This document shows positions 1-64,000 of a stretch of DNA of 64,000 nt, piece by piece. Every line of letters begins with the position of its first letter. The first letter of the stretch is position 1. Under the pieces are notes generated by a model, which ran no database searches, was not told the origin of the DNA, and was given only the letters and a program-made list of their open reading frames with translations. Source of the DNA: Gallionella sp. (GTDB taxonomy: Bacteria; Pseudomonadota; Gammaproteobacteria; Burkholderiales; Gallionellaceae); assembly GCA_025350705.1 (NCBI GenBank), contig JANXXH010000051.1, positions 1 through 64,000 of the forward strand. Reading direction: 5' to 3'. The translations under genes were made by a program, and so were the position numbers.

Positions 1-402
1 ATCGGCAGCGAGCGCGGCCTGGTCGTGCCCATCATCCGCGATGCCGATAAATTATCTTTCGCGGACATCGAAAAACAGATCGCCGATTTCGGCGCGCGCG
101 CCAAGGTCGGCAAGCTGACGATGGAAGAACTCACCGGTGGCACGTTCAGCGTGTCCAACGGTGGGGTGTTCGGCTCGATGCTCTCCACGCCCATCATCAA
201 TCCGCCTCAATCAGCCATACTCGGTATTCACGCAACCAAGGACAGGGCAGTGGTTGAGAACGGACAGATCGTGGTCCGTCCGATGAACTATCTAGCGGTG
301 TCCTATGACCATCGCATCATTGATGGCCGGGAGGCGGTGCAGTTCCTCGTCACGATCAAGGAGGCACTGGAGTATCCGGGGAGGGTGTTGCTGGATTTGT
401 AG
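1..402 (+). CDS. odhB: Dihydrolipoyllysine-residue succinyltransferase (2-oxoglutarate dehydrogenase E2), C-terminal part; 5' end outside window
   Basis: Reading frame is open to base 1; catalytic-domain motifs [32 protein letters not shown] and [16 protein letters not shown] are typical of E2o. Confidence 0.93.
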
Positions 403-411
403 GGGGTGCAG

Positions 412-466
412 CACCCCCTCTCCCCTCGTGGGAGAGGGTTGGGGAGTGGGTTGGGGAGAGGGGGCT
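412..466. repeat. Pyrimidine/purine-biased intergenic repeat (CCCTCTCCC...GGGAGAGGGTTGGGG), left copy
   Basis: ccctctcccctcgtgggagagggttggggagtgggttggggagaggg; related copies at about 1933-1972 and 39945-40003. Confidence 0.7.
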
Positions 467-513
467 GAACATAAGGCCGTTCGCCCTGAGGTATCGAAGG
501 GTGAATGACGAAA

Positions 514-783
514 ATCAAAACCGCCGGGGGTAGCCCGGCAGCTAGTCACTTTTTCTTGCTTCGCCAAAGAAAAAGTAACCAAAAAGAAGGCGACCCCGGT
601 TTGCCGCCCCTACGGGGTACCCTCGATCAGCCGCAAGCAAGCGGGGCTGCGCAACTCGACCTGGTGGGGCGCACACCCCGCGCCCCACTGCGGGACTCGA
701 ACAGTGCTCGCCTAAACCTCCGCTTCCTTGCATCTGATCAAGGCGGCGCACAGGGGATGAAAAGCTAAGAACCAAAACCGTAA
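514..783 (+). repeat. ~260-bp dispersed repeat, left copy, with internal hairpin (CTTTTTCTT...AAGAAAAAG)
   Basis: AAAACCGCCGGGGGTAGCCCGGCAGCTAGT...GGCGGCGCACAGGGGA...CCAAAACCGTAAA matches the reverse complement of about 1691-1926. Confidence 0.8.
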
Positions 784-787
784 ATCT

Positions 788-816
788 GGTGGGTACAAAA
801 TCGTGCCCACCCTACC
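788..816. repeat. Palindromic intergenic repeat GGTGGGTAC...GTGCCCACCCTACC
   Basis: ggtgggtacaaaatcgtgcccaccctacc; similar units at 52851-52921. Confidence 0.65.
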
Positions 817-852
817 TGTCTTCTGAGTGGTCGAGCGCAACCACTTGTTGTT

Positions 853-1587
853 TCATATTGCCTCAATCATCTCTGCGATTATGTCTTTTTTTGTATACCC
901 GTCTATTACGCTCCATCCGGTGTGCACTGACCACATGAAGCCAGACAGCTGCTTAACATCGTCGTACTCGGATGACCAATTCCTATTCCGATAGAGAATC
1001 CGGGTAAGCCGTTTAAGGAAAGAAAAGACATCAGGATCGTCGACATCTATGACTGTCAGCGCATAGTGAACCTCCGTCATAAGAATTTCCAACTCAACGA
1101 CAAGCATCTTAACTAAGTGGTCATCTAATCCGTTTAGAACCGCATCCCAGCGCACTTGATCAGGGGAGACCTTCTCCTTAAAGTATTCTCTAAAAAAAGT
1201 TTGATCCTTTAGCCGGTGAAGCAATTCCAGATCGTAGGACTCCTGAAGAGCGGAGAAGAATATCGATAAGCACTCTTCCTTGAACAAGCCGTATTGCAAC
1301 GCGAGATTTCGGCGCACGCGCTTTCGCTTGGACTGCTCCGGAATCCAAACAATTAAGACATAGATAAACAGGCTGACGATGATTCCGACGCTGAGATTGA
1401 AAATAATTTCTTTGCCGTGTAGAAAAGGGGACAGCAATCCCACGGCGTCCATCGAGAATGGCATCGGATCACTGCTTGATTTTAACATTAGCATTGCACT
1501 CACCAAGAAGAGCACCCATAAGCCGAAGCTCAAAACCTTGTGACGGAACATCTTAGTGAAGCGATTCGGCTGAAACCTAACTTTCAA
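853..1587 (-). CDS. Hypothetical membrane protein (two predicted N-terminal TM segments plus a soluble C-terminal domain)
   Basis: 244-aa ORF; hydrophobic stretches VLSFGLWVLFLVSAMLML and IIFNLSVGIIVSLFIYVLIVWI; no family recognised. Confidence 0.65.
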   Translation of the reverse strand: MKVRFQPNRFTKMFRHKVLSFGLWVLFLVSAMLMLKSSSDPMPFSMDAVGLLSPFLHGKEIIFNLSVGIIVSLFIYVLIVWIPEQSKRKRVRRNLALQYGLFKEECLSIFFSALQESYDLELLHRLKDQTFFREYFKEKVSPDQVRWDAVLNGLDDHLVKMLVVELEILMTEVHYALTVIDVDDPDVFSFLKRLTRILYRNRNWSSEYDDVKQLSGFMWSVHTGWSVIDGYTKKDIIAEMIEAI

Positions 1588-1656
1588 GACAACCTCCTGG
1601 CCCTATCTACTAGTAACTCCAATGTACCGGGGTCGAATTGTATTGCCTATCTACCT

Positions 1657-1690
1657 CAGCATGTTGGGCAACTTGTTGCCCAACATGCTG
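1657..1690. repeat. 34-nt inverted repeat (16-bp arms) upstream of the orphan membrane-protein gene
   Basis: CAGCATGTTGGGCAAC-TT-GTTGCCCAACATGCTG; arms perfectly complementary. Confidence 0.85.
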
Positions 1691-1926
1691 GTTTACGGTT
1701 TTGGGTTTACCTTCCCCTGTGCGCCGCCGAGTCGCGCAGGCTGGTCAGGAGAAGTCGGCGAGGACTGTTTGAGCGCGTAGCGCGAGTTCCGCAGCCGCCT
1801 GACCAGAGGAGCAACGCAGGGCACCCACGCAGTGGGCGGCAAACCGGGGGCGATTTCTTTTGGTTACTTTTCTTGGCAAGACAAGAAAAGTAACTAGCTG
1901 CCGGGCTACCCCCGGCGGTTTTGACT
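1691..1926 (-). repeat. ~240-bp dispersed repeat, right copy, inverted relative to 514-783
   Basis: Reverse complement AAAACCGCCGGGGGTAGCCCGGCAGCTAGTTACTTTTCTTG...CAAGAAAAGTAACC...GGCGGCGCACAGGGGA...CAAAACCGTAAA. Confidence 0.8.
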
Positions 1927-1932
1927 TGGTTT

Positions 1933-1972
1933 TCCCTCTCCCTAACCCTCTCCCCCAAGGGGCGAGGGGACT
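1933..1972. repeat. CCCTCTCCCTAACCCTCTCCC intergenic repeat, right copy
   Basis: Same family as 412-466, opposite orientation. Confidence 0.65.
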
Positions 1973-2035
1973 GTTGTGCCTTCGGCGGTTTTGTTTTTAA
2001 CTGGATGGCCGCACCTCGAAACTTCGCTACGCTCG

Positions 2036-2060
2036 TTTTCCCGCTTTCGCGGGAATGACG
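2036..2060. repeat. TTCCCGCTTTCGCGGGAAT palindromic repeat
   Basis: ttcccgctttcgcgggaatgacgg: self-complementary, of the widely dispersed proteobacterial 'TCCCGCGAAAGCGGGA' type. Confidence 0.65.
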
Positions 2061-2061
2061 G

Positions 2062-2913
2062 CTACTGCCGTCCTGCCCAATCCCTCGCAAACTGCCACCC
2101 CACCCTCCCACTCCTCGACCCCCTCTGTATCGTCCATTGCAACGCCGCCTGCCGTGCAGCCTCATCCATCTCACCCGTCAAACCAAAGTGCCGCAACCAA
2201 TGCGCGACGATCTCCAGATATTCATCCTGCATGAATGGATAGAACGACACCCACAAGCCAAAGCGTTCGGATAAAGAAATTTTTTCTTCGACGCTTTCCG
2301 CCGGATGGATTTCGTCGCCGACATATTTTGTCGCAAGATTATCCTGCATCGATTCCGGCATCAGGTGGCGGCGGTTGGAGGTGGCGTAGATCAGCAGGTT
2401 GTCGGAGAAGGCCACCAGCGAGCCGTCGAGTGCGGCCTTGAGCGCTTGGTAGCCCGGCTCGTCGGCGTTGAACGAGAGGTCGTCGCAATACAGGATGAAG
2501 CGCTCCGGCCTGCCCGACACCTGCGCGATGATGTGCGGCAGATCGGCCAGCGCGAGCTTGCCGACTTCGATCAGGCGCAGTCCCTCTGGTGCGTATTCGT
2601 TGAGCAGCGCCTTGACCAGCGATGACTTGCCGGTGCCGCGCGAGCCGGTGAGCAGCACGTTGTTGGCCGTGTGGCCTTGCACGAACTGTTTGGTATTCTG
2701 GTTGATGAGCTGTTTCTGCTTATCGATGGCCAGCAGATCGGTCAAGCCGATGCGGTGCGGGTGCGACACTGACACCAACCTGCCCTGTTCCCAGCGGAAC
2801 GCGTGTGCGGCCTCCCAATTCGGCGCACCTCCCGTTGCAAACTTGGGCAGTGTGCGCTCCAGCTTTTCCATCAAGCGATCGGCGCGGTCGAGAAAGCGGT
2901 CGAGTTTATCCAT
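2062..2913 (-). CDS. DUF815-family AAA ATPase
   Basis: Walker A GSRGTGKSS, RFILYCDDLSF, ATSNRRHLMPE: typical of DUF815 proteins. Confidence 0.88.
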   Translation of the reverse strand: MDKLDRFLDRADRLMEKLERTLPKFATGGAPNWEAAHAFRWEQGRLVSVSHPHRIGLTDLLAIDKQKQLINQNTKQFVQGHTANNVLLTGSRGTGKSSLVKALLNEYAPEGLRLIEVGKLALADLPHIIAQVSGRPERFILYCDDLSFNADEPGYQALKAALDGSLVAFSDNLLIYATSNRRHLMPESMQDNLATKYVGDEIHPAESVEEKISLSERFGLWVSFYPFMQDEYLEIVAHWLRHFGLTGEMDEAARQAALQWTIQRGSRSGRVGWQFARDWAGRQ

Positions 2914-2927
2914 AGGTCAAAACCTTT

Positions 2928-3014
2928 CAGCCACAGAGATCACAGAGACCACAGAGGAAAAACGACAGAGTCCACACCAGATTTTCTTTGTGCACTCTGT
3001 GATCTCTGTGGCTT
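2928..3014. repeat. CACAGAGNNCACAGAG dispersed repeat with inverted half
   Basis: cagccacagagatcacagagaccacagagg ... gtgcactctgtgatctctgtggct forms a long imperfect hairpin; related copy at 14522-14581. Confidence 0.7.
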
Positions 3015-3047
3015 ACACTGTATTTTTGAAAATGAATTTAACTACAA

Positions 3048-4292
3048 TCAACTTCTGTAACTCGCGTTGATCTTTACGTAGTCGTAAGAGAAGTCGCACG
3101 TCCACAACGTAGCCTTGGCCGCACCGCGATTCAACACGACGCGTATCGTGATGTCGCTTTGCTTCATCACGCGCCGCCCATCTTCTTCGCGGTAGCTCGC
3201 CGCGCGTCCGCCATTTTCGGCGACCAGCACATCGTCGAGATACAGCTTGAGCGCGGCGACATCCAGATCATCTACGCCTGCATAACCGATCGCGGCAAGG
3301 ATACGTCCCAGATTGGGATCGGAGGCGAAGAACGCGGTCTTGACCAGCGGTGAATGAGCGATAGCGTAGCCGATCTGTTTACACTCGGCTTCGCTCTTGC
3401 CGCTTTCGATTTGCACGGTGATGAATTTGGTCGCGCCTTCACCATCGCGCACGATGGCTTGCGCAAGATAGATCGCGACTTCGCTGATGGCTGCTTGCAA
3501 TGCCTTGGCGGATTTGCTGTCAGCAGCTTTCACTTCCGACAGAGAAGATTTTCCGGTGGCGATCAGCATCAGCGCGTCATTGGTGGAGGTGTCGCCGTCT
3601 ACGGTGATGCAGTTGAACGAACGGTTGGCGGCCTCGCTGACCATCGCTTGCAGCAGCGGTTGCGCGATGGCCGCATCGGTGGCGATATAACCGAGCATGG
3701 TCGCCATGTTCGGGTGGATCATGCCGGAACCTTTGGCGATGCCGGTGATAGTGATGGTCTTGCCATCTATAGTCACTTGTTTGGAGATCGCCTTGGCGAC
3801 GATGTCGGTGGTCATGATCGCTTGCGCGGCATCGAACCAGTTATCCGCGCGCATGTTGGTGACTGCGCCGGGCAAGCCTGCGGCGATCTTGGTCACCGGC
3901 AGCGGCTCCATGATGACGCCGGTGGAGAACGGTAATATTTGATTGGGCTTGCAGCCCAGCAGACCAGCCAATGCAGCGCAGGTGGTGCGTGCATCATTCA
4001 TACCTTGTTCGCCAGTGCCTGCATTGGCATTGCCGGTGTTGACCACGAGCGCGCGTATGCCGCTCGCGCCTATAACTGCCGCTTGGGCAAGATGCTCGCG
4101 CGCGACGATCACCGGTGCGGCGCAGAAACGATTTTTGGTGAACACGCCCGCTACCCGCGCACCCTCGCTTAACTGCATCACCAGCAGATCTTTGCGGTTC
4201 TCGCGCTTGATGTTCGCTTCGGCGATGCCCAAAGAAACGCCCGCAACGGGCAACAGCTGTGCCGCGACGGGCGGGGTTAAATTAACAGGCAT
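3048..4292 (-). CDS. argJ: Bifunctional glutamate N-acetyltransferase/amino-acid acetyltransferase
   Basis: ArgJ motifs: [61 protein letters not shown]. Confidence 0.97.
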
Positions 4293-4396
4293 AAGAATTG
4301 ATTCCTGATTTTATGAGTTGGCAGCTTGTAGCTGGTGGCGAGTAGCTTGTAGCAAAATCGGTTGGCTATCCGCTACACGCTACCAGCCCCCGCTGT

Positions 4397-4882
4397 CTAA
4401 TAGCGTCCGTGGGTACGGTAGATGTAATTGCTCAGCTCTGCGGATTGGCTGTTCACGCGCCGCACGATGCCGTGCACATTGCGCACCACGCCACGCATGA
4501 CTTTGTAGACGATCATCGGATGAGTGTTGATCAGCTTTTCGAAGTCGGCTCTTTTCAGGCACAGCACTTTGGTTTTGCCGACCGCGTAAAGCGTTGCGCT
4601 TATGTCGGAGGCCGCTCCGCCGACGAAGGTGATGATACCGGCCAAGTCGCCAGGCTTGAGCACATGGATGATGGAATTTTCACCGCCACTTTCAATCTTC
4701 ACCTCGATATCGCCATGTGCCAGAATGTACAGATTGTCCGTTTGCTTTTCCCCCGGCTGAACGATTATCTCGCCGGACTTGAAGTCCTGAACCTCGAACA
4801 GTCCTTCGATAATTTCCACTTCTGCATCACTCAACTCCTCGGTGATCGTTGAATTGCGCAGTGTATCCATCACTAATGACAT
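4397..4882 (-). CDS. Cyclic nucleotide-binding (Crp-like sensor) domain protein
   Basis: cNMP-binding fold pattern FEVQDFKSGEIIVQPGEKQTDNLYILAHGDIEV...LKPGDLAGIITFVGG; no HTH domain seen. Confidence 0.85.
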   Translation of the reverse strand: MSLVMDTLRNSTITEELSDAEVEIIEGLFEVQDFKSGEIIVQPGEKQTDNLYILAHGDIEVKIESGGENSIIHVLKPGDLAGIITFVGGAASDISATLYAVGKTKVLCLKRADFEKLINTHPMIVYKVMRGVVRNVHGIVRRVNSQSAELSNYIYRTHGRY

Positions 4883-4900
4883 CTCATTCTCCTTCGCGTG

Positions 4901-7648
4901 TTAACTCAACCTGCCATGGCACTGTTTATATTTTTTGCCCGAACCGCACGGGCACGGATCGTTTCGTCCAACTTTCTGTTCATCGCGTACGAACGGTTTA
5001 TGCTCTTCTCCGGTTGACGAATCCTCGCTGGACATGGCCAAAGCCTCGTCATAATCCGCATGATGATACTGGACATTTCCCGGCGCGGGTGCCGCTTCTA
5101 TCGCTTCGACATCCGACTCGTTGTGCACTTGCACTGTCATCAATATTTGCGTCACTTCGAGTTTGATCGCGTCCAGCATCGCGGCGAACAGCTCGAATGC
5201 TTCGCGCTTGTATTCCTGCTTCGGATTTTTTTGGGCATATCCGCGCAGATGGATACCTTGGCGCAGATGATCCAATGCTGCCAGATGCTCGCGCCAATGC
5301 ACGTCCAGGCTTTGCAGCATCATCGCACGTTCGTAATGGTGCATGACTTCCGCGCTCACCGCTTCGACCTTAGACTGATATTGTTGATGAGCGCGCTCCC
5401 TGACGCGCTTGCGCAGCGCCGCTTCATTGAACTGCTTATCTTCATCCAACCATTTCACCAACGGCAATTCCAGACGGAACTCGGCAGCCAAAACCTTTTC
5501 CAGCGCGGGCACATCCCATTGCTCCTCCATGGAGTGCGGCGGAATGTACTGGTTGATGGTATTTTCCAGCACATCCTCGCGCATCGCCTGGATGGTCTCG
5601 GTGATATCCGCGCTTTCCAGCAACTCGCTGCGCTGCTGATAAATCACCTTGCGCTGGTCGTTGGCGACATCGTCATATTCAAGGATTTGTTTGCGCATGT
5701 CGAAGTTGCGCGCCTCCACTTTGCGTTGCGCATTCTCGATCGCGCGCGTCACCCAGCTATGTTCGATCGCCTCGCCTTCCGGCATCTTGAACTTGTTCAT
5801 GATCGCCGTGACCCGATCCGAAGCAAAGATGCGCAGCAATGGATCTTCCAGTGACAGGAAGAATCGGCTGGAACCCGGATCGCCCTGGCGGCCGGAACGC
5901 CCGCGCAACTGGTTGTCCACGCGGCGCGACTCATGGCGCTCGGTGCCGATGATATGCAGCCCACCGCTATCCAGCACCTGCTGGTGCAGTTGCTGCCACT
6001 CGGTTTTTAGCTGGGCGATTCGCTGCTCTTTGGCAACAGCTCCCAGGCTGGCATCTTCGCGTACCAGATCGATCTGTTTCTCGACATTGCCGCCCAACAC
6101 GATGTCCGTTCCGCGCCCTGCCATGTTGGTGGCGATGGTCACCATCTTCGGGCGTCCGGCCTGCGCGATGATCTCGGCTTCGCGCGCATGCTGCTTGGCA
6201 TTCAGCACTTGGTGCGGCAGTTTGTCCCGCTCCAGATACCCCGACAACAATTCTGAATTCTCGATCGATGTCGTGCCCACCAGCACCGGTTGCCCGCACT
6301 CGTAGCAATCTTTGATGTCTGCTATCACTGCCTGATATTTTTCCTTGGCAGTGAGGTATACCTTGTCCATCATATCCTTGCGTATCGTCGGACGATGCGG
6401 GGGGATGATCACGGTTTCCAGATTGTATATCTGCTGGAACTCATACGCCTCGGTATCCGCCGTGCCGGTCATGCCGGCCAGCTTGTTGTACATGCGGAAA
6501 TAATTCTGGAAGGTGATCGAGGCCAGCGTCTGATTCTCTTTCTGGATGGTCACGCTTTCTTTCGCTTCCACCGCCTGATGCAAGCCATCCGACCAGCGCC
6601 GACCCGACATCAGGCGACCGGTGAATTCATCCACGATCACCACTTCGCCATCTTGCACCACATATTGCTGATCGCGGTGAAACAGGTTGTGCGCGCGCAA
6701 TGCCGCATACAGATGATGGATCAGCGTAATGTTGGCGGGGTCATACAAACTGCCGCCTTCCGGCAACAGCCCGGCCTGGGTAAGGATGTTTTCCGCGTGT
6801 TCGTGGCCGGATTCGGTCAGCAGTATCTGATTGTTTTTCTCATCCACGCTGAAATCGCCGGGAGCTTCAGGCTCGCCTTCCCTGGGCTGATCCACTGTCG
6901 CCTGGCGCACCAGCTGCGGCACCAGTTTGTTGATGCGCACATAAATATCCACGTTATCTTCGGCCTGGCCGGAAATGATCAGCGGCGTGCGCGCCTCGTC
7001 AATCAGGATCGAATCCACCTCGTCCACGATGGCGTAGTTGAGACTGCGTTGATAACGCTCACTTGCCTGCGTCGCCATGTTGTCGCGCAGATAATCGAAG
7101 CCGAATTCGTTGTTGGTTCCGTAGGTAACGTCGGCAGCGTAAGCAGCCTGTTTGTTGGCCGACTCCATCTGCGACAGGATCACGCCCACAGATAAACCCA
7201 GAAAGCGATACAGCTTGCCCATCCATTCGGCATCGCGAGCCGCAAGATAATCGTTCACGGTGACGACATGCACGCCCTGGCCGGAGATCGCATTCAGATA
7301 AACCGGCAGCGTGGCCATCAGGGTCTTGCCTTCGCCGGTGCGCATCTCGGCGATCTTGCCATAATGCAGCACCATGCCGCCGATCAACTGTTCGTCGTAG
7401 TGACGCATCCCCAACGCGCGGGTGCTCGCTTCGCGTACCACGGCAAATGCTTCCGGCAGCAGCGCATCGAGCGATTCGCCCTGTGCAAATCGTTGCTTGA
7501 AACTAAAGGTTTGCTGGCGCAATGCCTCATCGCTTAACTTGGCGATTTCGGCTTCCAGTTTATTGATGGTTTGGGCGGTAGCGCGATATTGCTTGAGCAA
7601 GCGATCGTTGCGGCTACCGAAGATACTTTTCAGCACACTGGAAATCAT
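4901..7648 (-). CDS. secA: Preprotein translocase subunit SecA
   Basis: 915 aa; [39 protein letters not shown]-terminal SEC-C motif [20 protein letters not shown]. Confidence 0.99.
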
Positions 7649-7741
7649 GTTGTTCCAAACTACAAATAAAAATTCCTGACTACAAAAAATAATAAAGGGT
7701 GAGGCGATCCTTCACCCCACCCTCACCAATATCCATCACTG

Positions 7742-8662
7742 TTAACTGGCGGCTTTTTCCAAAAAGCGCACGGGATTTTGAGCACTGCCTTTATAACGAA
7801 CCTCGAAGTGCAGGTGGTTGCCGGTGGAACGTCCGGTGCTTCCAACCTCGGCGATCTTCTCGCCGCGCCTCACCACTTGACCGACCTTTACGAACAATTT
7901 GGATGCATGTCCATAACGGGTGACGATGTCATTGCCATGATCGATCTCGACCATATTACCATACTGGGGATGCATGCTCGCGTAGGCAACCACACCTCCC
8001 GCCGAAGCATAGATCGGCGTTCCGACATCCGCCACAAAGTCCACTCCTTCGTGCATCGCATTGACGCCGGTGAAAGGATCTATACGCCAGCCAAAATTCG
8101 AGGAATAAAAGCCCGAGTGGACTGGCGGAATGGAGGGCAGCAACTTGCGGCTCAACTGGTTCTGTAGCAACATGGTTTCCAGTGCCAGCAACTTGTCGCT
8201 GCGGTCATTGACCACACGGCCCAATCTGTCCAGTTGCTGAGTCAAACCGTTCTCCGACATTTTCTGTTCAGGGAAAACCACCAGCGGACCGCCTCGTGCG
8301 GGCGGTTGGGAAAACTGGAATTCCTCCGGCTTCATTCCGGTCAGCTTGGCCAAGCGCGCACCAAGCGCATCCAGTCGCTGCACCTGCGCCTGCATCTGCC
8401 CGACCCTCACAGCCATGGCATCCAGACTGCTATGCAAATAAAATTGCTGCTTTTGTTGTTCGTCGTTCTGCACTTCGGATAACAAGGCGCGTATCTCATC
8501 GCTCAAGCCTTCTGGAGCAAATCGCACCAGCGCATATTGCAAGGTTAAAGCTGCACCGAGCATCAACCCTGACAACAACAACAACAACCCCGCCATTTGC
8601 CATCCACTCAGCGAAATGCTGCGGGTTTTTGCCAAGTGACTGGAAACTAGAATAATATTCAT
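7742..8662 (-). CDS. M23-family murein endopeptidase (LytM domain), membrane-anchored
   Basis: N-terminal TM; HEGVDFVADVGTPIYASAGGVV and GNHLHFEVRYKGSAQNPVRFL. Confidence 0.94.
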   Translation of the reverse strand: MNIILVSSHLAKTRSISLSGWQMAGLLLLLSGLMLGAALTLQYALVRFAPEGLSDEIRALLSEVQNDEQQKQQFYLHSSLDAMAVRVGQMQAQVQRLDALGARLAKLTGMKPEEFQFSQPPARGGPLVVFPEQKMSENGLTQQLDRLGRVVNDRSDKLLALETMLLQNQLSRKLLPSIPPVHSGFYSSNFGWRIDPFTGVNAMHEGVDFVADVGTPIYASAGGVVAYASMHPQYGNMVEIDHGNDIVTRYGHASKLFVKVGQVVRRGEKIAEVGSTGRSTGNHLHFEVRYKGSAQNPVRFLEKAAS

Positions 8663-8693
8663 GCTTCCCCCTTCTCAAGTAATCTAAAAATTT

Positions 8694-9125
8694 GTGGCAC
8701 AACATCTGAAAACATTGCTGAACGGCACTCAGGAGCTACAGCCGCTGCTGGCCAAAGTCCTATCTTTATCGGCCTTGCAACGGCATTTTATCAATGCCGC
8801 TCCGACTAATCTTGTGCAATCCAGCCAAGTACAGGTATTGGGACTGCAACTTGGCACACTCAGCGTAGCCGTTTCCAATGCCACTGTCGCTGCCAAATTA
8901 CGCCAACTTGCACCCGAACTGGTCGTTCAGATGCAGAACAGGGGCTGTGAGGTTAGCGGAATCCGCGTCAAGGTGCAAGTCTCCTTCGATCGCCTTCAAC
9001 CCAAACCGGCGCCGCATAAGCTGAGCAAGACAGCACAAAACGCGCTGAATGAACTCAGCCTGAACCTGAACGACGATTCACCGCTTAAGCTTGCGCTGAA
9101 AAAAATGACTCGTGCAAAAAGTTAG
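8694..9125 (+). CDS. DUF721 / DciA-like protein
   Basis: Divergent from the M23 gene; DciA/DUF721-like pattern (LRQLAPELVVQMQ...VKVQV). Confidence 0.7.
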   Translation: MAQHLKTLLNGTQELQPLLAKVLSLSALQRHFINAAPTNLVQSSQVQVLGLQLGTLSVAVSNATVAAKLRQLAPELVVQMQNRGCEVSGIRVKVQVSFDRLQPKPAPHKLSKTAQNALNELSLNLNDDSPLKLALKKMTRAKS

Positions 9126-9132
9126 GCTGCCC

Positions 9133-9333
9133 CTATAAGATTGCAAGCCAGCCTACCAGCACATAGCGTTCCAGCACGAACAGCAGCGCAAAAACCAGCA
9201 ACGACAGCACCGTGAAACGAACTGTCTGCCAGGCAAATTCAAGATAGCGGCGATTGCGCGTAAACATATACATCCCGCCACTCAACACCAGCAGCAATAT
9301 CACCAGCACGATGAACAAACGCAGGATCAACAT
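9133..9333 (-). CDS. Small hypothetical membrane protein (66 aa, two TM)
   Basis: MLILRLFIVLVILLLVLSGGMYMFTRNRRYLEFAWQTVRFTVLSLLVFALLFVLERYVLVGWLAIL. Confidence 0.7.
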   Translation of the reverse strand: MLILRLFIVLVILLLVLSGGMYMFTRNRRYLEFAWQTVRFTVLSLLVFALLFVLERYVLVGWLAIL

Positions 9334-9357
9334 AAACCCGCCGTGCTCACCCTTTGA

Positions 9358-10269
9358 TCAAGCCGCCTGTAATTGCATACGGAGAAACGCGGGAGCTTCT
9401 TCCACGCTATTGAATGTGACAAACTCCCAAGCCTGGTCATCGGCGAGCAGTTCACGCAACAGGGCGTTATTCAGGGCGTGACCGGATTTAAAACCGGAGA
9501 AGGCGCCGATCAGCGGATGCCCCAGCAAATAGAGATCGCCGATCGCGTCGAGCACTTTATGTTTGACGAATTCGTCCTCGAAACGCAATCCATCCGCATT
9601 CAGCACGCGATAGTCGTCCATCACGATGGCGTTGTCCAGACTGCCGCCCAACGCCAGGCCTTGTGCGCGCATGGCCTCGACATCCTGCATAAAGCCAAAG
9701 GTACGCGCCCGGCTGATATCACGCACGTAAGACTCATCATCCAGATCGATCGTGACGTGCTGTTTGGTATTGGCAAATACCGGGTGGGCAAAATTGATGG
9801 TAAAAGTTAATTTGTAACCGTGATGCGGCTCAAAGCGCACCCATTTGTCGCCTTGCTTTACTTCCACGATTTTTTTGATGCGTATGAATTTTTTGGCGGC
9901 TGATTGCTCAACGATTCCCGCCGACTGAAGCAGGAACACGAAGGTACCGGCACTGCCATCCATGATCGGCACTTCCGCGCTATCCAGATCTACGTAGGCG
10001 TTATCCACCCCCAATCCGGCCATTGCTGACATCAGATGCTCGATGGTGGCGACCCGCACACCGCCTTGTTCCATACAGGTAGACAAGCGTGTGTCATGCA
10101 CCCGCTCGGCGCGCGCGCGGATTTCCTCGACCGGCTTCACGTCCACACGGCGAAATACGATGCCGGTATTGACCGGGGCCGGACGTAAACCGAGCGTGAC
10201 TTTCTCGCCGCTATGCAAGCCGACACCCGTCACACTGACGGAATTTTTTAAGGTGCGTTGCTTGACCAT
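9358..10269 (-). CDS. lpxC: UDP-3-O-acyl-N-acetylglucosamine deacetylase
   Basis: [46 protein letters not shown]; start trimmed to 10269 from the ORF start at 10305. Confidence 0.97.
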
Positions 10270-10374
10270 CGTTGCCCTTGTTACAGAATTCATTCGTATA
10301 ATCATAACACAGTCAGATTTTACTACTGCAGCACGAGGCTTTCCATATCCTTGAAACCTTTGATCCCCATTTAT

Positions 10375-11541
10375 TCAATCCGCCTGTTTACGCAAAAAAG
10401 ACGGAATGTCATAAGTATCCACCCCGGATTTTTCCATCGCATCTACCGCTGCCCTTCGGCCGCTTCTCATAATGGTCGGCGTTTCCAGTTCCCCGTAATT
10501 TACGTTGGCAACCGGCTCATCATTGGTACCGGTGCGCTGGTAATCCTGGTTCTGATAGACGATCTCCGGCTTGGATTGCTTGCGCACCTGCGATGTACCG
10601 AGGCCGGTGGCCACGACCGTCACACGCATTTCGTCACCCATGGCTTCATCGAATACCGAGCCGACGATCACGGTCGCTTCCTCTGCGGCGAACTGCACAC
10701 ACTCCATCACGTCGTCGATCTCCTTCAACTTCAGGCTGCTGCTCGAAGTGATATTAACCAGCACGCCACGCGCACCGGACATATCCACATCTTCCAACAG
10801 CGGGCTGGCGATCGCACGCTCGGCAGCAAGCCGCGCGCGATCCATGCCTGACGCTACCGCAGAACCCATCATCGCCATGCCGTTCTCCGACATCACGGTG
10901 CGCACGTCGGCAAAGTCCACGTTGATCAAACCGGGCACGTTGATCACTTCGGCGATACCTGCCACCGCGCCCTGCAATACGCCGTTGGCTGCCTTGAAAG
11001 CTTCCGGCACGGTGACCTCCTTGCCCAGCACCTCCATCAGCTTGGCATTTGGCACGATGATCAACGAATCGACATATTCGTTCAGCACCTCGATGCCTTC
11101 TTTGGCGAACCGCATCCGGTTGCCCTCATACGCGAACGGTTTGGTGACCACCGCCACGGTCAGGATATCCATCTCCTTGGCGATTTGAGCGACGATAGGC
11201 GCAGCGCCCGTTCCGGTACCGCCACCCATGCCAGCCGTGATGAACACCATGTGCGCGCCGCTGAGTATCTCCTTGATACGCTCTCGGTCTTCTTCTGCCG
11301 CCGCTTGCCCAACCGAGGGTTTGGCACCGGCACCCAATCCCTTGGTGACGTTTATACCGATCTGCAACTGGGTGCGCGCCTTGCTGCGCTTGAGTGCCTG
11401 CGCATCGGTGTTGATGACCACGAACTCGACTCCCTGCACGCCTTGCTCGATCATATGATCCACGGCATTACCGCCACAGCCGCCCACACCGATCACCTTG
11501 ATCACCGCATCCTGAGATTGTGTTTCCATGATTTCAAACAT
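10375..11541 (-). CDS. ftsZ: Cell division protein FtsZ
   Basis: GVGGCGGNAVDHM, GGGTGTGAAPIVA, C-terminal DTYDIPSFLRKQAD. Confidence 0.99.
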   Translation of the reverse strand: MFEIMETQSQDAVIKVIGVGGCGGNAVDHMIEQGVQGVEFVVINTDAQALKRSKARTQLQIGINVTKGLGAGAKPSVGQAAAEEDRERIKEILSGAHMVFITAGMGGGTGTGAAPIVAQIAKEMDILTVAVVTKPFAYEGNRMRFAKEGIEVLNEYVDSLIIVPNAKLMEVLGKEVTVPEAFKAANGVLQGAVAGIAEVINVPGLINVDFADVRTVMSENGMAMMGSAVASGMDRARLAAERAIASPLLEDVDMSGARGVLVNITSSSSLKLKEIDDVMECVQFAAEEATVIVGSVFDEAMGDEMRVTVVATGLGTSQVRKQSKPEIVYQNQDYQRTGTNDEPVANVNYGELETPTIMRSGRRAAVDAMEKSGVDTYDIPSFLRKQAD

Positions 11542-11612
11542 CGCCGTCTCCTTAAGAAATAATTATTAAAAATCAAACCCTGTGGTACCTGAACAACCAA
11601 CCCTTAAAATTT

Positions 11613-12848
11613 CTAAAAATTTCCTTGCAGCCAGATTTTCATCCTTGCCAGCACATCGCCCAATGAATTCGATTCCATACGCCTCTCCACACTTTGTTGA
11701 TGATGCTCCAGGCCATACAGCAACAGCCCGACACCCGTCGCCATACGCGGGGTTTTCACCACATCGGACAAACCGCCGATATATTTCGGGATACCCATGC
11801 GCACCGGCAGATGGAATATCTCCTCGCCCAATTCGACCATGCCTTGCATGGCGCTGCTGCCGCCCGTGATCACGATGCCCGATGACAGCAGCTCTTCGAA
11901 GCCGCTGCGGCGCAACTCCTGCTGCACCAGCGAATACAATTCCTCGACGCGCGGCTCGATCACTTCCGCCAAGGTTTGGCGCGACAACATGCGCGGCCCG
12001 CGTTCACCCACGCCGGGCACTTCGATCACGCCGCCATCGGCCAGTTGGCGTAGCGCACAACCATGCTTGATCTTGATGTCTTCAGCATCCTGCGTCGGCG
12101 TGCGCAACGCCATCGCGATGTCGTTGGTGATCTGGTCGCCGGCGATCGGTATCACGGCGGTATGGCGGATCGCGCCACCGGTGAACACCGCGATGTCGGT
12201 GGTGCCGCCGCCGATATCCACGAGACACACGCCCAATTCTTTCTCGTCTTCGGCAAGCACGGCCTTGCTGGATGCCAGCGGTTGCAGGATCAATTCATTC
12301 ACTTCCAGTCCGCAGCGATGGATGCATTTCATGATGTTCTGCACCGCCGACACCGCACCGCTGATGATGTGCACTTCGACATCCAGACGCATCCCGCTCA
12401 TCCCCATCGGCTTCTTGATGCCGTCCTGCCCGTCGATGCTGAATTCCTGTTCGAGGATGTGCAGGATCTGCTGGTCCCCCGGCAGACTGATCGAACTGGC
12501 TGTCTCGATCACACGCTCGATATCGGCGGCAACAACCTCTTTCTCCTTGATCTTCACCATGCCACGCGAATTGATGCTGCGTATATGGCTGCCCGCAATG
12601 CCGGTATAAACCTCAGTGATCTTGCAATCGGCCATCAGTTCTGCTTCCTCCAGCGCGCGCTGGATCGCGCCCACGGTGGCTTCGATGTTGACCACCATGC
12701 CCTTCTTCATCCCGGATGACGGGTGCATGCCCATGCCGATCACTTCCAGCATGCCGTCCGCCTTGACTTCACTGACAATAACCACGATCTTGGACGTGCC
12801 GATATCCAATCCGACCACCAGATTCTTGTCTTCATTGTTTCTGCTCAT
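11613..12848 (-). CDS. ftsA: Cell division protein FtsA
   Basis: VVGLDIGTSKIVVIV, GVCLVDIGGGTTDIAVF; located between ftsQ and ftsZ. Confidence 0.98.
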   Translation of the reverse strand: MSRNNEDKNLVVGLDIGTSKIVVIVSEVKADGMLEVIGMGMHPSSGMKKGMVVNIEATVGAIQRALEEAELMADCKITEVYTGIAGSHIRSINSRGMVKIKEKEVVAADIERVIETASSISLPGDQQILHILEQEFSIDGQDGIKKPMGMSGMRLDVEVHIISGAVSAVQNIMKCIHRCGLEVNELILQPLASSKAVLAEDEKELGVCLVDIGGGTTDIAVFTGGAIRHTAVIPIAGDQITNDIAMALRTPTQDAEDIKIKHGCALRQLADGGVIEVPGVGERGPRMLSRQTLAEVIEPRVEELYSLVQQELRRSGFEELLSSGIVITGGSSAMQGMVELGEEIFHLPVRMGIPKYIGGLSDVVKTPRMATGVGLLLYGLEHHQQSVERRMESNSLGDVLARMKIWLQGNF

Positions 12849-12874
12849 CGCTTGTTCTCCACTACTACTACTAA

Positions 12875-13597
12875 TTAACCTTGTTTAGCCAAACCGCTTT
12901 GAACCAGACCGCCCACCGCAAATCCATTGCGGTAGCGCAAGTCCACATATTTCACCTTGCTCTGTACTGTCGCGAGGCTATAGGGATAAACCTCCACGAA
13001 TCTTGCCAAACGTTGTTGCATATCTTCACGCCCCAACTCCAGCACCATGCCGTTGCTCAAGCGCAATTGCCATGCATGGCGCGGCGACAAGGCAAGCAGC
13101 GACACCTGCAAATCCAGTTCAGCAAGCTGCTGGCTGAACTGCTTGTAATGTTGCGTCACCTCAGCCGCCGTTCCGTCCTGCCCGGTAAAACCCGGCAACA
13201 CCTGTTCACTGGCCGCAACAAAAACCTCACCCTGCTGATTCACCAGCGCTGCGCCGTTCCAGCGTGCCAACGCCTGGTGCTCTTCCAGTCGCACCGCCAA
13301 TCGATCGGGAAATTCGCGGCGTATGCTGACGTTGCGCACCCAAGGCAGCTTTTCCAACGACTGCCTCAATCGTTCGATATCCACGGTAAAAAAATTCCCA
13401 TATACCTCGCTGCGCACCACCCGCAACACTTCCGCTGCATCGACCCGTTGCGGGGCCGCACTCAAGCTCACGCCCTGCAATGGGAACGATCCCTGCAGAT
13501 GCGTCACGTAATAGACCGCACCGTACAACACCGCGCACGCGCTAAATGCAAACATCGCGTTGGCGATACTGCGCAACAGTGCAGCGTTATCCCACAT
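12875..13597 (-). CDS. ftsQ: Cell division protein FtsQ
   Basis: POTRA-like region ([38 protein letters not shown]); dcw position. Confidence 0.95.
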
Positions 13598-14507
13598 GCG
13601 CCAACTCCAATACGTGTACCACCAATTGTTCGAAGCTCATCCCCGCCTGACGCGCCGCCATCGGCACCAGACTGTGATCGGTCATGCCCGGCGAGGTGTT
13701 CACTTCGAGCAGATACGGCTTGCCCGTGTTGTCTTTCAAAAAATCCACGCGCCCCCAGCCCTGCCCGCCGATCAGCGCAAACGCCTGTATGGCCAGACGC
13801 TTCATCTCGGTTTCCTGCGTAGTGCTCAAATCACTCGGGCACAAATAGCGGGTGTCGTTGCGCAAATATTTCGCCTCGTAGTCATAGAACTCATTGGCCG
13901 GTTCGATCTTGATCACCGGCAACGCCTGTTCACCCAGTATCGCCACGGTATATTCCCCGCCGCCGATGAAACTTTCCGCAAGCACCAGCTTGTCGTACTT
14001 GACGGCCTCGCGATATGCAGCGGGCAATTCGCCGACCGCTTTCACTTTGCTGATGCCGACACTGGAACCTTCATTGGCCGGTTTCACAAACAGCGGCAGA
14101 CCCAACTTTTGCGCAACCACTTTCCAGTCGCTGTGTTCATCGAGCAGTGCATAGTCGGGTATCGGCAATCCGACCGCCTGCCACACCAGCTTGGTGCGCC
14201 ACTTGTCCATGCCCAGCGCGGAAGCCATCACCCCGCTGCCGGTATAAGGAACACCCAGCAATTCCAGCGCGCCCTGCACCGTACCGTCTTCGCCATAGCG
14301 TCCATGCAGCGCGATGAACGCCCGGTCAAATCCATCGTCGAGCAGCGCCTGCAAATTCTGCACGGCAGGATCGAATGGATATGCATCCACGCCGCTGCGC
14401 TGCAAAGCCGCCAATACCGCCGCACCGCTTTTCAGCGACACCTCGCGCTCGGTGGATTTACCGCCAAACAACACCGCCACTTTTCCAAATTTATGTATTT
14501 TATCCAT
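13587..14507 (-). CDS. ddlB: D-alanine--D-alanine ligase
   Basis: [53 protein letters not shown]. Confidence 0.98.
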
Positions 14508-14521
14508 TCAAAAATCCAAAC

Positions 14522-14581
14522 CAGCCACAGAGTACACAGAGCACACAGAGAAAACCGTTATCCTCTCCGTGATCTCAGTGC
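14522..14581. repeat. CACAGAG repeat, second copy
   Basis: cagccacagagtacacagagcacacagagaaaa...ctctccgtgatctcagtg. Confidence 0.6.
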
Positions 14582-15645
14582 TAAACATTTTTTTCTCCAA
14601 TAATTCTCACTTCAGGATGCAACCTCACACCTGTATGCCGCTCGACTTTGGCCTGCACTACATGGATCAGGTTCTCGATGTCTGCCGCCGTCGCAGCGCC
14701 GGTATTCACAATAAAGTTGGCATGCTTCTCTGACACCTGCGCACCACCGATCTGCTTGCCCTTCAGACCACTCTCCTGAATCAATCGCGCCGCATGGTCG
14801 TTTGGCGGATTACGGAACACCGAACCTGCATTCGGCAGATTCAAAGGCTGACTGGTGATGCGCTTGCTCAGCAACGCCTTGATTTCCTGCCGCGCATTCT
14901 CGCCATCTCCTTTGGCAAATTGCAGCCACGCTGCAGCAAACCATTCTTCCTCAGCAGGGATTAAAGAGAGCTTTTCTCGTTCGCCTGGCTTCGCCCCCCT
15001 CGCTTCGCTCTCCCCGCTTACGGGATAACCAGCGACTTGGCCGTCGTTTTCTGACGGCTTAGTCGAATGGCTAGTTGTTCCACCAGAGGATTGAGGAGAG
15101 GGTAGCAATGCCGCATGGCGATATCCGATTTCATAATCGGCTGTCGTGCGCACATGCACTTCGCCTTTTCTATTCACGGTCTGCACGCGCAGCACCTTCT
15201 CCCATGTTTCGCTGCCATAACAACCGGCGTTCATCGCCAGCATGCCGCCCAGCGTACCGGGAATGCCGGCGAAAAATTCTGCGCCGCACAAATTATGTGT
15301 AGCGGCAAAGCGCGCCAACTTCGCACCTGGCACTCCGGCTTCGGCATAGATGCTGCCATCCAACTCGAGATGCAACCCACTCAATGTTCCATGCAACATC
15401 AACACCGTGCCGCGCAAACCTCCGTCGCGCACCAGCAGATTACTGCCCAGCCCCACCGCATACAGAGGTTCTCCATCAGGCAAGCTGCGCAAGAACATCA
15501 GCAGATCTTGCATATCTGCAGGCTGATACATCCGCTCAGCCGTACCGCCTGCACGCCAACTTGTGTATTTGCACATCGGCACGTTGTGGCTCAACGTGCC
15601 ACGCAATGCCGAATCGCTAATATGTTGCAGCTCGTTCATATTCAT
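14581..15645 (-). CDS. murB: UDP-N-acetylenolpyruvoylglucosamine reductase with internal insertion
   Basis: [61 protein letters not shown]. About 45 aa interrupt the expected [15 protein letters not shown] segment. Confidence 0.95.
14960..15107 (-). repeat. In-frame repeat-like insertion inside murB
   Basis: Encodes [49 protein letters not shown], low complexity and absent from the standard MurB pattern; boundaries approximate. Confidence 0.6.
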
Positions 15646-17093
15646 GGCTCACCCGGACGTTGCGTCTGCATGGCCGGCATTTTCCCGGTCGCATCCGCGT
15701 CGTTTTTTCCCAGCAATTTATTAGGCGTAGTTCCAATCGATCCCGCGCCCATCGTGATGACCACATCGCCATCACTCGCCATTTGCATGATCGCCTGCGG
15801 CATCAGCTCGATATCCTCGACAAATACCACCTGGCTCTGTCCGGCCACACGCAAGGCATGCATCAACGCACGTCCGTCTGCCGCGACGATGGGTTGCTCG
15901 CCTGCCGCATAGACTTCGGCCAGCACCAGCGCATCCACACTGCGCAGCACTTTCACAAAGTCCTCAAACAAATCTCGAGTCCGGCTATAGCGATGCGGTT
16001 GAAATGCCAACACCAGACGCTTGTTCGGAAACGCGCCGCGCACGGCCTCCAGCGTCGCCACCATTTCCACCGGATGGTGTCCGTAGTCGTCGATCAGCGT
16101 GAAGCTGCCGCCATCCGGCAATGCCACTTCGCCGTATCGCTGGAAGCGTCTGCCGACACCCTGAAATTCCGCGAGTGCCTCGATGATCGCTTTATCCGCC
16201 ACACCGACTTCCAGCGCGATGGCGATCGCGGCGAGAGAATTCAACACGTTGTGCATTCCCGCCAGATTGAGCGTGATGTCCAGATCCTTGGGTGTTCCGT
16301 TCTGGCGGCATTGCGCGGTAAAGCGCATTTGACCGCCCTGATGGCGCACATTCACGGCGCGGATCTGCGCACCTTCGCTGAAACCATAAGTCGTCACCGG
16401 CTTGCTGATGCGCGGCAAAATATCACGAACATTGGTATCGTCCACGCACAGTATCGCCCTGCCATAGAACGGCAAGTGTTCGACGAAATCCACGAACGCC
16501 TGCTTAAGTTTTTCAAAATCGTGGCCATAGGTTTCCATATGGTCAGCGTCGATATTGGTAATCACCGCGAGTATCGGTTGCAGATACAGGAACGAGGCAT
16601 CCGACTCGTCGGCCTCGACCACGATGAATTCGCCGGTACCCAGCTTTGCGTTACTGTCGCTGCTGTTCAGTTTTCCGCCGATCACATAAGTCGGGTCGAA
16701 TCCACCCTTGGCCAGCACACTGGAGGTCAGCGAAGTCGTGGTGGTCTTGCCGTGCGTGCCCGCTACTGCGATTCCCTGACGCAAGCGCATCAACTCGGTC
16801 AGCATCATCGCACGCGGCACTATCGGAATACCGCGTGCACGCGCAGCCAGCACTTCGGGGTTGTCATTGCTCACCGCAGTCGAGATCACCACCACGTCCG
16901 CCTTGGTCAAATGCTCCTCGGCGTGACCGAGGTACACCGTCGCACCCAATTGTTTGAGGCGACGTGTTGCGGCGTTTTTACCCAGATCGGATCCGCTCAC
17001 TTTGAATCCCAGATTGAGCAGCACCTCGGCGATGCCGCTCATGCCGGAACCGCCGATGCCTACGAAATGAAGATGTTTAACTTTATGCTTCAT
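15642..17093 (-). CDS. murC: UDP-N-acetylmuramate--L-alanine ligase
   Basis: [44 protein letters not shown] overlap with murG end. Confidence 0.98.
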
Positions 17094-18238
17094 GCCGCCA
17101 AGCCCTCGCATGCTCTTGCTACCGCGAATGCCGCATCCGGCTTGGCCACTTCTCGCGCCTTGTGTGCCATCGCCAATAATTTTTTGCGTCCACTCTTTGC
17201 ATCCTCCTGCACGCCATCCACAAAGTCGCCAAGCAACTTCGCCAGTTTTTCTGCGCTCATATCGCTCTGCGGCAACAACACCGCCGCACCGTGCTTGCTC
17301 AGAAATTGCGCGTTGCGAGTCTGGTGATCGTCCACCGCAAACGGGAATGGGATCAATATGCTTGCCACGCCCGCAGCAGCAAGCTCAGCGATCGTCAATG
17401 CACCCGCGCGACAAATCACCAGGTCGGCATTGCCATAATGCTTGGCCATTTCATCCATGAATGGCTTGATGTCTGCCTGCACCCCGGCCTGTTGATACGA
17501 TTTTTGCACCGTGTCGAAATGTTGTTTGCCTGTTTGATGCAGCACACTGGGACGCACATCCTGGTTCAGCAGTGCGAGCGCTTTCGGCAATGCTTCATTG
17601 ATCGCCTTTGCGCCCAGACTGCCGCCTACCACCAGCACATTCAGCTTGCCGTTGCGTGCGTCATAGCGTTGCTGCGGATCAGGCAAAGCTGCAATATCGC
17701 GGCGCACCGGATTGCCGCACCATATCGCGTGAGGCAATACGTCGGGAAATCCGCTCATCACTTTTTGCGCGATGTGTGCCAGCACCTTGTTGCTTAATCC
17801 GGCGATGGAGTTTTGTTCATGGATCACCAGCGGACGGCGCAACAATGCCGCCATCATCCCACCCGGGAAAGTGATGTATCCGCCCATGCCCAACACCACA
17901 TCGGGACGATGGCGCAATATCGCAGCGGCACTCTGCCATAATGCAACCAGCAGATCGAACGGCATCAGCAGCCAACGCAGCAAACCTTTGCCACGCACGC
18001 CGGAAAAGCGCACCCACGCTATTTCGTATCCATGCCGCGGAATCAGTTCAGCCTCCATGCTGTTGGGCGCACCCAGCCAGGTTACGTGCCATCCCCGCGA
18101 ACGCAGTACATCGGCTACAGCAAGGGCCGGGAATATGTGCCCGCCAGTTCCGCCTGCCATGATCAGTATTGAGCGGCTGCGTGAGGGTGGAGGCGAAGCC
18201 TCCGGGTACCCACCGGCGTACTCCTTGCGGGTGCTCAT
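17090..18238 (-). CDS. murG: UDP-N-acetylglucosamine--N-acetylmuramyl-(pentapeptide) pyrophosphoryl-undecaprenol N-acetylglucosamine transferase, with repeat-encoded N-terminal extension
   Basis: [24 protein letters not shown] overlap with the ftsW stop at 18235-18238 supports the start [30 protein letters not shown]. Confidence 0.96.
18176..18238 (-). repeat. GCACCCGCAAGGAGTACGCCGxTGGGTACCCGGxGG repeat, copy A (inside murG 5' end)
   Basis: Minus strand GAGCACCCGCAAGGAGTACGCCGGTGGGTACCCGGAGGCTTCGCCTCCACCCTCAC; near-identical to 19387-19443. Confidence 0.85.
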
Positions 18239-19674
18239 ACCGTAAGTCCCCGGGCAATTCTTCTGTTTTCGTAGTCGATCCTCAGCAGCACTGCTGCCGC
18301 CACGCAATTAACCATGATGCCGCTTCCACCGAAACTCAGGAACGGCAGGGTCAATCCTTTGGTCGGCAGCACGCCCATGTTCACGCCGATATTGATCATC
18401 GCCTGCGCGCCGATCCACACACCGATACCTTGCGCGGCCAGCGCAGAAAAGTTGCGTTCGAGAAACACGGCATGCCGGCCGATCTGGAACGAGCGCACCA
18501 CCAGAAGAGCGAACAGTCCGATCACCGCAGTCACGCCGACCAGACCCAATTCCTCCGCGATCACCGCCATCAGGAAATCGGTGTGCGCTTCCGGCAGGTA
18601 GAACAATTTCTCCACACTACCGCCCAACCCCACGCCCAGCCATTCGCCGCGCCCGAACGCGATCAACGCATGACTCAATTGATATCCCTTGCCATACGGA
18701 TCAGACCAAGGATCCATGAATCCGATGACGCGTTGCATGCGGTAAGGCGAGGAAAATACCAAGGCGGTAAACGCCAACGGCAGCGTCACCAGCAACGCAG
18801 CGAACACTGAAAGGTTGAAGCCGCCCAGCCACAAGGTACAGAAGGCGATAGACAGGATCACCACAAGCGCGCCCATGTCAGGTTCTTGCAACAGCAAACC
18901 ACCGATCAGCACCATCACCACCAGCATCGGCACAAAAGCTTTGGTGAAAAGGTGGCCGACCTTGCCCTTGCGCACCGTGTAATCGGCGGCATACAACACG
19001 GCAAACAGCTTCATCAACTCGGAGGGTTGCAGATTGATCACGAACAGCGACAGCCAGCGGCGACTTCCATTCACCTCCCGCCCGACACCCGGGATCAGCA
19101 CCAACACCAACAATGCCGCGCCGATCAAAAATAAATACGGCGCGTAGGTCTGCCACATTTGCACCGGCACCTGAAAAGCGAACAGCCCCACCAACAACCC
19201 GGCGGCAATGTACACACCATGACGCATCAGATAGTAAGCCGGCTGATAACCGGTGAATTTATTGGCCTCTGCAGTGGCGATCGAGGCGGAATAAACCATC
19301 ACCAAACCCAGCGCGAGCAGACCTATCAATGCCCAGATCAGCAATTCGTCGTATTGCGTTTGGGGCGGCGCAGTGCGTGTCTTGACAGCGATAGGGTAGG
19401 GGTGAAACCCCCGGGTACCCATCGGCGTACTCCTTGCGGGTGCAGCGATAGGGTGAGGGTGAGGGTGCAACCCCTGGGTACCCGTCGGCGGTGTCGATCT
19501 TGCCCAGCGGTTGCCTGGATACAAGTCGCCTGCATCGCGACTCCTTGCGGATGCCGTATAAGTGCGGGGTGAAACTCCCTGCGTTCCCTTCGGCGATATC
19601 AATTTCGCCCAACCAAGGATTGTTTTCGAAATTCCTGTTTTGCGCGTGCTCCTTGCCTTCGCTAATGATGACAT
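18235..19674 (-). CDS. ftsW: Peptidoglycan glycosyltransferase FtsW (SEDS) with ~110-aa repeat-encoded N-terminal extension
   Basis: SEDS core from about [29 protein letters not shown] onward, [22 protein letters not shown]-terminus is low-complexity and repeat-derived. Confidence 0.96.
19384..19655 (-). repeat. Tandem/degenerate copies B, C, D of the GTACCC-centred repeat inside the ftsW 5' end
   Basis: B: GCACCCGCAAGGAGTACGCCGATGGGTACCCGGGGGTTTCACCCCTACCCTATCGCTG; C: GGGCAAGATCGACACCGCCGACGGGTACCCAGGGGTTGCACCC; D: GGGCGAAATTGATATCGCCGAAGGGAACGCAGGGAGTTTCACCC. Confidence 0.8.
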
Positions 19675-21044
19675 GCGCCCTCCAGTTTTAATTCACCCAC
19701 GGCTTCTACGAAAACCTCGGCGCGATGTTCATAATTGCGAAACATGTCGAAGCTGGCACAGGCCGGTGACAGCAGCACCGCGTCCCCGCTTTGCGCCAGT
19801 TGAGATGCTTGTTGTACCGCATCATCCATATCTTCGGCTCGCACTACTTTTACACCGCTACCATACAAGGCAGCCTCTATCAGCGACGCATCTCGCCCGA
19901 TCAACACCACCGCACGCGCATGTTGAGCCACCACCTGATTGAGCGGCGCGAAATCCTGCCCCTTGCCCTCCCCGCCCGCAATCAACACAGATTTGCATCC
20001 CAACCCCTGCAGCGCGGCAATGGTCGCGCCGACATTGGTACCCTTCGAATCGTCGTAATAAGTGATGCCACCTATTTCCGCCACGCGCTCAACGCGATGC
20101 GGCAGTCCTTTAAAGCTACGCAACGCATCCAGCAATACCGGCATCGGGAAATTGATTGCGCGGCTCAACGCTAACGCGGCCAATGCATTCGCCACGTTAT
20201 GCAATCCAGCCACTTGCAACTCGCTGGCCTTGAGCAAACGTTTCGCGCCTTGCATCAGCCAGATTTCCCCATCGGCTCGCTCTATCCCAAAATCATTTGC
20301 TGAGCCCGGCTTATTCAAACCGAATGTGATGGTTTCGCATTCCACGCGCGCCATGCTCATGCAGCGCGCATCATCGCGGTTCAGCACTTGTATGCTGCAT
20401 CCTTCAAAAATACGCGCCTTGGCCGCACTGTATTCAGCCATGTCGGCATAGCGATCGAGATGGTCCTCGCTGATATTCAGCACCGTCGCGGCATCTGCAT
20501 TCAGGCTCGATGTGGTTTCAAGCTGGAAGCTGGACAGCTCCAGCACCCATACTTCAGGCTGGTTCACGCCACGCTCCAGCACGACATCCAGCACCGCCGG
20601 AGAGATGTTGCCCGCCGCCACTACATCTTTACCTGCCGCCTTGCATAGATGTTCCACCATGCTGGTGACGGTCGTCTTCCCGTTCGATCCGGTGATTGCG
20701 AGGATGTGCGGGCGATTATCTTTCGGCAGCGATTGCGCGAACAATTCGATGTCGCCCACCACCTCAATTCCGCGTGCAACAGCCCGTGCAACTACCGGAT
20801 CGTGCAATGGCACACCCGGACTGATCGCGATCAGCTCGATGCCATCGAACAGCGCATCATTGAAATTTCCGCAAAAGATCTGATCGGAAGCAACATACTG
20901 GGCTGCTTGAGCCAAGCCGGGTGGCGTGCTACGGCTGTCCGCCACGCGCAGACGCGCACTCTGCGTGCTGAGCCAGCGCACCATGGAGAGCCCGGTCTCA
21001 CCGAGTCCCAACACCAGCACCGATTTGTTTTTGTGTCGTTTCAT
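19662..21044 (-). CDS. murD: UDP-N-acetylmuramoylalanine--D-glutamate ligase
   Basis: [42 protein letters not shown]. Confidence 0.98.
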
Positions 21045-22126
21045 CTCAGCTTAAGAGTCGCAAGCCCCAACAAGACCAGCAGCATGGTAATGATCCAAAA
21101 TCTCACGACGACCTGAGTCTCCTTCCAACCCTTCAATTCAAAGTGATGATGTAACGGAGCCATGCGGAACACACGCTTGCCTGTAAGTTTGAACGAGACC
21201 ACCTGAATCATCACCGAGACCGCCTCGACTACGAACACGCCACCCATGATGAACAGCGCAAATTCCTGACGTACGATCACCGCCACTGTACCGAGTGCCG
21301 CACCAAGCGCGAGCGCGCCGACATCGCCCATGAACACTTCGGCGGGATAAGCGTTGAACCACAGGAATGCCAGTCCGGCCCCGGTGATCCCGCCACAGAA
21401 CACCGCCAACTCACCCGCACCGGGGATGTAGGGTACACCCAGATATTTTGAAAACACCGCATGTCCCGCTACATAAGCGAATATCGCCAATGCGCCGCTC
21501 ACCATTACTGTCGGCATGATGGCCAGGCCATCCAGGCCATCGGTCAGATTCACTGCGTTGCTGGTGCCAACAACGACCAAATAGGTCAGTGTGATAAACA
21601 GGAATGCGGGAAGCGGAAACACAAAGAATTTCAGGAACGGCAGGATGAGCTCGGTGTTCGCAGGCAAACTGGCGGTGTTCCACAAATAAAAGCCAACCAC
21701 CAAGGCAATGAGGGACTGCCAACCCATCTTTACCCTGGCCGATAAACCCTTGGGATTTCGGTGCACCACCTTGCGATAATCATCCACCCAGCCAATCACG
21801 CCGAAGCTCAAGGTGGTGAGCAACACCACCCACACGTAATGGTTGTGCAAGTCGCCCCATAGCAAAGTGGTGATCGCAATCGAGGTTAGTATCAGCGCAC
21901 CTCCCATGGTCGGCGTTCCTGCCTTTACCAGGTGCGTCTGCGGCCCGTCACTACGCACCGACTGGCCAATCTTGTATGCAGCCAATTTGCGTATCATCAT
22001 CGGCCCGACCAGGAAGGAAATCCCCAGTGCAGTCATCGCTGCCAGCACGGTACGTAACGTGATGTAATTGAACACGCTGAAGAACCTGACATCCTGAGCC
22101 AACCATTGAGCCAGAGCTAAGAGCAT
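21041..22126 (-). CDS. mraY: Phospho-N-acetylmuramoyl-pentapeptide-transferase
   Basis: [51 protein letters not shown]. Confidence 0.99.
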
Positions 22127-23527
22127 TTATTTCCCCTGTAGTAGCAATTCATGTGTGGTCCCTGCTTCTAAAGAACTTACTACACGCTCCATTTTCATGA
22201 AGCGCGAACCTTTCACCAGCACGGTGGTGTTCTCATCCAATTCCTTTTCCAGCGCAGCCTGTAAATCCTCAATGCGCTCGAAGTGTTTCGCACCGCTGCC
22301 AAATTCACGCACCGCGTTGCTGCTCAATGTTCCCAGCGCATAAAGCTTTTCAATGCCTGCTTTGCGCGTTTCACGACCGATCTCGGCATGAAAGATTACG
22401 GCGTCTTCACCCAATTCGCCCATATCGCCCAACACCAGAATACGCTTGCCCGTAGCTTGTGCAAGCACGCTGATCGCGGCGGATAACGAGGCCGGATTGG
22501 CGTTGTAGGTATCGTCTATCATGCTTGCGCCATGCATCGCGCCCTTGCGCTGCAAACGTCCGTCCACACCGCTGAATTTTTCCAAGCCTGCGGCAATTGT
22601 TTCCAAGGAGATGTTCAGCACGATTGCAGCGGCAGTCGCAGCCAGCGCGTTGCGCGCATTGTGTTCACCGGGAACCTTCAAGTCCGCAGCAAACATCCCT
22701 TGCGGCGCAGTCACGTCAAGCCGCAAGCCATCACCACGCGGCAGCCATGTGCCACATACATCGGCCGCCGGATTCAGGCCGAATTCAAGTAATGGATTGA
22801 CTCCGGCCAGCGAGCGCCATAATGGCGCGTGTGCGTCATCGGCATTGATCACCGCCGTACCATGACGCTTCAAGCCCGAGAATATTTCACCTTTTGCCTG
22901 CGCGACAGCCTCCACAGATCCCAAACCTTCCAGATGTGCGCCACTGGCGTTGTTTATCAGCGCAACATCCGGCCTGGCGATACGTGTCAGGTATTCAATC
23001 TCACCCGGATGGTTCATGCCCATTTCGATCACGGCATAACGATGTGCTGCATTCAGTTGCAGCAGCGTGAGCGGCATGCCGATATCGTTGTTTAAATTCC
23101 CCTTGGTTGCGAGCACTGCGTCTGCACTGCCTGCCGCCTCGCGCAAAATGCTGGCAAGCATTTCTTTCACCGTGGTCTTGCCATTGCTGCCGGTGATCGC
23201 CACCAATGGGATATCGAACTGCCAACGCCACCACGCAGCCAACCTGCCCAACGCCAAGCGCGTGTCTTCAACCACCAAAAGCGGAAAGTCCGGCACAACC
23301 CTGGCTCCCTGCTTCCCATAACTGTCGGCATTCACCAGCGCCGCTACTGCCCCCGCTTGCGCTGCAGTTGTAACGAAGTTGTATCCGTCGAAATTCTCTC
23401 CGCGCAACGCAATGAACAAATCTCCCTGTACAATTTTACGGCTGTCGCTTGAAACCGCATTGAAAAGTACGTCATCTCCGACCTGCTTTCCATCGGTCGC
23501 CTGCGCGGCTTGCGATAGCAGCATCAT
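22127..23527 (-). CDS. murF: UDP-N-acetylmuramoyl-tripeptide--D-alanyl-D-alanine ligase
   Basis: [57 protein letters not shown]. Confidence 0.98.
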   Translation of the reverse strand: MMLLSQAAQATDGKQVGDDVLFNAVSSDSRKIVQGDLFIALRGENFDGYNFVTTAAQAGAVAALVNADSYGKQGARVVPDFPLLVVEDTRLALGRLAAWWRWQFDIPLVAITGSNGKTTVKEMLASILREAAGSADAVLATKGNLNNDIGMPLTLLQLNAAHRYAVIEMGMNHPGEIEYLTRIARPDVALINNASGAHLEGLGSVEAVAQAKGEIFSGLKRHGTAVINADDAHAPLWRSLAGVNPLLEFGLNPAADVCGTWLPRGDGLRLDVTAPQGMFAADLKVPGEHNARNALAATAAAIVLNISLETIAAGLEKFSGVDGRLQRKGAMHGASMIDDTYNANPASLSAAISVLAQATGKRILVLGDMGELGEDAVIFHAEIGRETRKAGIEKLYALGTLSSNAVREFGSGAKHFERIEDLQAALEKELDENTTVLVKGSRFMKMERVVSSLEAGTTHELLLQGK

Positions 23528-25059
23528 TGCCCACCCCTCGAATTACCTTGATCTTGTCGAAACGCATGGCACGACTGCAAGGCTTGTTGCGCCACCGACA
23601 CATCGTTGAACGGATGCTTTATGCCGCTGATCTCCTGATATTCTTCGTGTCCCTTGCCCGCGATCAGCACGGTATCGATCTGCCGCGCATGGCGGATTGC
23701 ACTTTGAATTGCGACAGCACGGTCTATTATGATCTCGTGGTTTTCTCCATTCATGCCGCTGATGATTTCCGCGATTATTTCACGGGGATTTTCGCTGCGC
23801 GGATTGTCGGATGTTACGATACAAAAATCAGAGAATTTTTCCGCGACTATGCCCATCATGGCGCGTTTGCCTCTATCCCGATCTCCGCCGCAACCGAACA
23901 CGCACAGGACTTTTCCGCCAGCTGCCGCGCTGACTTCGCGCAATGCCTGCAATACTTTTTCCAACGCGTCCGGGGTGTGCGCGTAATCCACGATCACCGT
24001 CGGTTCCTGCATGCTGCCTAAACGCTGCATGCGTCCGGGGACAGGCTGAACCTTGCCCAATGATTCCGCCGCATCCTTCAAGGCTATCCCGCTCACCAGC
24101 AACACCGCCAGCGCACCCAAAAGATTTGCCGCGTTGAATCTTCCGACCAACGCGCTATTCAACTCCACCGCCCCCCAGCTGGAATGCACCGCCAGCCGCA
24201 CTCCCTGTCCGGTCATTTCCAGCAAATTGCCATAAACCATACGCATGCCCAACCGCTCGGCGAGTTGCAATGCCGCATCGCTCAGACCGTAACCAATTAC
24301 TTCCGCATCGGCATCTCTTAATTTCTCAGCCAGCTCCACGCCATATGCATCGTCGAGGTTCAGCACCACATATTTAAGCTGCTGCCAATCGAACAATTTG
24401 CGTTTGGCATCCGCGTAACTTTGCATATCGCCGTGGTAATCGAGATGATCTCGGCTCAAATTGGTGAGCATCGCCACATCGAAGCGAACCGCGTTGACCC
24501 GACCTTGAGACAGCGCGTGCGAAGACACTTCCATCGCCACAGCTTGCGCGTCTTCACGAACATAGTCCGCCAACAAGCCATGCACGCTAATGGCATCTGG
24601 TGTGGTATTCGCACTGGCTTGCAATGCGCTCACGAAACCGTTTCCCAGCGTACCGATCAATGCGCATTTCTTTCCGGCATCGTTCAGTACGTGGGTGATC
24701 CAGTGACTGGTCGAGGTCTTGCCATTGGTTCCGGTAATGCCTACCATCCATAGTTTTTCCGATGGTGTGCCATATACGGCATCAGCAAGCCATCCCGCCT
24801 TGTGGCGCAAATCGGCCACTGCCAAGTTAGCTACCTTCCATGAATCGTTCCAAACAAAATGCTGCTTTTCCCATATTACCGCGTTGGCTCCTCGCTCTAT
24901 CGCTGACGCGATGAATTGCCTGCCATCAGTCTTTTCACCGGGATAAGCGATAAAGGTATCTCCGTGCTGAACAGAACGACTATCCGTCATCAGACGAGTG
25001 ACCGGCACTTTTAATGTGGCCAATTGTTCGATAGCCCACTGATGGAGAGAAGGGTTCAC
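23524..25059 (-). CDS. murE: UDP-N-acetylmuramoyl-L-alanyl-D-glutamate--2,6-diaminopimelate ligase
   Basis: GITGTNGKTSTSHWI, VDYAHTPDALEKVLQAL, SDNPRSENPREII. Confidence 0.98.
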   Translation of the reverse strand: MNPSLHQWAIEQLATLKVPVTRLMTDSRSVQHGDTFIAYPGEKTDGRQFIASAIERGANAVIWEKQHFVWNDSWKVANLAVADLRHKAGWLADAVYGTPSEKLWMVGITGTNGKTSTSHWITHVLNDAGKKCALIGTLGNGFVSALQASANTTPDAISVHGLLADYVREDAQAVAMEVSSHALSQGRVNAVRFDVAMLTNLSRDHLDYHGDMQSYADAKRKLFDWQQLKYVVLNLDDAYGVELAEKLRDADAEVIGYGLSDAALQLAERLGMRMVYGNLLEMTGQGVRLAVHSSWGAVELNSALVGRFNAANLLGALAVLLVSGIALKDAAESLGKVQPVPGRMQRLGSMQEPTVIVDYAHTPDALEKVLQALREVSAAAGGKVLCVFGCGGDRDRGKRAMMGIVAEKFSDFCIVTSDNPRSENPREIIAEIISGMNGENHEIIIDRAVAIQSAIRHARQIDTVLIAGKGHEEYQEISGIKHPFNDVSVAQQALQSCHAFRQDQGNSRGGQ

Positions 25060-26786
25060 ACCTCCTCCTTCACAATATTCGGCGGCGGCGCAACAACGTT
25101 ATCCAGCGGCGCATCGTTCGGTACATTAAGCGCGTGCAAAGCCGCGCTCATTACTTTACTGAACACCGGCGCGGCCACTTCTCCTCCGTAATAATTAACG
25201 CCGTCCGGATCATCTATCATCACCGCCACTATCAGACGCGGACTCGAGGCCGGCGCAAATCCGACGAACGAAGCGACATAACGATCGACGTAATGCCCAT
25301 CCTCCAGTTTATGCGCTGTGCCGGTCTTGCCCGCCACGCGATAACCGGCCACTTGCGCCAGCGGAGCCGTGCCGCCTGGCAGCACCACCATCTCCATCAT
25401 GTCGCGCAATTCATGCGCGGTCCGCTCGGAAAACACTTTCTTTCCTGTCGCAGGAGCACCCAGCTTGAGCAGCGATATCGGTATCAATTCACCGCCATTG
25501 GCAAATATCGTGTATGCCCGCGCCAGTTGCAGCAGATTCACCGATATCCCGTGTCCATAAGCCATCGTTGCCTGCTCAATGGGTCGCCAGGTTTTTGGTG
25601 CACGCAATTTACCCGGCGCTTCACCCGGGAAGTTGCTGCCGGTCTGCTCGCCAAATCCACTATCCTTCAAACCTTGCCACATCATGTCAGATTTCAACGA
25701 TAAGGCGATTTTGGCTGCGCCGACATTGCTTGATTTTTGTATGACCTGCGCCACGGTCAATCTTGATTCCTGATGAGCATCGTGAATCTTTCTGTTGTTC
25801 AACATGAACACTCCGTGTTCAGTATTGATGATGGTGTTGGGATTCACTTTGCCCCTCTCGATCGCCATCGCCACGGTAAAAGGTTTCATCGTCGAGCCCG
25901 GCTCGAAAAGATCGGTAATGGCGCGGTTACGCATCGCCTTGCTGCTGGTGTTATTGCGGTTGTTAGGGTTGTAGCCGGGATAGTTGGCGAGTGCCAGCAC
26001 TTCGCCGCTTCGCGCATCGAGCACCACTACCGCACCGGCCTTGGCTCGATGTTGCCTGACCGCAATCTCCAGCTCTCGGTAGGCAATGTGTTGCAAATTA
26101 CTGTCAAGACTAAGCACGATATCGCTGCCAGGCTTGGATGCATGGAGACTGCCGACGTCTTCAACGATGTACCCGTGGTTATCCTTGATAACGCGCTGAC
26201 TGCCGGGTTTTCCTGCAAGCTGTTCCTGCAAGGCAAGCTCCATCCCCTCTTGCCCGTTATCGTCCTGTCCGGTAAAGCCCAATGTCTGCGCAGCCTCATC
26301 ACCCGCTGGATAATAGCGGCGATATTCGCGTTGCAACGAAACCCCCGGAAGCTTCAGGCTCACCACTTTCTCAACCTGTTCGGGGGGAAGCAATCGTTTA
26401 AGATAGACAAAATCACGCGAGGTATCGAACAGCCGGTTCGTCACGTCATCAATGTCCATGCCGAGTATTTGCGACAGTTGTTTTACTTGACGCTTATCAG
26501 CCTCCACATCCGACGGGCTCGCCCACACCGATTCAACCGGGGTACTGATAGCGAGCGGCTCGCCGTTGCGGTCAGAGATCATACCTCGGTGCGCGCTTAC
26601 CTCAATCACTCGGCTGTAACGCGCGTTGCCTTTTTCCTGCAGGAATCCGTTGTGTATCCCTTGCAAATACACCCCACGCCCAAGCAACCCGGTCAGTCCG
26701 GCCAGCAATATCATAAATAGCGCGGTGGCTCGCCATCCTGGCAATTTCGCCGTGATGTCTATATGTGCGCTGGCCGCGTATTTCAT
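25056..26786 (-). CDS. ftsI: Peptidoglycan D,D-transpeptidase FtsI (PBP3)
   Basis: EPGSTMKPFT, KSSNVGAAKIAL, AGKTGTAHKL. Confidence 0.98.
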   Translation of the reverse strand: MKYAASAHIDITAKLPGWRATALFMILLAGLTGLLGRGVYLQGIHNGFLQEKGNARYSRVIEVSAHRGMISDRNGEPLAISTPVESVWASPSDVEADKRQVKQLSQILGMDIDDVTNRLFDTSRDFVYLKRLLPPEQVEKVVSLKLPGVSLQREYRRYYPAGDEAAQTLGFTGQDDNGQEGMELALQEQLAGKPGSQRVIKDNHGYIVEDVGSLHASKPGSDIVLSLDSNLQHIAYRELEIAVRQHRAKAGAVVVLDARSGEVLALANYPGYNPNNRNNTSSKAMRNRAITDLFEPGSTMKPFTVAMAIERGKVNPNTIINTEHGVFMLNNRKIHDAHQESRLTVAQVIQKSSNVGAAKIALSLKSDMMWQGLKDSGFGEQTGSNFPGEAPGKLRAPKTWRPIEQATMAYGHGISVNLLQLARAYTIFANGGELIPISLLKLGAPATGKKVFSERTAHELRDMMEMVVLPGGTAPLAQVAGYRVAGKTGTAHKLEDGHYVDRYVASFVGFAPASSPRLIVAVMIDDPDGVNYYGGEVAAPVFSKVMSAALHALNVPNDAPLDNVVAPPPNIVKEEV

Positions 26787-27130
26787 CGTTGTAGCTTTGT
26801 TCCGCCGTTAGGCTTTACCCATATAAATTGAATTTGCCCATTTTTAGGCAACTGCATTTGCAACTTTTTCACAGCAACTTCCTCTACCCGCGCCGGCGTA
26901 GCCCAAGTGCTTTGCTCCAGTTGCAATTGCCCCCACTCCACATCCATTTGCTGCGTTTGTTCTTTTTCCTTTTGCAACTCGATGAACAGCTTGCGCGCCT
27001 TATGCTGCGAAGTGACTACACTCAACGCGCACATCACCACCGCCACAAGCAGCAAGCCCCGGTAGACCGGGCTGAGCCCATCGACCTTGCTTTTGACTTG
27101 CTTGCGGATACCAGCAATACCGGTCTTCAT
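26783..27130 (-). CDS. ftsL: Cell division protein FtsL
   Basis: Short bitopic coiled-coil protein between rsmH and ftsI. Confidence 0.92.
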   Translation of the reverse strand: MKTGIAGIRKQVKSKVDGLSPVYRGLLLVAVVMCALSVVTSQHKARKLFIELQKEKEQTQQMDVEWGQLQLEQSTWATPARVEEVAVKKLQMQLPKNGQIQFIWVKPNGGTKLQR

Positions 27131-27154
27131 TCGCGTTCAACCCATGCCGCGCTG

Positions 27155-28090
27155 TTACGCAACATCGCTGCGCTCCGCAATTCGCATCACCGCGCTGCGT
27201 GCACGCGGATTGACCTGTAATTCTGCCCCGCTAACGCGCACCGCCTTACCGATCAAATTCAATTTTCCCTTCGGCACTTCGCTGGCGCGTATAGGCACAT
27301 TGCGCGGCAATTTATCGCCCTCCGCTGTCTCACGCATGTAGCGCTTCACGATACGGTCTTCCAGCGAATGAAAACTGATCACCACCAAGCGCCCACCAAC
27401 CTTGAGATGCGTCACACACTCTGGCAAGACCCGCGCAAGCTCTTCGAGCTCGTGGTTGAGATAAATCCGTATAGCCTGAAAGGTGCGTGTTGCCGGGTTC
27501 TGCCCAGCCTCCCTCGTGCGAACCGCTTTGCCAACCAACTCGACGAGTTGCCGCGTTGTATGGATGGGTTCGACTGCGCGCGCCGTAACAACCGCCCTTG
27601 CAATCTGCTTAGCAAACCGTTCTTCGCCGTAATCACGTATCACCTCCTTTAACAAATTTTCATCCACTGTCGCCAGCCACTGCGCTGCAGTCATTCCGCT
27701 GCTGACATCCATGCGCATATCCAGCGGCGCGTCAAAACGAAAACTAAATCCGCGCGCTGCATCATCCAATTGTGGCGACGACACACCCAAGTCGAGCAGG
27801 ATGCCGTCAACCTTCTGTACTCCCTGTTCGCGCAACACTTCCGCCAAATTGGCAAAGCTGCGATGCACGATCTGAAAGCGCGCATCGCGCCATTCTTTGC
27901 CCACCGCCACCGCTGCAGGATCTTTGTCCATCGCGATCAACTTGCCGTTTGTGCCGAGCCGCTTCAAAATTTGCGCACTGTGCCCGCCGCGTCCAAACGT
28001 GCCATCCACATAAATGCCGTCTGGCTTGATTGCGAGTGCTTCAACAGCTTCATCCAGCAAAACGGTGGTGTGGGACAAGCCCTCACTCAC
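27155..28090 (-). CDS. rsmH: 16S rRNA (cytosine1402-N4)-methyltransferase
   Basis: [44 protein letters not shown]. Confidence 0.98.
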
Positions 28091-28533
28091 AAAGAAAAAC
28101 CCTCCAGCTCTGGAGGCAACTCACCATCCATAAACGACAAACCGGCTTCCTGCTGTGTTTGCCATTTCGATTCGTCCCACAATTCGAATTTATTGCCTTG
28201 ACCAACCAGCATCACGCGCTTGTCCAGCACGGCAAAGCTGCGCAAGGCCGGTGAGATCAACACGCGCCCCGCACCATCCATCACCACATCTTCGGCATAG
28301 CCGATCAGGCGGCGTTGCAGGGCGCGAATCTTTGGATTGAGTGCAGAGAGCTTGAGCAGCTTCTCGCGTATCGGTTGCCACTCGGGTTGCGGATACATCA
28401 ACAAACAACCATCGGCATCAGCAGTCAGCACCAGACTGCCCGCGCAATGCGCGAGCAGCATGTCGCGATACCGTGCTGGTATTGCGAGCCTGCCCTTGCT
28501 ATCCAGATTGAGTTGTGCCGCTCCCTGAAACAT
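28087..28533 (-). CDS. mraZ: Transcriptional regulator MraZ
   Basis: [27 protein letters not shown] at 28533 preferred over the ORF's GTG at 28557 because GGGGG lies 7 nt upstream. Confidence 0.95.
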
Positions 28534-28540
28534 CCCCATA

Positions 28541-28604
28541 CCCCCACTTTTACCCACTTTTTACCACTTGAACCCACTATATTGCAAAAAAACCCAGTGG
28601 TCAA
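28541..28604 (-). promoter_or_regulatory. mraZ/dcw promoter and MraZ-type operator (four 10-bp-phased GTGG repeats)
   Basis: Minus strand TTGACC-17 nt-TATAGT (28604-28576), and ATAGTGGGTT/CAAGTGGTAA/AAAGTGGGTA/AAAGTGGGGG in exact 10-nt phase (28580-28541). Confidence 0.85.
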
Positions 28605-28951
28605 GCGAAAAAACAGGATTTATCTTTACAGGACAAAGGGTTAGCGTGGAAAGCTCATGAAAAATAAATACTCTTTATAAATAATAGATTATATAAGCAA
28701 GCTAAGGTTGTTTGTAACGAACGAATGGCTGTTGCGGGGAAAAGGAAGGTGAATGGTGGCTGGAAGTGCGAGGTCGGTTGGTTAAACAAATTTAAATTTG
28801 TTTATATCCGCATTGAGGGCATGGGGAGTACTGTCATCCACTTATTTTGAATGCAGATGATTTTTTCGGGATGGGCGCAACACAGCGATAACCATCACAA
28901 ATGTTGAATAAATGATGGGGGGATCACCATTTCAAAACCACATCGCCTTTC

Positions 28952-30841
28952 TCAACTCCGCTTCGGAGCCAAGTCGCCTAGCACATCCAGCAACGGGCCG
29001 AGAAATTTTTCATAGGGCCGCCAGCGTTCCACCGATGACTTGTAAATAGGCTGACGTACTTGTGTCACACTGGCAGTATGGACTGAACGTTTGCTTTTGT
29101 GGAAGTCGATGCAGGCATCGTTCCAATACAAGCCGCAGAAATCAATCATGCGTCGCGCCTGACCTTCCTGGTCAGCGACGATATCTTCATACTGCACTTC
29201 AAGCAAAGTCCCGGCAGGCAACACGCTACGCCAATGCTCCATAAGCCGAGCGTAGTCGACATAATACTGCCCCAATTCCGACAGGTCATAGGTATGTTCC
29301 AGCTGCTTGCTGAACAACTGCACGAAGCAGGAAAGGCAGGTATCAACCGGATTGCGGTTGACGTGGATGATTTTCGCATTGGGCAACATCGCGTGTATCA
29401 AACCAATGGCAAAATAATTTGTCGGCATTTTGTCGGTGATACGCTTTGCATCCGGTGCGCGTCGTTGCAGTCCGGCAATATAGTCTGCGGCCCATGCGGA
29501 AAGACTCGACTGATCAAGCGCGGGAATGTTATCCGGAAAGACCACCCCATTCCCGGCAACATCGCGCTGTGCAATCTCCATCAGGTCAGGCAGTTCCCCG
29601 GCTCCATGCACATCGGGATGGCTGGCAATGATCTGCTCGACCAGCGTGGTTCCGGAACGCGGCATGCCCAGCACAAAAATAGGCAGCCGGGATGGATCGC
29701 CGCTGCCTCGCAGACGTTCTATTGTCGCCCGATTAAAAACCCGAATGATGTCACTGAAGTGCTGCGTTGTTTGCTCAGAGTCGTATGTGAAAGTCGCGCG
29801 CTTCAATTTGCATCCTTCAATAAAATTCTGAAATGCCCGATCATAATCTCCAACATCATCAAAGAATTTGCCCAAAGCAAAATGCAAAAAGATCGCCTTT
29901 TTGTACGGCATGGGTGACTTACCGCGCCGCGCCGCATTTTCCGCTGCCACCAGCGCAGCAAAGTTTTCGTCGCCGACTTTCACTTTTCTTACTTGTGCGA
30001 GTAGCAATCGCGTCTCCAGGTCGTCGGGTTTAATCTCAAGTGCTTTTCGGAACAGGCTTTCGGCTTCTAACATCTCACCGCTTGCCATGCACAATTGTCC
30101 CAATCCGAGCATAGCCTCACTGCACATTGGGTCGATCTCCAACGCACGGCGGTAACACGCCACCTCGCCGTCGAGTTGCCCGAGTTCCCGCAGGACAACA
30201 CCCAGGTTGCTGTGGGCTTTGGCGAAATCAGGTTTAATCTCCAGTGCGCGGCGATAACTGGCCGCAGCCTCATCAAGCTGCCCCAGCTCCTTCAAGGCAC
30301 CCCCCAGATTGTTGAGCGCCTCAACGAAATCAGGTTTGATCTGCAACGCACGGCGGTAACTTTCTATCGCCTCATCAAGTTGGCCGAGATCTTGCAGGGC
30401 GACACCCAGATTGACATATGCCTCGGCGAAATCAGGACTGATCTGCAACGCACGGCGTCCACTTGCCACCGCAGCTTCAAGTTGTCCGCGTACTCGCAGC
30501 GCAGCGGCCAGATTGCCGTGCGCCTCAGCATCATTGGGTAAAAGGTCCGCCGACTTTTGCAAAGCAGGCAACGCATCCTTGCCCTGCATCTGAAAAGATA
30601 ATCCGAGCAGCTTCCAGACCACCCCGGAATCCGGATATAGCTTGAGCAGTGAGCGTGCCCAGTTTTCCAGTTCGACATAGCGGCCGGTATTGAACAGTGC
30701 GCCAAGCAGATTCAATTCGTCCGATGTCGGCGCCGTCGTATGCGACATTGGGTGAAACTCACCTTTCCCCAAGCAACAGTTCTTGTACTTTTTCCCGCTC
30801 CCGCAACTGCATGGGTCGTTTCTTCCAAGCTTCATGAACAC
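28952..30841 (-). CDS. SEC-C motif + TPR repeats + sulfotransferase domain protein
   Basis: N-term [20 protein letters not shown]; tandem TPRs (EALNNLGGALKELGQLDEAAASYRRALEIKPDF); PIFVLGMPRSGTTLVEQIIASHPDVHGAGEL. Confidence 0.93.
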   Translation of the reverse strand: MFMKLGRNDPCSCGSGKKYKNCCLGKGEFHPMSHTTAPTSDELNLLGALFNTGRYVELENWARSLLKLYPDSGVVWKLLGLSFQMQGKDALPALQKSADLLPNDAEAHGNLAAALRVRGQLEAAVASGRRALQISPDFAEAYVNLGVALQDLGQLDEAIESYRRALQIKPDFVEALNNLGGALKELGQLDEAAASYRRALEIKPDFAKAHSNLGVVLRELGQLDGEVACYRRALEIDPMCSEAMLGLGQLCMASGEMLEAESLFRKALEIKPDDLETRLLLAQVRKVKVGDENFAALVAAENAARRGKSPMPYKKAIFLHFALGKFFDDVGDYDRAFQNFIEGCKLKRATFTYDSEQTTQHFSDIIRVFNRATIERLRGSGDPSRLPIFVLGMPRSGTTLVEQIIASHPDVHGAGELPDLMEIAQRDVAGNGVVFPDNIPALDQSSLSAWAADYIAGLQRRAPDAKRITDKMPTNYFAIGLIHAMLPNAKIIHVNRNPVDTCLSCFVQLFSKQLEHTYDLSELGQYYVDYARLMEHWRSVLPAGTLLEVQYEDIVADQEGQARRMIDFCGLYWNDACIDFHKSKRSVHTASVTQVRQPIYKSSVERWRPYEKFLGPLLDVLGDLAPKRS

Positions 30842-30948
30842 CGTCCTGTTTCAATTTTTGCCCGGCATTTAACCGGAAACGATCAAGGGCGAATCACTCC
30901 CTCTGCAGACGTGAAAAATCGCGTTGCAAAATCGATCCGACAAATAAG

Positions 30949-31295
30949 GTGAAGCTGGCCGATAAGCCGGGTTCTGTCGTGGACAGTCATTCCTCTAGGC
31001 GTTTCGTTACCTGACGCTCAAGCAACCTACCCGCAGACGACGCGAGCAACGTCATAGTCTGCTTATTTGGTCTTGCTCCGAATGGAGTTTACCGTGCCGT
31101 CCGTGTTACCACGTCCGCGGTGGGCTCTTACCCCGCCGTTTCACCCTCGCCGTTTCCTTGCGGAACTTGGGCAGTTTATTTTCTGTGGCACTGTTCATCA
31201 CCTCACGGTGTCCGGTCGTTAACCGGCATTCTGCTCTGTGGAGCCCGGACTTTCCTCTCCGCACTTGCGTACGCAGCGACTGCCTAGCCAGCTTC
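30949..31295 (-). ncRNA. rnpB: RNase P RNA (bacterial type A)
   Basis: Minus strand GAAGCTGGCTAGGCAGTCGCTGCG...GGAGAGGAAAGTCCGGGCTCCACAGAGCAG...GGTAAGAGCCCACCGCGG...ACAGAACCCGGCTTATCGGCCAGCTTCACC. Confidence 0.96.
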
Positions 31296-31356
31296 GATGT
31301 GGAGTTTAACACGTGGCACTTTGACTATCGCCTGTTGGTATGGCAATTAATCCAAT

Positions 31357-32322
31357 CTATGCTATAAAAACTCCCGCCTGATGCGCCTGCTCATCGGCGA
31401 AATAACTGCTGCGCACCATCGGACCGCATGCCGCATGACTGAATCCCATCTCCTTTGCGGCGTGCTCGAACATAGTGAATGATTCTAGCGGAGCGTAACG
31501 CAAAACCGGAAGATGTCCGTCGGAAGGCTGCAGGTACTGACCGATGGTGAGCATGTTCACATCATGCGCGCGCAGGTCGCGCATCACTTCAAGAACCTCA
31601 TCATCGGTCTCGCCCAGGCCCAGCATCAGGCCTGATTTGGTCGAGATGTTCGGGAAGCGCGACTTGAAATCTTTGAGCAAGTTCAGCGAGTGCGCATAGT
31701 CCGCGCCGGGTCGCGCCAGTTTATACAGACGCGGCACGGTTTCCAGATTGTGGTTCAGTACATCGGGCAGGCTGATGGAGAGTGCGTCCAATGCCTCTTC
31801 CAGGCGACCTCGAAAATCCGGCACCAATATTTCCAATCGCGTCGCAGGCGAGCTGGCGCGTATCGCGCTCAGGCAATCGGAAAAATGCTGCGCACCACCA
31901 TCGCGCAGATCATCCCTGTCCACGCTGGTGATGACCACATATTTCAGTTTGAGCAGGCCGATGGAGCGCGCCAGATTTTCAGGCTCGTTCGCATCTGGCG
32001 GCAGCGGCTTGCCGTGCGCCACATCGCAGAACGGGCAGCGCCGTGTGCATACATCGCCGAGGATCATGAACGTCGCCGTGCCCTTGCCGAAGCACTCGCC
32101 GATGTTCGGGCAGGAGGCTTCTTCGCATACCGTGTGCAGATTGTGTTCGCGCAGCATGCGCTTCACATCGTGATAGCCCTGACCGCTGCCTGACTTCACG
32201 CGTATCCATTCCGGTTTGCGCAGGCGTTCTTGCAACGGCACGATCTTGATCGGGTTGCGCGCGGTCTTTTCTTTTCCGGTTTGCCTGGTGTCCACGCCGG
32301 TTTGTTTGTTGATGTTACTCAC
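31357..32322 (-). CDS. lipA: Lipoyl synthase
   Basis: [40 protein letters not shown]. Confidence 0.98.
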
Positions 32323-32367
32323 TGCCTACTTTCAAATTTTAGTTTTGCCAGCTCGCCGTATTTCGCT

Positions 32368-33312
32368 CTATTCATCCACTTTCGATTTCAACTCGCTGGC
32401 ACCGGCGATAAATGCCTCAGTGGATTTTCCATGCGCCAGCAATATAAAAGGCGGACCGATGGTGCGCGAAAATGACATCTCGGTCAGCTTGTTGTCGGCA
32501 GTCCATTTTTCGCTTACATAACCGAAACCAATCAAGCTTGCCATCAACGCTACTACAATGATACCCAGCCTACGGCGGCTCATCCGGCTGACCAGACCAA
32601 TATGCCGGTAGAGCAGTGCGCCGATAATGAGCGGCTCCGCAACCTCGGGTAATACGTTGGTCATCAGGTCGGTATTGAGTGCAAAATCCACATAACCATA
32701 CAACAATCCATTCAAAAAAATAAGCAGTGCGACGCCCAGAGATGCATTAACGGCATGAGCAACAAAGTTGGCGCGCCCTGACAGTACCCGTCCTATCAGC
32801 GCCCAGAAACCACCCCAAACCAGCAACAAAACTATAACGCCGACGATCGGGAGCAGCAAAATGCGATAACCCTCGGCGCGATCGTAATTCAGCCACAGCG
32901 TTAACAGGTACATCAACACCAAAGCCGCAACGCCGACAAATAGTGCCGGCCAACTCCTCAGCCAAGCTTTGCTTGGCAGCGACTTTTCCGCGGAAACGGC
33001 ATAACCAATCGGACGGATACGCAACTGCGTATGCCCGATGCGTACCACCTGATTCGCCGAAACGGTCGCATCGGCTTGCTTGCCGCGCAGTGTATCTACC
33101 ATCATCGCGTTGACGCTGATCACTACCTTCAGCTGATAAGCGCCCTCACCCACAGGATTTATTTCCAGATGGTTGGCGGCAACATAAGGGTCATCCAGCA
33201 CGACATCGTTAGTGTACGCACGTCCGATTCTCAGCGGCCAAGCATACACCGGGTGCCGGGATGACACGTCGCCATGCCGATCCAGTATCTCGACCCAGGC
33301 TAATCGTTCCAT
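32368..33312 (-). CDS. FHA-domain multi-pass membrane protein
   Basis: N-terminal FHA-like pattern (PLRIGRAYTNDVVLDDPYVAANHLEI) followed by about 6-7 hydrophobic segments. Confidence 0.75.
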   Translation of the reverse strand: MERLAWVEILDRHGDVSSRHPVYAWPLRIGRAYTNDVVLDDPYVAANHLEINPVGEGAYQLKVVISVNAMMVDTLRGKQADATVSANQVVRIGHTQLRIRPIGYAVSAEKSLPSKAWLRSWPALFVGVAALVLMYLLTLWLNYDRAEGYRILLLPIVGVIVLLLVWGGFWALIGRVLSGRANFVAHAVNASLGVALLIFLNGLLYGYVDFALNTDLMTNVLPEVAEPLIIGALLYRHIGLVSRMSRRRLGIIVVALMASLIGFGYVSEKWTADNKLTEMSFSRTIGPPFILLAHGKSTEAFIAGASELKSKVDE

Positions 33313-34583
33313 TTGAGCGCCTCCATATAGTGTCGCACCATGCGCATGCCGTCTTCATAGGCGACGCCGTCCAGATTGAGCTTGGTTACCAATGCTTGTT
33401 TACCCTCACGCAGGCTGACCACCCTGAGATCGATGTCATACATGCCCAAATACTTGCGGTAGGCTCTCAAACAGAGCGCTGCCTTGGCGGGCATGCCGTT
33501 CAAATTAAGGGTGGAATCGGTGCAGGAAAATTTGGTGAAATGTTTGATGTCAGCATTAAAATCTTCATGACTGCCATAGGCTTTTTGGAGCAGCCGCCCG
33601 AACCGGAATGAGTCGAGTACGTCGCTTTGATACAGCAGACTCTCGTAAAATACGCTGCCCATATTGATACCCTGCCCGACATATACATTGGAATTTCCGG
33701 AACAGTTGTAAGACCTCACGCTGAAAAATAATTTTTCCTTGTCCGACTTGCTCGCCCAGCAGCGAATGTACGGATCAGCCGCATCCGGCACGGTGTACCC
33801 CGCATCCATTTGCACCGGCAAGGATTTGCGCGTCAAACGTTCTACTAGCGCGCTTGAATGCTGCTTCATCTGGCGCGTGATCTCCGGTTGAAACTCTGCC
33901 GCAACCACAGGTGTTGCACGCCAGCGCGCAAGCAACTCACGGGCATACTGCGCCGGCACCAAAAATCCTCTCGATTCGCCCATCGTTGCCACATTGATGC
34001 CGACCAACTCGCCTGATTTGCTGACCACCGGCCCGCCGCTCATGCCGGGATTGATCGCGCCGGTAAAATGCAAAGTGTCGTAGAAAGAGTGTTCCTGCAG
34101 CCCGTTATTCACTCCCTCCACGATGACCTGTCCCAAGTCATTCGGGTCGCCCAGCGAAAACAGTTTTTCGCCCCGCTCAAGCGGATTGGCCTGAAAGCGC
34201 AGGTAAGGCAGATGGCTGCCCTTGCGCTGCAACAGTGCCAGGTCGTGCAACACATCAATGGCCAGCAGGGTGAGCCCGCCGCGCTCGCCATTGCTGGCGA
34301 CGTATTCCATCTCGTAAATATTGGGCTCCAGCGCATGGCTGGAAACAACGTGATAATTAGTGATGAGCAGCCCATCATCGCTCACATAAAAACCGGAACC
34401 GGTGGAATTTTGTGATTTACTGCCCTTGAGCAAGGTACGTATCTGCACCACTGACGCCTTGGCTGTAGCAAATACTACCTGCGCCCGGCCCTCGTTGGCG
34501 GGCTCTGAATAGGCCGTGACAGAAAGAAAACATGCCAACAGCAAAATGACTTGCCGTGTATGCATAAATAAAATAGTCCGCAA
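33300..34583 (-). CDS. Secreted trypsin-like (DegP/S1C-type) serine protease
   Basis: Signal peptide; STGSGFYVSDDGLLITNYHVV, DLALLQ, GAINPGMSGGPVVSKSGELVGINVA. Confidence 0.88.
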   Translation of the reverse strand: MRTILFMHTRQVILLLACFLSVTAYSEPANEGRAQVVFATAKASVVQIRTLLKGSKSQNSTGSGFYVSDDGLLITNYHVVSSHALEPNIYEMEYVASNGERGGLTLLAIDVLHDLALLQRKGSHLPYLRFQANPLERGEKLFSLGDPNDLGQVIVEGVNNGLQEHSFYDTLHFTGAINPGMSGGPVVSKSGELVGINVATMGESRGFLVPAQYARELLARWRATPVVAAEFQPEITRQMKQHSSALVERLTRKSLPVQMDAGYTVPDAADPYIRCWASKSDKEKLFFSVRSYNCSGNSNVYVGQGINMGSVFYESLLYQSDVLDSFRFGRLLQKAYGSHEDFNADIKHFTKFSCTDSTLNLNGMPAKAALCLRAYRKYLGMYDIDLRVVSLREGKQALVTKLNLDGVAYEDGMRMVRHYMEALKWND

Positions 34584-34745
34584 ACCTTCCTCCCCCGCTA
34601 CAAAATATTGACGAACGAACGGCGCATTCTACATGGCATTCCGGATCGAGGGAAAAATGTGGCTGACAGCAAGTTTGCGCAGAAGTGATATGCGGCAATG
34701 CAAGATTTGAACGCAAGTATTGTTGCGTTGGCCTTCAGGGGTTGC

Positions 34746-35414
34746 TCACTGTTTTAATTCAAGATGTCGCTGCAGTCCATGAATCAAGTTCTGCGCCAAT
34801 TCGGCTTGCAGTTCGTTGATCGGAACCGTGATGCCCAGTTCGCAGGCTTGGGTCACGCGCAGCCCGGCATAGCCGCACGGGTTAATGTTGGCGAACGGCG
34901 TCATATCCATGTCCACATTGAATGACAAACCGTGATAGCAACAACCGTTTTTGATTTTCAGCCCCAGCGCAGCGATTTTTGCATCACCCACATACACACC
35001 GGGAGCATCCTCGCGACTTTGAGCAGCCACGCCATGCTCGGCCAGCAAGTCGATCACAGCCTGTTCCATCAGGCGCACCAAATCACGCACATTGATTTTC
35101 CAGCGGCGCATATCGAGCAGCACGTAAGCGACGATCTGGCCGGGGCCGTGATAAGTGATCTGCCCGCCGCGATCTATTTTTACGACGGGGATATTGGTGC
35201 TGCGCAACAGGTGTTCCGGCTTGCCCGCCAGGCCTTGCGTGTAAACGGGCGGATGCTGCACCAGCCATATCTCGTCGCGTGTCTCTGCATTTTTCTGGCT
35301 GCTGCGTTCGGCGGTGAAGCGCTTCATCGCATCCCAAGTGGCTTGGTATTCGACCAGGCCCAGTGATTTGATATGTGGTGTCACAGTACCATTACAATTG
35401 ACGGATGGTCGCAC
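34746..35414 (-). CDS. lipB: Lipoyl(octanoyl) transferase
   Basis: [47 protein letters not shown]. Confidence 0.97.
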
Positions 35415-35665
35415 AATTCCTGGTACAGCGCGTCGAGTTGTTCGCGCGATGTGGCTTGCACGGTGCAGGTCAGGCTGATGTAGCGCGCATTTTTGCTGGC
35501 GCGCATTTCCATCGTGGCGGCGAGAAAACCCGGGTCGTGTTTGGTGACCACTTCCAGCACAGCCTGTGCGAAACCCGCCTGTTGCAGGCCGAATATCTTG
35601 ATCGGAAACTCGCAGGGATACTCGATCAAGCTGTGGGTTAATTTGCTTTCCGTTAAATCTCTCAT
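35381..35665 (-). CDS. DUF493 (YbeD-like) protein
   Basis: [16 protein letters not shown]...[21 protein letters not shown]-like pattern; upstream of lipB. Confidence 0.88.
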
Positions 35666-35667
35666 CG

Positions 35668-36546
35668 CTATTTACTATTTTGGCGCATCACGTCGCGTTT
35701 AAAATCCTGATAAAGCTTATGCAACACGGCAAACATCTCGCCCGGCTTTCCCGAACCGACCGGCTTGCCGTCGAGTCTGGTGATCGCAAGCACTTCTTTG
35801 GTCGATGAGGTGAGCAACAGTTCATCCGCAGCAAATACTTCGGCTACACCTATCCTGCGCACTTCATGCGGAATGCCGTTAGCCGCAGCGATTTCCAGGA
35901 TCACATCGTAGGTGATGCCGGGCAGCATCAGATTGTCTTTGGGCGGCGCAAGCAGTTTGCCGTTCTTCACCACAAAGATGTTGCTGGCCGCGCCTTCGGT
36001 CATGAACGAGGGCTCGTTGTTTGAGCCGGGGCGAATCAAAATGGTTTCCGCACACCCCGCGTCGACCGCCATCTGGCGCAGCAGCACATTGGGCAGCAGC
36101 GCAATGGCTTTGATATCGCAGCGCAGCCAGCGGTTATCCTGCGCGGTGATAGCGCCTACGCCGCTTTGCAACAAGTCGGCAGGCGCGGTGAGTAGCGGGT
36201 TGCTCATCATGAATACCGTCGGTTTGACTGGCGGATTCGGAAAAGCGTGATCGCGTTTCGCCACGCCGCGCGTGATGTGCAAATACAAGTATTGGTCTTG
36301 CGCCTCGTTGCGCTCGACGAGCTCGTTGATGATGTTCGCCCATTCGCCATTGCCATATGGATTGGCCAACCTGATACCGTCCAGACTATGTTGCAAACGC
36401 CGCAAATGTTCTGCCAGGCGAAACGCCCTGCGCGAATACACCGGAATAACCTCATACACGCCGTCACCGAATATGAAGCCGCGATCCATCACGGAGATCT
36501 TTGCTTCCCCGATGGGCATGTACTCGCCGTTTAAGAAAATGGTCAT
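35668..36546 (-). CDS. D-amino acid aminotransferase (class IV PLP)
   Basis: [51 protein letters not shown]. Confidence 0.93.
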
Positions 36547-36554
36547 GGCTTTGC

Positions 36555-37688
36555 CTATTCGAACAACAAGCGTATGGTATCCCAGCCGCGCGAAAATACA
36601 TTTGCCAGCGGCACGCTATCCAATGCCACCAAAGGAAATTCCGCATAAGGTTTCCCGTCCAGAGTCAATTTGAGCACACCCAGCTGTTGCCCGCCAGCGA
36701 TAGGGGCAAGAATGGGTTGGCGCGTCTCCATCTTCGCCTTGAGTTGGGCAAATGTTCCTTTTGGAATGCTCAAAAACAGATCGCGGCGAAAACCGATATC
36801 AAGGTGACTCTCGGTACCCTTCCAGATGCGGAGCTGGGCGACAGGCTGTCCCTTTGAATACAAACGCGCGGCATCAAAATACTGAAAGCCGTAATTCAAC
36901 AGCTTCTGGCTTTCGGTGGCACGCAGCCTGTCGGAATCCGCGCCGAAGATCACCGATATCAACCTATGGTTATCGCGCTGGGCTGATCCGACCAGACAAA
37001 ATCCGGCCGATTCGGTGTGCCCGGTTTTCATGCCGTCCGCATAAGGGTCGAGCCACAGCAAGCGGTTGCGATTGGCTTGAGCGACGCTATTGAAAGTGTA
37101 GTTGCGCAGGGAGAACAGCGGATAGTGCTGGGGATAATCGCGCACGATGGCCGCCGCCAGCACGGCCAGATCGGATGCGCTGCTGTAGTGTTGCGCATCC
37201 GACAGGCCTACCGAGTTGGTGAAGTGAGTGTTGATCATGCCGAGCCGTTTCGCTTCCTGATTCATCTGGTCGACAAAACCCGCTTCGCTGCCCGCTATAT
37301 AGACCGCCAGCGTAATGGCTGCGTCGTTGCCGGATTGCACGACCAGTCCGTGCAACAGCTCATCAACCGTGACTACCTGGCCGGCTTTAAGCAGCATGCG
37401 TGATTCGCCTCCAGAGTTGCGCACCGCAGCAGCCGGGACATTCAACTTTTGTTTCAAAGACAAGATACCATGCTTGATCGCGTCGAAAGCCAGATATGCG
37501 GTCATCAATTTGGTCAGCGAAGCCGGCTCCATGCGCGCATCGCCGTTTTGATTCACCAGAACCTGATCGCTGTTGAAGTCATACAGCAGGTAGGACTTGG
37601 CATCCAGCTGCGGTGCTGTTGGCAAAAGGGTTGGCTGCGCGGACGCGAGCACAGGCAGCAACAGGAGGAGCGCTAAAATGAGCTTCAT
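36555..37688 (-). CDS. D-alanyl-D-alanine carboxypeptidase (PBP5/6 family)
   Basis: EPASLTKLMTAYLAFDAIK (SxxK), VVQSGNDAAITLA (SxN), DGMKTGHTESAGFCLVG (KTG). Confidence 0.96.
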   Translation of the reverse strand: MKLILALLLLLPVLASAQPTLLPTAPQLDAKSYLLYDFNSDQVLVNQNGDARMEPASLTKLMTAYLAFDAIKHGILSLKQKLNVPAAAVRNSGGESRMLLKAGQVVTVDELLHGLVVQSGNDAAITLAVYIAGSEAGFVDQMNQEAKRLGMINTHFTNSVGLSDAQHYSSASDLAVLAAAIVRDYPQHYPLFSLRNYTFNSVAQANRNRLLWLDPYADGMKTGHTESAGFCLVGSAQRDNHRLISVIFGADSDRLRATESQKLLNYGFQYFDAARLYSKGQPVAQLRIWKGTESHLDIGFRRDLFLSIPKGTFAQLKAKMETRQPILAPIAGGQQLGVLKLTLDGKPYAEFPLVALDSVPLANVFSRGWDTIRLLFE

Positions 37689-37827
37689 AATGCAAGGAAA
37701 TATTTTAAGGGCGCAATTATAGTCGCGTCACCATGGCATTGATAGCAATGCTGCACGTTTCACATGCCGCGTATAATCACCGCACGTCATTTCTTTAATC
37801 CGGCATTTCGTTCGACGGAAAACCATC

Positions 37828-38310
37828 ATGACTAATTCATATCGTTTTGGCGGGTTGCTGGCAGCCCTGCTGATAAGTGCCCGCGTCTACGCTGGCGACA
37901 TTCAAGTTACCAATGCGTGGACTCGAGCCACCGCTCCCGGACAAGAGGCGGCCGGAATCGACATGACCATCACCAGCAAAAGATCCGCTACACTGGTTGG
38001 CGTATCAAGCCCGGCAGCTAAAGCTGTGGAGCTGCACAGCATGACGAGCGAGAACGGCATGATGAAGATGCATGCGGTTAAAACCATCGAGCTGCCTGCA
38101 GGCAAACCCGTGAACCTGCACGACAGCGGCTATCACTTGATGCTGGACGGATTGAAGGTTCCGCTCAAAGAAGGCGAATCTGTTCCGCTGACGCTGAGCA
38201 TCAAGGTTGACAAGCAAAGTATCGTGAAGATCGGCATCAAAGCCGAAGTGAAATCGCTGCATGCCACCAGTGCCGCAACTCAGGAGAAGGAACATCATCA
38301 CGATCACTAA
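37828..38310 (+). CDS. Copper chaperone PCu(A)C family, His-rich C-terminus
   Basis: VELHSMTSENGMMKMHAV...LHDSGYHLMLDGLKVPLKEG; ends KEHHHDH. Confidence 0.93.
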   Translation: MTNSYRFGGLLAALLISARVYAGDIQVTNAWTRATAPGQEAAGIDMTITSKRSATLVGVSSPAAKAVELHSMTSENGMMKMHAVKTIELPAGKPVNLHDSGYHLMLDGLKVPLKEGESVPLTLSIKVDKQSIVKIGIKAEVKSLHATSAATQEKEHHHDH

Positions 38311-38393
38311 GTGAGTGTTGGCTTCGTCGCAACCTCAGGCGGCGTATGCCGCCTTATTCTTTTCTGGTGTAGAATCTGCGGCATATATTTTGA

Positions 38394-39287
<894 letters not shown>

Positions 39288-39290
39288 AGG

Positions 39291-39932
39291 GTGGCTGCGC
39301 CGTTGTGGATTTTTGATCTGGACAACACGCTGCATGATGCGACGCCGCACATCTTTCCGCACATCAACCGCAGCATGACGGAATACGTCCAGAAACATCT
39401 GCAACTGAACGAGGCGGCGGCAAACGATTTACGTGTGCATTACTGGCAGCGCTATGGCGCGACCATGAGCGGCTTGATGCGCAATCACGGTACCGACCCG
39501 GATCATTTTTTGTGGCACACGCACCAGTTTCCGGACTTGCCGCAAATGGTGTTGCGCAAACCGCGCTTGCGCCATGTGCTGAAAAGTTTGCCGGGAAAAA
39601 AAGCGGTGTTCTCGAATGCGCCGCAACATTATGCGCAAGCGGTGCTGAAGTTGTTGCGCATCGATGACATGTTCGATGATGTGGTGGCAGTAGAGCACAC
39701 TCGCTATCGCCCCAAGCCGGACAACTACGGTTTCATGCGATTGTTGAGGCGACATCGCATGCGAGCCGCGCAATGTGTGATGGTGGAAGATTGCCTGGAG
39801 AACTTGCGCACCGCAAAACGGCTGGGGATGCGCACGGTGTGGGTAAGCGCTTGCAGCAAAGGCGCGCCGTATGTAGACGTGAAGATTCGCGATGTGATGC
39901 AGTTGCCAAGCGTTCAGAGTCGCTTGGCTTAA
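39291..39932 (+). CDS. HAD-family pyrimidine 5'-nucleotidase
   Basis: WIFDLDNTLHDATPHIFPHINRSMTEYV, KPDNYGF, VEDCLENLRTAKRLGMRTVWVS. Confidence 0.92.
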   Translation: MAAPLWIFDLDNTLHDATPHIFPHINRSMTEYVQKHLQLNEAAANDLRVHYWQRYGATMSGLMRNHGTDPDHFLWHTHQFPDLPQMVLRKPRLRHVLKSLPGKKAVFSNAPQHYAQAVLKLLRIDDMFDDVVAVEHTRYRPKPDNYGFMRLLRRHRMRAAQCVMVEDCLENLRTAKRLGMRTVWVSACSKGAPYVDVKIRDVMQLPSVQSRLA

Positions 39933-39944
39933 ATACAAACCCTC

Positions 39945-40003
39945 TCCCGGCCTTTGGCCACCCTCTCCTGCTTGCGGGAGTGGGGTTGGGGGAGAGGGTG
40001 TTT
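39945..40003. repeat. CCCTCTCCC...GGGAGAGGG hairpin repeat
   Basis: aaccctctcccggcctttggccaccctctcctgcttgcgggagtggggttgggggagaggg; same family as 412-466. Confidence 0.7.
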
Positions 40004-40018
40004 GATAAAGGGGGAATC

Positions 40019-40597
40019 ATGGCCGCAAAACCAGGCGAGAGAAAGTTGCAGATACTGCAAACCGTGGCGCACATGCTGGAGCAGCCCAAGGGCGAGAAGA
40101 TCACTACGGCTGCCTTGGCTGCGCGACTGGAGCTTTCCGAAGCAGCGTTGTATCGCCACTTCGCCAGCAAAGCGCAGATGTTCGAGGGTCTGATCGAATT
40201 CATCGAGCAGACCGTGTTCGGCCTGATCAACAAGATCACGCAGGATGAAAAGAGCGGCTTGAAACAGATCGAATCGACTCTGGTCATGTTGCTCAGCTTT
40301 GCGGAAAAGAATCGCGGCATGACGCGCGTGCTGATCGGCGACGCACTGGTGAATGAGGACGAGCGTTTGCAGAATCGCATCAATCAATTGCTGGATCGCA
40401 TCGAAGCCACGCTCAAACAATCGCTGCGCATGGCAGCGACACAAGGCGAGATGGGCGCGGAAGTGGATGTGGGCGCACACGCCAATCTGCTGGTGTGTTA
40501 CGTGATAGGCCGCTGGACACAGTTCGCCAAGAGCGGTTTCACGCGCGAACCGATGGCGCAGTGGCCGGCGCAACTGGCAATCCTTTTGCATAAATAA
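40019..40597 (+). CDS. slmA: TetR-type nucleoid occlusion factor SlmA
   Basis: KITTAALAARLELSEAALYRHFASKAQMFEGLIEFIEQTVFGLINKI; located after argB and the HAD gene; start at 40019, not 39773. Confidence 0.92.
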   Translation: MAAKPGERKLQILQTVAHMLEQPKGEKITTAALAARLELSEAALYRHFASKAQMFEGLIEFIEQTVFGLINKITQDEKSGLKQIESTLVMLLSFAEKNRGMTRVLIGDALVNEDERLQNRINQLLDRIEATLKQSLRMAATQGEMGAEVDVGAHANLLVCYVIGRWTQFAKSGFTREPMAQWPAQLAILLHK

Positions 40598-40610
40598 CCA
40601 AGGCTAAAAA

Positions 40611-41723
40611 ATGATTTTGATTTTAGGTTCCAACGTCAGCGAACAATCCCCGGAGTACAAACAACTGACGGCACACCTGGCCAAACTGCCGGGCATCCAG
40701 ACACGCGTGCATGTCGAGCGCGGCAGCGAAAAAACGCTGACGGAAATCTACCTGATCGGCAACACCCAGTCGCTGGACATCGAAGACATGCGCAGCTTGC
40801 CGTGCGTCGAGCGCGTGGTGCGCGTGTCCGAGGAATACCGCATCCTCGGGCGACACAAGGACGACCAGCGTCCCACCCATTTCGAATACAACGGCGTGCG
40901 CTTCGGGCAAGACACGCTGCACGTGTTCGCCGGGCTGTGCGCGGTGGACAACCGCGAGCATGTCGAGATCATGATGAAGGCCGTCGCGGACGCGGGGCAG
41001 GTGTGCACGCGCATGGGTGCCTACAAGCCGCGCACCAGCCCGTATGCGTTCCAGGGTCATGGCAAGAATTGTCTGCCTTATGTGTTCGAGTTGGCGGGCA
41101 AATACGGCATCAAGGTGATCGCGATGGAGATCACCCACGAATCGCATCTCAATGAGATCAATGAAGCGCTGCACCAGACCGGCGATCCGACCGGTGTGAT
41201 GCTGCAGATCGGCACGCGCAACACGCAGAACTTCGAGCTGCTGAAGATCGTCGGGCGCCAAACCGAAATGCCCATCCTGCTCAAGCGCGGCTTCGGCATC
41301 ACGCTGGACGAATCGCTGAACGCGGCGGAATACCTCGCCTCGGAAGGTAACCGCAACGTGGTGTTCGGCCTGCGCGGCATGAAGACCAACATGGGCGACC
41401 CGCACCGCAACTTCGTCGATTTCTCGCACGTGCCGGTAGTCAAGCGATTAACGCGCATGCCGGTGTGCATCGACCCGTCGCACTCGGTAGGATCTAGACA
41501 ATCATCACCGGACGGCATCCTCGACATGATGCACGTCACCGCACAAGGCATCGTTGCGGGCGCGAACATGGTGCTGGTAGATTTTCATCCCGCCCCGCCC
41601 AAGGCGCTGGTGGATGGCCCGCAGGCGATGCTGCTGAAAGAGCTGCCGTATTTTCTGGAAGATGTGCAGATCGCGCGCGGGGCTTATCTCAAGCGCGTCG
41701 AGTTACGTCAGCAGCAAGTTTGA
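40611..41723 (+). CDS. 3-deoxy-7-phosphoheptulonate (DAHP) synthase
   Basis: FAGLCAVDNREHVEIMMKAVADAG, GAYKPRTSPYAFQG, CIDPSHSVGSR. Confidence 0.93.
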   Translation: MILILGSNVSEQSPEYKQLTAHLAKLPGIQTRVHVERGSEKTLTEIYLIGNTQSLDIEDMRSLPCVERVVRVSEEYRILGRHKDDQRPTHFEYNGVRFGQDTLHVFAGLCAVDNREHVEIMMKAVADAGQVCTRMGAYKPRTSPYAFQGHGKNCLPYVFELAGKYGIKVIAMEITHESHLNEINEALHQTGDPTGVMLQIGTRNTQNFELLKIVGRQTEMPILLKRGFGITLDESLNAAEYLASEGNRNVVFGLRGMKTNMGDPHRNFVDFSHVPVVKRLTRMPVCIDPSHSVGSRQSSPDGILDMMHVTAQGIVAGANMVLVDFHPAPPKALVDGPQAMLLKELPYFLEDVQIARGAYLKRVELRQQQV

Positions 41724-41769
41724 TTTCGGGAGAGGATCTCTCTACTCCACTATACAAATCGAGAATCTT

Positions 41770-42408
41770 TCACAGATTTTGCAGATCGCCGGGAATATCG
41801 ATGTCAGCAAAGATTCCGGCATCGTTGATCTTGATATCCACGACTTTGGATTTATCGCGCTCCAGCAAACGTCGTGCTCCGGTATCGCCCTGCAGCGCCA
41901 GCAATTCATCGCGGTAATGAGAGGCAAACCCGACCGGATGGCCGCGCCTGCCAGCGCGGGAGGGAGCAGCGAGAGCCGCACCGGCTGACAGCGCACTGCA
42001 CACTCCCGAAATCGCTGCCGCAGGTACAGCAGGCATATCGGCCAGCCCGATCAGCCAACCTTTGGCATCGCGGTTTGCGTGAATACCGCAGGCGAGGCTG
42101 GCAGCCATTCCCTGCGCGGCATCCGCACAGGCTATCCAGCGGATCGTCCCTGACTTGATCGCGCTCAACGCCGATTCGATCGCGCTGCAAAATGTTTCCG
42201 CTCCCGGCCTGACAACCACGCTGACATGACCGAACGTATCCAGCCAGAACCACAAACTGTGCGCGGCGAGCGGCAATGTCACGCCGCGCAGCGTCAGCGG
42301 ATGCAGCAGCTTGTCCGAACCGAAGCGTTGCGAGGTACCCGCTGCCAGCACGATGGCGGCGATGCCGCCCTGATTAGACCCAAGATCGTCAGACACAGCA
42401 TCGATCAA
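41770..42408 (-). CDS. MobA/MocA-like nucleotidyltransferase (molybdenum cofactor)
   Basis: [20 protein letters not shown]; end of an overlapping Mo-hydroxylase operon. Confidence 0.88.
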
Positions 42409-44624
42409 GCAAATGTTTCCTTGTCGAACGGCATGCGGCGCAAGCGCTTGCCGGTCAGCTTGAACAGCGCGTTGGCCACTGCCGGTGCGATCGGCGGTGT
42501 GCCCGGCTCACCTATGCCGGTGGGTGGTTCGCTACTGGACACGATATGCACCTCGACCTGCGGCATCTCGGAAAAACGCAGCGGCGTGTAGTCGTGGAAA
42601 TTGGATTGCACCACGCGGCCTTTGTCCAGAGTGATTGCGCCATGCAACGCGGCGGAAAGTCCGTAGACGATGCCGCCTTCGATCTGCTGGCGCACGCCGT
42701 CCGGGTTGATCACCATGCCGCAATCCACTGCAGCGACCACGCGATGCACGCGCACCTTGCCGTTCTCCAGCGACACTTCGGCGATCTCCGCCACATAGCT
42801 GTCGAACGACTTGTGCACCGCCACACCGTAAGCACAACCCGCAGCCAATTTCTTTTTGCCCCAGTCGGCCTTGTCCGCAGCCAGTTGCAACACACCCCGG
42901 TAACGCGAAGTGACTGGCAGGTTGGCTAGCCGGTAGGCGAGCGGATCCTTGCCGGCCAGATGCGCGAGTTCGTCTATCATCGTCTCGACCACGAACGCCG
43001 TATGCGAGTGGCCCACCGAGCGCCACCACTGCACAGGCACTTCATTCTTCGGGCTATGCAACTCGACCTGCAGATTGGGTATCACGTAGGGCAGGGTCGC
43101 CGCGCCCTCCACCGAAGTGACATCGACGCCGTTCTGGATCAGGAAAGATGCGAACGCAGTATCGGCAATGATGGACTGCCCGACCAGCGTGTGTTTCCAC
43201 GCCAGCGGCTTGCCGTCCTTCGCGATGCCCGCTTCGATGTTATCTGACCACATCGGCCGGTAGTTGCCGCCGCGCATGTCGTCCTCGCGCGTCCACACCA
43301 CCTTGACCGGTTGTGCCACTGCCATCGCCACCTGCACCGCCTCGATGACAAAATCGGAGCGCGGATTGGCGCGCCGACCGAAACCGCCACCGAGAAAAGT
43401 GGTATGGATCTCCACCTGTTCCGGCTTGAGCCCCGCAGTCTTGGCCGCCATCATCGCATCCATGGTCTGCATCTGCGTGCCGGTCCAGATGCTGCAGTGA
43501 TCTGGCTTAAGGTCCACCACCACGTTGAGCGGCTCCATCGCGGCGTGTGCCAGATAAGGTATCTCATACTCGGCACTCACGGTCTTGTGCGCCTTCTTGA
43601 AACCCTGCACGGTATCGCCATCCTTGCGCGCCACGGCACCCGGCGTCTTTGCCAGCGCAAGGAATTCCGCGCGCATCTTCGCAGTGGAAAGCGCCGCACC
43701 CGGCCCTTCATCCCATTCGATCTCCAGCAGGTCGCGCGCCGTCTTGGCCGGCCAGAACCCGCTTGCCGCAACCGCGATCCCGGTCGGCACCTGATACACA
43801 CCCTGCACGCCCGGCAGCTTGTGCGCCTCGGTCGCGTCGAAGCGCTTCACCTTGCCGCCGAACACCGGGCTGCGCGCGATCAACACAGTCAGCATGCCGG
43901 GCAGATAAACGTCCAGGCCGAACTGCGCAGTGCCGTTGATCTTGGCCGGCGTATCGAGACGCTTGGTCGCCTTGCCGATGATCTTGAAATCCTTGGGCGA
44001 CTTGAGCTTGACGTCATCAGGCAACGGCAGTTTTGCCGCGGCATCGGCCACCTTGCCATAACTCGATCTCTTGCCGCTGCCGACATGGATCACCTGGCTG
44101 TTCTCGGCATGACATTCGCTTTCCGGCACGCCCCATTGCTGGGCCGCCGCACGGACCAGCAAAGTCCTGGCATTGGCGCCGACGCGCCGCATCTGCTCCC
44201 ACGACGACGGAATGCTGGAACTGCCGCCCGTCAATTGCATCGGCATGGCCGTGTGATTATAAACCGCGGCCACCGGTGCGGACTCGACGCTGATGCGGCT
44301 CCAGTCGGCTTCCAGTTCCTCCGCGATCAGCATCGGCAGCGAGGTGTAAACACCCTGCCCCATCTCGGACTTGTTGACGATGATGGTGATGTTGTCGTCC
44401 GCTGCGATGCGGATGAAAGCGTTGGGCGGATATACCGGCTTAGGCGGCGCATCGGCGGCATAAGCGCGGCCGCCTTTGATCGGCAAATAAAAGCCGATCA
44501 CCAATCCGCCCATCAATGCGGTGGAATCCTTCAGGAATTTTCTGCGCGAAGGATTTTGTGTGGCCATGTTATTTATTTGTTTTTTTAATTGTCTTTCAAT
44601 TTTATTTTCGATCAGCTTGTTCAT
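42405..44624 (-). CDS. Molybdopterin-binding aldehyde/isoquinoline oxidoreductase-like large subunit (TAT signal)
   Basis: [62 protein letters not shown] overlap with the 2Fe-2S gene. Confidence 0.93.
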
Positions 44625-45112
44625 TTGGTACCTCCGCTTTGTTCGGCCAGGATCGGATGTTTCGCTACCTTCTGGATCGCCGTGCGGATGCGGTTATAAG
44701 TGCCGCAGCGGCACAGGATGCCATCCATCGCGGCAGTGATCTCTGCTTCGCTGGGGTGCGGAATCTCATTGAGCAGCGCGGTGGCCGCCATGATCTGTCC
44801 GGACTGGCAGTAGCCGCACTGCGGCACGTCCACTTCCTGCCAGGCCGCCTGCACGGATTTGCCCAGCGCGGTTTCGGCCAGACCTTCGATGGTGGTGACC
44901 TGCTTGCCGCTTGCCATCGACACTGGCGTCTGACATGAGCGAATCGCGCGGCCATCCAGATGCACGGTGCAGGCGCCGCACTGCGCCATGCCGCAACCAT
45001 ATTTGGTGCCGGTCAGTTGCAGATGATCGCGCAACACCCACAGCAAGGGCGTACTGGGGTCGGCATCGACCTTGGTCTTTTTTCCATTGATAGTTAACGT
45101 GATCATGAGCAC
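44621..45112 (-). CDS. (2Fe-2S)-binding small subunit of the Mo-hydroxylase
   Basis: [46 protein letters not shown]. Confidence 0.95.
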
Positions 45113-46128
45113 ACCTCCTGATTGTTGGGTTGAGCCAGGTTTATTGATTGAACCTGATTGGCAGAAAAAGCAGGTTGTTTTGTTTCAGCAGACTGATTAC
45201 GAATCGAGATCAAATGCGCGAGTATCGACACCGCGATCTCCGGCGGCGTACGGCTGCCGATGTTCAAGCCCACCGGCCCGTGCAGACGGGCGATTTCTTC
45301 AGCAGTAAGATCGAACAATGCCAGCCGCTCGCGGCGCTTTGCATTATTGGCCTGCGAGCCTAGCGCGCCGACATAGAACGCCGAAGACTTCAGCGCCTCG
45401 AGCAGCGCCATATCATCCAGCTTGGGATCATGCGTCAGCGCGATGATCACGGTCGAGCCATCAGCTTGCAGTGCCTGCACCGCATCGTCGGGCATCTCGC
45501 TCATCAGCGTAGTGTCCGGCACGTCCCAGGTCGCGCGCATCTCCGCGCGCGGGTCGCACACGTACACCTGGTAGTCGAGCGCTTGCGCCATGCGTGCGAG
45601 ATAGGCAGAAGTCTGGCCCGCGCCGATGATCAACATGCGCCAGCGCGGGCCGTGAATCGTGGATAGCGCCGCGCCATCGAAAGTGAAGCTATCGCCGCGG
45701 CTGGCATCGGCCAGCACGGTCTGCAATGAATTGAAATTTAATGTGCGCCTGATCAGCCGGTGTGCACTGACCAGCTGCAGCACCTGCCCCACCCATTCGG
45801 ATTCTTGTACCGGTTCCACGACCACGCGTATCACGCCGCCGCACGGCAACCTGAACCGTTTGGCTTCTTCCTTGGTGACACCGTAGGTGATCATCTCGCA
45901 GCGATCGATCGGCAATGAGCCGCGCTGTGCACGCAACACCAAGTCATCCTCTATGCAGCCGCCCGACACCGAGCCCACTGCCAGACCGTCTCCGCGCAGC
46001 GCGAGCATCGCGCCCGGCGGACGCGGGCTGGAGCCGAAGGTTTCCACCACCGTCACCAACCACAGCGGCAGATCCCCTGCTTGCCATTCCCTCAAAGATT
46101 TGAGTACGGAAAGATCAATGCTATCCAT
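45103..46128 (-). CDS. XdhC/CoxI-family Mo-hydroxylase maturation protein
   Basis: [57 protein letters not shown]. Confidence 0.93.
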
Positions 46129-46311
46129 AGTGCCTCTTGTTGCAGTTTTACTCCCGGGCTGCGGTTATTCTCCCGGCGTTTGCAATCGTTGCATCAGGTG
46201 CTGCTTGCAATAGGTCGTCTGTGTTGTTCGCATAATTTCGCAAATCATCACTGCAAATTTATATTCAATATTCGCAACACGATTTATACAAGTATTTCGA
46301 ATGATCCGATA

Positions 46312-46346
46312 TAGGAAAATTCCTACCGAAAGGAAGGAAATTTCCT
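46312..46346. promoter_or_regulatory. Two short palindromes sharing AGGAA/TTCCT half sites upstream of the Mo-hydroxylase operon
   Basis: TAGGAA-AA-TTCCTA (46312-46325) and AGGAAATTTCCT (46335-46346). Confidence 0.4.
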
Positions 46347-46376
46347 ATGTAGCGTACTAAAGTTTTATTTTCAATT

Positions 46377-46805
46377 TCACGGCACACAACCCTCTGGCGC
46401 TCTGGTAACCGGACGCTTGTCGGCCGGGTCAGCAGCCGGATCTGCAAAAAGTCGTACACCCTGGTAAACCAACCATGCACGCAATGACCACATGCCGTCT
46501 TCTTTGCATATTTTTTGCAGGATGCGATCCGCGGCCTGTCTGTTAACGCGGTGTTCCAGATAACTCTCCCGCATCAACTGGTAAAGTGCATCATGAACCA
46601 ATGATCCCCGCATGAATGTCAAGGTATCGATTGTCGGCCCTGACGGCCCATCCCAGGCATATCCTTCCGCAATGGTTAAGTTTCCGTTGGTGTCGAGGTC
46701 TATGTATTCAGTGTTGATAGCCGTGTTTGGTTTTATGTCTATGACGACCTTGTAAGCTTCCTTGAGCTGGTACTTATATCCCCCGTTGTATGCTATGCAC
46801 TTCAC
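46377..46805 (-). CDS. DUF1353-family protein (phage-associated family)
   Basis: YAWDGPSGPTIDTLTFMRGSLVHDALYQLMRE; GTG start with AGAGG upstream. Confidence 0.8.
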   Translation of the reverse strand: MKCIAYNGGYKYQLKEAYKVVIDIKPNTAINTEYIDLDTNGNLTIAEGYAWDGPSGPTIDTLTFMRGSLVHDALYQLMRESYLEHRVNRQAADRILQKICKEDGMWSLRAWLVYQGVRLFADPAADPADKRPVTRAPEGCVP

Positions 46806-46953
46806 ATAAAACCTCTGTGTTGTTGATGCCGTTGCCGATCATCGCGCTGAAGTCTTCCTTGACTGTGTCTTTGATTATTCGCTCGTTGTAGCAGAAGAAT
46901 GGTCGCGACAGGTAAACGTTGTGCGGGAAAAACGAATACTGGATTTGTTGCAT
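46774..46953 (-). CDS. Small hypothetical protein overlapping the DUF1353 start
   Basis: ATG at 46953 with GGGGAGGTG upstream; MQQIQYSFFPHNVYLSRPFFCYNERIIKDTVKEDFSAMIGNGINNTEVLCEVHSIQRGI. Confidence 0.5.
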   Translation of the reverse strand: MQQIQYSFFPHNVYLSRPFFCYNERIIKDTVKEDFSAMIGNGINNTEVLCEVHSIQRGI

Positions 46954-47053
46954 GTTTCGTTCACCTCCCCAGGTAGTTCCGAACTGCACGGGATGAAGCG
47001 TAAGAATAATGAACAACCGGCCTTAATGGCACGCTACCGAAACAGCCCGGTGG

Positions 47054-47929
47054 TTACCGGGCTTTCTTGAGGATAGGTTTACGCGAGAGATTTACTTCCA
47101 GCGCATCCCGGTACGACTGAGTCAGTGATGATTGATTATCCGCATTGCGCTGCAGGGGAGAGTGCCACGCTTTTCCGGCCGAACGTTTGGCGATTCCGCT
47201 CGAGCGATTTGCAACGAATTTTCTGGATTCTTCTATGTTCACGACATTGTCTTCGACATCCTCAACCTGACTGATCTGAAGCTCTCCGTCCAGCCACTTC
47301 AGGATCGGCATGAGCTCCTGCCTTTCCGCATAGGTTTGTGCTTCATCCATTTCAAACACACCCAGACCCTGTTCCGAGGCGTGGATAAAGTTGTCCGAAT
47401 CGCTGATGCTGGTGAGGAAGGGCAGCTTCAGGGAAGCGAGAAAATCTTCCAGCGATCTGCGGGCTGGGGCATCGCTGCGCATCCGATTGGCAACCACTGC
47501 GATATTGGTCTTGGCGACACCGGCTCCGCCGATCAGAAACATCTCTTTGATAAAATCGGCAGTGGCGTGGATGTCGATCGGGGATGGCGTGACCGGAACC
47601 ACGATGTAGTTCGATCTGCGCACCATCTCCTGCAACAACAACCCCTTCACTCCGGAAGGCGCATCAATGACCAGCACCTCGGTGCCGGCAGGAACCCACT
47701 TTTGCAGATTGTGCAGGGTACTGGCACCTTTGGGGGGAGCAGCATTGGCGCCGTGGATATTTATCGAGTGGTTGGGCCGTACCCGCAGCCATTGCAGGCA
47801 AGATCCCTGCGGGTCGTAATCCATGATGGTGGTTCTGAGTTTTTTGCTGGCGTAGTAGCTGGCGAGATTGGTGGTAAGGGTAGACTTCCCTGACCCTCCC
47901 TTGGAATTGATAATCAGTACAGTCAGCAT
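47054..47929 (-). CDS. ParA/MinD-family ATPase, paralog 1
   Basis: Deviant Walker A INSKGGSGKSTLTTNLASYYASKK, DYDPQGSCLQWLRVRP, VLVIDAPSG. Confidence 0.92.
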   Translation of the reverse strand: MLTVLIINSKGGSGKSTLTTNLASYYASKKLRTTIMDYDPQGSCLQWLRVRPNHSINIHGANAAPPKGASTLHNLQKWVPAGTEVLVIDAPSGVKGLLLQEMVRRSNYIVVPVTPSPIDIHATADFIKEMFLIGGAGVAKTNIAVVANRMRSDAPARRSLEDFLASLKLPFLTSISDSDNFIHASEQGLGVFEMDEAQTYAERQELMPILKWLDGELQISQVEDVEDNVVNIEESRKFVANRSSGIAKRSAGKAWHSPLQRNADNQSSLTQSYRDALEVNLSRKPILKKAR

Positions 47930-48121
47930 TGCGCGCCCCCCTTTCCGCGAATAGTGATCTAAAGTTATTCAGATCGAAATAAAATCCTCGATGTACCCAT
48001 GAAATCTACCCCACAAAACATACCCGATATTTAAACATAGTTTTAGCGATCAAGTCACATTATTTTAATAGGGGATCGGCTCCCCGTAAAACACCCCCGC
48101 GTTTGCCTGTTTTTGGCACTA

Positions 48122-48919
48122 TCAGCTTTGCGGGGTGAGCGGCTTGAATCTCCCCGTAGCGCTGAGGAAGGTGACGTTTTGCGTACCCGTGCGGAATGCC
48201 GCAAGCTTTCTTGATCCTTCCAGGCTCACAGTCTTGTCCTCGATGCGCGACCCGAATCTGTTCGGGAATTGCCCGTTCAGCCATTTCATGATGGGCATGA
48301 GTTCGCGCCTTTCCGCAACGGTGGCGGCTTCGTCCATCTCGAACACACCCAGCCCCTTTGCAGAGGCGTGCAGATAAGTTTCCGAATCGCTGATGCTGGT
48401 GAGGAATGGCAGCTTCAGCGAATTTAGAAAACGCTCCAGCGATCCGTAAACCGGCGAGAAAGAGCTGCGCACGCGGTTGGCGACCACAGCGATCTTCGCC
48501 TTGGAATTGCGCGCGCCGCCGAACAGAAACAGCTCCTTGATAAAATCGGCGGTGGCGTGGATATCGATCGGGGATGGCGCTACGGGAATCACGATAAAGT
48601 TCGCTTTGCGCACCAGCTCCTGCAGCAACAGACCTTTCGCTCCGGCGGGCGCATCAATGATCACGACCTCGCTGTCTGCGGGAACCCATGCATGCATACT
48701 GCGCAGGGGAATGGCACCCTTGGTCGGCGCAGCGTTGGCGCCATGGATCTTCTCCGCATCATCGGGACGTATCCGCAGCCACTGTATGCTCGAGCCCTGC
48801 GGATCGTAATCCATGATCGCAGTCTTGAATTTCTTGCCGGCATAGTAGCTGGCAAGATTGGTCGTTATGGTGGTCTTCCCTGCCCCACCCTTGGAATTAA
48901 TGACAAGTATCGTCAGCAT
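48122..48919 (-). CDS. ParA/MinD-family ATPase, paralog 2
   Basis: MLTILVINSKGGAGKTTITTNLASYYAGKK, DYDPQGSSIQWLRIRP; start at 48919 with an AAGGAGG ribosome-binding site, not 49060. Confidence 0.92.
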   Translation of the reverse strand: MLTILVINSKGGAGKTTITTNLASYYAGKKFKTAIMDYDPQGSSIQWLRIRPDDAEKIHGANAAPTKGAIPLRSMHAWVPADSEVVIIDAPAGAKGLLLQELVRKANFIVIPVAPSPIDIHATADFIKELFLFGGARNSKAKIAVVANRVRSSFSPVYGSLERFLNSLKLPFLTSISDSETYLHASAKGLGVFEMDEAATVAERRELMPIMKWLNGQFPNRFGSRIEDKTVSLEGSRKLAAFRTGTQNVTFLSATGRFKPLTPQS

Positions 48920-49204
48920 TTTGCCTCCTTCCCTCTTGTTTCTTCGCAACCGAAGTGCTGGCCGCCAGTATCTAAATGTAGTCCGCAATCCGGGGGTCGC
49001 CGCCCGGCGAATAAGACAACGCTGCCCGAAAACATCCCGCCTACGAGAATTATGCGGCAACCATAGTGCATTGATAGGCTAGAGTCAAATATTAGTTGGA
49101 ACTTATTGACTGCCATGACTTGCATCAATAACATGGAGCAAAGCTGGGTTCCGGTATTTCTAAGTTCCGGTATTTCTAATATTTTTATTAGATGAGGTGA
49201 CAAA

Positions 49205-49603
49205 ATGGTAACGCAAAAGTCAAAATCAGCTTCAAAGAAAGTTGCTGCAGCCAAAACCAGCAAGACCGCTGCCGGCAAACCAAAAACCACCAAGGCGGCT
49301 GCAACAAAGCCCGCCAAAAAAGTTGCGGTAAAAAAATCTTCTGCTGCAACAACAAAAGCCAAAACACCCGCTGCAAAAAAACCTGCGGCCAAAACAAAAG
49401 CCCCCGCGAAAAAGGCTGCGCCCACCAAGGCCAAGCCCTCAACCACAACCAACAAGGCCACAGCGAAACCAAGTCCCGAAGAACGTTATCGCATGGTGGA
49501 GACGACGGCTTATTTTATCGCCGAGCAACATGGCTTCCAGGGACGCTCGGACGAACATTGGGCGGCTGCCGAACGCGTGATCGCAACCAAGCTCGGCCAA
49601 TAG
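49205..49603 (+). CDS. Histone H1-like PAKKA-rich protein with C-terminal DUF2934 domain
   Basis: Lys/Ala/Thr-rich N-term; PSPEERYRMVETTAYFIAEQHGFQGRSDEHWAAAERVIATKL. Confidence 0.88.
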   Translation: MVTQKSKSASKKVAAAKTSKTAAGKPKTTKAAATKPAKKVAVKKSSAATTKAKTPAAKKPAAKTKAPAKKAAPTKAKPSTTTNKATAKPSPEERYRMVETTAYFIAEQHGFQGRSDEHWAAAERVIATKLGQ

Positions 49604-49652
49604 TTGCGAACATTCCTGCTGCGCATTAACCCTGCAACGCATAAACAAGGTA

Positions 49653-49689
49653 ACAAAAATAAAAAAGGCCCGGCTTAAAGCCGGGCCTT
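49653..49689 (-). terminator. Rho-independent terminator (minus strand)
   Basis: Minus strand AAGGCCCGGCTT-T-AAGCCGGGCCTT followed by TTTTATTTTTG. Confidence 0.85.
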
Positions 49690-49725
49690 ATCGTTATCCC
49701 CGCTGGGGGTAACGCGAGCTGCTGT

Positions 49726-49809
49726 TTACGATTTGCCAGAAAACAAAATCATCAGGCTCACGATAATGAATGGCGAAAAGACAAACGGCAAAATGAAATA
49801 TGTCGACAC
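49726..49809 (-). CDS. 27-aa single-TM small protein downstream of the MgtA-type ATPase
   Basis: GTG start at 49809 preceded by AAAAGGGAGATTTTCT; reads MSTYFILPFVFSPFIIVSLMILFSGKS*, followed 37 nt later by the terminator. Not in the supplied ORF track. Confidence 0.65.
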   Translation of the reverse strand: MSTYFILPFVFSPFIIVSLMILFSGKS

Positions 49810-50007
49810 AGAAAATCTCCCTTTTAATAATTGATTGGATAGGTATACGCCACAGCAGCTTTCTTACGGCCTTGGATACAAACTATTCAGTCTCTAACTC
49901 ATGCCGAAATCGGTCTGGCAATGCGGCAATAAAATGTTGCCATCATTCGAACCAAAAATCAAAAAAGACCTTTTCATAATCGTGGAAATAACCACAGGCA
50001 GATGTTC

Positions 50008-52614
50008 TCAGCGAACCTGAAAACGCCGGTAGAAATAGCGCTTCACCAACTCTACCGCCACCAGATAGCACAGCACCATTACCGGCAGGATCATGAAGAA
50101 CAGGGGCGGCGGAACAACGAAGCCGAGCTGCGCCGCGAACGGCGTGAACGGCAACGCAGCGGCGACCATGACCACCGTCAGCGAAGTGATGGCCAGCGCG
50201 ATGTTCGGCCTGCTCTTGAACGGATTGCCACGGGTGCGGATCACGAATATCACCAGCACCTGCGTGGCGATGGACTCGATGAACCAGCCAGTGTGGAATA
50301 ATTCTTCACCGGCCCCGAAAACTTTCAGCAGAATGAAGAACGTCATGAAGTCAAACACCGAACTGACCGGCCCGACCACCCACATGAAGTTGCGGATGAA
50401 GGTCGTGTCCCAATGCCGGGGATGGGTCAAATATTCCTTGTCCACGTTGTCCATCGGGATCGGCAGTTCGGAGACATCGTAGAGCAGATTGTTGAGCAGT
50501 ATCTGCGACGGCAGCATCGGCAGGAAAGGCAGGAACAATGTCGCACCGGCCATGCTGAACATATTCCCGAAATTCGAACTCGTCCCCATCATGATGTACT
50601 TCAGGATATTGGTGAAGGTGCGCCGCCCTTCCTGCACGCCCGAGTGCAGCACACTCAGATCATGCCGCAACATGATCATGTCCGCCGCCGCCTTGGCCAC
50701 GTCCACGGCACTGTCCACCGAGATACCGACATCTGCCGAGCGCAGCGAAGGCGCGTCGTTGATGCCATCGCCAAGATAACCGACCGTGTGCCCCTGCGCC
50801 TTCAGCGACAGGATGATGCGATTCTTCTGCGCCGGAGTGACGCGACAGAACAGGTTGGCCTCTCTTATTCGAACCGTCAGCGTGGTGTCGTCCATCTTTT
50901 GTATCTCGCTGCCGTTCAACACGCCGCTGACGGCCAAGCCCAGTTGCGCGCACACATAGCGCGTGACCAGCTCGCTGTCGCCGGTGACGATCTTGACGCT
51001 GACTCCGTCCGCCGCCAATGCCTTGAGCGCATGCGCCGCGCTCTCCTTGGGCGGATCGAGGAAGGCGGCGAAGCCGGCGAAGGTCAATTCTGTTTCATCA
51101 TCGACCACCGCATGCGGATGATCCAGCGCCACCGGACGCCACGCGATGCCGAGCACCTTGAATCCTTCGCGGCCAAGGCTGTCGTGCAAGGCCTGTATGG
51201 ATGCCCGCGCCTTGTCGTCCAGCGGCAAAAATCTTTCCAGTTCGCCCACGGCATATTGCGTGGACAGCCGGAGGATATCCTCGGGCGAGCCTTTCACCAC
51301 GAGCAAGCGTTTGTTGCCCAGCCCGAACAATCCTTGCCCGGCCAACGTCAGCCCGGCCAATCCATTATCGACCAGCACTGAAACGCGCCGCCGTTCGAAA
51401 TCGAATGGCACTTCGTCGATCTTGTTCCAGCCGCTTGTGTTTATCTCCTTGTGCTCGAGGATCGCATCATCCAGCGGACTCTTCAGCCCGGTCTCGAAAA
51501 AACTGTTGAGATACGCGAGCTGCAATACCTGCGCGCTGTCGTTGCCGTGCGCGTCGAGATGGCGTTCGAGCTTGATGCGCCCCTCGGTGAGCGTGCCGGT
51601 CTTGTCGGTGCACAACACATCCATGCTGCCCAGATTGTGGATCGCGGCGAGCTGTTTCACGATCACCTGTTTCTTCGCCATGCGCATCGCGCCGCGCGAC
51701 AGCGTCACCGTGACCACCATCGGCAGCAGTTCCGGCGTAAGGCCGACCGCCAGCGCGATCGCGAACAGGAATGATTCGAGGAATGGCCGGTGAAAATATG
51801 CGTTGATCAAAAACACGAACAGCACCAGCAGAAAAGTCAGGCGCATGATCAGCATGCCGAAACTCTGCATGCCCAGCTCGAATGCAGTGGGCGGCGGCTT
51901 CACTGCCAGCGAGTCCACGATGTCGCCCACCGCCGTGTCGGGACCGGTGCAGCACACCAAGGCCTTGGACATGCCGCTGACGACCGACGTGCCCATGAAA
52001 ATGGAATTTTCGGCCTGGCTGAGATCTGCTGCCGGTGCCGGCAATTCGCGCGCATGTTTTTCCACCGGATAAGATTCGCCTGTCAGCAACGACTGGTTGA
52101 TGAAGAAATCCTTCGCCTCGAGCAAACGGCAATCGGCGGGGATCAGATCGCCCGCAGAAAGCAACACCACATCGCCCGGCACCAGCTTCGCGATCGTGAT
52201 CTCCTGCGCACGCCCGTCGCGCAACACCGTGGTGCGCACCGCAACGGTCTTCTTCAATTGCTCTGCGGCGCGACCAGCGCGGTATTCCTGGACGAAATCC
52301 AGCGTCACGCTCATCAGCACGATCGCCCAGATGATCACGAACCCGGTGATCTCGCCGGTCAGCGCGGACACCGCGCTCGCCGCCAGCAACACCATCACCA
52401 GCGGATTTTTGAAGTGGCTCAGATACTGGATCAGCAGCGGACGTTCGCCATGATCGCGCAGTGTGTTGGGGCCGAAGCGCGCGATACGCGCATGCGCTTC
52501 GCGCTGGCTCAACCCGTCCACAGTCACCCCCAATTGCGCTTGCAGGGATACCAGAGACAGATTCCAGAACAGCGCGCCTAGAGGTTTTATCGGGCGTTCC
52601 ATAGCGTCAGTCAA
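50008..52614 (-). CDS. mgtA: Magnesium-translocating P-type ATPase (MgtA/MgtB family)
   Basis: DKTGTLTEGRIKLERHLD, GDGINDAPSLRSADVGISVDSAVDVAKAAADMIML, QYLSHFKNPLVMVLLAASAVSALTGE. Confidence 0.9.
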   Translation of the reverse strand: MTDAMERPIKPLGALFWNLSLVSLQAQLGVTVDGLSQREAHARIARFGPNTLRDHGERPLLIQYLSHFKNPLVMVLLAASAVSALTGEITGFVIIWAIVLMSVTLDFVQEYRAGRAAEQLKKTVAVRTTVLRDGRAQEITIAKLVPGDVVLLSAGDLIPADCRLLEAKDFFINQSLLTGESYPVEKHARELPAPAADLSQAENSIFMGTSVVSGMSKALVCCTGPDTAVGDIVDSLAVKPPPTAFELGMQSFGMLIMRLTFLLVLFVFLINAYFHRPFLESFLFAIALAVGLTPELLPMVVTVTLSRGAMRMAKKQVIVKQLAAIHNLGSMDVLCTDKTGTLTEGRIKLERHLDAHGNDSAQVLQLAYLNSFFETGLKSPLDDAILEHKEINTSGWNKIDEVPFDFERRRVSVLVDNGLAGLTLAGQGLFGLGNKRLLVVKGSPEDILRLSTQYAVGELERFLPLDDKARASIQALHDSLGREGFKVLGIAWRPVALDHPHAVVDDETELTFAGFAAFLDPPKESAAHALKALAADGVSVKIVTGDSELVTRYVCAQLGLAVSGVLNGSEIQKMDDTTLTVRIREANLFCRVTPAQKNRIILSLKAQGHTVGYLGDGINDAPSLRSADVGISVDSAVDVAKAAADMIMLRHDLSVLHSGVQEGRRTFTNILKYIMMGTSSNFGNMFSMAGATLFLPFLPMLPSQILLNNLLYDVSELPIPMDNVDKEYLTHPRHWDTTFIRNFMWVVGPVSSVFDFMTFFILLKVFGAGEELFHTGWFIESIATQVLVIFVIRTRGNPFKSRPNIALAITSLTVVMVAAALPFTPFAAQLGFVVPPPLFFMILPVMVLCYLVAVELVKRYFYRRFQVR

Positions 52615-52850
52615 CCATGAATGAAATGTTCAGACATGACTATCGTACGCCGGAATGAATCAGGCTGTGAAAAATATGGAGCTTGATAAAGCCACCGAGT
52701 TTTCGTGACAAGTTGAAAAGCTGCGCGAGTGCATGCTGATCTCGCCGTTGTGATGTCACGCTAAACCGAAAACATTTATGGAAGCGCTGAATAAGTCCGT
52801 TCGTGGTGATAACCAATGACTTGCCGCTTTAGCGGCTTAGTCAGCTCGTG

Positions 52851-52921
52851 CAGGGTGGGTAACTTTGCCCACCATGATTGTTACGATAGGCCTTCGCGTG
52901 GGCACGGTGTGCCCACCCTAC
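52851..52921. repeat. Paired GGGTGGG...CCCACC palindromic repeats
   Basis: cagggtgggtaactttgcccacc...cgtgggcacggtgtgcccaccctac. Confidence 0.7.
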
Positions 52922-52954
52922 TCAACACATGACACAAGCGAACCAACCCCCGCA

Positions 52955-53710
52955 TCATTTTTGTCTGGGCAGTAAGTGGGATATGAGATCCATCGGTAGC
53001 GGGAATACGATAGTCGTGTTCTTGTCCGCGCCGATCACGGTCAGTGTCTCCAGATAACGCAACTGGATCGCCCCCGGCTCCTGAGCAAGTATCTTTGCTG
53101 CCTGGAATAACTTTTCCGCGGCCTGCAGTTCACCTTCCGCGTGTATCACTTTTGCGCGCCGCTCGCGTTCCGCCTCGGCCTGTCTGGCGATCGCGCGTAT
53201 CATCGATTCGGTCAGGTCGACCTGTTTGATCTCGACGTTGGCGACCTTGATCCCCCATGCGTCGGTTTGTGAATCCAGCGCTTCGCGGATGTCATTGTTC
53301 AGCTTCTCCCGTTCAGCCAGCATATCGTCCAATTGATGCTTGCCCAGCACCGAACGCAACATCGTTTGCGCCAATTGACTGGTGGCATTGAGGTAATCCA
53401 CCACCTGGATGATCGCCTTTTGCGCATCTATCACGCGCAAGTACACCACGGCACTGACTTTCACGGATACATTGTCGCGCGAGATCACATCCTGGGTCGG
53501 CACCTCCAGCACCACGGTGCGCAGATCCACTCGCACCGCCTGCTGGATGGCAGGGATGATGATCACCAGCCCCGGCCCCTTGACCTTCCAGAAGCGCCCC
53601 AGGGTAAAGACGACCCCGCGCTCGTACTCGCGGAAGATCCGAAAGCTGGAAAACGCCAGCGCGACGAGCGCCACAAAAAACACACCGATCAAACCCAGAT
53701 CCCAAAACAT
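52955..53710 (-). CDS. Slipin/SPFH-domain protein
   Basis: [56 protein letters not shown] upstream of ATG 53710. Confidence 0.93.
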
Positions 53711-53761
53711 ATCATCCTCCTTTTCATTCTCGACATCGAGTCTGACATCGAACAATATTAT

Positions 53762-55186
53762 TCAATCATCCCGTTCTTGTTCCGGTACCACATCCCGTTC
53801 TTGTTCAGGCTCAACAATCAGGACCAAGCCTTCCATGCGCACCACCCTGATCTTTTGCCCCCGGCTCAGCGGCTGCTTGCTTTTGATGCGCCAGGTTTCG
53901 CCGTGAACCCGCGCCACACCATCCTTGCCATCGAAATCTTCCAGCACCTCGCCGAGGCTGCCGATCAATTCCTCGCTACCGCTCACCACGGGCCGCTGCC
54001 TTGCTTTCAGCGCCATGCCACCCACCAGGAAGATGAGCAAGGCGCTGGCGATACCGACCGGCACGATCACCGACCACGAGATGCCGTACCCCGTAATGTC
54101 GGTATCGATCAGCATCACCGAACCGAACATGAAGGCGACCACACCGCCGATGCCCACCACACCGAAGCTGGGCAGGAACACCTCGGCGATCATGAATGCG
54201 AGCCCCAGCAAGATCAGGCCCAGACCGGCATAGTTGATCGGCAACATCTGCAGCGCGAACAGCGCGAGCAGCAGCGAGATCGCGCCGACCACACCCGGCA
54301 ACACGAATCCCGGATTGGAAAATTCAAAGAACAATCCGAACACACCGCCCAGCAACAGCAGGTAGGCGATGCTCGGGTCTGCGATCACAGCCAGCAACCG
54401 GCTGCGCCAATCCGGCTCCAGCGTAACGATGCGCGCATCCTTCATATCCAGAGCGCGATCCACCCCCAGCACATTCACTTTGCGCCCGTCAAGTATCCTT
54501 AACAACTCGGGCACATCGCGCGCGATCACCTCGATGACCTTCTGCTTCAACGCCTCGTCCGACGACAGGCTCACCGCCTGGCGCACCGCCTGCTCGGCCC
54601 ATTCGATATTGCGGCCGCGCATCTGCGCCAGGCTGCGGATATACGCGGCAGCATCATTGATCTGTTTGTGCTCCATCGCGGAACCAGTCGCGGGCAACTC
54701 GTCAAGCGGACTCGAACTCTTCTTCTTGGCCTTGCCGTCATCCGATTGCGGTTGTTTGCCCGGCTCCGGCTGGCCGCCGATGCCGCCGATGCCGATAGAG
54801 ACTGGCGTGGCCGCACCCAGATTGGTGGCCGGGGCCATCGCCGCGATGTGGCTGGCGTAGAGGATATATGTGCCTGCACTCGCGGCCCGCGCGCCTTCGG
54901 GTGCGACGAACGCAGCAACGGGAACCGGCGAAGCAATGATCTGCTTGATGATCTGCCGCATGGATGTATCCAGGCCACCCGGCGTGTCCATCTTCAATAC
55001 CACCAGTTGCGCCTGATCTTTGTCCGCCGACTTCAGGCCGCGCACCACATAATCCGCAGTCCCCGGGCTGATCGCGCCCTCGACGTTGAGCACCACCACC
55101 GTGGGCGCGAACGCTGCCGCACTGCCCAGCCCGGCAAGTAAAAGCAGGCCGAACAACAAAGCGCGCATGATGGCAAGGCGTTCCAT
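53762..55186 (-). CDS. NfeD-family membrane-bound ClpP-class serine protease
   Basis: VVLNVEGAISPGTADYVVRGLKSA, MDTPGGLDTSMRQIIKQIIASPVPVAAFVAPEGARAASAGTYIL. Confidence 0.94.
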   Translation of the reverse strand: MERLAIMRALLFGLLLLAGLGSAAAFAPTVVVLNVEGAISPGTADYVVRGLKSADKDQAQLVVLKMDTPGGLDTSMRQIIKQIIASPVPVAAFVAPEGARAASAGTYILYASHIAAMAPATNLGAATPVSIGIGGIGGQPEPGKQPQSDDGKAKKKSSSPLDELPATGSAMEHKQINDAAAYIRSLAQMRGRNIEWAEQAVRQAVSLSSDEALKQKVIEVIARDVPELLRILDGRKVNVLGVDRALDMKDARIVTLEPDWRSRLLAVIADPSIAYLLLLGGVFGLFFEFSNPGFVLPGVVGAISLLLALFALQMLPINYAGLGLILLGLAFMIAEVFLPSFGVVGIGGVVAFMFGSVMLIDTDITGYGISWSVIVPVGIASALLIFLVGGMALKARQRPVVSGSEELIGSLGEVLEDFDGKDGVARVHGETWRIKSKQPLSRGQKIRVVRMEGLVLIVEPEQERDVVPEQERDD

Positions 55187-55252
55187 GATTGCAACTATAG
55201 GCGTTTTAGTTCTGTTTGCAAGCCCCCCGATTCTCTAATCATCCATACACCC

Positions 55253-56029
55253 TTGCTACAATGCCCCATGACCAGAAGAGGCCACCCCATGAAACCCTAC
55301 GCCGAATCCAGCGAAGTAAACAAAGGCCCGATCCTTGCCGTACTCAAAGAAATCTTCGCCGAGCGCAAGTGTGTGCTCGAGATCGCCAGCGGCACCGGCC
55401 AGCACGCCGTCTACTTTGGCCGCGAGCTGCCTCATCTGATCTGGCAACCATCCGAATTGCCGCAGCACCTTCCCGGCATCCAGGCATGGCTGGACGAAGC
55501 ACAACTCCCCAACGTATTACCCCCGCTGGCCATCAACGTCAACGACGAGCACTGGCCTTTTATAACACCCGTTCATCCTGAGCAACCTGTTCGTCCTGAG
55601 CGTAGCGCAGCGAAGTCGAAGGAATCAAAGTTAAATCCAAAGCCCGTTCGCCCTGAGTGCCGCGCGTTGCGCGGTGTATCGAAGGGGTTTCCGGATTCAA
55701 CATCACCAGACGCTATCTTCAACGCCAACACCGTGCATATCATCTCGTGGCCGGAAGTCGAGCGCCTGTTCGCGCATATCGCCCGCGTCATCGCGCCGGG
55801 CGGATATGTGTGCCTCTATGGGCCCTACAACTACGGCGGAAGATTCACTTCCGAGAGCAATGCGCGTTTCGATGCGTGGCTCAAGTCGCGCGATCCGAAC
55901 AGCGGCGTGAGGGATTTTGAAGCGGTGAACCGGCTTGCAGCATCTCATGGCATGGAACTGCTGCGCGACATTGCGATGCCTTCCAATAACCGTATGCTGA
56001 TTTGGGAAGAGAAGGGTGCTATCGTCTAA
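55253..56029 (+). CDS. DUF938-family SAM-dependent methyltransferase with internal repeat insertion
   Basis: KPYAESSEVNKGPILAVLKEIFAERKCVLEIASGTGQHAVYFGREL; NANTVHIISWPEVERLF. Confidence 0.9.
   Translation: MLQCPMTRRGHPMKPYAESSEVNKGPILAVLKEIFAERKCVLEIASGTGQHAVYFGRELPHLIWQPSELPQHLPGIQAWLDEAQLPNVLPPLAINVNDEHWPFITPVHPEQPVRPERSAAKSKESKLNPKPVRPECRALRGVSKGFPDSTSPDAIFNANTVHIISWPEVERLFAHIARVIAPGGYVCLYGPYNYGGRFTSESNARFDAWLKSRDPNSGVRDFEAVNRLAASHGMELLRDIAMPSNNRMLIWEEKGAIV
55569..55693 (+). repeat. Two head-to-tail CCTGAGxx..TCGAAGG repeats in frame within the methyltransferase
   Basis: gttcgtcctgagcgtagcgcagcgaagtcgaagg and gttcgccctgagtgccgcgcgttgcgcggtgtatcgaagggg; further copy at about 479-504. Confidence 0.75.
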
Positions 56030-56089
56030 ATGTAGCCTTAACCCACACTGAATGGTACGCTCTGCGGAATTCAATAAGCGCAGGTAGCC

Positions 56090-57600
56090 ATGTTCGAACA
56101 AGCCTTCAGGAATATCGACGACGCCCTCAGGAAAGAAGCGGGCTGCACCACCGAGCTGGACTACACCGAGCAGACCTCGTGGCTGCTGTTTCTGAAATAC
56201 CTCGACGCGCTGGAAGCGAGCCGCGCGATGGAAGCGGAGCTGGAAGGCCGTCAGTACCAGTACATCCTCGATGCGCCCTATCGCTGGGAGACCTGGGCTG
56301 CGCCCAAGGGCAAGGACGGCAGGATAGACCACAACAAGGCCATGAACGGGCCGGACCTGATCGAGTTCGTCAACGGCAAGCTGTTCCCGTACTTGCACGG
56401 TTTCAAAGGCAAGGCTGAACACTCCAACACGCTGGAATACAAGATCGGCGAAATCTTCGGCGAGATCAAGAACAAGATCCAGAGCGGCTACACCCTGCGC
56501 GACATCATCGACCACATCGACGAGCTGCGCTTCAACTCGCAGGCCGAAAAACACGAGCTGTCGCACCTGTACGAAGCCAAGATCAAAAACATGGGCAATG
56601 CCGGGCGCAACGGCGGCGAATACTACACGCCGCGTCCGCTGATCCGCGCGATGGTGAAAGTGGTCGATCCGCACATCGGCAAAACCATTTACGACGGCGC
56701 CTGCGGCAGCGCGGGTTTTTTGTGCGAATCGTTCGAGTATTTGCGCAAGAAACCGCACCTCACCACGCGCGACCTCAAGACGCTACAGGAAAAAACTTTC
56801 TACGGCATCGAAAAGAAAAGCCTAGCCTACGTCATCGCCATCATGAACATGATCCTGCACGGCATCGAAGCACCCAACATCGCGCACGCCAACACGCTGG
56901 CTTCAACTTGGCCGACGTGCAGGACAAGGACCGCTACGACATCATCCTCGCCAACCCGCCCTTCGGCGGCAAGGAGCGCAAGGAAATCCAGCAGAACTTC
57001 CCGATCAAGACCGGCGAGACGGCTTTCCTGTTCCTGCAGCATTTCATCAAATACCTCAAGGCGGGCGGCCGCGCGGCGGTGGTGATCAAGAACACCTTCC
57101 TCTCCAACACCGACAACGCATCATGCAGCCTGCGCAAGCATCTGCTGGAAAGCTGCAACTTGCACACCATCCTCGATTGCCCGAGCGGCACCTTCCAGGG
57201 CGCGGGCGTGAAGACCGTGGTGCTGTTCTTCGAGAAAGGCTTGGCGACGCGCAACATCTGGTACTACCAGCTCGACCCGGGCAGAAGTTTGGGCAAGACC
57301 AACCCGCTCAACGACAACGACCTCGCCGAATTTGTCGAACTACAGGCTTCGAGAGCCTCAGCCGCCGAGGGCCCTGTCACCAAAAAAAGCTGGAACGTCG
57401 ATGTTCGAGCAGAGGATGGTCGGTCGCTGAGCTCCGTCGAAGCGGACCTCTCGGTGAAGAACCCCAACGGCGGCGAAGCGGTGCAACACCGCAGCCCGCA
57501 GGTGATACTAGACGAGATCGCCGCCCTGGATGCAGAGAGCGCGGAAGTGCTGGCGAGCATAAGGCATGCCCTGAGCCCCGACGAAGGGGCATTGCTGTGA
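56090..57600 (+). pseudogene. hsdM: Type I restriction-modification methyltransferase subunit HsdM, split by a -1 frameshift near 56899
   Basis: MFEQAFRNIDDALRKEAGCTTELDYTEQTSWLLFLKYLDALE... ends in HANTL in frame 2 and continues GFNLADVQDKDRYDIILANPPFGGKERKEIQQNF in frame 1. Confidence 0.88.
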
Positions 57601-58775
57601 AGGCTGGGTGGCAGATACGCAAATTTGATGAGGTATGCGAGCTAAAGAAAGGCAAAAAGCCGATGCTGAATGCCTCGCCAGCAGACGGGTATAAACCATA
57701 TCTTGTGGCGAAATATCTTCGCGGTGCCGAGCCAGCTGAGTTTGCTTCTGTTTCGGACAGGAATTCGATTCCTGTTGGGCAGCACGAAATCATCATAATT
57801 TGTGACGGATCAAACTCTGGCGAAACATTCATAGGCTTCGACGGCATCTTGTCATCCACCATGGCGAAAATTGCACATGGTGCTGAACTCGACAATAAAT
57901 TCTTGATGCATTTTTTGGATTCGCTTTTCGAGCAATTCAACTCATCCAAGACAGGCTCTGCAATTCCCCATCTCGATTTGGCTGCTTTACGAGAGCAGAA
58001 TTTGCCAGTTCCGCCGCTTGCTGAACAGCAGCGCATCGTCGGCATCCTCGATGCGGCGTTCAACGGCATCGCCCAAGCCACCGCCAGCGCCGAACAAAAT
58101 CTGCAAAACACCCGCGCCCTGTTTGAAAGCCACCTGCAATCCGTCTTCACCCAGCGCGGTGAGGGGTGGGAAGACAAACCTTTATCGGAGTTGTGCGACA
58201 TCAAGCACGGCTTCGCCTTTAAGAGCGAGTTCTTTACCAGCGATGGCGATTACGCCCTGCTTACACCCGGCAACTTCTATGAGTCCGGTGGTTATCGAGA
58301 TCGCGGAGAGAAACAGAAATATTATGTAGGTGATATTCCGCGTGACTATGTACTGAATGAAGGAGACTTGCTGGTTGCGATGACTGAACAAGCGGCAGGT
58401 CTGCTTGGCAGCCCTATCCTTGTGCCAGAGTCAGACAGGTTCCTCCACAAACAAAGATTGGGGCTTGTCATAAAGAAACCTGATGTACCTTGGATCAATG
58501 AATTTTTTTTCCCTGTCTTCAATACACAAGCAGTGCGCAAGGAAATTCACGATGGCGCTTCCGGAGTGAAGGTGCGTCACACCTCGCCAACAAAGATTGG
58601 CGAGGTTGTGGTTTCGTTCCCAACTTCAATTTCAGTGCAGCGAAAAATAGTTTCTACGCTTGAAGAGTTGCGTGCAGAAACCCAACGCCTAGCATCCCTC
58701 TACCGCCGCAAGCTGGCCGCACTGGCGGAGTTGAAGCAGTCGCTTCTGCACCAGGCGTTCAGCGGGGCATTGTAG
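57597..58775 (+). CDS. hsdS: Type I restriction specificity subunit HsdS
   Basis: GTGA overlap with the hsdM stop; two TRD-like halves each ending in ...PLAEQQRIVGILD and ...SVQRKIVSTLEELRAETQRLASLYRRKLAALAELKQSLLHQAFSG. Confidence 0.93.
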   Translation: MKAGWQIRKFDEVCELKKGKKPMLNASPADGYKPYLVAKYLRGAEPAEFASVSDRNSIPVGQHEIIIICDGSNSGETFIGFDGILSSTMAKIAHGAELDNKFLMHFLDSLFEQFNSSKTGSAIPHLDLAALREQNLPVPPLAEQQRIVGILDAAFNGIAQATASAEQNLQNTRALFESHLQSVFTQRGEGWEDKPLSELCDIKHGFAFKSEFFTSDGDYALLTPGNFYESGGYRDRGEKQKYYVGDIPRDYVLNEGDLLVAMTEQAAGLLGSPILVPESDRFLHKQRLGLVIKKPDVPWINEFFFPVFNTQAVRKEIHDGASGVKVRHTSPTKIGEVVVSFPTSISVQRKIVSTLEELRAETQRLASLYRRKLAALAELKQSLLHQAFSGAL

Positions 58776-58776
58776 A

Positions 58777-60204
58777 ATGTCGGCCATGATTACTCTCGAC
58801 ACCCTTAATCGCTGGCTCTCTGCACCTGTCGAATCCGAGCGTCTGGAATTCAAGGAAGCGAAGCAGCAGTTCGATACCACGAAACTGATGCGTTATTGCG
58901 TGGCCTTGTCCAACGAAGGCGGCGGGTATCTGGTGTTGGGCGTGACGGATAGGTTGCTGCGCCAAGTAGTAGGATCGCAGGCATTTGCTACGCCATCTCA
59001 TCTCAACGACATCAAGGCGCGCATAGTCGATAAGCTGCACATCCGGGTGGATGCGGTAGAGTTGGCGCATCCCGATGGCAGGGTGCTGGTGTTCGATATT
59101 CCTGCGCGACCGGCAGCGCATCCGCTGGATTACGATGGAGCTTATCTGATGCGCGCCGGTGAGGATCTGGTGCCAATGACGCCGGACCAATTGCGGCGCA
59201 TTTTCGCCGAGGGGCAACCGGATTGGTTTGCGCAAGCGGCTAAACAGAATGCCAGCGCCGATGAGGTTATTGCACTGCTTGATACGCAAGCGTATTTCGA
59301 TTTGTCGCGGCTACCGTATCCGACGACACGCGAGGGTGTACTGGAGCGGTTGCGCGGTGAAGGGCTGATCGAGCAAACAGAAGCGGGCTGGACGATTACG
59401 AATCTGGCTGCGATTCTGCTGGCCAAGAAGCTCGATGAGTTTTCACCTGCACTGGCGCGCAAGGCTGCACGTGTGGTGATCTACGAAGGTATCGACAAGA
59501 CCCAGACGCGTGAAGACAAGACAGGTTTGCGGGGTTATGCAGTCGGGTTCGGCAGTCTGGTGGATTTTGTTCATTCTGCGGCACCGCAGAATCGCAGTAT
59601 CGAGCAGGTGGTGCGCGAAGAAGTGAAGATGTTCCCCAAACAGGCGCTACGCGAGCTGATCGCCAATGCGCTGGTGCATCAAGATTTCCAAGCCTCCGGT
59701 GCGTCAGTAATGATCGAGATGTATGCGGATCGCGTGGAGATCTCCAATCCGGGGACGCCGCCGATCAGAGTGGAACGTTTTATTGACGAGTATCGTTCCC
59801 GCAACGAACGCTTGGCCGACTTGATGCGGCGCTTGGGTATTTGCGAGGAGAAGGGCAGCGGGGTAGATAAGGTGGTGAAGGCAGCGGAAGTCTTTCAACT
59901 TCCAGCCCCCGATTTCCGCGTTGGTGAGTTGCGCACGACGGCAATCCTGTTTGCGCATCAGGATTTTGCATCCATGAGCAAGGTAGACCGGATTCGGGCG
60001 TGTTACCAGCATTGCTGTTTGATGTATGTGAGTAACCAGCGCATGTCGAATCAGTCATTACGTGAGCGGTTTGGCTTGCCGGAGTCCAAGGCGGCAACGG
60101 TCTCCTTGGTAATCGGTGCGACCAAGGAAGAAAAGCTGATCAAGGCGGATGAGACTGAAACCAGCTCGACCCGTTATGCTCGCTACCTGCCGTTCTGGGC
60201 CTGA
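58777..60204 (+). CDS. AlbA_2/Schlafen-type ATP-binding protein (putative transcriptional regulator)
   Basis: ESERLEFKEAKQQFDTTKLMRYCVALSNEGGGYLVLGVTD; ALRELIANALVHQDF; DRVEISNPGTPP. Confidence 0.87.
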   Translation: MSAMITLDTLNRWLSAPVESERLEFKEAKQQFDTTKLMRYCVALSNEGGGYLVLGVTDRLLRQVVGSQAFATPSHLNDIKARIVDKLHIRVDAVELAHPDGRVLVFDIPARPAAHPLDYDGAYLMRAGEDLVPMTPDQLRRIFAEGQPDWFAQAAKQNASADEVIALLDTQAYFDLSRLPYPTTREGVLERLRGEGLIEQTEAGWTITNLAAILLAKKLDEFSPALARKAARVVIYEGIDKTQTREDKTGLRGYAVGFGSLVDFVHSAAPQNRSIEQVVREEVKMFPKQALRELIANALVHQDFQASGASVMIEMYADRVEISNPGTPPIRVERFIDEYRSRNERLADLMRRLGICEEKGSGVDKVVKAAEVFQLPAPDFRVGELRTTAILFAHQDFASMSKVDRIRACYQHCCLMYVSNQRMSNQSLRERFGLPESKAATVSLVIGATKEEKLIKADETETSSTRYARYLPFWA

Positions 60205-60205
60205 G

Positions 60206-60297
60206 AGTGTTTTAACGCTAAACCGCTAAACTCGGATATGCGACAAAAAATACTTATAAAACATATCATTAAGTGTTTTAACGCAAAACCGATAAAG
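60206..60297 (+). repeat. Pair of ~25-bp direct repeats AGTGTTTTAACGCxAAACCGxTAAA
   Basis: agtgttttaacgctaaaccgctaaa (60206-60230) and agtgttttaacgcaaaaccgataaa (60272-60296). Confidence 0.75.
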
Positions 60298-60404
60298 CCG
60301 CGAAATTGAAGGGGTTAACGCCTACAAAACAAGAAGCCTCGATGCATCCACCGAGGCCACTTGCCGACCGGGAATCCCCAATCCGTTAACTTGTTGGAGC
60401 ATTG

Positions 60405-60422
60405 TAGGGCAATATTGCCCTA
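60405..60422. promoter_or_regulatory. 18-bp perfect palindrome upstream of hsdR
   Basis: TAGGGCAATATTGCCCTA is identical to its reverse complement. Confidence 0.5.
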
Positions 60423-60489
60423 TGGAAAACCCGTGTAGTGCGATGGATTACCTGAGTACCTGACGAATAACTTGACTGATACTTGACTG

Positions 60490-62829
60490 ATGAACGAAGC
60501 CGAAACCCGCGCCGAACACATCGACCCTGCCTTACGTGCCGCAGGCTGGGGCGTGGCAGAGGGCAGCCGCGTGATGCGCGAGTACCGCATCACCGAGGGG
60601 CGCTTGCAGGGGGCGGGGCAGCGGGCGAAGCCGGAGATCGCGGACTATGTGCTGGTGTTCCGCAACCACAAGCTGGCGGTGATCGAGGCCAAGCGCCGCG
60701 ACTTGCCTTACACCGAAGGTCTGGCGCAGGCCAAGCAGTATGCGGGCAAGATCGGCACGCGTTTTACCTACGCCACCAACGGGCTGCGCATCTACGGTGT
60801 GGATATGCAGAGCGGGGTGGAGGGCGATGTGGATGCCTATCCGTCCCCCGAAGAATTGTGGAATCGCACGTTCGCCGTGGCGAACGACTGGCGCGAACGG
60901 TTTGCCGCCGTGCCATTCGAAGAAAGAGGTGGGACGTTCGGCACGCGCTATTATCAGGAGAGCGCGATCAATGCAGTGCTGGAGGCGATTGCCGCGAACA
61001 AGCAGCGCATCCTGCTGACGCTGGCGACGGGCACGGGCAAGACCTTCATTGCGTTCCAGTTGGCGTGGAAGCTGTTCCATGCGCGCTGGAATTTAAAACA
61101 TGATGCAGCACGCAGGCCGCGCATCTTGTTCCTCGCCGACCGCAACATTCTCGCCGACCAGGCCTTCAACTCGTTCTCGGCTTTTCCCGAGGATGCGCTG
61201 GTGCGCATCGCGCCGGAGGACATCCGCAAGAAGGGGCGCGTGCCAAAGAACGGCAGCGTGTTCTTTACCATCTTCCAAACATTTATGTCGGGGCCGCCGA
61301 AAGATGGTCATCCTTCGCCGTACTTCGGCGAGTACCCGCCGGACTTTTTCGATTTCATCGTCATCGACGAGTGCCATCGCGGCGGGGCGAACGACGAGAG
61401 CAACTGGCGCGGCATCCTCGAATATTTTGCGCCTGCGGTGCAGCTCGGCCTGACCGCGACGCCCAAGCGCAAGGACAACGTGAATACCTACGAATATTTC
61501 GGCGAGCCGGTGTATGTGTATTCGCTGAAGGAGGGCATCAACGACGGCTTCCTCACGCCGTTCCGCGTGAAGCAGTTTGCCACCACGCTGGACGAATACC
61601 GCTACACCTCGGACGACAACCTGATCGAGGGCGAGATCGAGGCGGGCAAGCTGTACGAGGAGAAGAATTTCAACCGCATCATCGAGATTGAGGCGCGCGA
61701 GCGCTACCGCGTGAAGCTGTTCATGGATTCCATCAACCAGCGCGAGAAGACGCTAGTGTTCTGTGCCAATCAGGCGCACGCGCTGGCGGTGCGTGACCTT
61801 ATCAACCAGATGAAGAGCGCCAGCACCGATCCGAACTATTGCGTGCGGGTGACGGCGAACGACGGGGAGCGCGGCGAGCAATTCCTGCGCGACTTCCAGG
61901 ATAACGAGAAGAGCATACCGACCATCCTCACTACGTCGCAGAAACTTTCTACCGGCGTGGATGCGCGCAACGTGCGCAACATCGTGCTGATGCGGACTAT
62001 CAATTCGATGATCGAATTCAAACAGATCATCGGGCGCGGCACGCGGCTATATGACGGGAAAGACTACTTCACGATCTACGATTTCGTGAAGGCGCACCAT
62101 CTCTTCAATGACCCGGAGTGGGATGGTGAGCCGATCGAGGTTGGTGACGGCGGCGACAAAGTTTTCCCGCCCATTGCACCGAAGCCGCAGCCTGAGGCCA
62201 AACAGCCGCGTGCTGAATACGAAGCGAAGAAAAAAGTGCGGGTCAAATTGCGAGACGGCAAGGAGCGCACTATCCAGCACATTTCGGTGACGACCTTCTG
62301 GGGGCCGGATGGCAAGCCGATTTCCGCCGCAGAATTTTTGACGCTGCTGTTCGGCCAGTTGCCGGAGTTCTTCAAGGACGAAGACGAGTTACGCGCCCTC
62401 TGGAGTCTGCCGGACACGCGCAAGAAGCTGCTTGAAGGGCTGGCGGAAAAAGGCTTCGGCAAGGATCAACTGGGCGAGATGCAGAAGATCATCGACGCCG
62501 AGAACAGCGACCTGTTCGACGTGCTGGCGCATGTGGCCTTTGCGATGCAGCCGATCAGCCGCAAGGAGCGCGCGGGGGTGGCTCACAGAGAAGTGCATGA
62601 ACGCTTCAGCGACAAGCAACAAGCCTTCCTCGATTTTGTGCTGGCGCATTACGTGCAGGAAGGCGTGGAAGAACTGGAGCAGGAAAAACTCACCAAGCTG
62701 TTGCGGCTGCGCTATCACGACTCCATTTCTGATGCAGTCGCCGATCTGGGCGGAGATATTACAGAGATACGCAATTTGTTTAGCGGCTTCCAGCGCTTTT
62801 TATATCAAGGCGTGACCGCTTCGCCCTGA
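60490..62829 (+). CDS. hsdR: Type I restriction endonuclease subunit HsdR
   Basis: AVIEAKRRDLPYTEGLAQAKQYA; LATGTGKTFIAFQLAWKLF; IVIDECHRGG; VLMRTINSMIEFKQIIGRGTRLYDGKDYFTIYDF. Confidence 0.96.
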   Translation: MNEAETRAEHIDPALRAAGWGVAEGSRVMREYRITEGRLQGAGQRAKPEIADYVLVFRNHKLAVIEAKRRDLPYTEGLAQAKQYAGKIGTRFTYATNGLRIYGVDMQSGVEGDVDAYPSPEELWNRTFAVANDWRERFAAVPFEERGGTFGTRYYQESAINAVLEAIAANKQRILLTLATGTGKTFIAFQLAWKLFHARWNLKHDAARRPRILFLADRNILADQAFNSFSAFPEDALVRIAPEDIRKKGRVPKNGSVFFTIFQTFMSGPPKDGHPSPYFGEYPPDFFDFIVIDECHRGGANDESNWRGILEYFAPAVQLGLTATPKRKDNVNTYEYFGEPVYVYSLKEGINDGFLTPFRVKQFATTLDEYRYTSDDNLIEGEIEAGKLYEEKNFNRIIEIEARERYRVKLFMDSINQREKTLVFCANQAHALAVRDLINQMKSASTDPNYCVRVTANDGERGEQFLRDFQDNEKSIPTILTTSQKLSTGVDARNVRNIVLMRTINSMIEFKQIIGRGTRLYDGKDYFTIYDFVKAHHLFNDPEWDGEPIEVGDGGDKVFPPIAPKPQPEAKQPRAEYEAKKKVRVKLRDGKERTIQHISVTTFWGPDGKPISAAEFLTLLFGQLPEFFKDEDELRALWSLPDTRKKLLEGLAEKGFGKDQLGEMQKIIDAENSDLFDVLAHVAFAMQPISRKERAGVAHREVHERFSDKQQAFLDFVLAHYVQEGVEELEQEKLTKLLRLRYHDSISDAVADLGGDITEIRNLFSGFQRFLYQGVTASP

Positions 62830-62985
62830 ACAAAAACTCCCGCAAACTAAGAATCGATAGACTCAGTCTCGATTGATCCGCACCGCAGTTCGTATTTCCC
62901 TGAAGGTTGTCTATAATCCATCCCGGTCACGCTTCGCTTGCGGGTGCCGGATCAATTTCTGAAACAAGCTTATCAAGGGGTAGTG

Positions 62986-63291
62986 ATGTCTGATTTGGAA
63001 GATAAGGATTATGAGCGTGAGTTTACCCGTGAACCCATGCGCGTTAAAGCGGAAATCATGATCGATGGGGGTTGGCATGATTGCGTGGTAACTAATATTT
63101 CTCCCTTCGGTGCAAGGCTGTACGCTGGCCTGAAAGCCAACCTTGGTAAGGCGGTTTCTATCAAGATCGGTGAATCTGGCAAGTTAAGTGCGACTGTTAT
63201 TTGGCTTCAGGGTGATGAGCTCGGGGTGAATTTTGACGATGACCAATCGGAGATGGCCCGCGTGTTAATTGAATTGGCGTTGCACCAATGA
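62986..63291 (+). CDS. PilZ-domain protein
   Basis: EREFTREPMRVKAEIMIDGGWHDCVVTNISPFGARLYAGL; start trimmed from 62938. Confidence 0.8.
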   Translation: MSDLEDKDYEREFTREPMRVKAEIMIDGGWHDCVVTNISPFGARLYAGLKANLGKAVSIKIGESGKLSATVIWLQGDELGVNFDDDQSEMARVLIELALHQ

Positions 63292-63498
63292 TTATTACCC
63301 TTTGCCTTTGTCCGGGATTATCTTGGGCCGGTTGATGATGGCCATGCCGGGATAAGGCGCGATGCAGCGGGTATAGCAAGCAAGTAAAGAGTAGCGGTGT
63401 CGATTTCTGTTGACGTCAATAAATGGATAAGGCCTGTCCTGTTGGTCGCTGTGCCCTGGATGAATTTCCCCGCCGGTGTGCCATAAGCTACATGCGCA

Positions 63499-64000
63499 TC
63501 ACCCGCCAAAAATAACAGGATCATCGCCCGGCTTCCATACCGGGAATCTTTTCATCACTGAGGTAAATAATTCGGACGATGTGTATCTCTCCAGCCACGC
63601 GCGCAGCGCGGGGTATGGTGCGGTGGCGAACCATTCATCATCTACAGCGGCAAATTGGCGGGCGAAGGGTAGCAGCGCGGCATCGGCCAGCGTGAATGTT
63701 GCGCCCAGCACGCAGGGTGTGACGACGAGACGTTGTTCGAGTTGTTGCAGAAACTGTTCACCCGCCGCGCGGTATTCACTTTGCGGTTGTTCGGGGTATC
63801 GTTCGGGATATTTGTAGCGATCCAGGTTGTGCTTGAAGGTGGTGTCGTTCTCGATCACCCACGGCAACGCGGCCTGCACATGGCACTCGTCCATTCCCAC
63901 CCATCCATGCGGATCGTGTTGCCGCAAAACCCACAGCATGATGTCCCAGCTTTCATCTATCACTTGTCCGCCGGGCACTTTACCCTCTCGCAGCACCAGC
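63499..64000 (-). CDS. Glutathione S-transferase family protein, 5' part outside window
   Basis: Reading frame remains open to the window edge; GATFTLADAALLPFARQFAAVDDEWF typical of GST C-terminal domain. Confidence 0.82.
   Translation of the reverse strand, partial: LVLREGKVPGGQVIDESWDIMLWVLRQHDPHGWVGMDECHVQAALPWVIENDTTFKHNLDRYKYPERYPEQPQSEYRAAGEQFLQQLEQRLVVTPCVLGATFTLADAALLPFARQFAAVDDEWFATAPYPALRAWLERYTSSELFTSVMKRFPVWKPGDDPVIFGG

What the first reader, a model, noticed from the sequence alone, without database searches (positions are those of the whole stretch)
49653..49850. Unannotated 27-aa transmembrane small protein between an Mg2+ P-type ATPase and its terminator
Seen: on the minus strand AAAAGGGAGATTTTCT-GTG starts MSTYFILPFVFSPFIIVSLMILFSGKS*. 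The stop is followed within 40 nt by a strong hairpin and T-tract on the same strand. The upstream gene is MgtA-like. Established: small bitopic peptides (MgtS, MgtR, KdpF) act on cation P-type ATPases in enterics. Inference: a new small regulator or subunit of this transporter, or an independent small membrane-stress peptide.
Basis: partly seen in the sequence, partly recalled or inferred. Interest (0 to 1): 0.6.

Follow-up and report, generated by a model that had tools for sequence, protein, structure and literature searches.

The report
Dispersed membrane peptides tied to haemoglobins
The 27-residue peptide is a real, selected small membrane protein of iron-oxidising Gallionella-type bacteria; it belongs to an undescribed family of dispersed mini-genes whose closest relative is the membrane anchor of a bacterial haemoglobin, so its place beside the magnesium pump looks incidental.

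Summary
A GTG ORF at 49726-49809 (-) encodes MSTYFILPFVFSPFIIVSLMILFSGKS, with a Shine-Dalgarno and a strong terminator, 198 nt after an MgtA-type ATPase gene.

It is a genuine protein. About 60 relatives exist in its family (34 of 158 genomes at E<1e-3), more in one sister family. dN/dS over independent close pairs is 0.23. A degenerate pattern matched 22 stretches among 85,000 species genomes, all Gallionella/Sideroxydans-type or unspecific "Proteobacteria" MAGs.

The MgtA reading is not supported. Only 5 loci sit behind mgtA. Three syntenic mgtA loci lack the peptide. Sideroxydans ES-1 (identified by size) has four copies and no detected mgtA. The copies are mini-genes with their own ribosome site and usually a terminator, in 15 or more contexts.

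The same segment is the N-terminal membrane anchor of group-I truncated haemoglobins (trHbN) in 10 genomes. 30 of 34 peptide genomes carry a trHbN, against 12 of 124 others. At one chemoreceptor locus relatives carry either the solo peptide or the fusion. Several of these have a perfect FNR box.

Best reading: membrane-docking element for a microaerobic haemoglobin system. Family and fusion are shown; docking in trans is inferred. The window's own draft genome showed no trHbN.

The parts
49726..49809 (-). 27-aa bitopic membrane peptide, GTG start (MSTYFILPFVFSPFIIVSLMILFSGKS)
   Evidence: family at E 5.9e-13 with profile A2; dN/dS 0.20 against G022:C77 and 0.17 against G083:C9; hydropathy 2.57
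49817..49821 (-). Shine-Dalgarno GGGAG, 7 nt before GTG
   Evidence: many family members have GGAG or GGAGGT 5-10 nt before the start
49861..49890 (-). possible promoter CTGAAT-N18-TAAGAA (reading by eye; weak consensus), followed by a shared leader block GCTGCTGTGGCGTA
   Evidence: block shared with copies at unrelated loci; promoter function inferred, not tested
49665..49689 (-). intrinsic terminator AAGGCCCGGCT-TTA-AGCCGGGCCTT + T tract
   Evidence: stem pairs conserved with compensatory changes over 14 units
50008..52614 (-). MgtA-type Mg2+ P-type ATPase gene upstream; neighbour, probably not a functional partner
   Evidence: TIGR01524, 904.9 bits; linkage test
49205..49603 (+). convergent Lys/Ala-rich histone-H1-like protein with C-terminal DUF2934; neighbour only
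   Evidence: same neighbour at G022:C77, G083:C9 and G006:C7

Best explanation
The ORF is one copy of a dispersed, lineage-restricted family of 25-47-residue bitopic membrane peptides, encoded by mini-genes with their own ribosome site and usually a terminator. It most likely works as the membrane-docking half of a truncated-haemoglobin (trHbN) system. The hydrophobic segment spans the inner membrane, with the Gly-Lys end probably in the cytoplasm, and puts a globin at the membrane: covalently where the two are fused, and by binding soluble trHbN or its target where they are separate. There the globin would supply O2 to, or remove NO near, the respiratory chain at low oxygen. Shown by sequence: the family, selection, fusion, co-occurrence and FNR boxes on one subgroup. 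Inferred: topology, binding in trans, O2/NO role. The position behind mgtA is taken to be incidental.
For: Homology: profile E 5.9e-13 for the window copy; the same segment forms residues 1 to about 28 of PF01152 globins in 10 genomes of the family and several of the sister family. Co-occurrence: 30/34 peptide genomes have trHbN against 12/124 others (OR 70); 20/24 against 12/124 after removing genomes with a fusion; 13/13 outside the window's genus. It holds in cydA+ and cydA- genomes, while the peptide-cydA association fades once trHbN is known. Locus swap: upstream of a PAS-MCP chemoreceptor, G030, G004, G091, G092 and G093 have the solo peptide and G010 the fusion, with a further solo copy next to a decayed globin. 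Perfect FNR boxes TTGATN4ATCAA before 8 of 54 copies or fusions, expected 0.03. Selection: dN/dS 0.23 over 15 independent solo pairs. Literature: three trHbN in ES-1, suggested by its authors to belong to a terminal oxidase (PMC3770913).
Against: No experiment shows translation, topology or binding. The window's own genome (87% complete) has two peptides and no trHbN match above 23 bits; G082, G098 and G100 are similar. Relatedness inflates the Fisher values: on an rpoB tree of the genus the co-occurring genomes make only about three groups, with trHbN also present without the peptide in G023, G103 and G028. FNR boxes are absent from the window's subgroup. Solo copies are usually not next to the globin gene.
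Confidence: 0.45

Rival explanations
1. Small accessory subunit of a respiratory membrane complex (for example a cytochrome bd or cbb3 oxidase), comparable to CydX; the globin fusion delivers O2 to that complex.
For: Peptide presence correlates with cydA (19/34 against 19/124, OR 7); trHbN and FNR links fit low-oxygen respiration; several bacterial oxidases carry single-helix small subunits (general knowledge).
Against: No copy was recognised inside an oxidase operon (by eye); 15/34 peptide genomes have no detected cydA, and the cydA association is not significant once trHbN is accounted for; no match to any small subunit in PDB, Pfam or NCBIfam.
Confidence: 0.25
2. Membrane-active stress or toxin-like peptide: a type I toxin-like family, multi-copy and hydrophobic.
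For: Size, single hydrophobic helix, several dispersed copies per genome, stand-alone units with terminators.
Against: Fusion to a globin domain; strong SD with no marked sequestration (mean unpaired 0.36 against 0.44 in shuffles); no shared antisense gene seen (not searched systematically); no match in 2.9 million viral contigs.
Confidence: 0.12
3. Dedicated regulator or subunit of the adjacent MgtA ATPase (MgtS/MgtR/KdpF-like).
For: Same strand behind mgtA with no terminator between; the arrangement recurs at G022:C77, G083:C9, G082:C27 and G082:C127; weak genome-level association (14/34 against 25/124, p=0.02).
Against: 5 of about 61 peptide loci and 5 of about 45 mgtA loci; syntenic mgtA without peptide in G025, G098 and G109; G006 keeps a broken peptide copy without mgtA; 20/34 peptide genomes lack detected mgtA. 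Pfam MgtS-like only at E=6.4 for one member.
Confidence: 0.08
4. Chance ORF or a non-coding small RNA without a translated product.
For: The terminator region is conserved, as for an sRNA.
Against: dN/dS 0.23, conserved start and RBS, in-frame fusion to globins.
Confidence: 0.03

Closest known systems
N-terminal anchor of Gallionellaceae trHbN (group I truncated haemoglobin, PF01152)
   Same: Homologous segment with the same SPF...FSGK core; in one subgroup the same FNR box and the same locus
   Different: The window copy has no globin domain and stops after GKS; its own draft genome shows no trHbN
MgtS / MgtR (enterobacterial small proteins acting on MgtA)
   Same: About 30 aa, bitopic, here near an MgtA-type ATPase gene
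   Different: No sequence match (PF22865 best E=6.4 for one member); most copies far from, or without, mgtA; lineage-restricted with many paralogues
KdpF
   Same: Single-helix peptide encoded next to a cation P-type ATPase
   Different: KdpF is an operon subunit of KdpFABC; here an MgtA-type pump, a 198-nt gap and no obligatory linkage
CydX-type oxidase small subunits
   Same: Short single helix, link to low-oxygen physiology
   Different: No copy recognised in an oxidase operon; no profile match
Type I toxins (Ldr, Ibs, TisB, ZorO)
   Same: Small hydrophobic, multi-copy, stand-alone units
   Different: SD not sequestered, no antisense partner seen, globin fusions

Membership tests
MgtS-like regulators of MgtA | Sequence match to the MgtS-like family (PF22865) | tested here: not met
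   1 of 48 members at E=6.4; window peptide none
MgtS-like regulators of MgtA | Genes occur with mgtA | tested here: not met
   14/34 genomes; 5 of about 61 loci adjacent; syntenic mgtA loci without peptide
MgtS-like regulators of MgtA | Binds MgtA, protects it from FtsH, induced by low Mg2+ | not testable with these tools
   needs experiments; MgtS binding is described for E. coli in PMC10925321
Truncated-haemoglobin anchor family (defined here) | Homology to the N-terminal TM segment of trHbN fusions | tested here: met
   window copy E 5.9e-13 with profile A2, which contains the window copy itself and two fused anchors, so not an independent test; fused anchors also found from the single window peptide at E 0.001-0.04 (G019:C95, G010:C55)
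Truncated-haemoglobin anchor family (defined here) | trHbN present in the same genome | tested here: inconclusive
   30/34 peptide genomes yes; window genome no match above 23 bits but 87% complete
Truncated-haemoglobin anchor family (defined here) | Recruits globin to the membrane | not testable with these tools
   inference from fusion
Type I toxin | SD sequestered in the full-length mRNA | tested here: not met
   SD unpaired 0.36 against 0.44 in shuffles, no strong sequestration
Type I toxin | Toxic on overexpression, cis-encoded antisense RNA | not testable with these tools
   one antisense promoter-like site at 49803-49831 (+) in the window, near chance level; conservation not tested
Cytochrome oxidase small subunit | Encoded in the oxidase operon, or matching a solved subunit | tested here: not met

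The most novel reading that the evidence does not exclude
A two-part membrane haemoglobin system in which a scattered set of mini-genes, each with its own control, makes interchangeable one-helix docks that bring a soluble truncated haemoglobin to different membrane partners; the gene fusions are the covalent version of the same arrangement.
Probability: 0.3. Interest if true: 0.78.

Novelty: new variant of a known kind. Interest (0 to 1): 0.55.

Why it matters
Iron oxidisers such as Sideroxydans ES-1 carry unusually many globins, and why is an open question in print (PMC3770913). A conserved, unannotated peptide family that is homologous to the globins' membrane anchor gives that question a direct test: does trHbN go to the membrane through these peptides? 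It also shows a case where the neighbouring gene (MgtA) suggests one partner, while fusion and co-occurrence suggest another.

Tried and rejected
Family look-ups in Pfam, NCBIfam and PDB with 48 members: nothing credible. Rfam around the locus: only sub-threshold matches to the terminator hairpin. The search for related loci with the alignment failed for lack of a conserved stretch; replaced by a tuned degenerate DNA pattern, which recovers about a third of known members. Phylum-wide profile search: one partial match at E=0.005 in an unrelated frame, judged chance. Phage origin: no match in viral contigs. Automatic clustering of neighbours was dominated by spurious reverse-frame ORFs and was replaced by nearest-ORF lists. 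narG as control family: no positive association (0/34). ES-1 transcriptome paper: no mention of globins in its main text. A sigma-54 reading of the conserved upstream block was considered and dropped because the element spacing is wrong. Structure prediction was not run: a single helix would not discriminate between the explanations.

Full report
Observation. The minus strand reads AAAAGGGAGATTTTCT-GTG and then 27 codons, MSTYFILPFVFSPFIIVSLMILFSGKS, stop at 49726. An 11-pair terminator begins 36 nt after the stop. Upstream, 50008-52614 is an MgtA-type ATPase (TIGR01524, 904.9 bits, cut-off 610.75). The gap is 198 nt with no terminator-like site on that strand. Among 157 small ORFs of 20-50 codons with an SD-like site in the window, this is the most hydrophobic.

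The peptide is real. A search of 61 relatives gave homologues in the same genus, several with more than one copy per genome. A profile of 12 found matches at E<=0.05 in 41 of 158 genomes of the taxonomic family, in 8 of 15 genera and with up to four copies in a genome; 34 of the 41 match at E<1e-3. A broader profile found a second family of the same order, with a solo form (MHDALNSYGFYVLFTPFVVLALMILFSGNSSK) and globin fusions, and nothing convincing in a sample of the phylum. Invariant or nearly so over 48 members are the proline of the SPF motif, a valine three residues before it, and the glycine of FSGK. Over 15 independent solo pairs pS is 0.436 and pN 0.136, dN/dS 0.23; the window copy gives 0.20 and 0.17 against two syntenic relatives. 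A degenerate DNA pattern (46.8 bits) scanned over 85,000 species genomes hit 22 stretches. None hit in viral contigs.

Mini-genes. Most solo copies have GGAG or GGAGGT 5-10 nt before GTG or ATG, and a majority have an intrinsic terminator within about 80 nt after the stop, often of the form GGCCTGGC-TTCG-GCCAGGCC-TTTTT. Over 14 aligned units the terminator stem keeps pairing with changes on both sides at 6 of 8 pairs. Upstream blocks are shared between copies at unrelated loci (GATGACACTATTTC..TTGCCACA and CTGCTGTGGYGTACGCAAGTTCC). At many loci the upstream gene runs the other way, so these copies must have their own promoter. Contexts number at least 15 by my count from the nearest-ORF lists; the gene names used here beyond the ATPase, globin, PAS-MCP, peroxiredoxin and TonB receptor are by eye.

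Not an MgtA accessory. In 158 genomes there are about 45 mgtA matches in 39 genomes; five peptide loci lie directly behind one (window, G022:C77, G083:C9, G082:C27, G082:C127). G025, G098 and G109 have mgtA followed by the H1-like and/or ParA genes of the window but no peptide there. G006:C7 keeps a copy with a broken reading frame beside the H1-like gene without mgtA. 20 of 34 peptide genomes have no detected mgtA, including G147, whose single 3,003,656-bp contig fits Sideroxydans lithotrophicus ES-1 (identity inferred from size) and which has four copies. The genome-level association with mgtA is weak (OR 2.8, p 0.02).

Link to truncated haemoglobin. In 10 genomes of the family the same segment is residues 1 to about 28 of a PF01152 globin with a short linker; some carry two globin domains in tandem. 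Soluble trHbN genes without the segment occur in other genomes. 30 of 34 peptide genomes have a trHbN against 12 of 124 others; without fusion genomes 20 of 24 against 12 of 124; within the window's genus 17 of 21 against 3 of 53-55; in other genera 13 of 13 against 9 of 71. cydA is associated too (19/34 against 19/124), but not significantly once trHbN is known, while the trHbN association holds in both cydA strata; narG is not positively associated. At one locus upstream of a PAS-MCP chemoreceptor five genomes have the solo peptide and one the fusion; that sixth genome also has a solo copy followed by a decayed globin reading frame, so the membrane part can persist without its globin. Six of these solo copies and two fusions have a perfect FNR box 85-108 nt upstream (8 of 54; expected 0.03). 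The authors of the ES-1 genome paper counted three trHbN there, none in Gallionella ES-2, and suggested a terminal-oxidase role; the genome that fits ES-2 by size (G076) has neither peptide nor trHbN.

Limits. Relatedness matters: on an rpoB tree of 56 genomes of the genus the peptide genomes fall in about three groups (G025 to G090; G004+G030; G010), each with trHbN, with G098 the exception, while trHbN also occurs alone in two further lineages. So the co-occurrence rests on few independent events within the genus and the Fisher p-values are too small. The window genome itself has two peptides and no trHbN match above 23 bits; it is 87% complete. The window's subgroup has no FNR box. The profile used for the window copy's E-value contained that copy and two fused anchors, so it shows one family but is not an independent test; the single window peptide alone reaches fused anchors at E 0.001-0.04. 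Topology (Gly-Lys end inside) is inferred from charge.

Mechanism. Committed reading: the peptide is the membrane-docking element of a microaerobic trHbN system (0.45 for the link with docking as its mode). Steps shown: coding-type selection, mini-gene structure, fusion, co-occurrence, FNR boxes on one subgroup. Steps inferred: membrane topology, binding in trans, O2 supply or NO removal near the respiratory chain. The main rival is an accessory subunit of a respiratory complex (0.25), which would share most of this evidence.

Noticed in passing
L143 (G278:C9), L116:4010-4840 (-), L117:5033-5854 (+): Membrane-anchored proteins with two truncated-globin domains in tandem behind the same N-terminal helix.
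   Followed up: partly
L054 (G010:C55), about 81001-81084 (-) of the contig and the 300 nt after it: Intact solo peptide directly followed by a decayed globin reading frame, with the intact fusion gene as next neighbour.
   Followed up: partly
G006:C7:30469-30525 (-), L012/L055: Copy of the peptide whose reading frame is broken, between HU-like and H1-like genes, without mgtA.
   Followed up: partly
upstream 60-130 nt of G022:C37, G094:C213, G178:a, G090:C187, window 49940-49900 and others: Shared block GATGACACTATTTC..TTGCCACA before copies at unrelated loci; possible regulator site, regulator unknown.
   Followed up: no
window 47054-47929 and 48122-49060 (-): Two consecutive ParA-like ATPase genes; a ParA-like gene also follows at several other mgtA-peptide loci. 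No ParB looked for.
   Followed up: no
window 49205-49603 (+): Lys/Ala-rich histone-H1-like protein carrying a C-terminal DUF2934 domain (PF11154, E 4.3e-12).
   Followed up: no
loci of G074:C5/G094:C213/G100:C61, G166:C8/G169:C60/G178:b/G114:C230, G000:C39/G098:C148/G109:C147: Three different peptide contexts lie beside genes that by eye look cobalamin-related (adenosyltransferase, CbiB-like, TonB receptor of BtuB type); may be coincidence.
   Followed up: no
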